Shown: positions 1 through 34,317 of the stretch, in pieces
Position numbering within the stretch: the stretch's first letter is position 1
Layout: every line of letters begins with the position of its first letter
Source of the DNA: Treponema sp.
Lineage (GTDB): Bacteria > Spirochaetota > Spirochaetia > Treponematales > Breznakiellaceae
DNA: 34,317 bases
NCBI GenBank assembly: GCA_031256195.1
Contig: JAIRRB010000026.1
Location: 1 to 34,317 of the forward strand
Reading direction: 5' to 3'
Notes under the pieces: generated by a model
What the model saw: the letters and a program-made list of their open reading frames with translations, nothing else
Database searches by the model: none
What the model was told of the DNA's origin: nothing
Program-made: the position numbers and the translations under genes

Positions 1-432
1 AACGGCATTGTGCTGGTCGATTACACCAACCTGCTGCGCAAGCGGGGCTATTCCCTGTACGACGCCTGCGTTGAAGCCGCCGGCAGCCGCCTGCGCCCCA
101 TTTTAATGACTACCCTTACCACGATTTTGGGCCTGGTGCCGATGGCATTCTTCCCCGGCGAAGGTTCGGAGCTGGTAGCACCCATCGGTAAAACGGTCCT
201 CGGCGGCCTTTCCTTTGGCACATTGATGACCCTGTTCCTTATGCCCACGGTGTATGCGCTTATGAACAGACGTTCCGATGAACGGGCCGCCAGAGCCGAA
301 GCGCGGCGTGAGAGAATAGCGGCAGGCGAAGGCCGTACCAAACAAAAAAAACCGGCGCATAGCCGGATTGCAGGTTCCAACATCGCCGTTATCGGTGATA
401 TTCTATTAAGTAATGTGGAGGACGGAAAATGA
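1..432 (+). CDS. RND-family efflux transporter, C-terminal fragment (5' end outside window)
   Basis: The reading frame is open from base 1, so only about 143 C-terminal residues are seen. The segment NGIVLVDYTN followed by RLRPILMTTLTTILGLVPMA matches the last transmembrane region of hydrophobe/amphiphile efflux (AcrB-like) RND pumps, the inner-membrane proton-driven part of a tripartite exporter. After the last membrane helix (LSFGTLMTLFLMPTVYALMNRR) comes an unusually long, Arg/Lys/Ala-rich cytoplasmic tail of about 50 residues. The stop overlaps the next start in an ATGA, so the two genes are translationally coupled. The substrate cannot be told from this fragment; its adaptor and outer-membrane partner should lie upstream of the window. 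Confidence 0.9.
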   Translation, partial: NGIVLVDYTNLLRKRGYSLYDACVEAAGSRLRPILMTTLTTILGLVPMAFFPGEGSELVAPIGKTVLGGLSFGTLMTLFLMPTVYALMNRRSDERAARAEARRERIAAGEGRTKQKKPAHSRIAGSNIAVIGDILLSNVEDGK

Positions 433-701
433 TCCGTATTGAAATTATCGCCAACCATTCGGTTGAAGAAAATATCCTTGAAGCTCTTGCCAAAGAAGAC
501 GCCGGCAAGTATTACACCAAATACCCCAGCATTCTGGGGGTCGGTTCAGCCGGTCCCCGCATGGGGGACGCTATATGGCCGGAGGAAAATTTCGCTTTGG
601 TAATCTGGTGCGAAGAAGAAGAGGCCCGCGCCATCCAGCGGGCCGTTGCCTCGGTAAAGGAAAAATTTCCCGGCGAAGGGATAAAGATTTTTGGAATTTA
701 G
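429..701 (+). CDS. PG0541-like small transporter-associated protein (PII-like fold)
   Basis: This is a 90-residue soluble protein with no signal peptide or membrane helix. Its start overlaps the RND pump stop (ATGA), and the upstream GTGGAGGACGG gives a strong ribosome site. Alternating hydrophobic strands (IRIEIIANHSVEENILEAL; FALVIWCEEEEARAIQRAV; GIKIFGI) suggest a ferredoxin-like/PII-like alpha-beta fold. The family known as PG0541 transporter-associated proteins is encoded directly behind RND pumps in Bacteroidetes and spirochaetes, which fits this position. A regulatory or sensing role on the pump is inference; no ligand-binding motif can be assigned here. Confidence 0.7.
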   Translation: MIRIEIIANHSVEENILEALAKEDAGKYYTKYPSILGVGSAGPRMGDAIWPEENFALVIWCEEEEARAIQRAVASVKEKFPGEGIKIFGI

Positions 702-726
702 GGAACGCCCCTGAGCACGACTATTT

Positions 727-1503
727 TCAGTTTAACTCGAAATCCATCTTGCCCTGTAAATTCTGTTGAACATACTTGCGAATTTTTGTACGGGCTTCCG
801 GATCAATCCGCTGGGTAAAGAGAATTACATAAACGGTATCCGCCCCCTCCGTGCGGGAACCAAAAACAATGCCTTCCACTTTCAGAAGATTGGTCTGGAG
901 TTTTATCTGTATGTCCTTGAGCAGGGCATTTTTGGATAAATCCGGATTGCCGTCAAGCGTACAGGATATACCCACGACACTGACATCCCGTATCTGACCA
1001 TTGATAAAATTTCCGTTCACCGGCAGGTTGATGGTGGTATTGGTCTCTTTTTCGGTGGCCGCACGGATATACTTCCGGCGGCCTTTCGCGTTTACTGTCT
1101 GCAAAATGGACAAAAGGTTCGCCGTAGCTTTCTCCAGGTCAAATTTCACCACGGTATAGCCGCAGGGAAGCTTGAGCGCCTGAAGATACTTGCGCTGGAT
1201 TTGCTCATCATCATTGGCAGTGACAATACCAAGAGAAACGCTTTTGGTATCGGCAGCCTCCATAAGCCCCGTTATCCAAAAATCCCACTCTTTTTCGGGC
1301 ATATTCTCGTTTATGTCAATAAAAACAATAGAATCGGGGTATTTTTTTAGTACCCTTTTAAGCTTGTCTTTATTTTTGGCAATATATACCTCGTATTCCT
1401 GCTGGACAAGCTCAGAAACAACCCGATTCTGGACCGCCGCTGTTGGATACAGGAAAAATATCTTCCTTCCGAGAATATCGGCATTGTTGTTGACTTCACT
1501 CAT
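727..1503 (-). CDS. PilZ-domain protein with N-terminal receiver-like domain
   Basis: The protein has 258 residues. Residues ~12-135 look like a response-regulator-type alpha/beta domain (GRKIFFLYP, SIVFIDINENMPE, VSLGIVTANDD), possibly degenerate, since no clear acidic-pocket phosphoacceptor set is obvious. Residues ~140-255 form a PilZ domain with the c-di-GMP signature complete: R143xxxR147 (GRRKYIRAA) and D173xSxxG178 (RDVSVVGIS). It is therefore likely a c-di-GMP receptor controlling motility or envelope functions, although the output is unknown. It lies 69 nt downstream of the MBL hydrolase gene on the same strand but has its own candidate promoter (TTGCCT, 17 bp, TATAAT) placing the transcription start at or next to the ATG. 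Confidence 0.82.
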   Translation of the reverse strand: MSEVNNNADILGRKIFFLYPTAAVQNRVVSELVQQEYEVYIAKNKDKLKRVLKKYPDSIVFIDINENMPEKEWDFWITGLMEAADTKSVSLGIVTANDDEQIQRKYLQALKLPCGYTVVKFDLEKATANLLSILQTVNAKGRRKYIRAATEKETNTTINLPVNGNFINGQIRDVSVVGISCTLDGNPDLSKNALLKDIQIKLQTNLLKVEGIVFGSRTEGADTVYVILFTQRIDPEARTKIRKYVQQNLQGKMDFELN

Positions 1504-1509
1504 AAGCCT

Positions 1510-1538
1510 ATTATAGGCAAAATCACGCTCATAGGCAA
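1510..1538 (-). promoter_or_regulatory. Promoter of PilZ gene, predicted leaderless
   Basis: On the minus strand, TTGCCT (1538-1533), a 17-bp spacer and TATAAT (1515-1510) form a sigma70-type promoter. The expected start, 7 nt past the -10, is base 1503, which is the A of the ATG. No Shine-Dalgarno precedes the gene. Confidence 0.6.
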
Positions 1539-1572
1539 GAGGACGGAAACGGGAGGTTTATGATATTGCGGA

Positions 1573-2163
1573 TTAATCCACCATTCCCCGCGCCGCCTCG
1601 CGTCCAATGGATGTGGCCGGGCCGTGACCGGGATAAACCTGTATGCCGCTGTCCAGGGCGAACAGGCGTTTTAAGCTGGCAAAAATCTGCGCTTCATTGC
1701 CGCCGGGGAAATCGGTACGGCCATAAGCGCCGCAAAAAAGAGTGTCCCCGCTGAACAGAATTCCCGCCTTTTTGTCCCACAGGCCAATGCTGCCGGGGGT
1801 ATGGCCGGGCAGATGCAGTACGGTAAAGGGGCCTATAGCGTCTCCTTCCGCAAGGACTATATCCGGCGGCGGCATACCTTCCCATTCCGTATCCGCCCCA
1901 TGAATGGCAATTTTACATGCGCCCATCCGCCGCTTGCCGTATTCCGCGGCAAGGGCCGATACCGCGCCGATATGGTCAAAATGCCCGTGAGTAAGTAAAA
2001 TGTATCGGGGGAAAAGTTTGAGCTGGTCAAGACGGGCGATTATACGGCTGCCTTCCTCGCCGGGGTCTATTACCGCGCACGCGCCGTCATTGTCCAGGGG
2101 GTATATCCAGCAGTTGGTGGCAATACTTCCGACTATAATATGATGTATCTTTTTTTCCTGCAT
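1573..2163 (-). CDS. MBL-fold metallo-hydrolase, glyoxalase II-like
   Basis: This 196-residue cytosolic protein has all metal ligands of the metallo-beta-lactamase fold: THGHFDH (H59, H61, D63, H64), H121 in HLPGHTPGS, D140 in FSGDT and H180 in YPGHGPAT. The order and spacing are those of the short hydroxyacylglutathione-hydrolase-like group common in bacteria. These use a binuclear metal site to cleave thioesters, but many members have unknown substrates. It lacks the long C-terminal glutathione-binding domain of true GloB, so the symbol is withheld. A TATTAT -10 at 2175-2170 would start transcription at the ATG itself. The gene is divergent from the membrane protein at 2178. Confidence 0.85.
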   Translation of the reverse strand: MQEKKIHHIIVGSIATNCWIYPLDNDGACAVIDPGEEGSRIIARLDQLKLFPRYILLTHGHFDHIGAVSALAAEYGKRRMGACKIAIHGADTEWEGMPPPDIVLAEGDAIGPFTVLHLPGHTPGSIGLWDKKAGILFSGDTLFCGAYGRTDFPGGNEAQIFASLKRLFALDSGIQVYPGHGPATSIGREAARGMVD

Positions 2164-2178
2164 GGAGGAATAATACCC
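2134..2178 (+). promoter_or_regulatory. -10 element, Shine-Dalgarno and CTG start of the 2178 gene
   Basis: TATAAT lies at 2134-2139, with a predicted start near 2146. A strong GGAGG follows at 2164-2168 and sits 9 nt before CTG at 2178. No ATG, GTG or TTG occurs in this frame between the upstream stop (2136-2138) and ATG 2211. ATG 2211 has no ribosome site of its own. The element lies inside the start of the oppositely transcribed hydrolase gene. Confidence 0.5.
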
Positions 2179-3383
2179 TGAGAATATTTGATTTTCTAGT
2201 AATCGTCAGCATGGTAATTCTCTGGTATGGGCTGGTACCTGTGGCCGGGGCTTTGGTCAAACGCTATAAATGGCATACATTCAGGAAGCGTTTTGACGAA
2301 CTGCGCCTTTGTCCCATTCTGGATTACAGCCAATATTCACAGGAAGGAAAGGAGACTCGCCTTTCCCACAAGGCTGATACTTTCCGTTTTGTCGGCGGTT
2401 TTGAATCGGTAACGGACGGACAAACCCTATGGATACGGAGCGAAGACCTTACCGTTCCTGTTTCCCTGCAAAACGCCGAAATTTATCTGCTGCCCATGCA
2501 AAAAGGCGATGGCATATCCGAGTTTGATCCGGGCGAAGAGACCCCGGAAAAAATCCGATGGGAAAGAGTTTCCGCCCTGACTGAAGGAGCGCGGGTTTTT
2601 GCCGGCGGTCTTTTGGTATGCCAGAACGGACGGCGGAGCTTTGTATCCGCCAAAAACAAGCCCCTTATGGTGATTTTTTACGACGGCCCTGACCAGTCCC
2701 TTGCGGCGCGGGCAATCCGCGCGGGCCGTCAGCGCGGCGAATACTGGAACAGTATTACTCCCTATTCATTGATTGTCGGCGCACTCTGTCAGATTCTGGT
2801 AGCTGTTGCGTTTCTTTCCCGTCCAGCATTTCGCCTAACAGTAATTGTTTCCCTTATTGCGCTGTTTGTCCCGTTGTACCCCATGATACCGCCGGGCCTG
2901 CTGTTCACCGTTATGTACCGCCGCCTTGCATGGAGGTCCAGGATACTGCGGGCCTACCGGGACCTTGCCCGGCTGCCCCTGCGCTATCTGTCACCGCAGA
3001 AAAACAAATTCCCGTGGGAGAATCTCGCGCCTCTGGTGAAAAGCCGCTTTCTCCCCAACGGCGAACAGTACGGTTTTACCTGCACCAAAGAACTGCCCTC
3101 CCGGGCGGAAGACGGCACAATTCCCCTGTTGCTGCCGGAATTAACAAAAGACAGAAAAGACGGCTTATGGTACATTTTTGGCGCGCTACACTCCGGCGAA
3201 GAACTGCCCGTACAGCCGGAAGATTCTTTCGCTACGTTCGGGATTCTTCCGGGCAGACCGGAAACAATCGCCCGGCGCTGTGAAATCCTGGCATACACAC
3301 TGGAGTTGACCGCGTGGGTTGTTTTATTGGCGGGAATAGGACTAAATATTTTCTTCCTCAGAATGATACTGGTCCTGCTCTAG
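2178..3383 (+). CDS. Hypothetical membrane protein with N-terminal anchor and central TM pair
   Basis: The family is not recognised. From CTG 2178 it is 401 residues; from the first ATG (2211) it is 390. The CTG start is preferred because GGAGG sits 9 nt upstream and because it restores a full-length N-terminal membrane helix (FDFLVIVSMVILWYGLVPV). Next comes a soluble region of ~150 residues, then two close helices around codons 190-235 (SLIVGALCQILVAVAFL; LTVIVSLIALFVPLYPMIP), a second soluble part and a C-terminal helix (ELTAWVVLLAGIGLNIFFL). Its last 42 bp overlap the 3' end of the convergent RNA-binding gene. The topology suggests an integral inner-membrane protein; no catalytic motif is visible. 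Confidence 0.7.
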   Translation: MRIFDFLVIVSMVILWYGLVPVAGALVKRYKWHTFRKRFDELRLCPILDYSQYSQEGKETRLSHKADTFRFVGGFESVTDGQTLWIRSEDLTVPVSLQNAEIYLLPMQKGDGISEFDPGEETPEKIRWERVSALTEGARVFAGGLLVCQNGRRSFVSAKNKPLMVIFYDGPDQSLAARAIRAGRQRGEYWNSITPYSLIVGALCQILVAVAFLSRPAFRLTVIVSLIALFVPLYPMIPPGLLFTVMYRRLAWRSRILRAYRDLARLPLRYLSPQKNKFPWENLAPLVKSRFLPNGEQYGFTCTKELPSRAEDGTIPLLLPELTKDRKDGLWYIFGALHSGEELPVQPEDSFATFGILPGRPETIARRCEILAYTLELTAWVVLLAGIGLNIFFLRMILVLL

Positions 3384-3986
3384 CGAACTATCGTCCGGCG
3401 GATCATTTTCGCTGTATGGGTCATTTTCATTTTCAGCATCGCCGTTTTCCCCGTCCCTGCGGGATTTGGCATAATTTACCGTAAGCGGCCTGCCCCGAAA
3501 CATTGTTCCATTTAACGCTTCAATGATTTTTTCGGCAACAGTATCCCGTACCTGTACAAAGGAATAGTTATCAAGAATACGAATAGCGCCAATGTCTTCC
3601 CGTGGGATAGCCGTTTTGGTATTAATAAGCCCCAAAATCTCGCGGGGAAAAACCCGTCGGCTCCGCCCCGCGCTAAAGAACAGCCGTTTTGATTCTTCTT
3701 CCGCCAGCGGGTAGCGGGGGGTATCATTTTCCCTGACGGCGGCAGACGAGAAACGCCTGTCATTTCTTCGAGCAAAATCGCTTCGTCCAATAAAGCGAAG
3801 ATTTTTTCCCTGATCGCACAGCATCAGCAGGTAGGCTGCAACTTTGGATCGATGAAATAATGAAACTTCTTTTTTGAAAAGGCTGCGGTACTCATCAAGC
3901 AGCCGGGTATCCGCCTCTGTTCTTATTTTGTCAAGAACAAGGGCAATTGATTCTTTTGTTTTTTTCCTGTCAATACGTGAAAGCAT
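3342..3986 (-). CDS. DbpA-type RNA-binding domain protein without helicase core
   Basis: The product has 214 residues. Residues ~103-174 (RLFFSAGRSRRVFPREILGLI, then DIGAIRILDNYSFVQV and GRPLTVNYAK) match the RRM-like C-terminal domain of DbpA/CsdA DEAD-box helicases. In DbpA that domain binds 23S rRNA hairpin 92. No helicase motifs are present, so it is a stand-alone RNA-binding domain behind a ~100-residue helical, charged front half. The last ~35 residues are very acidic (D/E/N-rich). A role in ribosome assembly or RNA chaperoning is inference. A possible -10 (TATGAT, 4003-3998) would give a leader of about 5 nt. The 3' end overlaps the convergent membrane-protein gene by 42 bp. Confidence 0.78.
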   Translation of the reverse strand: MLSRIDRKKTKESIALVLDKIRTEADTRLLDEYRSLFKKEVSLFHRSKVAAYLLMLCDQGKNLRFIGRSDFARRNDRRFSSAAVRENDTPRYPLAEEESKRLFFSAGRSRRVFPREILGLINTKTAIPREDIGAIRILDNYSFVQVRDTVAEKIIEALNGTMFRGRPLTVNYAKSRRDGENGDAENENDPYSENDPPDDSSLEQDQYHSEEENI

Positions 3987-4004
3987 TTTTGAAAAATATC
4001 ATAG

Positions 4005-4034
4005 ATTACAGGTTTATTCAAGAGCCGATATATT
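4005..4034 (+). promoter_or_regulatory. Candidate promoter of acyl-ACP thioesterase
   Basis: ATTACA (4005-4010), an 18-bp spacer and TATATT (4029-4034) predict a start near 4041. That base is itself the first base of an in-frame TTG, so either a leaderless TTG start or a 27-nt leader without Shine-Dalgarno to ATG 4068 is possible. Confidence 0.4.
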
Positions 4035-4067
4035 GTAATTTTGTCTTTTTTTCAACAAAATAGAAAC

Positions 4068-4850
4068 ATGGAAAAACTGGATGTTTGGTCAGAAAGCTGT
4101 ACCGTACGCTTCGGCGCTATCGACAAATCGGATTTAATGACTCTGGATGCGGTGTTTAATTTTTTTCAGGAGGCGGCAATAAGCCATGCGGAAAATTTGG
4201 GAGTTGGACGTGAGGCAATGGCGCGGACCAATCAACTGTGGATACTTTCGCGTATGTCGGTGCAGGTTAACCGGAGGCCCCAATACGGCGAAACCATAAC
4301 GGTGCGTACCTGGCCCCGGGGCGGTGAAAAATTGTTTGCACTGCGTGATTTTGACATTCGCGACGCGGCGGACAATCCGGCAGTTCAGGCCCGAAGCTGC
4401 TGGCTGATTATCGACATGGAAAAACGCCGCCCCCTGCGCCCGCAGTCCGTAATGGACACCCTGCCCCAAAATGAGGGTATGAATGCGCTGCCTGCCATTG
4501 GCAGTCTTGCCCCCGGTCTTGAGGAACGCCCATCCCTGCAAAAAACAGCGGAACGGCGGGCGCTGTACAGTGATATGGATTACAACAGTCATGTAAACAA
4601 TGTCAGTTATATACGCTGGCTCGAAGATGCCATTGATTCATCCCTGCTGGAACAGGCGCGGCAGATGAGGCTGGACATTAATTATCTCAATGAAATTTTA
4701 CCCGGTGAAGTCACCGGTATTTGGTCATCAACAATCGATACGGCAGAGGAAACTCCCCCGCCCTCTCATGCTTTTGCTTTTGAAGGGAAAAAAGAACAGA
4801 CACCGGAAAATCAGGCGGCATTTCGGGCGGAACTTCGCCTGTGGAACTGA
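4068..4850 (+). CDS. Acyl-ACP thioesterase (FatA/FatB-like)
   Basis: This 260-residue cytosolic enzyme has the double hot-dog layout of bacterial acyl-ACP thioesterases, which release free fatty acids from acyl carrier protein. The N-terminal half contains TVRFGAIDKSDLMTLDAVFNFFQEAAISHA and the RTWPRG motif. The C-terminal half begins at YSDMDYNSHVNNVSYIRW, carrying the family's conserved Asn (N173) and His (H175). ATG 4068 is chosen because MEKLDVWSESCTVRF fits the usual family N-terminus. An in-frame TTG at 4041 would add nine residues and coincides with the predicted transcription start. There is no clear ribosome site at either. Chain-length preference cannot be read from sequence. Confidence 0.88.
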   Translation: MEKLDVWSESCTVRFGAIDKSDLMTLDAVFNFFQEAAISHAENLGVGREAMARTNQLWILSRMSVQVNRRPQYGETITVRTWPRGGEKLFALRDFDIRDAADNPAVQARSCWLIIDMEKRRPLRPQSVMDTLPQNEGMNALPAIGSLAPGLEERPSLQKTAERRALYSDMDYNSHVNNVSYIRWLEDAIDSSLLEQARQMRLDINYLNEILPGEVTGIWSSTIDTAEETPPPSHAFAFEGKKEQTPENQAAFRAELRLWN

Positions 4851-4855
4851 AATTG

Positions 4856-6214
4856 TTACCAGCCAAATTTCAGGCCAAAATTAACGCCCAGTCCGGCGCC
4901 CCTAAAACTTTTTATAAAATCCTGTGACTGCATAGACAGGCCAAAGTCAAGTTCAAAAGCCCGGAGGTTAAGGACAAAATCAATGCTGTTTTTCCATTGA
5001 TGGTCATTGTAATTTATGCCAGGAACAAGAATAAAAATATTGGCAAAATCAAAACAGGCGCTTAAGCCGCCTTCAAGGGAGAAGATTTGCGGATACAGCC
5101 AGTTAATGGAAAACCCCAGCGACGGGATAAGGGAAAAAACTCTGGTATCAAAAGGACGGTAGTTGGCATAAAACAACATCACAAATGGGCGGTAAATATT
5201 TTTGCCCTTTGAATCATAACCGGATTTGTACTCATAATTATAATCAAAAACATCTTCCATGTTCATTCCATCGTTTGTCAGATCGGCAAGATCAATAGAA
5301 CTGGTATCAAGAACCGCTTTTCCGTTGATCTGCGAATAATGATTGAGTTTTGCCGCGGCAAAAGGAACCGGAATATTGACAATATCCACCCCCAGGTCAA
5401 GCCCGTAATCCAGGGGATATTCCATACCCAGTCTAAAATCATAGCCCATATTGTTTCGTGGAATATCCCAGGCATTGTCCTGCAGGCCCTTCAGTATGCC
5501 ATCATTCAAATCAACAAGGGAATAGATACGCATATTATAATCAATTTTTAAATACGTTCCTTCCTTAACATTTTTGCCGGTGTAAATTACGTTAGGCTCG
5601 GCGTAAAGAATGGGTACATAGGCCGCTGGCCGCATTTTAATTTTTAATTCATTGACATGAAAGAAAACCGGAATGCCCACATCGGCAAATACCGCAGCGC
5701 CCACGCCGAATTTATCATCTTTTATTTTTTTCAGGCGCATCATGTTTCCCGAAAGGAACACATTTCCCATGACGCTAACATGGCCAATGTCGAGGCCAAA
5801 GCCCCATTTGTCATGCCGGTTAAAATTAAGTGAAAAAGGCATAACGACAGCGCCAAAATTAAATTTAAAACCGTTAAAAAAGTCATCAAGATCGATAACT
5901 ATTTTATCCTGGTAAATAAGAACAGGGTCTTTTATGATGTCATTAATATTCCAGAGTAAATAAAAAGGATTCCTGAAGATATCCGCAGCCGCTATAAAAC
6001 TATTGGAAATATCAACACTGATATTTGCTATGCTGAATTCTACCGTGCGGTTTTTCAGACGGAATTTTTTGGGAGGGGGCGGTTCTGTTTCATATTCTTC
6101 CATTTCCACATCTTCCGGTTCCCATATATCCGATAAAAAATCATCGGTGTCATCCTGCGCCCACAAAAACAGGGAAATAAAAATCATGAGAAGAAATACC
6201 GATAATCTTTTCAC
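4856..6214 (-). CDS. Predicted outer-membrane beta-barrel protein
   Basis: The product has 452 residues starting at a GTG. A signal peptide (MKRLSVFLLMIFISLFLWAQ) precedes an acidic, proline-containing stretch (residues ~21-50). After that come repeated amphipathic strands rich in Phe/Tyr/Asn and Gly (KFNFGAVVMPFSLNF, WGFGLDIGHVSVMGNVFL) and a C-terminal strand ending GLGVNFGLKFGW; a terminal aromatic residue is typical of BAM-inserted barrels. No named family is recognised. It starts 2 nt after the stop of the preceding lipoprotein gene, with GGAGAG 8 nt before the GTG, so the two are co-translated and probably work together at the cell surface. The region is visibly richer in A/T than the trk, ppk and nrdJ genes. 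Confidence 0.72.
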   Translation of the reverse strand: MKRLSVFLLMIFISLFLWAQDDTDDFLSDIWEPEDVEMEEYETEPPPPKKFRLKNRTVEFSIANISVDISNSFIAAADIFRNPFYLLWNINDIIKDPVLIYQDKIVIDLDDFFNGFKFNFGAVVMPFSLNFNRHDKWGFGLDIGHVSVMGNVFLSGNMMRLKKIKDDKFGVGAAVFADVGIPVFFHVNELKIKMRPAAYVPILYAEPNVIYTGKNVKEGTYLKIDYNMRIYSLVDLNDGILKGLQDNAWDIPRNNMGYDFRLGMEYPLDYGLDLGVDIVNIPVPFAAAKLNHYSQINGKAVLDTSSIDLADLTNDGMNMEDVFDYNYEYKSGYDSKGKNIYRPFVMLFYANYRPFDTRVFSLIPSLGFSINWLYPQIFSLEGGLSACFDFANIFILVPGINYNDHQWKNSIDFVLNLRAFELDFGLSMQSQDFIKSFRGAGLGVNFGLKFGW

Positions 6215-6216
6215 CC

Positions 6217-7971
6217 TTAAAGCTCTCCGACTTTGATAAGGCCTTTTATCTCCAGATTAATATTTACTATTCCCATGGTTTTGGGGATATTTACCGTTCC
6301 GCCATTGTCAATCTCTATTGCTATATTGGGAGAGATTAATTTTTCCTGAATTATCTTAAATTCCCTATCGGTAAAATTCAATGCTATCTTTTTACCGTTT
6401 AGTTTTATACCCTGGGGAAATAAGTCTCTGTCTTCATCAATGAATAAACGCCCTTTGGTGAAGATTTGGTCGGAAATATCTATAGTCATTCTGACATAGT
6501 TAATATCCACCCCGCTGAACAGGTCTCCGGGGCCTTCTCTGCCGAACAGGTCGCCATCCCCAAGTATATCAGGGAGAGAAACTATACTCCTGTCATCATC
6601 ATTTCCTGCTGCGACTAAACTCATGGGCAGCATTATCATTATTGCTATAGAGATTCTGTTGTTCTCGTCGGAATCATTGATGTCACCGGAAAACATTTCA
6701 GGGGTTATGATCAAATCCTTGTCATCGCCCATTCTTATACTATATTTAAAAAATAAATCTTTAGGCATTATCCTGAAAATCTCCGCAATGGCATCGCCAT
6801 TCATTTTACCGTCATGGTCAGATGATCCCGGCAGATGCCGCTCCCGGTAATATCCATTTTCATCAAGATAATCATTCGGATTTATTGGAACTGAATTTAT
6901 AAATAAAATGTCATTATACAAATACAGTTCATCTTCGCTGTCACCGCATTGCGCTTCCAATATCAGATTTGCTTCCAGCATATTTACGGTTTCGGGATGA
7001 GGGCCGTTCATGTACACTTTAACTTCCAAATCATTGAAAGTGAAACCGCCATCAAGATAGTCATTGAGTCCGGATAAATCAAAAGACGAATCGGGAAATT
7101 TACCGGTAATGTCGTCCAGTTTGGCTGATGCTTTTATGGCCGCTGAAAGATCAATTCTGGCTTCTTCCCATTCATGGAAAAAAGACATTTCTCCTTCTAT
7201 CTTAATCATATTTCCAGATACCAAACCGGAACCGGAAAGGTCTAACATATCCGGATCAGGCCCGCCTGACTGTAATATCACATCAAAATTTAATTTCTTG
7301 CTATCGTTTTTATATTCTGCAAGAGCAAGTATCAATTTTTCCTCGTTGCCGAATACATTATCGCCTTTCACAAGAGGTTTGGGATCGCTTGAGAATTTTA
7401 ATGCATCGCACACCAAAACCATTTTAAGTCCGTCCGGTATTTCCGTAAAATGGAAATTTATCCCTATACCCGAATCAACGGTTCCTTCACATTTATTAAA
7501 TGTCATGGATTTTACATATTGGGCGATTGCGGCAAGAGAAATAGGAGGAATGGTATCAACTATGTCGTTGATACCTTTAATGGGGATAGGAATTCCCAAA
7601 TACGGTATTTGTACATCAATTCTTTTGGGTTCTGTATGTATACCATCGTTTATTTGCCGGTCTATTGTTTTCAGGAATTCGTTGGGATTAAGGTCCTCCG
7701 TCATTTCAATGGGTAAATAGATACAAAATGTCTGAACCGTCTGTCCTTTATAATCGACCGTATATACTTTGGAACCTTCCTGTATGCCGCCAGAAAAGGC
7801 ATCATCAATTTTTTCGGCAAATAGGGAACTAAGATTGGTTGATCCTACCTTTACCGGCAAATTCAGCGTCCCTTTTATTTCTACCTTCTTCGGCAAAACA
7901 AGCTCTGAACAGGAGTAAATAAACAGGCTCATGTAGACGGCGCATACTGCCGGAATAAACCTTTTTCGCAT
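6217..7971 (-). CDS. Large lipoprotein of unknown function
   Basis: The protein is 584 residues from ATG 7971, chosen because AGGGA lies just upstream and because it yields a classic lipoprotein leader (MRKRFIPAVCAVYMSLFIYS followed by Cys). A longer frame from 8022 would bury that signal. The mature part is rich in beta-forming, Asp/Asn/Ile segments with no recognisable catalytic motif. Similar-sounding segments occur near the start (VEIKGTLNLPVKVGSTNL) and at the end (GIVNINLEIKGLIKVGEL), hinting at repeated beta-sandwich modules; this is a visual impression only. It is the first gene of a two-gene operon with the barrel at 6214. The lipoprotein could be an assembly partner or surface-exposed companion of that barrel. 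Confidence 0.72.
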   Translation of the reverse strand: MRKRFIPAVCAVYMSLFIYSCSELVLPKKVEIKGTLNLPVKVGSTNLSSLFAEKIDDAFSGGIQEGSKVYTVDYKGQTVQTFCIYLPIEMTEDLNPNEFLKTIDRQINDGIHTEPKRIDVQIPYLGIPIPIKGINDIVDTIPPISLAAIAQYVKSMTFNKCEGTVDSGIGINFHFTEIPDGLKMVLVCDALKFSSDPKPLVKGDNVFGNEEKLILALAEYKNDSKKLNFDVILQSGGPDPDMLDLSGSGLVSGNMIKIEGEMSFFHEWEEARIDLSAAIKASAKLDDITGKFPDSSFDLSGLNDYLDGGFTFNDLEVKVYMNGPHPETVNMLEANLILEAQCGDSEDELYLYNDILFINSVPINPNDYLDENGYYRERHLPGSSDHDGKMNGDAIAEIFRIMPKDLFFKYSIRMGDDKDLIITPEMFSGDINDSDENNRISIAIMIMLPMSLVAAGNDDDRSIVSLPDILGDGDLFGREGPGDLFSGVDINYVRMTIDISDQIFTKGRLFIDEDRDLFPQGIKLNGKKIALNFTDREFKIIQEKLISPNIAIEIDNGGTVNIPKTMGIVNINLEIKGLIKVGEL

Positions 7972-7989
7972 TTTTTCCCTATATAAAAC

Positions 7990-8018
7990 AATATAGCGTA
8001 TTGGGGCATAAAAAACAA
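7990..8018 (-). promoter_or_regulatory. Candidate promoter of lipoprotein/barrel operon
   Basis: On the minus strand TTGTTT (8018-8013), 17 bp and TATATT (7995-7990) predict a start near 7983. That leaves a 12-nt leader holding the AGGGA ribosome site of the lipoprotein gene. The -35 match is weak. Confidence 0.35.
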
Positions 8019-8028
8019 GCAAAACGAT

Positions 8029-9486
8029 TTATTTTCTCCAATACACCGGATTGAACAGAATTAACATTGTCCAAATTTCCAGGCGGCCCGCAATCATCAC
8101 GAATGAATACAGCCACTTGATATGATCCGGAAAGGAGCTGTAATTGTGAAAGGGGCTGGCCACGCCAAAGCCTACACCGATATTGCCCATAATCGAGAGG
8201 GAAACGCTGAATGATGAAAAAATATCCGTTCCCGACGCGGCGGTAATCAGGGTGGTTGCGGTGATAATGGCCATGTATACAAAAATAAAAGCCGCCGCAC
8301 CGTATATGACATCTTTTCGTCCAACCCGCTTGTTAAGCTGTATGCTGAATATTCCCCGCGGGTAGACAACTTTACGCAGTTCGTTGCCTATCTGTTTCCA
8401 GAGAATAACATGGCGTATAACTTTTATCCCGCCGGCAGTGGAGCCGGAACAGCCGCCAATAAACATTAAACCGAACAGGACCATCCGGGCAAGGGCGGGC
8501 CATGTCTCATAATCGGCGATGGCCGCGCCGGTGGTAGAAAGCATTGATGCGCTCTGATATGCCGCATAACGCAGGGCTGAAGCAAAAGAACCGTACACCG
8601 GCAGCAGCGACAGGGTAATAATTCCGGCAGCGACGGCAAAAATAACAAGGTAGGCCCGCAGCTCGGTGTTGTTTTTTATGTCGCTGAATTTTCCCTGCAA
8701 AAGACGGTAATACAAACTGAAGTTGATGCCCGCCAGCAGCATAAAAACCGTAGCGACTGCCTCGATAAACGAGGAATTAAACGCGACAAGGCCCGCATTT
8801 TTGGTACTGACGCCGCCTGAGGCCATGGTGCTGAGCGCATGACACAGCGCGTCAAACCAGTTCATGCCGCCCAGCAGGTAAAGGCCGAACAGGACAAAAG
8901 TAAGCGCACAGTAGACAAGCCACAGTATTTTTGCGGTGGCGGCTACCCGCGGAGTAATTTTTTCTTTTTCCGGTCCCGGCGCTTCGGCTTTGACCAGTTG
9001 AAATCCGCCGACACCTAGCAGGGGCATCAGCGCGACCGAGATCAGTACAATGCCGATACCGCCGAACCAGTGGGCCAGACTGCGCCAGAGGAGCAGCGAA
9101 ACGGGCATGGCTTCGATATTGCCGACGGTAGTGCCGCCGGTTGTGGCAAAAGTGCAGGCGCTTTCAAAAAAGGCGTCGGTGAAATTCAGGCCGGCAAGGT
9201 AAAAAGGAACAGCGCCGATAAAACTTGCCCATATCCATGTTCCGCATACCAGTAAAAAACCAAGTTTAGCGTTTAACAGGACTTTAATTTTTCGCAGTGA
9301 ATTGAAACTGAACAGGGCCAGAATTGCGGTAATACCTGAAGGAATGGCAAAGCTCCCTATCATATACCGCTCGCCCGCGACAACAGCCATTATGAGCGGA
9401 GGAAGCATTATTACCGGAAAAAATCCCAATAACAACGCCCATAAGCGAAAAATAATTTGATGTTTTGCCGGTTCTGCCTGCCGCAT
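8029..9486 (-). CDS. trkH: TrkH-family potassium transporter subunit, full length
   Basis: The 485-residue polytopic inner-membrane protein is the K+-conducting subunit of the Trk system. It has the N-terminal two-helix D0 region (residues ~10-60) plus four M1-P-M2 repeats. The pore-loop filter segments are visible: ATTGG (114-118), ASGG (222-225), STTG (317-320) and GNIG (434-437). SAE/KAEAPGP and the EKITPR segment after repeat 1 are TrkH hallmarks. The second loop reads ASGG where its neighbour has the commoner STGG. AGGA seven nt before ATG 9486 gives a ribosome site. It is the last gene of trkA - short trkH - trkH, 9 nt after its paralogue's stop. Confidence 0.93.
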   Translation of the reverse strand: MRQAEPAKHQIIFRLWALLLGFFPVIMLPPLIMAVVAGERYMIGSFAIPSGITAILALFSFNSLRKIKVLLNAKLGFLLVCGTWIWASFIGAVPFYLAGLNFTDAFFESACTFATTGGTTVGNIEAMPVSLLLWRSLAHWFGGIGIVLISVALMPLLGVGGFQLVKAEAPGPEKEKITPRVAATAKILWLVYCALTFVLFGLYLLGGMNWFDALCHALSTMASGGVSTKNAGLVAFNSSFIEAVATVFMLLAGINFSLYYRLLQGKFSDIKNNTELRAYLVIFAVAAGIITLSLLPVYGSFASALRYAAYQSASMLSTTGAAIADYETWPALARMVLFGLMFIGGCSGSTAGGIKVIRHVILWKQIGNELRKVVYPRGIFSIQLNKRVGRKDVIYGAAAFIFVYMAIITATTLITAASGTDIFSSFSVSLSIMGNIGVGFGVASPFHNYSSFPDHIKWLYSFVMIAGRLEIWTMLILFNPVYWRK

Positions 9487-9495
9487 TTTTTGTTC

Positions 9496-10782
9496 CTATA
9501 GTTTCCAAAAATCGCGGGTAAAAAATACCAGCACGACCCACAATTCCAAACGGCCAATAATCATTGTCAGGGCAAGACCCCATGTAACATACGCGGGAAA
9601 ATGAGGGAGCGGATATAAAAAACCGATATTTCCCAGACAGGCCAGGGCTGTTTTTAACGAAGAAAAAATATCTTCCCCGGCGCTGCTCAGCAAAAGGGCG
9701 CATAGAAACAGTAACAAAAAATAGAGAAATACAAAACCCGCCACCCCGTACACTACCTCTTTTTTTCCGCTCTTGCCGTCAAGCCGGATGTTGTATACGC
9801 CGCGGGGATGGACAATTTTTTTCATTTCGTTTCCCGCCTGTTTTGCCAGAATAATATAACGGACAATTTTAACGCCTCCGGCAGCGGAAAGCGAACAGCC
9901 GCCGAAAAACATAAGAAAAAACAACAATCCCTGAACGAGAGTCGGCCATGCGCCGGTATCCGCGCAGGAAAAACCGGTCGTGCTGAGAATCGAAACAGTA
10001 TTAAAAAAAGCATTTCGCCCCCCCCCTCCCGGGGGGTAATTACCAACAGGCACAATAACAATGGCGATAACGATACTTACCATGACAACTATCGTTGTAT
10101 AAACCTTTGCCTCACTGTTACGTAAAACTTCGCTGAAATTCCCCCGGAACATCCGCCAAATCAACACATAGTTGAATCCCGCCAAAAACATGAATGCCGC
10201 CAAAACCCATTCAATTGACGGGGAACGGTAAAAGGCAACACCATCATTATGCAGACGGAAACCTCCGGTCGACATGGTCGAAAAAGCGTGTGTTACCGCA
10301 TCAAACCAGTTCATGCCAAAACAACGCAGCAGAAGCGCTTCCGCCGCGGTCAGGCCCATATAAACCAGCAGGATGGAACGCGCGGAGCGGTTAATGCGGG
10401 GGGTAATTTTTTCGGTTCCGGGACCGGGCGCTTCGGCACTGAAAATCTGAAAGCCTCCGGTCCCCAGCGAAGGCAGCAGGACGGTAATGAACAATAAAAC
10501 TCCCAGTCCTCCCAGCCATTGGGTTAACGCCCGCCAGAACAACAGGGGCCGCAGCGCTGATTCAATGTCACGTAACACAGTGAGGCCGGTAGTGGTAAAG
10601 CCGGAAACGCTTTCAAAAACCGCATCGGTAAACCGGGGAATGCAGCCGCTGAAGTAATAGGGAAGCGCCCCCAACAGGCAGACAAGCGCATATACAAAAA
10701 AAATCAACAAAAAGGCCGATGAATGCGCCGCAGGGCCCTTTGAACCCTTAATACTGGAAAAAAAATTACCGGTCAACGTCAA
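9496..10782 (-). CDS. trkH: TrkH-family subunit lacking the N-terminal D0 hairpin
   Basis: The product has 428 residues. It aligns with the downstream TrkH from the first repeat onward; filter loops are TTTGL (63-67), STGG (171-174), STTG (267-270) and GNIG (384-387). The ~57 residues that form D0 in the paralogue are missing, so the protein starts almost at M1 as KtrB proteins do, yet EAPGPGTEKITPRI is TrkH-like. The start is a TTG inside the trkA 3' end (17-bp overlap, translational coupling likely). A run of nine G (10018-10026 on the opposite strand) encodes the Gly-rich loop before the third pore helix. A one-base slip there would remove pore loops 3 and 4. It could pair with the second TrkH as a heterodimer, or serve as an alternative channel (inference). 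Confidence 0.9.
   Translation of the reverse strand: MTLTGNFFSSIKGSKGPAAHSSAFLLIFFVYALVCLLGALPYYFSGCIPRFTDAVFESVSGFTTTGLTVLRDIESALRPLLFWRALTQWLGGLGVLLFITVLLPSLGTGGFQIFSAEAPGPGTEKITPRINRSARSILLVYMGLTAAEALLLRCFGMNWFDAVTHAFSTMSTGGFRLHNDGVAFYRSPSIEWVLAAFMFLAGFNYVLIWRMFRGNFSEVLRNSEAKVYTTIVVMVSIVIAIVIVPVGNYPPGGGGRNAFFNTVSILSTTGFSCADTGAWPTLVQGLLFFLMFFGGCSLSAAGGVKIVRYIILAKQAGNEMKKIVHPRGVYNIRLDGKSGKKEVVYGVAGFVFLYFLLLFLCALLLSSAGEDIFSSLKTALACLGNIGFLYPLPHFPAYVTWGLALTMIIGRLELWVVLVFFTRDFWKL
10018..10036 (-). repeat. G9 homopolymer beside C6 inside trkH coding sequence
   Basis: The plus strand shows nine C (10018-10026), T, three C and six G (10028-10036). In coding sense this is six C, GGGA, then nine G. 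It encodes Pro-Pro-Gly-Gly-Gly-Gly between membrane segments, and a T7 tract follows a few codons later. It is a classical slippage-prone substrate and could also fold on itself. Confidence 0.85.
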
Positions 10783-12199
10783 AATATTTTTCTATCTCCG
10801 TCCGGTTATCGGTTTTACACATAAGGAAGATGCGGTCCCCCCGGTAAAAAACATAATCGCCCCGCGGAATAAAAGAATCGCCGTCTCGCGTTACCAGCAT
10901 CAAAAGACCGCCCCCCGAAAGCCTGAACTGGTTAATGGGCTTGCCCATAATAGGGGCTTTTTTCCCGATTTCAACTTCAATTATTTCTACACTGCCGTCT
11001 CCCAGATTGTGTACTTCCTTAACGCTGCTTCCCATCAGGTGGGAAAGAATCGAATCAACCACTACCGATTGAATCGGCATCACTACATCCACACCCAAAT
11101 GCCGGGCCATGGCCGCATGACCGGAACCGGTAACCATTGCGATTGTCCGTTTAACGCCCCGTGATTTAAGATATACTGCGGTAATAATATTGAGCTCCTG
11201 ATTGGAGGTAGTGGTCACCAGAAGATCAAGGGTATCAAGCTGTTCTTCGGTAATAAAACTTTCGTCAGAAATATCATTGTTCAGAATCAACGCATCGGGA
11301 AAACGGGCCGCCAGTTCTTTGCAAAGCCGGTAATCCTGTTCGATAATGATAACCTGACGGCGGTTCCGTGAAACCAATGTTTGCAATAAAGAGAAGATCG
11401 GCTTTTCGGAATCAAGTTCCGGATTACTGTTGAGCAAGCCTTCGGCCAAAAGAGAACCCACCTTGCCGCCGCCCACAATTCCTACCCTATGGATAGGTTT
11501 TTCCGCGCTTCCGGCAAGGTTGAAAATACGGGACAGACCGTTTTTATCCGCCAGAATGTAAACCCGATCTCCCCCGGCAAGCACGGTAGCGCCCGAAGGG
11601 AGCAGCACCCCGCCGTTTCGTTCAACCAGAGTGATTAAACTTTCTCCGGCTTTCAGGTTGTGGTAATCTTTGAGCGCCAGACCGTCAAAAGCGCTGCCCG
11701 CCGCCACATCAACCGACCCCAGCACATATTGGGTGCCGGGAAATGAAACAATATTACCAAGTGCGCCATGTTTTATGGCCTGCATTATCGAACGGGCCGC
11801 TTCCAGACTGGGATGAATAAAATGATCGATACCCAGAACTTTCTTGTCTCCGGACTGACTTAAATAGATATAGTCATCGTTTCTGACCCGCGCAATTTTC
11901 AGAAGACCATCTGCCCCCGACGCCAGCCCATATCGTGAAGCCGCAAGACCGCAGATAATCATATTTACTTCATCGGAACCGGTAACACAGACAAGGGCGT
12001 CCGCCTGGGCAATTCCCGCTTCTTCCAGCGCTTTTAGATTGTTTCCCTGCTCGTGAATCACCATGCAGTCAATACGGTTTGATGTGTGCCTGGCCCGTTC
12101 TTCATTTGCTTCGATCAGGGACACATCGTGTTTTTCACGAATGAGACCCTTTGCCAGTTGAGTACCCACCATGCCGGCGCCCACAACAATAATGCGCAT
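10766..12199 (-). CDS. trkA: TrkA, NAD-binding regulatory subunit of Trk potassium uptake
   Basis: The 477-residue cytosolic protein has two RCK units in tandem, as in Escherichia coli TrkA. The first has a Rossmann dinucleotide motif GAGMVG (residues 7-12) and an acidic strand end (SLIEANEE). The second begins around residue 240 with VGIVGGGKVGSLLAEGL. Each is followed by a TrkA_C-like domain (VLLPSGATVLAGGDRVYIL; FIPRGDYVFYRGDRIFLM). TrkA gates TrkH in response to nucleotides. It is the first gene of the operon with two trkH genes and overlaps the next by 17 bp. Its own promoter predicts a leader of only about 5 nt and there is no Shine-Dalgarno. Confidence 0.95.
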   Translation of the reverse strand: MRIIVVGAGMVGTQLAKGLIREKHDVSLIEANEERARHTSNRIDCMVIHEQGNNLKALEEAGIAQADALVCVTGSDEVNMIICGLAASRYGLASGADGLLKIARVRNDDYIYLSQSGDKKVLGIDHFIHPSLEAARSIMQAIKHGALGNIVSFPGTQYVLGSVDVAAGSAFDGLALKDYHNLKAGESLITLVERNGGVLLPSGATVLAGGDRVYILADKNGLSRIFNLAGSAEKPIHRVGIVGGGKVGSLLAEGLLNSNPELDSEKPIFSLLQTLVSRNRRQVIIIEQDYRLCKELAARFPDALILNNDISDESFITEEQLDTLDLLVTTTSNQELNIITAVYLKSRGVKRTIAMVTGSGHAAMARHLGVDVVMPIQSVVVDSILSHLMGSSVKEVHNLGDGSVEIIEVEIGKKAPIMGKPINQFRLSGGGLLMLVTRDGDSFIPRGDYVFYRGDRIFLMCKTDNRTEIEKYFDVDR

Positions 12200-12210
12200 A
12201 ATTTACAATC

Positions 12211-12239
12211 ACTCTAACAACCGTTACCCCCCGCGTCAA
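12211..12239 (-). promoter_or_regulatory. Promoter of trkA operon, predicted near-leaderless
   Basis: On the minus strand TTGACG (12239-12234), a 17-bp spacer and an extended -10, TGT plus TAGAGT (12216-12211), predict a start near 12204, 5 nt before the ATG. The spacer contains a run of six G, so slippage would change promoter spacing. Confidence 0.6.
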
Positions 12240-12251
12240 CGGGTGGCCGCC

Positions 12252-12272
12252 GTGTATCCCGGCAGGATACAC
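12252..12272. promoter_or_regulatory. Perfect 8-bp inverted repeat between trkA and ppk
   Basis: GTGTATCC, a 5-nt loop (CGGCA) and GGATACAC form a perfect inverted repeat in the 135-bp divergent region. It lies upstream of both promoters and has no T-run after it, so an operator is more likely than a terminator. No known regulator consensus is recognised. Confidence 0.5.
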
Positions 12273-12283
12273 TCCCTGACCTG

Positions 12284-12312
12284 TTTTCCATTCCCCCCAA
12301 ATTTTGTATACT
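12284..12312 (+). promoter_or_regulatory. Candidate promoter of ppk
   Basis: TATACT (12307-12312) is a good -10. The -35 (TTTTCC, 12284-12289, 17-bp spacing) is weak and the spacer holds a run of six C. The predicted start near 12319 gives a 16-nt leader with AAAGG before ATG 12335. Confidence 0.45.
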
Positions 12313-12334
12313 GTAATAAAGGCGGTGTATTGTC

Positions 12335-14491
12335 ATGAACAAAGAAACTGAATTGTCATCTCCCCCTGCCGTTTACTTTAACCGTGACCTGTCCTGGGTC
12401 GATTTTAACGAACGGGTGCTGGAAGAAGGACTGCGCAAGGATTTGCCCCTGTTTGAGCGCTTTCGCTTTTTATCGATTGTCTCTGCCAATTTTGACGAAT
12501 TTTTCATGGTAAGGGTGGCGACCATTAAACGGGCGCAGAGGGCCGGGATTTCAGGCGATCCTTCCGGTCTTGGCCCGGCGGAACAGTTAAAAAGAATCTC
12601 CGAAAAGGTTCATTCGATAAACCGCCGCCTGTCCGCCTGTTTCACGGGTGAAATATTCCCCGGCCTTGCCGCCGGCGGCCTTGAACTGGTACGTCCCGAT
12701 TCTTACACCGTCCCCCAAATGGACTACCTGGAATCTTTTTTCCTGGGGCAAATTTATCCGGTTCTCACTCCCCTGCGTATCGAAGAAGACAAACCCCTGC
12801 CCCTTTTTGAAAACCACTGCATAAACGCCGCTTTTCTGCTTGTCTCCGAAGAAACAGCCCCCGCCGGGGAAGACTCAGACGAACGTATCGTTATGGTGCA
12901 GCTTCCCCTTTCCCTTGACCGGATTATCTGGCTGCCGCCGGAAGAAAATAAACTTCGCTGGGCGTTGTTAGACGACATAATGCTTGTTTGGGGAGGCTAT
13001 CTTTTTCCCGGTTACCATGTCCGGGAAAGCATGCTGTTTCAGGTAAACCGCGACGCGGATTTTTCCGTTGATGAACGGCGGGATGAAGATTTTATTGAGG
13101 CAATGGAAGAGGTTATCGAAGGCAGGGAAAAATCCGAAGTAGTGCGGATGGTCTATTCCCCCGGCAACAACAGGCTGCGGGATGAACTGGCAAAAAGATT
13201 TTCACTGGAAAGCGATGATCTGTATGAGCTTGAGGGGCCGTTCAATGCCATCAACCTTATGGAATTGTCCAGCGTTGCGGGCTTTGAGAAATTTCAGGAA
13301 AAGCCCTGGAAGATATATCCCGCGCCCGGCTTTACCGAAGATGTTTCAATGTGGGATTGCCTGAGTCAGGGCGATGTTATACTTCATTTTCCCTATCAAT
13401 CGTTTGATCCGGTGGTGCGTTTTTTCCAGGAAGCCGCAGCAGACCCTCAGGTTATTTCAATCAAGACCGCCCTGTACCGTACCGGCGGCAATGCGGGAAC
13501 CCCCCAGGCGATTTCGCCCATAGTGCGGGCGCTGGAACAGGCCGCCCTTAACGGCAAGCATGTGACCGCCCTGGTTGAACTCAAAGCCCGTTTTGATGAG
13601 GGGCGGAATATATCATGGGCGAACCGTCTGGAAAAAGCCGGGGTGATTGTGGTGTACGGACTTTCACAGCTTAAAGTACACGCAAAAATTACCATGGTAT
13701 TGCGCCGTGAAAATGAACGAATCGCGCGTTATGTGCATCTTTCCACCGGTAACTACAACGACAAAACAGCGAAGGCTTATGAAGACCTTTGCCTGTTTAC
13801 CTGCCGTGAGGAAATTGCCTACGACGCAAGCCTGTTGTTCAATATGATTACCGGTTATTCGCTGAGACAGACCATGCAGCGGCTGGTTATCGCCCCATAC
13901 AGTCTCAAGCCCCGGCTGCTGGAACTGATTGAACGCGAGGCAAAGCGTTCCGATCAGAAGTACCCCAGCAAAATTATGATGAAGTGTAATTCCGTTACCG
14001 ATACCGATATGATAAACGCCCTGTACAACGCTTCCCGCGCGGGAGTGAAAATTTTTCTGTGTGTCAGGGGGATATGCGCCCTGGTTCCCGGCGTTCCGGG
14101 ACTTTCCGAAAATATTCAGGTGGTCAGCGTTATCGACCGTTATCTTGAACATTCAAGGATGTATTATTTTACCAACGGCGGGGCGGAAGAACTGTACCTT
14201 GCCAGCGCCGACCTGATGTCGCGTAACCTTGAACGCCGTATTGAAATTATGTTTCCCATTCAAGATGAAAAAATACAGGCGGAACTTTTTGAAACGCTTA
14301 ACGCATACTTCCGTGACAACTGTCAGGCAAGAGTTCTGGATTCAAGCGGTACATGGAAACGGCTTAGTCCTTCTCCTGATGAAACGCCGTTCCGTGTTCA
14401 AAAGGATATGCTTTCCCGCGCCGCACGGGATTCGGATATTCCCGGCCCGGTAAAACAGGAATTTATTGTCCGCCGCAGCGCAGCCCAGTAA
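12335..14491 (+). CDS. ppk: Polyphosphate kinase 1
   Basis: The 718-residue protein makes polyphosphate reversibly from ATP. All four PPK1 domains appear in order: the N-terminal domain (FNRDLSWVDFNERVLEE, residues ~15-31), the head domain, and C1 and C2. The two key histidines are present: H449 in LKVHAKITM (the autophosphorylated residue, equal to E. coli H435) and H606 in YLEHSRMYYF (equal to H592). YLASADLMSRNLERRIE is also typical. The length is normal and it appears intact. It is transcribed alone, divergent from trkA. Polyphosphate has been linked to cation balance in bacteria, so sharing a control region with K+ uptake may be meaningful, but this is only inference. Confidence 0.97.
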   Translation: MNKETELSSPPAVYFNRDLSWVDFNERVLEEGLRKDLPLFERFRFLSIVSANFDEFFMVRVATIKRAQRAGISGDPSGLGPAEQLKRISEKVHSINRRLSACFTGEIFPGLAAGGLELVRPDSYTVPQMDYLESFFLGQIYPVLTPLRIEEDKPLPLFENHCINAAFLLVSEETAPAGEDSDERIVMVQLPLSLDRIIWLPPEENKLRWALLDDIMLVWGGYLFPGYHVRESMLFQVNRDADFSVDERRDEDFIEAMEEVIEGREKSEVVRMVYSPGNNRLRDELAKRFSLESDDLYELEGPFNAINLMELSSVAGFEKFQEKPWKIYPAPGFTEDVSMWDCLSQGDVILHFPYQSFDPVVRFFQEAAADPQVISIKTALYRTGGNAGTPQAISPIVRALEQAALNGKHVTALVELKARFDEGRNISWANRLEKAGVIVVYGLSQLKVHAKITMVLRRENERIARYVHLSTGNYNDKTAKAYEDLCLFTCREEIAYDASLLFNMITGYSLRQTMQRLVIAPYSLKPRLLELIEREAKRSDQKYPSKIMMKCNSVTDTDMINALYNASRAGVKIFLCVRGICALVPGVPGLSENIQVVSVIDRYLEHSRMYYFTNGGAEELYLASADLMSRNLERRIEIMFPIQDEKIQAELFETLNAYFRDNCQARVLDSSGTWKRLSPSPDETPFRVQKDMLSRAARDSDIPGPVKQEFIVRRSAAQ

Positions 14492-14563
14492 TAGTGAACA
14501 CCGCCTCATCCGGCTTGACTCTCGCTGTCAGACGCAGGCCTACCCCATACTCGCCATGACGAT

Positions 14564-15676
14564 TTACGGGGTAATTCTGGAAAACAGGTAAATCGCCGCT
14601 TTTTTGCCGGAAAGCAAGATGGGAATTTGACGCGCGGTAAAGCGGTTTCCGGCGGCATGAAGCAATGTGTCTGTTCTCTCACCCAGGATTACCACCCGCC
14701 CATCCGCCTTGAGCAGCAGGTTAAAAATGCGGAACATATCTTCGTAAAGCTGCGCAGCGGAGATTTGCTGATAATTGCCCCAGGGCGGGTCGGTGATAAT
14801 GGCATCTATGCTTTTTTCGGGCAGAACATCGGCCAAAGTACGGAAATCCGCTTTATGCAGAACAAAATTGGCGGGGCGGTTTTTGTGCCGGGCGGCGGTA
14901 TAAGCAGCGGCCTTTTCATTTGAGTCGCAGGCGATACAGTGCGTTATGTGAAAATATTTAAGCGCCGCATGGGGAATTGAGCCATAGCCGCAGAAGGGGT
15001 CAAGAACTATATCACCATGCTTTAGGTTTCCCAAATGGCAGAGCATCCAGGCAAGAGGCGGCGGCAATTCTCCCGGATGGAGGGATTTTTCCCATGAGGG
15101 GCGCATGGTCAGCCGCTTCATAAAAACCGAGAATTGCCGCTCCGGTACTTTGTTTTCCGGCATACAATCAACAACCCCGCCCTGAAGGGACGGGGTATGT
15201 ACCCCTCGCGTACAATCATGGCGGTACAGAAACCAGAATTCCGCATCGGGCCTGGCGCGGTCTACCTTGAGGCCGGAAAGCTGCGCAATGTACTGTTCCG
15301 CCCCAAGCCGCAGTTTTTCATCTATCGCCGCGGGCGTATTTTCCCGCGAAATAACAATCCTGAATGTGCGGAATTTTTTGCTGTTATGTGCTATTATTTG
15401 TTCCGCGGCAGGTAAAAGCCCGTTTCGTATAACGGTATTTATATGCGCTTCCAGCGCTCCTGTTCCGTCCGCGGCGGTATGTTCCATTAAACCGGCAACT
15501 GCGAAAATATTGTTAAAACACAAAAAATTAAGCCTGTCATACGCGAGGGAAGTTTCAAAAAGGATTGCCCCGTCAAGCAGCCGGTGAATTATGACATCAT
15601 CAAGGCGTTTTTGTACTATTTCCGCAGCAAGTTCCTGTAAACCGGGAATAAAACCCGCATAATACAAGAATCCCAT
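14564..15676 (-). CDS. Predicted RNA methyltransferase (UPF0020/RlmL-like)
   Basis: From ATG 15676 the product has 370 residues. That start lies 11 nt after the nrdJ stop; a longer frame (from 15775) would overlap nrdJ by 88 bp and is not favoured. The C-terminal domain is a class I SAM methyltransferase with motif I DPFCGYGS (226-233) and the catalytic DPPWGNY (296-302). This combination is characteristic of guanine-N2 RNA methyltransferases of the Trm-G10/RlmL group. The N-terminal ~200 residues may be a divergent THUMP-like RNA-binding region, but no THUMP motif is obvious. The exact RNA target is unknown. Co-transcription with nrdJ looks positional rather than functional. Confidence 0.75.
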   Translation of the reverse strand: MGFLYYAGFIPGLQELAAEIVQKRLDDVIIHRLLDGAILFETSLAYDRLNFLCFNNIFAVAGLMEHTAADGTGALEAHINTVIRNGLLPAAEQIIAHNSKKFRTFRIVISRENTPAAIDEKLRLGAEQYIAQLSGLKVDRARPDAEFWFLYRHDCTRGVHTPSLQGGVVDCMPENKVPERQFSVFMKRLTMRPSWEKSLHPGELPPPLAWMLCHLGNLKHGDIVLDPFCGYGSIPHAALKYFHITHCIACDSNEKAAAYTAARHKNRPANFVLHKADFRTLADVLPEKSIDAIITDPPWGNYQQISAAQLYEDMFRIFNLLLKADGRVVILGERTDTLLHAAGNRFTARQIPILLSGKKAAIYLFSRITP

Positions 15677-15687
15677 CGGGGGCTTCT

Positions 15688-18600
15688 TTAAGAACAACCC
15701 GTTGTGCCGCCGCAGGTATTGCATTTCATGCAGGTTCCGCTCCGTACCAGGGTAAAGGAACCGCAGGAAGGACAAGGGTCGCCTTCATAGCCTTTGATGC
15801 GCGCCTGGGCGATTTTTACCACTTCACTTTGTTCAGGCAGCGGCTGGCTTGCCAACGCAGGCTGGTCAAGTACCTGAACCGTCGGCGCTGCTGTTGGCTG
15901 CACCGCTGTCTGCGCAGAACCTGAACCACCGGAATAAGGATTATTTCCGGGCGCTCCTCCCGCCAGCGCTTTAACCGTTCCCTTGTCGCCTGCGGATGAT
16001 TGTCCTGAGGACGAGTGTCCCAAAAGGCCGGCTGATTTTTGTCCGCTTGATAAAGCGCCGCCTGATAAAGCGCCGCCCGGCGAAGAGCCGCCTGATGCCG
16101 CGTTAGGGGGATTATTGGGTTTGAAGCCGACACTCTGTTTTCCGCCAAAACGCTGTTTTGCCTCGCCGCCGTCCAATTCACCTTTTGTGCCGGTGGTCAG
16201 CAGGTCTTCCGGCTTCACCTGGCCCAGATCGTTACGCTTAAGATAACTTATTGCCAAATCACGGAAAATATAATCAATGACACTGGTTGCCATTTTCACA
16301 TAATCGTGGCCCTGAACCATACCGTTCGGCTCAAAGCGGCTGAAAGTAAAAGCGTCAACATATTCTTCCAGCGGAACGCCGTATTGCAGGCCCAATGAAA
16401 CGGTAATGGCAAAACTGTTGAGGAGGCTGCGGAAAGCGGCGCCTTCCTTGTGCATGTCAAGAAAAATTTCGCCGAGGTTGCCGTCTTCGTATTCGCCGGT
16501 ACGGATAAAAATTGAGTGACCGCCGATTTTTGCTTTTTGAGTATAGCCCATTCTGCGGTTGGGCAGAGGCTTGCGGATTCCCCGGACGGCGGGCTTGCGG
16601 GGGTCGGCAGTCAGAGACTGCAAATCAAGGCCCCGCTCAACCTTGAGTATGGTGTCGGCAAGGGGATCGGTTCCCGGAGCAAGCGATGAAAGCGGCTGTG
16701 AAAGTTTTGAACCGTCACGGTACAGGGCCACCGCTTTCAGGGCGTTTTTCCATGAAAGCATATAAGCGCCCTTGACATCTTCATAGTTCACCGCATTGGG
16801 CATATTGATCGTTTTGGAAATCGCCCCGGAAATAAAGGGCTGTACCGCCGCCATCATGCCGATATGGGCAGTCCATGAAATAGAACGTCTGCCGTTTTTG
16901 CCGGACGGCGTGGCGGTATCAAAAACCGCATAATGTTCCGTATTAAGACCCGGCGCGTCTTCAAGACCCATTGTTCCGCAGGCATAGAGTTCCGCTTCGG
17001 CAATATCTTCGGAGCTAAAGTCAAGATGCCTGAGTAAACTGAATCCCTGCAATGACCAGGTTGATTCAGGGATATGGAGAATTTTTTCAACAAAATCCCT
17101 GCCCAGTATCCAGGGATTAAAAACTCCTTCCAGGCCAAGGGCTGTTTTAACGGCATCCTCGGCGGCGGCTATCGCTTCCTGAGTAAAGCCTTTTACTTTC
17201 AAAGTTTCGGGATTTATTGCCGGCGCGCCGTTCAGCGTTTTGCGGCCGGTGGCATAGGCTACAATTTCTTCGATTGTTTGCGGCGAATAGCCCAGCGCCT
17301 CCAGCGCGGGCGGCACTGACTGGTTGATGATTTTGAAATAGCCGCCACCGGCAAGTTTTTTGAATTTAACCAGGGCAAAATCCGGCTCAACGCCGGTTGT
17401 ATCGCAATCCATCAAAAGGCCGATAGTGCCGGTGGGGGCAATGGCGCTGACCTGGGCATTGCGGTAACCGTGGGCCTTGCCGAGGTCCAGAGCGCGATCC
17501 CATGCGGCCTTTGCCGCATCCAAAAGATACGGCGGGCAATAGGCGGGGTCTATTCCGCAGGGAACAGTGTGCAGTCCTTCATATTCGGATTCACCTTCGT
17601 TGTATGCCGCCCGCCGGTGATTGCGTATAACACGCAGCATATTGGCCTCATTTTCCCGGTAACGGAAGAAAGGCCCCATTTCGGCGGCCATGCGGGCGGA
17701 CTGGGAGTATGCCTCGCCGGAAAGCAGGGCCGAAAGCGCCCCTGCCACTGCCCTCCCCTCTCCGGAATCGTAGGCCAAGCCCATCAGCATAAGAAGGGTT
17801 CCCAAATTGGCATAACCCAGACCCAATGTGCGGTACTGGTAGGAAAGTTCCGCAATACGGGGCGCGGGGAATTGGGCCATCACCACCGAAATTTCAAGAA
17901 TCGTAGTCCAGATTCCAATGGCGTGGAGGTAGCCCTGAACATCAAATGTTTTTGATTGCCGGTCATACAGCGCCGCCAGATTTATTGACGCAAGGTTGCA
18001 GGCGGTGTCATCCAGAAACATATATTCGGAACAGGGATTCGATGCGCGGATTTCCCCGCCCGCCGGACAGGTATGCCAGTCGTTGATGGTGGTATGGTAC
18101 TGTAGTCCCGGATCAGCGCACTGCCAGCTGCTGCGGGCAATTTCCGTCCACAGTTTTCGGGCCTTAATTGTTTTAACCGCTTTGCCGCTGGTGCGGTTGG
18201 TAAGATTCCAGTCCGCATCGTTCAGCACTGCCCGCATAAATTCATCGCTGACCCGCAGGCTGTTATTGGAGCTTTGGCCGGAAACGGTATTGTAAGCCTC
18301 ATCATCCCAGGCGGTGGAAAAAACCTGTGCGCCTATATCATCATCCCCCTGCTCAATCCGCCTGAGGTGCTGATACAAATAAGAAGCGGGAATCTTATCG
18401 CCTAACGCGGCGCGGAGAACCGCAGCAAGCTCATGATTCTTTTCAACATTAAATTTATCGCCTTCCGGCCCCCGAAAACCGGCCTGCGCCTTTTTGATTC
18501 CTTCAAGATGTTTTTTTACAATAGCCGAACCGGTTACCATAGAAGCGACTTTATGCTCCTCGCCGGCTTTCCATGAAATATATTTTTCCACATCGGGGTG

Positions 18601-19446
18601 ATCCACATCCAGCGTTACCATTTTGGCGGCCCGACGGGTAGTGCCGCCGGACTTTATCGCTGAAGCGGAACGGTCCCCGATTTTCAAAAATGAAATCAGG
18701 CCGGAAGAAACGCCGCCGCCGGAGAGCGGCTCGTTCACGCTGCGGATATTGGAAAAATTGGAGCCTGTACCGGAACCGTATTTGAACAGCCGCGCCTCCC
18801 GTGTTACCAGGTCCATGATGCCGCCCTCGTTGACGAGGTTGTCTTCGATGGAAAGAATGAAACAGGCGTGAGGCTGGGGACGTTTGTAGGCGCTGTCTGA
18901 TTTTACCAGTTCTTTTTTTTCAGGGTCAAAATAATAATGCCCCTGAGCCGGGCCGTCGATTCCGTATACCGCATACAGTCCCGTATTGAACCATTGGGGG
19001 CTGTTGGGCGCGGCAAGCTGGTGGGCAAGCATATAGCAGGTCTCATCATAAAAAGCCTGTGCATCTTCCTCACTGTCAAAATACTTGTTCTGCCGCCCCC
19101 AATCCATCCAGGTAAAGGCCAGCCGGTGAAACACCTGCCGGGCGTCATGTTCCGCGCCGTCTTCGGGCAGAATACTCACATCATCCCTGTCCGCCGGAAC
19201 ATCCACAGAGGGCGCCGCCCATTTTTTCCATTCGTACATTTTGTCCGCCGGAACCCCGGCTTTGCGGAAATACTTTTGAGCGATAATATCTGCGGCTATT
19301 TGACCCCAAAAAGAAGGTACAATGACGGTATCTTCGGAAAAAATCGCCTTACCATCGGGATTGCGGATTTCACTTTTCCGCTTTTCCCATACTATATTGT
19401 TATACGGCCCGGTTTTCCGGTCCGTAAAAAACCGTTTAATTTTCAT
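15688..19446 (-). CDS. nrdJ: Vitamin B12-dependent (class II) ribonucleotide reductase
   Basis: The 1252-residue enzyme reduces ribonucleotides to deoxyribonucleotides using adenosylcobalamin, so it needs neither oxygen nor a glycyl radical. Diagnostic segments are [21 protein letters not shown]-type active-site residues, [19 protein letters not shown], and the C-terminal cysteine-rich tail (CPSCG...CMKCNTCGG, last ~28 residues) that re-reduces the active site. It belongs to the long NrdJ form. Between the catalytic part and the tail there is an unusually long Gly/Ser/Ala/Pro linker (roughly residues 1120-1210), including an exact 15-bp tandem duplication. The promoter carries tandem NrdR-like boxes. 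ATG 19446 follows a leader with a G7 tract; no standard Shine-Dalgarno is seen. Confidence 0.96.
16048..16077 (-). repeat. Perfect 15-bp tandem duplication in nrdJ linker
   Basis: Two adjacent identical 15-bp units (16048-16062 and 16063-16077) encode a repeated Gly-Gly-Ala-Leu-Ser in the low-complexity linker. The unit is a multiple of three, so copy-number change keeps the frame. Confidence 0.85.
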
Positions 19447-19461
19447 TGTCTGTGTTCTACC

Positions 19462-19508
19462 CCCCCATATATAGTGTCGGCCTAGAGAGTATACACCATA
19501 TGGAGCGG
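19462..19508. promoter_or_regulatory. Tandem NrdR-box-like operators upstream of nrdJ
   Basis: The NrdR consensus is acaCwAtATaTwgtgt. Bases 19462-19477 match it at 13 of 16 positions, including an unbroken ATATATAGTGT. Bases 19493-19508 (ACACCATATGGAGCGG) match at 11 of 16. They start 31 bp apart with a 15-bp linker, the spacing known for tandem NrdR sites. The predicted nrdJ -10 lies in the linker and the second box in the promoter spacer, which fits repression. Confidence 0.7.
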
Positions 19509-19517
19509 GAATGGCAA
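19488..19517 (-). promoter_or_regulatory. Promoter of nrdJ
   Basis: On the minus strand TTGCCA (19517-19512), an 18-bp spacer and TATACT (19493-19488) predict a start near 19481 and a leader of about 35 nt. The leader contains seven consecutive G (opposite 19460-19466) about 13 nt before the ATG. Confidence 0.6.
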
Positions 19518-19531
19518 TAGTTACCTATCTA

Positions 19532-19560
19532 TTTTCATTCGGGGGCCTTTATGGTATAAT
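19532..19560 (+). promoter_or_regulatory. Extended -10 promoter, predicted near-leaderless
   Basis: TTTTCA (19532-19537), 17 bp and TATAAT (19555-19560) with an upstream TGG (extended -10) predict a start near 19567. This is 4 nt before ATG 19571, which has no Shine-Dalgarno. Confidence 0.65.
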
Positions 19561-19570
19561 AAACTCTAGT

Positions 19571-20059
19571 ATGTCTTTTCCGCCGCATTTGCCCGATCAA
19601 GTATATGAATTTGCCGTCGGCGTTAAGACCGCCCTGAGCGACTTTTTCTACAAAATGATAGAAAAAGCGGCGGAATTGGGCAAACCGCTGGTGGAAAAAC
19701 TGCCGCCGGAAAAGCGACGGCCGGTTTTGATGGTTTCAGCCGGGGCTTTTGCGGTTCTCGCGCTGGTTTTTGCCGGGATACCGGTGCTCACGCGAGGTAA
19801 ATCCGAAGAACAGAAACCGGCGTCGGCATCTGTGGCGGGAAATGTACCGGCGCGGCAGGGGATTATTCCTCCTGATGAAGTGTTTTTGCCCGATGAACCG
19901 GATTTTGTTCCCGGAGTGATGCTCGAACGGGAACGGCGTACCAGGTGGACTGATGCTGATGCCGCTCCCCTGTGGCAGGACCCACTGAAAAACGGCGAAG
20001 AACCGTGGCGAAATCGCATTGAAAAGACCATAGATGAAATCATGGAGAGTGTTCCGTGA
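19571..20059 (+). CDS. Hypothetical single-pass membrane protein
   Basis: This 162-residue protein begins at ATG 19571 (MSFPPHLPDQ); an upstream frame start at 19511 would lie before the promoter's -35 and is rejected. Residues ~1-50 are helical and charged. One transmembrane helix follows at ~51-72 (VLMVSAGAFAVLALVFAGIPVL), then an acidic/polar tail. The cluster of Lys/Arg before the helix suggests a cytoplasmic N-terminus and an external tail. The family is not recognised. Its stop overlaps the GTG of the next gene (GTGA), so it is coupled to the TPR lipoprotein. A shared envelope role is inferred from that coupling alone. Confidence 0.7.
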   Translation: MSFPPHLPDQVYEFAVGVKTALSDFFYKMIEKAAELGKPLVEKLPPEKRRPVLMVSAGAFAVLALVFAGIPVLTRGKSEEQKPASASVAGNVPARQGIIPPDEVFLPDEPDFVPGVMLERERRTRWTDADAAPLWQDPLKNGEEPWRNRIEKTIDEIMESVP

Positions 20060-21564
20060 AAAAAGTGTACCTATTTAACATTCCGCTGCTTATTATAATG
20101 ACAATATTCGCTTCCTGTTCCAGCGCACCCAAAAATCAGGGAACTCCTGCTCCGGAAGCGCCCCAGAGCGCAGAGCGGCCGGAGCGTATGCCAGTTTCCG
20201 AAGAAGTGGTTGAGGCTGATAGTGTAGACACCCCGGTTACCGAAATAGAAGAAGTCAAAAGAGAAGAAATCGCAGAAGTTATAGAAGAAATCGAAGAAAT
20301 GGTTGATGAAGAACCTGTTCTGGCGGATGCGGAAGAGGAGCCCCCGGTAGAAATTGTTGAGCCGGAGCCTCCGGTACTGGCCATTGTTCCGGAACCGGAG
20401 CCGCCGCAAGCGCCGCCGCGGGCAATCGAACCGCCGCCGCCGGCAAGACCTGTTCCCGCTCCCAGGCCGGAGACGCCACGGGTAACCGTTCCTCCTCCTC
20501 CGGCAGCGCCTCCCCCTCCTCCTGTCTTGCCGCCCGTTGAAGAAGAAAAGCCGTCGGCAGCGGAAGAACCTCCTGTCATAGTCCAGGAACCGCCGCCGCG
20601 CATTATACCCGAACTGCCCAATCCCACGCCGGGTATCAGCAGCCGGCAGGATGCAATATTGCCTATGGTTTTTTCCCGTATGGTGCGCGCCACCGTGGGG
20701 CAGTTGGTTGAAGTTCCTTTCCGGGGAACCGGCTGGGTGTATTTGGGTGAGGCAGGCGCACAGCGGGGTATTGTTTACGATTCCCGCAGGCTCGAACCTG
20801 AGGGGCAGAGTTTTATTTTCAGAACCGAGCGGACAGGCGAATATGCGCTGAAATTCTACCGGCAGGATTTTATCCGTGATTTTATTATCAATGATTATGT
20901 ACAGGTGATTGTCGGCGCGCCTTCCGAAACTGCCGGGACAGGCTGGTTCAACCCGCCGGTTGACCGGGGCCGGGTAATTGCTGAACCGCGCTGGCCCAGT
21001 CCGCTTGCGGAAGCCCAGGCCATCAGAGCGGATAATCGTCTGACCCAGCCAGACGTACCGGCAGCCATCGGCAAACCAGAAGGCACTACCGCGGACGCTC
21101 CGGTATCCGCAGCGCCGGTAAGACCATCGGTAGCCCCGCCGGTTCAGCAGCCGCCGGCCTCGCCGCCAACTGTGCCGCCAGCCTCGCTGCCGACTCCATC
21201 AGCAGTTCCACCGGCATCTTCGCCTCCGGCTTTACCAAATACATCTCAAAACGCTGCTCCGGAATCGCCGGTGTACCTTGATCCCGCAGTATATCTGGAA
21301 AAGGCACAAGAGGAATTTGAAGCAGGCCGTGTAGCCTCAGCGATTTCCTTCCTCGACCAGTTTTGTGAACATTACCCTTCGGGAACTGATGAAGTGTGGT
21401 GGCTCTACGGCCAGTTCTACGAGGCGAACAGCCCCAGCCGGAACATCCTTGCCGCCCTGAACTCCTACCGCCGTCTGGTACAGGAATATCCCCAGAGCAG
21501 TCGCTTTGACGACGCCCGCAAAAGAATTGCCTATTTGCAAAGGTATTACATAAATATTAATTAA
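20056..21564 (+). CDS. Pro/Glu-rich lipoprotein with C-terminal TPR-like repeats
   Basis: The 502-residue product starts at GTG 20056, overlapping the previous stop. The leader MKKVYLFNIPLLIIMTIFAS followed by Cys is a lipoprotein signal. Residues ~45-190 are low complexity, first Glu/Val-rich then dominated by proline; a second Pro/Ala-rich stretch lies at ~340-410. Between them a compact segment (~195-300: MVRATVGQLVEVPFRGTGWVYLGE, TGEYALKFYRQDF) looks like a small beta domain. The end (~415-502) has TPR-like helices (YLEKAQEEFEAGRVASAISFL; NSYRRLVQEYPQSSRFDDARKRI) like YbgF/BamD-type tails. Extended Pro-rich linkers commonly span the periplasm or peptidoglycan, so a scaffold linking membrane and wall is plausible but unproven. 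Confidence 0.75.
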   Translation: MKKVYLFNIPLLIIMTIFASCSSAPKNQGTPAPEAPQSAERPERMPVSEEVVEADSVDTPVTEIEEVKREEIAEVIEEIEEMVDEEPVLADAEEEPPVEIVEPEPPVLAIVPEPEPPQAPPRAIEPPPPARPVPAPRPETPRVTVPPPPAAPPPPPVLPPVEEEKPSAAEEPPVIVQEPPPRIIPELPNPTPGISSRQDAILPMVFSRMVRATVGQLVEVPFRGTGWVYLGEAGAQRGIVYDSRRLEPEGQSFIFRTERTGEYALKFYRQDFIRDFIINDYVQVIVGAPSETAGTGWFNPPVDRGRVIAEPRWPSPLAEAQAIRADNRLTQPDVPAAIGKPEGTTADAPVSAAPVRPSVAPPVQQPPASPPTVPPASLPTPSAVPPASSPPALPNTSQNAAPESPVYLDPAVYLEKAQEEFEAGRVASAISFLDQFCEHYPSGTDEVWWLYGQFYEANSPSRNILAALNSYRRLVQEYPQSSRFDDARKRIAYLQRYYININ

Positions 21565-21585
21565 CAATGCCCCCTGCCGATACAT

Positions 21586-21644
21586 CTCCATTTTACCCTT
21601 GAAAAATGTAGATATTACTCCATTTTACCCTTGAAAAATGTAGA
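21586..21644. repeat. 27-bp direct repeat pair, candidate operator of the AAA gene
   Basis: Two identical 27-bp copies (21586-21612 and 21618-21644) lie 32 bp apart in the 101-bp gap. Each contains an internal inverted repeat, CATTTT and AAAATG, around an 8-nt centre. The second copy includes the -35 hexamer of the gene at 21666, placing a bound protein on the promoter. Three turns of helix separate the copies, so both face the same side. Confidence 0.8.
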
Positions 21645-21659
21645 GGCTACTGTTAAAAT
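21631..21659 (+). promoter_or_regulatory. Promoter of AAA/DUF4143 gene, predicted leaderless
   Basis: TTGAAA (21631-21636), 17 bp and TAAAAT (21654-21659) preceded by TGT (extended -10) predict transcription starting at 21666, the A of the ATG. There is no ribosome site. Confidence 0.7.
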
Positions 21660-21665
21660 ATACCT

Positions 21666-22970
21666 ATGAAGCGCATTGTCTACCACGATTTATTGGTTTG
21701 GAAGGTCTCATCAAACAGAAAACCCCTGCTGTTGCTGGGCGCCCGGCAGGTTGGCAAAACCTGGCTTATGGAAGAATTTGGCAAGAATGAATATAAAAAT
21801 GTTGTATATCTCAATTTTGAAAAGCAGCCCATGTTATCAACCTATTTTGATGATGATTTAAGTCCTGTAAATATTCTTAAAAGTCTGGAACAGCATTTTA
21901 ACACAACAATAGAAGCGGATAACACTCTTCTTATTTTTGATGAAGTGCAGGAGTCCGGACATGCGTTAAATTCGCTCAAATATTTTTGTGAGGAGGCGCC
22001 GCAATACCACATTATGGCGGCGGGCAGTTTTCTGGGCGTTTCCATGCACGGTAGTTTCCCTGTCGGCAAAGTTGACCGCATTACCCTTTATCCTTTTTCT
22101 TTTTACGAGTTTTTGGAAGGTATTGGTAAAGAACGTTATGTAGAAGCGATTAAAAGGCAAGACTTTAACTTAATTCGCGCTACATCGGGCGATTATCAAA
22201 AATTCCTTAAAACATATTTTTTTGCCGGCGGTATGCCAAGGGCGGTTGCCGCTTATGCCGAGCGGGAAAATTTGAGGGAAGTCAGGGCAATACAAAACGA
22301 TATTTTGGCAGATTACCGGGATGATTTTTCAAAACATATAACAGCGGTGAACATACCAAAAGTGGAAATGATTTGGAATGCCATTCCCCGCCACCTCTCC
22401 AAAGAAAAAAAGAAATTCGTATACAAGGAGCTTAAATCAGGCGCACGGGCATACGCATACGAGGATGCGATGAATTGGCTGTTTAATACGCGCCTTGTCT
22501 ACAAAATTGTCCGTACGGAAGAAAACAAATTACCGTTGGCAAGCTATGCGAACGAAGGGGTTTTTAAGTTATATATGCTGGACATAGGGCTTTTAGGCGC
22601 AAAAGCAGAGCTTGATGTAACCACGGCGCTTGAGTCCAATAATGAACTTTTTGGCATTTTCAACGGCGCCATGATGGAACAATATGTTATGCAGGAACTT
22701 AAAGCCGCCGGTTTTACACCTTATTACTGGGGCAGGGAAAAAGGCGCCGCGGAGGTGGATTTTGTTGTGCAATGGCGCAATGAGATTGTCCCTGTAGAAG
22801 TCAAGGCAGGACTCCGCACAAAATCCAAAAGCCTTGATGTGTACAGGGGTTTGTATCATCCCGCACATACTGTCCGCACCACATTAAAAAATTTCGGTAT
22901 AAATGATGGTGTATATTCAGTGCCTCTTTATATGATAGCTGATTTTTCTGATTTGATGCACGTCAATTAA
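21666..22970 (+). CDS. AAA-family ATPase with DUF4143 C-terminal domain
   Basis: The 434-residue protein has Walker A GARQVGKT (25-32), Walker B LLIFDEVQ (88-95) and a sensor-like MAAGSFLGV. It belongs to the abundant AAA_14/DUF4143 group. Its C-terminus shows a PD-(D/E)XK nuclease-like core: E363 and D365 in AEVDFVV, then E378 and K380 in PVEVKAG. Biological roles of this family are largely unknown; members are patchily distributed and often multicopy, suggesting a mobile or defence-related history. The gene stands alone, is richer in A/T than its neighbours and sits behind a private repeat/promoter unit, all consistent with acquisition by transfer. The Walker A lysine is intact. Confidence 0.88.
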   Translation: MKRIVYHDLLVWKVSSNRKPLLLLGARQVGKTWLMEEFGKNEYKNVVYLNFEKQPMLSTYFDDDLSPVNILKSLEQHFNTTIEADNTLLIFDEVQESGHALNSLKYFCEEAPQYHIMAAGSFLGVSMHGSFPVGKVDRITLYPFSFYEFLEGIGKERYVEAIKRQDFNLIRATSGDYQKFLKTYFFAGGMPRAVAAYAERENLREVRAIQNDILADYRDDFSKHITAVNIPKVEMIWNAIPRHLSKEKKKFVYKELKSGARAYAYEDAMNWLFNTRLVYKIVRTEENKLPLASYANEGVFKLYMLDIGLLGAKAELDVTTALESNNELFGIFNGAMMEQYVMQELKAAGFTPYYWGREKGAAEVDFVVQWRNEIVPVEVKAGLRTKSKSLDVYRGLYHPAHTVRTTLKNFGINDGVYSVPLYMIADFSDLMHVN

Positions 22971-23045
22971 TTTCGGGGGTGTCCTATAAAGAATTTTTAC
23001 CACCGTTTCTCAAATTGAGCATTGAGTTTTATGGACAGAATATGG

Positions 23046-23075
23046 TTGATATACTGCACTCAATTCGTTTACCAT
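23046..23075 (+). promoter_or_regulatory. Possible promoter of Wzi-like barrel gene
   Basis: TTGATA (23046-23051), 18 bp and TACCAT (23070-23075) predict a start near 23082, immediately before GTG 23083. The -10 is poor. Bases 22971-23045 otherwise hold only a short palindrome, CTCAAATTGAG (23010-23020). Confidence 0.3.
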
Positions 23076-23082
23076 AACCTTA

Positions 23083-24603
23083 GTGAAACAAACAAAAATC
23101 CGTTGTTTTTCATTGCTTCTGTTAATGCTGGCTGCGCGTTCCGGAGCGCAGGAATACAATTCAGTTCCCCTGGATCATGCCGCCTACGATGTTATCGCAA
23201 TGGGGGTCATACGGGGGATAATTCTTGCGCCGCCTGCGGCAAAACCCTGGCCGCTCTGTACGGTTAAAGAAAAACTCTGGGCGATAATTGACGATCCCGC
23301 ACAAATATTGACTTCGGAAGAATCAGAAACGGTATTTAATGTTCTTGATTCCTTTGAACGGAAAACAGGACTTGTTCTTCAGGATGGAAGATACCGGGCG
23401 GAAGGCGGCGGTTTTACTTTTGAAACGGGCATTGGCTGGAAGAGCGATTTTTTTATCAGGGCTCCCAACGCATCGTTTGCCAATACCAACATGCTGGAGC
23501 TGTATCTGGGCGGCGACATGGTTGATTTAGCCTCATGGAACATTAACCCTCAGGCTTATGCCGGCTGGCCGGATGACCCTGCCTTTAACTACGGGCTGGA
23601 AGCCGAACTGAACGGCGCTTTCTATGACCGGCGTTTGATGCTTCGCCTGGGACGTATTCATCGCGGCTGGGGGCATGACTCAGGCGAAGCTTCACTGTTT
23701 ATCAATGCCCATTCCCGTCCCTTTACCGCGCTTGAAGGTACCTTTGCACCCTTGTCATGGCTGAATATTTCCTTTCTGGGCGGCGCCCTTGAGCGTTTTG
23801 GGGAAGAAGTCCTATGGCCCAACGACATCCCTTTTACCAATGTACTTTCAGCCGCTCAAATTGAGTTTAATCCGTTTATGTTTATTCACCTGAGTATTGG
23901 CGGCGCCGCTGTTCTACTCAAGCAGCCCAATATGGCATTTTTTACTGACCTTGAACTGCGGCTGCCCGGTATGTTTACCCTGTGGGGGAGTCTGTTTGTT
24001 GACCGCTTAAATTCATCTACTGAAAATTTCTTTTCCATGAGCGGCAACAGTTATGCTTATCAGGCAGGGATAAAGACCATTGTCCACTGGCTGCCCCTTG
24101 CGGCCTTTACCCTTCGCTACACCAGGGTCGAACCGTATTGCTATACCGGGGGAAAAAATCATCCGGATTCCGCTTTTATCAACGGAGGAGATTCGCTGGG
24201 TTATCTGCCGCCCAACAGCGATGAATTGCTGCTGCGTTTTGAATCCATGCTGCTGTCCTCCCTTAAAGCCCATGTTCAGTTTCAGATGATTCGCCACGGC
24301 GTTGATTATGGATACGGAGCCGTTAGCGGGTCTTCCCTGTATGATACATTGGATGATGACCATGCCGTCAAGAATTTTTTGGTGGATGGCGTATACCAAT
24401 GGGACAGTACCATCAAATTGGGCGGTTCATGCAGTTTCAGGGCAGGCGGCATACCGTTTTCAATTTATACAGAAACGGGACTGGTGATAACCAATTTTAC
24501 CATCGGTGCTGACAATAAAGCGGATAACAAGCCGTTGAGCGACTCGGTATACCGGCCCGATACTTATTTTGTTTTTTCTGTCGGATTTCGGATATTTTCA
24601 TGA
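23083..24603 (+). CDS. Predicted outer-membrane barrel, Wzi (capsule assembly)-like
   Basis: The 506-residue protein starts at GTG with a signal peptide (MKQTKIRCFSLLLLMLAARS, cleavage near AQ-EY). A helical segment of ~70 residues precedes a long series of amphipathic beta strands, and the final strand ends YFVFSVGFRIFS with aromatic residues near the terminus. The segment LMLRLGRIHRGWGHDSGEASLFINAHSRPFTAL followed by APLSWLNISFLGG resembles the conserved core of Wzi-type outer-membrane lectin barrels, which hold surface polysaccharide. That assignment is by eye. No polysaccharide gene is nearby. Its last 40 bp overlap the 3' end of the convergent lipoprotein gene. Confidence 0.65.
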   Translation: MKQTKIRCFSLLLLMLAARSGAQEYNSVPLDHAAYDVIAMGVIRGIILAPPAAKPWPLCTVKEKLWAIIDDPAQILTSEESETVFNVLDSFERKTGLVLQDGRYRAEGGGFTFETGIGWKSDFFIRAPNASFANTNMLELYLGGDMVDLASWNINPQAYAGWPDDPAFNYGLEAELNGAFYDRRLMLRLGRIHRGWGHDSGEASLFINAHSRPFTALEGTFAPLSWLNISFLGGALERFGEEVLWPNDIPFTNVLSAAQIEFNPFMFIHLSIGGAAVLLKQPNMAFFTDLELRLPGMFTLWGSLFVDRLNSSTENFFSMSGNSYAYQAGIKTIVHWLPLAAFTLRYTRVEPYCYTGGKNHPDSAFINGGDSLGYLPPNSDELLLRFESMLLSSLKAHVQFQMIRHGVDYGYGAVSGSSLYDTLDDDHAVKNFLVDGVYQWDSTIKLGGSCSFRAGGIPFSIYTETGLVITNFTIGADNKADNKPLSDSVYRPDTYFVFSVGFRIFS

Positions 24604-25709
24604 GAAAATCCAATTACCATAAAACCGGCGGCGCCTATGCTGTATTCATCCTGTTCTTCCCATGAAGCGAAAATAGTGTCCCCGCACAGGCCAATTCCGG
24701 TATAGACAAAACCTTTGGGCAGGGAAGGCAGGGAAAAATGACGAATAACAGACGAGGCTGTTTTTACATACCGGGCATCGCCGCGGGGAAAGGCCGCCAG
24801 CAGAAAGGCGTTTTCCGGCCTGCCTGAATAAAATCCAAAAATAGCGGTCTTTTCCCGGTCTGCGGCAAAGACGCGGGTTGTTTGAAATTCCGGGGAAACC
24901 ACCGCCGCCAGGCCGCAGCCGCTTTCGGCAAATACGGCGGCAAGCATTTCCCGCAGCGCAGGCGGCGCGGCGGAAAGCGGTTCCGGCAGGGCGGCGTTTT
25001 GAAATGCGCCAAGGGAGATTTTCTCGCCCTCCTGCATCAGATCGCCTGAACGGAGCATACGAATTTCCGGCCGCTCCGCCGTTTTTTTTACCGCCCGGAA
25101 ATACCAATAAGCATCGCCGCCCCGGCGGAGGGTGTCTATGTCCCAGCCATCTTCCGGCGCAAAGGCATTCAGCGAAGGCATTGTCAAGGCTTGTGGCCCG
25201 CCTGAACGAAGGTCAAAAGTCCACAAACGGGGAGCGGGGAGAGAAACCGCCAAATCAAAAAATCTATCGTCACGGTACAGCAGCGCTGCGGGCTTTTCAT
25301 CGAACAGGACAAAGGCTCCCACGGTATACTGCCGCCACCATTCACCGCCGGAAAAACGGTACAATCCAACACGCCCATCTCCCCGCGGGGAAAAGCAGAT
25401 AAAGCCGTCGCCATTAACCGCCATTGACAGGTTTTCTCCCTGCGCCAGCATAAAACGGACATGAGGCGCAAGGGGCCAGGGAATCAGCGCGGCGGAAAAA
25501 CAGGCATCCTCAATCGTTTCAATCAGGACCGGCCCATCGGCGCTGAACTGAAACCAAAGGGGGTATTCCCCCGCCTGTACAACCGCCGATGGCGAAAGCG
25601 CCGGTGTAACGATGGGGGCAGCCTCGGCGGCGGAATTTTTGTTTCCGGACCGGGCGCATGAAAGCACAAGGCACAGCAGCAGAACGGCAGCACAGCAAAA
25701 ACAGCGCAT
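24564..25709 (-). CDS. Lipoprotein of unknown function
   Basis: The 381-residue product has a short lipoprotein leader (MRCFCCAAVLLLCLVLS followed by Cys18). The mature chain has repeated short strands with Trp/Tyr/Phe and Gly-Asp turns (FICFSPRGDGRVGLYRF, AALLYRDDRFFDLAV, TAIFGFYSGRPENAFLLAAF), the look of a beta-propeller, but no named family is recognised. The ORF is closed by a stop within the barrel gene. A TACAAT -10 (25720-25715) puts the transcription start at the ATG. It is divergent from macA across a 76-bp region with two inverted repeats, so the two transcription units may be co-regulated. Confidence 0.7.
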   Translation of the reverse strand: MRCFCCAAVLLLCLVLSCARSGNKNSAAEAAPIVTPALSPSAVVQAGEYPLWFQFSADGPVLIETIEDACFSAALIPWPLAPHVRFMLAQGENLSMAVNGDGFICFSPRGDGRVGLYRFSGGEWWRQYTVGAFVLFDEKPAALLYRDDRFFDLAVSLPAPRLWTFDLRSGGPQALTMPSLNAFAPEDGWDIDTLRRGGDAYWYFRAVKKTAERPEIRMLRSGDLMQEGEKISLGAFQNAALPEPLSAAPPALREMLAAVFAESGCGLAAVVSPEFQTTRVFAADREKTAIFGFYSGRPENAFLLAAFPRGDARYVKTASSVIRHFSLPSLPKGFVYTGIGLCGDTIFASWEEQDEYSIGAAGFMVIGFSHENIRNPTEKTK

Positions 25710-25714
25710 AATAT

Positions 25715-25720
25715 ATTGTA
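25715..25720 (-). promoter_or_regulatory. -10 element of lipoprotein gene, predicted leaderless
   Basis: TACAAT on the minus strand matches TATAAT at five of six positions. The predicted start coincides with the ATG at 25709. The -35 is weak and overlaps the inverted repeat at 25731-25747. Confidence 0.45.
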
Positions 25721-25747
25721 CATAAACTTTATGATAGTTACTACCAT
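25721..25747. promoter_or_regulatory. Two adjacent inverted repeats in divergent region
   Basis: CATAAA-C-TTTATG (25721-25733) is a perfect palindrome about a central base. It overlaps ATGATAGT-T-ACTACCAT (25731-25747), which has one mismatch. They cover the spacer and -35 region of the lipoprotein promoter and abut the macA promoter, so they are candidate operators. No known consensus is recognised. Confidence 0.5.
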
Positions 25748-25772
25748 GTTACCTTTTTTGCGTTAAATTTGT

Positions 25773-25778
25773 TAAACT
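25773..25778 (+). promoter_or_regulatory. Extended -10 of macA operon, predicted near-leaderless
   Basis: TAAACT preceded by TGT (25770-25772) predicts a start near 25785, one base before ATG 25786. The -35 (TTACCT, 25749-25754) is weak. Confidence 0.45.
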
Positions 25779-25785
25779 TATAGGG

Positions 25786-27141
25786 ATGAGGAAATCAAAT
25801 ATACGGCAAAAAACGGCGTTTGCATTGTGGGTATTGACCGCTGTTTTGTCCACTGCCTGTTCCGGCAAAAAATCGGGTGTGTCTTACGAGTTTACCAATA
25901 TACGCCGCGGTACGCTGGAACGTACCGTCTCGTCTTCGGGCAAAATCAACCCTGTTTCCACGGTCAGGGTACTGCCCCAGATGAGCGGCAAAGTAGAAAA
26001 AATTTTTGTTGATTATAACGATCCAATCCGCAAGGGTGATATTCTTGCGGAACTAAATACCGATGTACTTAAACTTAAACGGGAACAGCAGTACGCCGCG
26101 GTTATCAAGGCGCGGGCCAATTACGAATTACAGCAGATTAACTACCGCAACCAGCAGGTTCTTGCCGAGAAAAATTTAATTTCCGAGTATGAACTTAAAA
26201 CCAGCAAAACCACGCTGGACAGCCAGGCGGCTGACCTTGCTGTCGCCGAGGCAAATTATAAAGAAATAGAAACCGAGATAAACCAGTACGCCTATATCAA
26301 ATCGCCCATTGACGGTATTGTGCTTGACCGGAATATCAATGTAGGCGATACGGTTGTGGACAGCTCCAGCAATAATTCATCCAGTATTTTTACCGTGGCG
26401 GAAAATCTGCGGGAAATGCAGATTGAAGCGATGGTGGGCGAACTTGACGTGGTTTCCATACGAAAAGGACAGATAGTGCGTTTTTCGCTGGAAAGCCTGC
26501 CGGGACGCAATTTTTCAGGCGAGGTAGAAAGCCTCAGAATGGTTCCTGTAGTGTCGAATAACGTTGTTTCCTATACGGTAATTGTCAAGGTGGAGAATCA
26601 GGACGGCGCTTTGCTGCCGGGAATGACCTGCGCGGTTGATTTTATCGTGGAACGCAGTGAAAACGTCCTTATGGTTTCCAATGCGGCCCTGCGCTACCAG
26701 CCTACGAACCTGAGTGCAGAAAAAATTGCCGATATGGTTTTTAACGCGGGCCTTGAAGGCATGAATGATGAACAGCGGGAAGCGGCGCTGGAAGCGGCGC
26801 AAAAAGCGAGGGCGCAGACAAGGGCGCAGAATGCCGGGCAAAATCAGGGAGCGGGTTTAACCAATTTAATGATGGGCGGCGGACAGCAGGGGCGAATGAT
26901 GGGCGGAGGTTCCGGCGGCGGCAGGCAGACTTTTACCCAAAGGCAGGGACAGGGCCCAGGACAGGGGGCAAGGCGGGGCGAGGGCGCGGCAATTGTTATG
27001 CGTAATATTTGGTACGTCAGCGATGAAGGGAAACTCGAAGTGATGCGGGTACGGGCCGGTATCTCCAGCGGCTCATTTACTGAAATTCATTCCAGGGAGG
27101 ATGTGGAAGGGAAACAGGTAATTCTCAGGGAAAAAATATAA
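25786..27141 (+). CDS. macA: MacA-like periplasmic adaptor (membrane fusion) lipoprotein
   Basis: The 451-residue adaptor links an inner-membrane ABC transporter to a TolC channel. It has a lipoprotein-type leader with Cys25 (VLSTAC), first lipoyl half (VRVLPQMSGKVEKIFVDYND), a coiled-coil hairpin (~residues 100-165, ELQQINYRNQQVLAEKNLIS), second lipoyl half (YIKSPIDGIVLDRNINVGDTV) and beta-barrel domain. A long low-complexity insert follows (~residues 340-405), first Ala/Gln-rich helix then Gly/Gln/Met-rich. It ends in a membrane-proximal domain. The insert is odd for the family. It is first in the operon macA, two macB-type genes and tolC; its stop overlaps the next ATG (TAATG). Confidence 0.9.
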   Translation: MRKSNIRQKTAFALWVLTAVLSTACSGKKSGVSYEFTNIRRGTLERTVSSSGKINPVSTVRVLPQMSGKVEKIFVDYNDPIRKGDILAELNTDVLKLKREQQYAAVIKARANYELQQINYRNQQVLAEKNLISEYELKTSKTTLDSQAADLAVAEANYKEIETEINQYAYIKSPIDGIVLDRNINVGDTVVDSSSNNSSSIFTVAENLREMQIEAMVGELDVVSIRKGQIVRFSLESLPGRNFSGEVESLRMVPVVSNNVVSYTVIVKVENQDGALLPGMTCAVDFIVERSENVLMVSNAALRYQPTNLSAEKIADMVFNAGLEGMNDEQREAALEAAQKARAQTRAQNAGQNQGAGLTNLMMGGGQQGRMMGGGSGGGRQTFTQRQGQGPGQGARRGEGAAIVMRNIWYVSDEGKLEVMRVRAGISSGSFTEIHSREDVEGKQVILREKI

Positions 27142-27962
27142 TGCCGGTTATTGAACTGCGGGGAATCAAGCGGGAATACCGGATGGAAGGCAAGGGTTCT
27201 TCGTCATCAAAAAATGGAGCGTCATCAACAGAAGTCGTAGTGGTACGGGCCCTGCGCGGCGTGGATTTTTCCGCCGAAGCCGGTGAGTTTGTTTCCGTTA
27301 TGGGGCCTTCCGGTTCCGGCAAATCAACCCTGATGAATATTCTTGGCTGTCTGGACAAACCCACCGAAGGAACCTACACCCTTGACGGCATTGAAACCTC
27401 CACATCCGATTCGGATACTTTCGCCTACATCAGAAACCGGAAAATCGGCTTTGTATTTCAATCCTTCAATCTGCTGGCCCGAACCACCGCGCTGGAAAAT
27501 GTCGAGCTTCCCCTGTTTTACCGCCGCCGCCTGTTAAACGAAAAAAAACAAACCGCCCAAACCCGTAAAGAGCGGGCAACGGCGGCCCTGCGTGAAGTGG
27601 GGCTCGACAGGCGCATGGATCATTTTCCTTCCCAGCTTTCAGGCGGACAGCAGCAGCGGGTCGCCATAGCGCGGGCGATGGTCAACGATCCCGCGTTTAT
27701 TCTGGCCGATGAGCCGACCGGCAACCTCGACACGGGAATGACCCTAGAAATTATGGGGCTTTTTCAGGAACTCAACCGGCAGGGAAAAACAATCATCATG
27801 GTAACCCACGAGCCGGAACTGGCCGCCTACACGCGGCGCATCATTACCCTGCGTGACGGGGAACTGGTCTCCGACAAACAGGTAAACAAAAAACGCAATG
27901 CGCTGAACGATCTTGCCAAATGGAAAAAAGAGCATGTCCTTCTTGCCGGGGCGGCATCATGA
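27141..27962 (+). CDS. ABC transporter ATP-binding protein, MacB-type
   Basis: The 273-residue ATPase has Walker A GPSGSGKS (55-62), Q-loop Q107, signature LSGGQQQR (166-173), Walker B FILADE (186-191) and switch H223 (MVTHEPEL). It belongs to the LolD/MacB group, whose permeases act as mechanotransmitters rather than classical channels. In E. coli MacB the ATPase and permease are fused; here they are separate genes overlapping by ATGA. A Ser-rich insert of about 17 residues (16-32) lies between the first two strands. It is also slightly longer at the C-terminus than minimal members. Substrate unknown; MacAB-TolC systems export peptides, toxins or lipidic compounds. Confidence 0.93.
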
Positions 27963-29176
27963 ATCTTGCCCAGCTATTGCAAACCTGTTTCCGCTCCATT
28001 CTTCGCAACCGTATGCGCAGCCTGCTTACATCATTGGGTGTCATTATCGGAGTTGGTTCGGTGATTATAATGGTTGCGTTAGGTGAAGGCTCACAGCGGG
28101 CGATTGAGTCAAGAATAACCGCGCTGGGAACCAATCTATTGCAGATTATACCGCGGCGGCAGGCAAGCCGCAGCGGGCAGAATGTATTTATGCGGATGAA
28201 CGCTTTTACCAAAAAGGACATTCAAAAACTGCGGGATGAATCGAGTTTTGCCACGGCAATTTCAGGCGTTGTTAACAGTAACGCCAGTGTGTCGGGCGGC
28301 GAGGGAAATGTTCAGGTTTCCATTCTTGGCGTTGAACCGGATTTCGGCCTTGCCCGCAATTATAATGTCAACGAAGGAATTTTTTTTGAAGAAGAAGACA
28401 TGATACTGCGGAGCAGAGTGGCGGTTCTGGGCCGTACCACGGCAAAAAATCTGTTTGGTGACGAAGGAAGCGCCCTGTCCCGGCAGATACGCATCGGAAC
28501 CACATACTTTACCGTTATTGGCCTTTTGGAAAGCAAGGGCGCGGGTTTTGGCGGCAACGATCAGGACGATGTTGTCATAGTTCCCCTGGATACGGCAATG
28601 ACGCGGCGCAACAATTCACGCAATATCAACATGATTGTAATGAGCGTAAAAAGCAAGGAATACATGGACGCCGCCCAGAAGGAAACCAGGTTGATTCTCT
28701 GCGAATCGCGGGGAATTGCCGATGAGGCGAATGCTGATTTTGACATTATGAATCAGGCGGACATGATTGACATGGCTTCGGCAACATCAAAAACATTAAC
28801 AACATTGTTAGCCGCAATCGCCGGCGTATCGCTGCTGGTCGGCGGCATCGGCATCATGAACATTATGCTGGTTTCCGTTACCGAGCGCACCCGCGAAATC
28901 GGCATCAGAATGGCGGTTGGGGGCCGCAAACGGGACATACTCTTTCAGTTTCTTGCCGAATCGGTAATACTGAGCCTTATGGGGGGCATTTTGGGAATCG
29001 GCCTGGCTTTTCTGGTCTGCCGCATACTGTCAATGACGGGTATTCCCACGGCGATTAATCCGCTGATTGTGGCCGCTTCCGCCCTGTTCGCCGCGCTGGT
29101 GGGAGTGATTTTTGGATATTACCCCGCGTTAAAAGCGGCCCGCCTGTATCCGATTGACGCGTTGAGGTATGAATAA
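27959..29176 (+). CDS. ABC transporter permease, MacB-type (FtsX fold)
   Basis: The 405-residue protein starts at ATG 27959, overlapping the ATPase stop (ATGA); a frame start at 27920 is not supported. It has one N-terminal helix (SLLTSLGVIIGVGSVIIMVAL), a periplasmic MacB_PCD domain (~residues 50-270) and three C-terminal helices (LLAAIAGVSLLVGGIGIMNI onward). The segment VTERTREIGIRMAVGGRKRDIL is the FtsX-domain coupling helix hallmark. It lacks an ATPase domain, which is supplied by the preceding gene. With MacA-like adaptor and TolC it should form a complete tripartite exporter. Confidence 0.93.
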   Translation: MNLAQLLQTCFRSILRNRMRSLLTSLGVIIGVGSVIIMVALGEGSQRAIESRITALGTNLLQIIPRRQASRSGQNVFMRMNAFTKKDIQKLRDESSFATAISGVVNSNASVSGGEGNVQVSILGVEPDFGLARNYNVNEGIFFEEEDMILRSRVAVLGRTTAKNLFGDEGSALSRQIRIGTTYFTVIGLLESKGAGFGGNDQDDVVIVPLDTAMTRRNNSRNINMIVMSVKSKEYMDAAQKETRLILCESRGIADEANADFDIMNQADMIDMASATSKTLTTLLAAIAGVSLLVGGIGIMNIMLVSVTERTREIGIRMAVGGRKRDILFQFLAESVILSLMGGILGIGLAFLVCRILSMTGIPTAINPLIVAASALFAALVGVIFGYYPALKAARLYPIDALRYE

Positions 29177-29195
29177 TCAGGGAATGGTGTTACCG

Positions 29196-30533
29196 ATGAA
29201 AAAAAAATTATTTTTTTGCGTATTCATAATAACTGGTTTTGGGATTTTTGCCCAAACGCTAAACCTTGAACAGGCGCGGGCGCTGGCACTGGCAAATTCG
29301 CGCAGCCTTGCAAAGTATAATTTTTCAATAGAGAACAGCGTGCGGGATGAAAAAAGCCACTTCTACACCATGCTGCCCTCGCTTTCGGCGGAATACAGCG
29401 CTTCAATGAACTATCTGGACAGGGATTGGGGTTTTGTTAATCCCGTTGACACCTTTAATTCCGGGGTAAATTTTGCCGTAACGCAAAAGATTTTTGAAGG
29501 GGGAAAGAGTTTTATTCAAAAAGCCATTAATGCAATCGCGACGGAAAGCGTCCGAAAAGAGGCCTTAGCTGAATATTTCAACGTTCTTGACGCTGCGGAC
29601 AATGCCTACTATGCGGCGCTGGAAGCGGCGGCAACGCTGGAAGCCGAAGAATCCTCGCTGCAAACGGCGCTTGCGGGCCTTTCCATAGCCGAAATACGGC
29701 AGGCAAGCGGCATGATAAATCAGGGCGATTACCTGAAAGCGCAGGCCGAAAAAGAATCACGGGAAAATTCCCGCAATCAGGCGCGGAGAAACCTTGCCCT
29801 GAACATGACAAAACTTAAAGCCATTACCGGTTTGGGGGAAAAGGCCCAACCTGAGCAGATAGACATCAGCGCTTATGAGGATATTATACAGGTTCTTGCG
29901 GGAATTTCCGATGAGGAAGCCGATGCGTTATACGACAGATTTTGGAAAATACTGGCGGCGGCAAATCCCTCGCTGGCAAGGGCCGCATTGAACAGCCAGC
30001 GGGCGGAAAAAAATCTTTCCATCGCGAGGCGGGATTTTTCCCCAGTATTGAGCGCCACTGTTTTTTCGGCAAGCATCGGCTATTCAACCGCCAATGGGTT
30101 CGGCAATTCGGCGGGAGGGGGAATTTCCATCCGGGGTAGCATCCCGCTGGATTATTGGGTTATGAGCAACAGAATTGAAAAAAGCAAAAACGCGCGGGAT
30201 TCGGCAGCGCTGGATTACATAAGCGCGGAAATTTCGCTGGAAACCGACTTGCAAAGCGCCCTTTTAAATACCTTCGCCTATTCAGGTTCGGTTCTTTCTT
30301 CCCGCCGGTCCCTTGACTATGCTGAAAAACATTTTGAATATATAATGGAACGATACCGGCTTTCACAAAGTTCGGTCTCTGATCTGGGGGAGGCTTCTTC
30401 GCTGCTCATCAACAGCCGCAACAGCCACATCAGGGCACAATACGGGTTTTTGCAAAGCCTTTCAAAACTCCGTTCCCTGGGGGCGGTAGATGATGAAGAA
30501 AAGCTGGTAAAAATTTTGATAGGAAATGAGTAG
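29196..30533 (+). CDS. TolC-family outer-membrane efflux protein
   Basis: The 445-residue protein starts at ATG 29196, which begins a signal peptide (MKKKLFFCVFIITGFGIFAQ). The alternative ATG 29169 lies inside the permease gene and would add nine residues before the signal. The mature part has two long helical repeats of the outer-membrane efflux type: LNLEQARALALANSRSLAKYN at the start and a matching LARAALNSQRAEKNLSIARRDFSP in the second half, with strands between (LSAEYSASMNYLD; SATVFSASIGYST). It completes the tripartite pump. The signal-peptide codons contain runs of nine A and seven T, which are slippage-prone. Confidence 0.9.
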   Translation: MKKKLFFCVFIITGFGIFAQTLNLEQARALALANSRSLAKYNFSIENSVRDEKSHFYTMLPSLSAEYSASMNYLDRDWGFVNPVDTFNSGVNFAVTQKIFEGGKSFIQKAINAIATESVRKEALAEYFNVLDAADNAYYAALEAAATLEAEESSLQTALAGLSIAEIRQASGMINQGDYLKAQAEKESRENSRNQARRNLALNMTKLKAITGLGEKAQPEQIDISAYEDIIQVLAGISDEEADALYDRFWKILAAANPSLARAALNSQRAEKNLSIARRDFSPVLSATVFSASIGYSTANGFGNSAGGGISIRGSIPLDYWVMSNRIEKSKNARDSAALDYISAEISLETDLQSALLNTFAYSGSVLSSRRSLDYAEKHFEYIMERYRLSQSSVSDLGEASSLLINSRNSHIRAQYGFLQSLSKLRSLGAVDDEEKLVKILIGNE

Positions 30534-30538
30534 CCATT

Positions 30539-31195
30539 ATGCTTCAGCTTGTTGTTTTTCTGGGAAATCCCGGCGCCGAATATAAACATAACCGCCACAA
30601 TGCCGGCTGGATGCTTGCCGAAGCCCTGCCGTTTTATCCTGTCCTTGGCTGGCAGAAAAAGTACAAAGGTCTATACGCCAATATGGACAATGAGCAAATT
30701 TCCGTTCCCGTTCAGCCGCCCCCCGGCCTGCCGGGAAAATTGCATTTTATCAAACCGCAGACCTATATGAACCTTTCCGGTGAATCGGTACAGGCCGCCG
30801 CATCATTTTTCAAAATCAAACTTGATGAAATTATTGTTGTCCACGATGAAATTGAACTTCCCTTTGGAATCCTGTCACTGAAATTTTCAGGCGGCCTCGG
30901 CGGACATAACGGACTCCGCTCAATGAAAACCAGTTTGGGCAGCGCTGATTTTTGGCGGCTGCGTATCGGCATCGGCAGACCGGACGATAGAATCCCCGGC
31001 AGGGGCGGCAACATGGAAAGCAGCCGTACCGCCGACATCGCCGACTGGGTGTTATCTGATTTTTCCGCCGCCGAAATCGATGCTCTTGTTCCGGTTTTTA
31101 ACGCCGGAGCGGGCTTACTGACACAGGCTTTGGCCGCTGGCCCGGAACGCCTGCTCCCCGAATGGGCAAAGAAAAACGGCCTGGTACAGGCATGA
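30539..31195 (+). CDS. pth: Peptidyl-tRNA hydrolase
   Basis: The 218-residue enzyme recycles peptidyl-tRNA released by stalled ribosomes. Conserved residues are all present: N10 in LGNPG, the catalytic H20 in NRHNAGW, M77 in TYMNLSG, D103 in VHDEIELPFG, and GGHNGLRS. It is a little longer than the usual ~190 residues because of a Pro/Gly-rich insert around residues 55-67 and a longer C-terminal tail. It begins 5 nt after the tolC stop with no clear ribosome site, so it is probably expressed by read-through of the exporter operon; no separate promoter is seen. Confidence 0.95.
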   Translation: MLQLVVFLGNPGAEYKHNRHNAGWMLAEALPFYPVLGWQKKYKGLYANMDNEQISVPVQPPPGLPGKLHFIKPQTYMNLSGESVQAAASFFKIKLDEIIVVHDEIELPFGILSLKFSGGLGGHNGLRSMKTSLGSADFWRLRIGIGRPDDRIPGRGGNMESSRTADIADWVLSDFSAAEIDALVPVFNAGAGLLTQALAAGPERLLPEWAKKNGLVQA

Positions 31196-31203
31196 TGCCG
31201 CTA

Positions 31204-31233
31204 TTGTAAAAATATACATTCTCCTGCTATACT
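31204..31233 (+). promoter_or_regulatory. Promoter of dapA, predicted near-leaderless
   Basis: TTGTAA (31204-31209), 18 bp and TATACT (31228-31233) preceded by TGC (extended -10) predict a start near 31240, 2 nt before ATG 31242. There is no Shine-Dalgarno. Confidence 0.65.
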
Positions 31234-31241
31234 GCATTATT

Positions 31242-32153
31242 ATGAAAGAATTTCGCGGCGCATTTACGGCGCTCATTACCCCCATGAAGGATTCCGGTGA
31301 GGTTGATTACGAAGGCTTTCGCCGCATTATTGAATTCCAGATAGCGGAAGGCATTGACGGCATTGTCCCGCTGGGAACAACCGGGGAAACCCCCACCCTG
31401 GACGAGGATGAAGAAGAACGGCTGATTGGGATTGCGGTTGAAACCGTTAAAGGCAGAGTCCCCATCATTATCGGGACTGGTTCAAATGACACTAAACACA
31501 TGGTCTTGTATACCGAGCGGGCCAAACGCGCGGGGGCGGACGCGGCGCTGGTCGTAACCCCCTACTACAACAAACCCAATGACGATGGCCTGTTCCGGCA
31601 TTTTGAGGCCGCCGCCGCTGTCGGCATTCCGGTAATCGTATATAATATCGCCTCACGCACCGGAAGAAATATCCCTACGCCGCTGATGGAAAAAATTTCC
31701 CGTATACCCGGCATAATCGGGGTAAAGGAATCATCAGGCGACATCAGCCAGATGGGCGATGTAATCCGTGAAATTGCCATTCCCCGCAGGGCGCAAGGAA
31801 ACCCCTTTTATGTGCTGTCAGGCGATGACGCCTTTACTCTGCCCCTGGCGGCGCTGGGCGGAGACGGCGTTATCTCGGTTATTTCCAACGTAGTGCCGGC
31901 AAAGATAAAAGCCCTGGTTTCGGCCTGTCTTGCAGGCGATTATGACAAGGCCCGCAGCATCCATTTTGAACTGCTTCCCTTCATCAAAGCCGCCTTTATC
32001 GAAACCAACCCCATTCCCGTCAAGCAGGCTGTTACCTGGCTTGGTCTTCCCGGCGGCCCGACGCGGCTGCCCCTGGGCAAACTTTCGGCGGCAAGCGAAG
32101 CGGTCTTGAAAAAGGCAATGGCGGATTTGGGAATAGGCAGCTTTAAACCATAA
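31242..32153 (+). CDS. dapA: 4-hydroxy-tetrahydrodipicolinate synthase
   Basis: The 303-residue class I aldolase condenses pyruvate with aspartate semialdehyde, the first committed step to diaminopimelate and lysine. The Schiff-base lysine is K162 (GVKESSGD). Also present are Y134 (VIVYNIASRTG), T46/T47 in GTTGET and R139. Length and motifs are normal for the DapA/NAL superfamily; the GTTGE and YNxxxRTG motifs favour DapA over N-acetylneuraminate lyase. It is transcribed as a single gene from its own promoter. Its product feeds peptidoglycan synthesis, fitting with the downstream wall hydrolase, although the two have separate promoters. Confidence 0.94.
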   Translation: MKEFRGAFTALITPMKDSGEVDYEGFRRIIEFQIAEGIDGIVPLGTTGETPTLDEDEEERLIGIAVETVKGRVPIIIGTGSNDTKHMVLYTERAKRAGADAALVVTPYYNKPNDDGLFRHFEAAAAVGIPVIVYNIASRTGRNIPTPLMEKISRIPGIIGVKESSGDISQMGDVIREIAIPRRAQGNPFYVLSGDDAFTLPLAALGGDGVISVISNVVPAKIKALVSACLAGDYDKARSIHFELLPFIKAAFIETNPIPVKQAVTWLGLPGGPTRLPLGKLSAASEAVLKKAMADLGIGSFKP

Positions 32154-32178
32154 AAACATCGTCCTATGCGGCGTTTTT
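32152..32178. terminator. Possible weak terminator hairpin after dapA
   Basis: AAAAAC (32152-32157) can pair with GTTTTT (32173-32178), with CG/CG pairs inside after a mismatch. The stem is A/T-rich and overlaps the stop codon, so this is only a weak candidate. Confidence 0.25.
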
Positions 32179-32193
32179 GGCATGGTTTTTTAC

Positions 32194-32285
32194 TATAATT
32201 GCCCCGGTTTGGAAAAAGTCTGTTTTGACTATTGCAAACAAAGCGCGCTTGTTTTAGACTTAGAGCAGCACTGAGGAGTACTTTT
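32194..32285 (+). promoter_or_regulatory. -10 element and ~80-nt leader of M23 peptidase gene
   Basis: TATAAT (32194-32199) predicts a start near 32206; no good -35 is visible. The leader contains the 10-bp palindrome AAGCGCGCTT (32241-32250) inside partly paired AACA/TGTT arms. It ends in GAGGAG (32273-32278), 7 nt before TTG 32286. Confidence 0.45.
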
Positions 32286-33302
32286 TTGCAGCAAATCAAG
32301 ACATTTTTTCTAAATTGCGGTTATTTTTGCCAGAAGCGGGCGGTAGTGCGCCTTGCTGTTGTTTTTTGCCTGTGCGGAGCGTTTGCTGCGCACTTTTTCC
32401 TGCCTTTTGCACAGCCGGAAACTGTTTCGGCGGCAAAAACGCAGGGGCCTGGAACGGCGCAAACCGGCGTAGGCGGGGGCGGTTACCCTGAAAAAACCGC
32501 CCTTGAGGGGCAGCAAGAGACCGATTTATCTCTGGAAGCAGGGGTACTGGAGCCCGAATCCTTCTCCAAGCCCCAAATGTTGCTGTACAACTCCTATGCC
32601 ATACAAAAAAACGATATGATTGGTGATTTGGCCATCAATTTTGGTCTTAACGAAGATACCCTTATTTCGATAAATAACATAAAAAACACTCGGCTCATAC
32701 AAATAGGTCAGGTTTTGCGCATACCCAACCAGGACGGTATCTTTTACACGGTCAAAAATAACGATACCCTGGAGACAATCGCCCAAAAATATAAATCGGA
32801 CGCTACCGCCATTCAGCTTGCCAATGAGCTTTTTTCCGACACGGCCCATTCCGGTACAGTGTTGTTTATTCCCGGCGGGCGGCTCGATTGGACGGAACGG
32901 CAGGAAATAAACGGCGATCTGTTTATTTGGCCGGTTGCCGGATATATCACCTCACCCTATGGTTACCGCCGGTGGCCTTTCGGCGGCAATGCCCGTCAGT
33001 TCCACTCCGGCCTGGATATTGGATCCCCCACGGGGACTCCGGTACGCGCCGCTATGTCCGGCAGGGTCAGTTCTGTGGGATGGGACGACGTGCTGGGGAA
33101 TTTTGCCGTTATCAGCCACCATTCCGGCTATCGAACCATGTACGGCCACATGAGTACAGTAAGAGTAAAATCCGGGGCCTATGTGGGAACCGGCGAGCGC
33201 ATCGGCGATGTCGGCAGCACCGGCCTCAGTACCGGCCCCCACCTGCATTTTACGGTCTACAAAAACGGCATTACGGTTAACCCCCGAACCCTGATGAAGT
33301 AA
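32286..33302 (+). CDS. LysM-containing M23 (LytM/NlpD-type) metallopeptidase
   Basis: The 338-residue protein begins at TTG 32286, chosen because GAGGAG stands 7 nt upstream; a frame start at 32232 has no such site. A membrane helix at ~18-40 (KRAVVRLAVVFCLCGAFAAHFF) serves as anchor or signal. A Gly/Ala linker follows, then two LysM domains (~101-148 and ~152-197) that bind peptidoglycan. The C-terminal M23 domain (~213-335) has the zinc/catalytic residues H240 and D244 (HSGLD), H288 (YGHMS) and H319/H321 (PHLHF), so it should be an active endopeptidase cutting peptidoglycan cross-links rather than an EnvC-type activator. It may act in cell separation or flagellar-space remodelling (inference). 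Confidence 0.92.
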   Translation: MQQIKTFFLNCGYFCQKRAVVRLAVVFCLCGAFAAHFFLPFAQPETVSAAKTQGPGTAQTGVGGGGYPEKTALEGQQETDLSLEAGVLEPESFSKPQMLLYNSYAIQKNDMIGDLAINFGLNEDTLISINNIKNTRLIQIGQVLRIPNQDGIFYTVKNNDTLETIAQKYKSDATAIQLANELFSDTAHSGTVLFIPGGRLDWTERQEINGDLFIWPVAGYITSPYGYRRWPFGGNARQFHSGLDIGSPTGTPVRAAMSGRVSSVGWDDVLGNFAVISHHSGYRTMYGHMSTVRVKSGAYVGTGERIGDVGSTGLSTGPHLHFTVYKNGITVNPRTLMK

Positions 33303-33333
33303 TGTAAAAGAAGAAGAATTCACCACGAAGGGG

Positions 33334-33975
33334 CTACTCCGCGGCGCTTTTGTTAACCAGCCATTTCCTGAACCACAAGGAAATCCCGTAACCGCCGAAC
33401 ACAACGATAATCCGGTCGGCGATATTGATGGGTATGCGGGATAAAATAGTGGTTGCCATAAGCGGCACATTATTCTGCAAAAGACCCAGCTTAAAACTAT
33501 CTTCGGGAGAAAATGTCCGCGGCGTTTGACGAACAATCAGCACAAAGTCAATTATGCCGCCTGTTATGCTGACAGCAACACAATCAATCATGGCAAGAAC
33601 CAGCAAAAACGCGCCCACACCGGTAAAAGAATTCAGACTGGGCTTTTCTAAAAAAACAGCCTCCTGCTTTTTCATTCTTTTATAAAAGAACCAGATTATT
33701 AGAATTTCAACGGCGACGCATATAAGCCATACGTTTAGCAGGGAAATTTCAAGCGGAAGCCCATCATAATATCTGAGTACAAAAAAAGCCGCTATAGGGA
33801 AAAGCAGTATTCCGGTAACTAAAGCGGCAAAAAGCCCAGCGCTGAAAACTATTGCCGCATTAAATACAGTATCCAGATACAGGGGAACGCCGGAGAAAAG
33901 GTGGCTGACAACGACGTTGGCAAAAGCGGATACCAGACACAGAACGCAGATTTTCCAAAATTGTTTATACTTCAT
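33334..33975 (-). CDS. Polytopic membrane protein, ECF S-component-like
   Basis: The 213-residue protein has about five to six hydrophobic helices (CVLCLVSAFANVVVSHLF; LDTVFNAAIVFSAGLFAALVTGILLFPI; VWLICVAVEILIIWFFY; GVGAFLLVLAMIDCVAVSI). The phrases PLYLDTVFNA...GLFAALVTGIL and RIPINIADRIIVVFGGYG resemble S-components of ECF vitamin transporters or the related sensor domains. No ECF ATPase or T-component is nearby and no substrate can be proposed. It is convergent with the M23 gene (31-bp gap) and divergent from the lipoprotein at 34006. An extended -10 puts the transcription start about 3 nt before the ATG. Confidence 0.6.
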   Translation of the reverse strand: MKYKQFWKICVLCLVSAFANVVVSHLFSGVPLYLDTVFNAAIVFSAGLFAALVTGILLFPIAAFFVLRYYDGLPLEISLLNVWLICVAVEILIIWFFYKRMKKQEAVFLEKPSLNSFTGVGAFLLVLAMIDCVAVSITGGIIDFVLIVRQTPRTFSPEDSFKLGLLQNNVPLMATTILSRIPINIADRIIVVFGGYGISLWFRKWLVNKSAAE

Positions 33976-33984
33976 TGTTTCTTA

Positions 33985-33999
33985 ATTATAGCATATTAT
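33985..33999. promoter_or_regulatory. Back-to-back -10 elements of two divergent leaderless genes
   Basis: On the minus strand TGC-TATAAT occupies 33993-33985 (start ~33978, ATG 33975). On the plus strand TATTAT occupies 33994-33999 (start ~34006, the GTG). The two -10 elements touch, so polymerase cannot open both at once. Confidence 0.55.
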
Positions 34000-34005
34000 C
34001 GAATA

Positions 34006-34317
34006 GTGAAACAGTCATATACGAGAGTCTGCGCTGTCGCGGTAATGGTATGTATGACAGCCTGCGCTGGTCAAAACGTAAATCCGTCAATATCCGCCAT
34101 TTTTAGCGCATGGCTCAAATTAAGGGCAGAGATACTAAACACAAACCTGCCGGAGTCCGGTTTTGACGGCAAAATCGAAGACTTCCGCCGTAGCCTTAAC
34201 CTGTTTTCCTCCTCGCCCATCGGTTCGATATACACAATTCAACGTCCTGAACATTTACAGTACCTTGCGGATATTGACGCCGCCGCGCAAAGGCTGTCTG
34301 AACAGCAGATGTCCGCA
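34006..34317 (+). CDS. Lipoprotein, 5' part only (runs off the window)
   Basis: From GTG 34006 the frame stays open for 104 codons to the last base. The start VKQSYTRVCAVAVMVCMTAC is a lipoprotein leader with lipobox MTAC (Cys20). The mature part so far is polar and helical (SAIFSAWLKLRAEILNTNL, KIEDFRRSLNLF, LQYLADIDAAAQRLSEQQMS). No domain is recognised. The start is supported by the signal peptide and by a TATTAT -10 whose predicted start falls on the GTG. Only 30 bp separate it from the divergent membrane-protein gene. Confidence 0.65.
   Translation, partial: MKQSYTRVCAVAVMVCMTACAGQNVNPSISAIFSAWLKLRAEILNTNLPESGFDGKIEDFRRSLNLFSSSPIGSIYTIQRPEHLQYLADIDAAAQRLSEQQMSA

Follow-up and report, generated by a model that had tools for sequence, protein, structure and literature searches.

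Archaeal Orc1/Cdc6 initiators have repeated dyads, the origin recognition boxes, near the initiator's own gene, and a second DNA contact of these proteins is located in the AAA+ domain. Autorepressed toxin-antitoxin and restriction-control operators have palindromic repeats over the promoter, and the protein that binds them is the potentially harmful product of that promoter. Autoregulation through an operator is well known as such; for the family of ATPases with a DUF4143 domain, which includes the defence candidate PDC-S01, a search of mostly open-access journal papers found no description of an operator or a mechanism. The mycobacterial regulator IniR has an ATPase domain that was modelled on SSO1545, an archaeal AAA+ ATPase (PMC5760070). 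One report describes PDC-S01 as an unvalidated defence candidate with no known mechanism and ranks it fourth in frequency among the defence-type genes of prokaryotes (PMC12988326).

The locus presented here lies in a stretch of 34,317 nucleotides from a Treponema sp. draft genome (contig JAIRRB010000026.1), hereafter the window. It carries a PDC-S01 gene preceded by two identical dyad-containing repeats, the second of which overlaps the promoter. Taken together, the evidence makes it probable, at roughly 75%, that these repeats are a private operator: the ATPase itself would bind the 27-bp copies via its winged helix and repress its own promoter.

The repeat pair and the promoter

A repeat search of the window found CTCCATTTTACCCTTGAAAAATGTAGA as two exact 27-bp copies, 32 bp apart from start to start. 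Both the identical copies with this period and the CATTTT/AAAATG dyad inside each of them agree with the earlier note on this DNA (Table 1). For the 25-mer core, the window has two occurrences, compared to 0.00 expected from 100 shuffles. Elsewhere in the source assembly (a 2.47-Mb draft of 249 contigs, 81% complete) it has no match with up to three mismatches, and the reversed control gave 0 matches. The operator is private to the gene within its genome, with two matches in 2.47 Mb and both of them here. The direct-repeat score upstream of the gene was 29, and the maximum of 40 dinucleotide shuffles was 11.

The earlier note proposed to see whether the identical 27-mer precedes other DUF4143 genes. 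It was found at none of them, neither in the genome nor in a search of 84,980 genomes; the arrangement is common instead. The literal 27-mer is absent there because the sequence is particular to each gene or clade, and the operator is therefore more private, not less. The sole exact match of a 21-mer in the 84,980 genomes lies within a Dyadobacter ORF resembling a pseudouridine synthase and was taken as chance.

The operator sites overlap the core promoter of the gene, with TTGAAA inside copy 2. The sequence bears out the proposal that copy 2 supplies the −35 of an extended −10 promoter. With only 6 nt between the −10 hexamer and the ATG, the transcript is predicted to be leaderless and to start at the ATG. 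The position of the −35 is typical of the family: of the 50 relatives that have a recognisable promoter, 43 carry it inside the last copy, and 22 of these promoters are leaderless-like. Several relatives of the window gene have CCCCC or CCNTG in the upstream copies and CCCTTG at the same place in the last copy, as if this copy had been adapted to act as a −35.

Table 1. Coordinates of the features at the ATPase locus, given as positions in the window.
Feature	Position	Strand	Basis or remark
Block of operators, gene and ~55 bp	21564..23025	+	Replaced by ~720 bp of unrelated DNA in the syntenic position of G009
Operator copy 1 (27 bp)	21586..21612	+	Inner dyad CATTTT-N8-AAAATG at 21589-21608; unique in genome
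Operator copy 2 (27 bp)	21618..21644	+	Dyad at 21621-21640; overlaps the −35; unique in genome
−35 hexamer TTGAAA	21631..21636	+	Dyad centre of copy 2
Extended −10 TG-T-TAAAAT	21651..21659	+	Hexamer TAAAAT at 21654-21659; 17-bp spacer; ATG 6 nt on
AAA_14-DUF4143 ATPase gene (434 aa), PADLOC PDC-S01	21666..22970	+	Domain and profile matches
Walker A GARQVGKT, residues 25-32	21738..21761	+	Nearly invariant in alignment A4
Winged-helix domain, residues 230-304	22353..22577	+	AF2 model
Predicted recognition helix, residues 262-274	22449..22487	+	AF2 model and alignment to the mainstream family
PD-(D/E)XK-type nuclease signature E363, D365 ... E378, K380	22752..22805	+	Alignment

The ATPase

The protein matched AAA_14 (PF13173, E 1.5e-26, 93.3 bits with a cut-off of 27) and DUF4143 (PF13635, E 2e-33, 115.8 bits with a cut-off of 28.1). 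Among the PADLOC models, the PDC-S01 profile covers residues 1-427 of 434 (E 3.9e-162). The relatives tested that carry a different type of operator match the PDC-S01 models as well. The gene is a candidate for a single-gene phage-defence system, with protection as a prediction.

An AF2 model from the lone sequence had a pLDDT of 37, and an alignment of 28 sequences was used instead (pLDDT 90.4, pTM 0.91). This model has three parts: the AAA+ core, the winged helix and, at the C-terminus, a nuclease-like region. The winged-helix fold of the middle domain is given by the order of the secondary structures as well as by the model, with helices at residues 230-245 and 262-274 and strands at 278-284 and 295-304. 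Ala-262 corresponds in the alignment to the base-coding position in the shorter, mainstream DUF4143 ATPases described below. The C-terminal part is a putative PD-(D/E)XK nuclease: all four residues of the signature are invariant in 28 of 28 aligned proteins, and DNA cleavage is predicted from them.

The closest solved folds are PAB2304 (2QEN, Z 16.7) and SSO1545 (2FNA, Z 15.5), both for residues 1-315. Further fold matches were DNA-bound Cdc6/Orc1 and NLR-type STAND ATPases. Relatives by sequence of the window protein were not found among solved structures, and a search of viral contigs with the single window protein gave no relatives.

Repeat arrays at homologous genes

Homologues were collected by a protein search of 60 related genomes. 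Start codons were assigned by rule, 200 bp upstream of each gene were read, and a direct repeat was considered significant if the best repeat scored above all 40 dinucleotide shuffles. This applied to 67 of 89 homologue upstreams. The periods were strongly restricted: 32-34 bp in 59 cases and 65/66 bp in seven, with one exception. The remaining 22 upstreams had no significant repeat, in part because contigs or ORFs were cut; some carry single dyads instead. As a control, the upstreams of 80 other genes were analysed. Ten were flagged and five had a period of the 32-34 or 65-66-bp type, comprising the window gene itself, two marginal cases and two high-scoring upstreams, apparently those of neighbours with an ATPase array in common.

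The letters of the repeats vary with the protein clade, i.e. CATTTTNCCCTTGAAAAATG, CATTTATTGGTTGCAATAAATG, CACCTTTTTCCNTTGAAAAAGGTG, GTTTTTGCCAAGGAAAAAAC, TTGCCTTTTCGTGCAAATT, GCCTTGTATTTTTGACA and others. Diverged copies retain the dyads and the period, and some arrays hold up to five copies. By eye, 33-bp-like arrays were seen again in distant relatives on viral contigs.

Operator similarity follows the protein. For 61 full-length homologues, operator similarity and protein identity were correlated (Mantel rho 0.28, p 0.0005), and similarity was high only above 65% protein identity (mean 26.5 versus ~8). Operators of paralogues in the same genome were no more alike than those of cross-genome pairs at equal protein identity (p 0.57), which argues against a common trans regulator. 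Genome G030 has six paralogues with six unrelated arrays. A clade pattern gave 20 matches in 40 genomes of the genus and 0 with the reversed control; 18 of the 20 were located directly before DUF4143 genes and the other two form one solo array in genome G022. A second, shorter pattern had nine matches, six before ATPase genes, one near a gene remnant and two without an assignment, with one match in the control. Pattern matches mostly before ATPase genes and unrelated arrays at paralogues argue against one regulator for all copies.

The solo array (L331, G022:C22:14954-15009) consists of two copies of the TTATTGGTT type without an ATPase gene behind. It is flanked by two ORFs, one small and helix-turn-helix-like, the other a convergent response-regulator ORF, and is possibly the remnant of a lost gene. 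At G008:C8:49890-50207, an operator-like repeat unit is followed by a fragment matching the ATPase C-terminus only (residues 371-431), apparently a decayed unit.

Palindromes and shorter repeats in distant lineages

The shorter mainstream DUF4143 ATPases of the same phylum had no 33-bp direct-repeat array in a first set (0/28). Following this result, palindromes were found. The last 90 bp before the gene had a significant palindrome in 63 of 106 mainstream genes, against 11 of 104 in a control stretch further upstream, and 41 of 57 further mainstream genes had a palindrome as well. Most are 35-37 bp long, with arms that differ gene by gene. At DUF4143 genes without a palindrome, direct repeats of 21-23 bp are frequent; each of the three other DUF4143 genes in the genome of the window has its own. 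Other bacteria provided examples on viral-contig loci and plasmids, e.g. of Allochromatium and Roseivivax. In all three layouts, the sites are spaced near whole helical turns.

Direct repeats with a 22/23-bp period were seen at further DUF4143 promoters (L248, L258, L171, L229, L230 and L003). L258 is on a plasmid of Roseivivax sp. THAF197b, where a gene annotated as a restriction endonuclease shares a few bases with the DUF4143 ATPase gene.

Covariation of recognition helix and operator

In the palindrome group, the recognition helix (LGISVKTVKSWISILE) had the top partial correlation with operator similarity in a sliding-window analysis with overall identity removed. The helix residue following G-I-S ranked third of 342 columns. 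In the discovery set, a histidine at this position pairs with an ATTG half-site (11/14 versus 3/56). A tree built without the helix contained ten independent pairs differing in the histidine; the half-site changed in the same way in about six of them and in the opposite way in none, with a tree-aware p of ~0.03 (median) for this set.

The residue-base rule began as an observation by eye and was then written down before its test on 57 new genes. Histidine again occurred with ATTG (7/8 versus 3/35, p 2.8e-5) and glutamate or aspartate with ATC (4/5 versus 4/38, p 0.0026); these Fisher p values are optimistic because related genes are treated as independent. A swap occurs naturally in one close pair, in which L199 has Val with AAATTT and L200 has His with AAATTG. 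Outside the discovery set, a TTTCAATTGGTCG repeat of the 22/23-bp-period type is paired with the helix motif NHVT, which fits the His-ATTG rule.

The window's own subfamily gave a different picture from the palindrome group, which is the source of the clean residue-base evidence. Helix windows ranked 10th of 141 in a phased test, behind residues 7-35 and 133-152, and a cruder sliding-window covariation had no peak in the window family. It is the covariation that points to operator binding by the winged helix. Operator letters change together with the DNA-reading helix of the protein, and this suggests that each protein controls its own gene.

The N-terminal residues 7-35 (nt 21684-21770), running through the Walker A region, were the best-covarying windows in the window subfamily. 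Residues ~121-152 (nt 22026-22121) of the ATPase domain, partly flexible with a pLDDT of 61 at residues 121-130, covary with the operator in both subfamilies. By analogy with the initiator-specific motif of Orc1/Cdc6, they are a possible candidate for a second DNA contact.

Flanks and mobility of the unit

In genome G009 of the same genus, both neighbours of the window gene are kept at 86-91% identity, and the block from the operators to just behind the gene is replaced. Homologues that are 70-74% identical share no neighbour genes within ~1.5 kb of flank. With the block replaced as a whole and the flanks unshared, the array travels with its gene. Neither a target-site duplication nor terminal repeats were found at the block ends (21564/23025) in the single comparison with G009, where the site is not cleanly empty. 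The idea that repeat and gene are mobile as a unit therefore stands in one part: they come and go as one block. A target-site duplication or another sign of self-mobility was not seen, and self-mobility of the unit is weakly supported.

At the site of the window unit, G009 encodes an unrelated minus-strand ORF of 131 aa from its ATG (L129, G009:C84:27446-28227). An assignment of this ORF to DUF2335 was dropped as it had no Pfam match. The position may be a site of variable cargo.

Models of regulation

The private operator with autoregulation, a reading of the earlier note, is favoured by the recurring arrangement, the protein-linked divergence of the repeats and, in the palindrome group, the covariation of helix and operator. 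The ATPase, as a dimer or oligomer, would read both 27-bp copies through its winged helix. Copies 32-33 bp apart would present one face of the helix, and several ATPase molecules could bind together and cooperatively. Bound to the last copy, which holds the −35, the ATPase would shut off its own leaderless promoter; the position of this copy over the −35 favours occlusion. Release from the operator may depend on ATP or a signal. Family members would have diverged to their own operators, enabling several paralogues per cell to regulate themselves without cross-talk. We infer the binding itself, autorepression as opposed to activation, cooperativity and the ATP- or signal-dependent release.

An array may instead serve as an activator site or as an assembly platform, with an Orc1/Cdc6-like ATPase oligomer nucleating at its own locus. 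The fold likeness to DNA-bound Cdc6/Orc1 and STAND ATPases, the spacings of 32/33 and 21-23 bp that keep the copies in helical phase, the arrays with up to five copies and the flexible stretch ~121-152 covarying with the operator in both groups fit such a platform. It is nevertheless unlikely: the −35 hexamer usually lies under the last copy, which favours occlusion, and neither a replication function nor a partner gene was seen.

The replaced block in G009, the lack of shared neighbours among 70-74% identical relatives, the gene-less array in G022 and the invariant nuclease signature could alternatively reflect a selfish mobile unit. The nuclease would then recognise or target the repeats, in homing or transposition, and the promoter overlap would be secondary. 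However, the same facts are accounted for if a defence-like gene was transferred horizontally in the ordinary way, together with its promoter. Repeats are present on the promoter side only, with the last copy over the −35, and not at both ends; a target-site duplication was not found and the genome has no further copies to serve as targets. These observations make the selfish unit quite unlikely.

Dyads repeated at a promoter are a common mark of ordinary regulators. A separate transcription factor common to the cell could bind the repeats and run the ATPase genes as a regulon. It would have to recognise unrelated operators at the paralogues of one genome, no regulator gene travels with the unit, and the operator letters covary with the recognition helix of the ATPase itself in the mainstream family. 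A shared factor is therefore improbable. An ordinary, functionless tandem duplication would suffice for just two copies, as short duplications do occur, but it is hardly credible with the same geometry in other sequence at dozens of homologues, far above control genes, and with dyads and period kept in diverged copies.

Private operators that covary with the helix of their own ATPase provide a predicted DNA target for each of thousands of orphan genes. These targets make binding and autoregulation of PDC-S01 members directly testable. The family would amount to a large natural collection of protein-operator pairs that are orthogonal to each other, and private operators would explain how many paralogues coexist in one genome. 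A more speculative extension, which we regard as rather doubtful, takes the PDC-S01 ATPase-nucleases as orthogonal self-anchored sensors. An Orc1/Cdc6- or STAND-like oligomer would sit on its private phased array and stay silent while the array is occupied; nuclease and own promoter would fire upon displacement or titration, for example by invading DNA.

Comparison with known systems

PAB2304 and SSO1545 are closest to the window protein in fold, but the alignments end at residue ~315, before the C-terminal nuclease-like part, with an identity of only 14-15%. IniR activates other genes and, unlike the window protein, has MalT-like and SdiA-like domains and no nuclease. Archaeal Orc1/Cdc6 (2QBY, 2V1U) combine AAA+ and winged-helix domains on DNA, as in the fold of the window protein, although the fold match is weaker (TM 0.29). 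In contrast to the origin recognition boxes, for the sites of the window family no origin function is known; they are located on the promoter and differ for every paralogue. Compared to toxin-antitoxin and restriction-control systems, the operators of the window family are very strongly diversified, and a single gene encodes one chain with an ATPase, a DNA reader and a nuclease signature.
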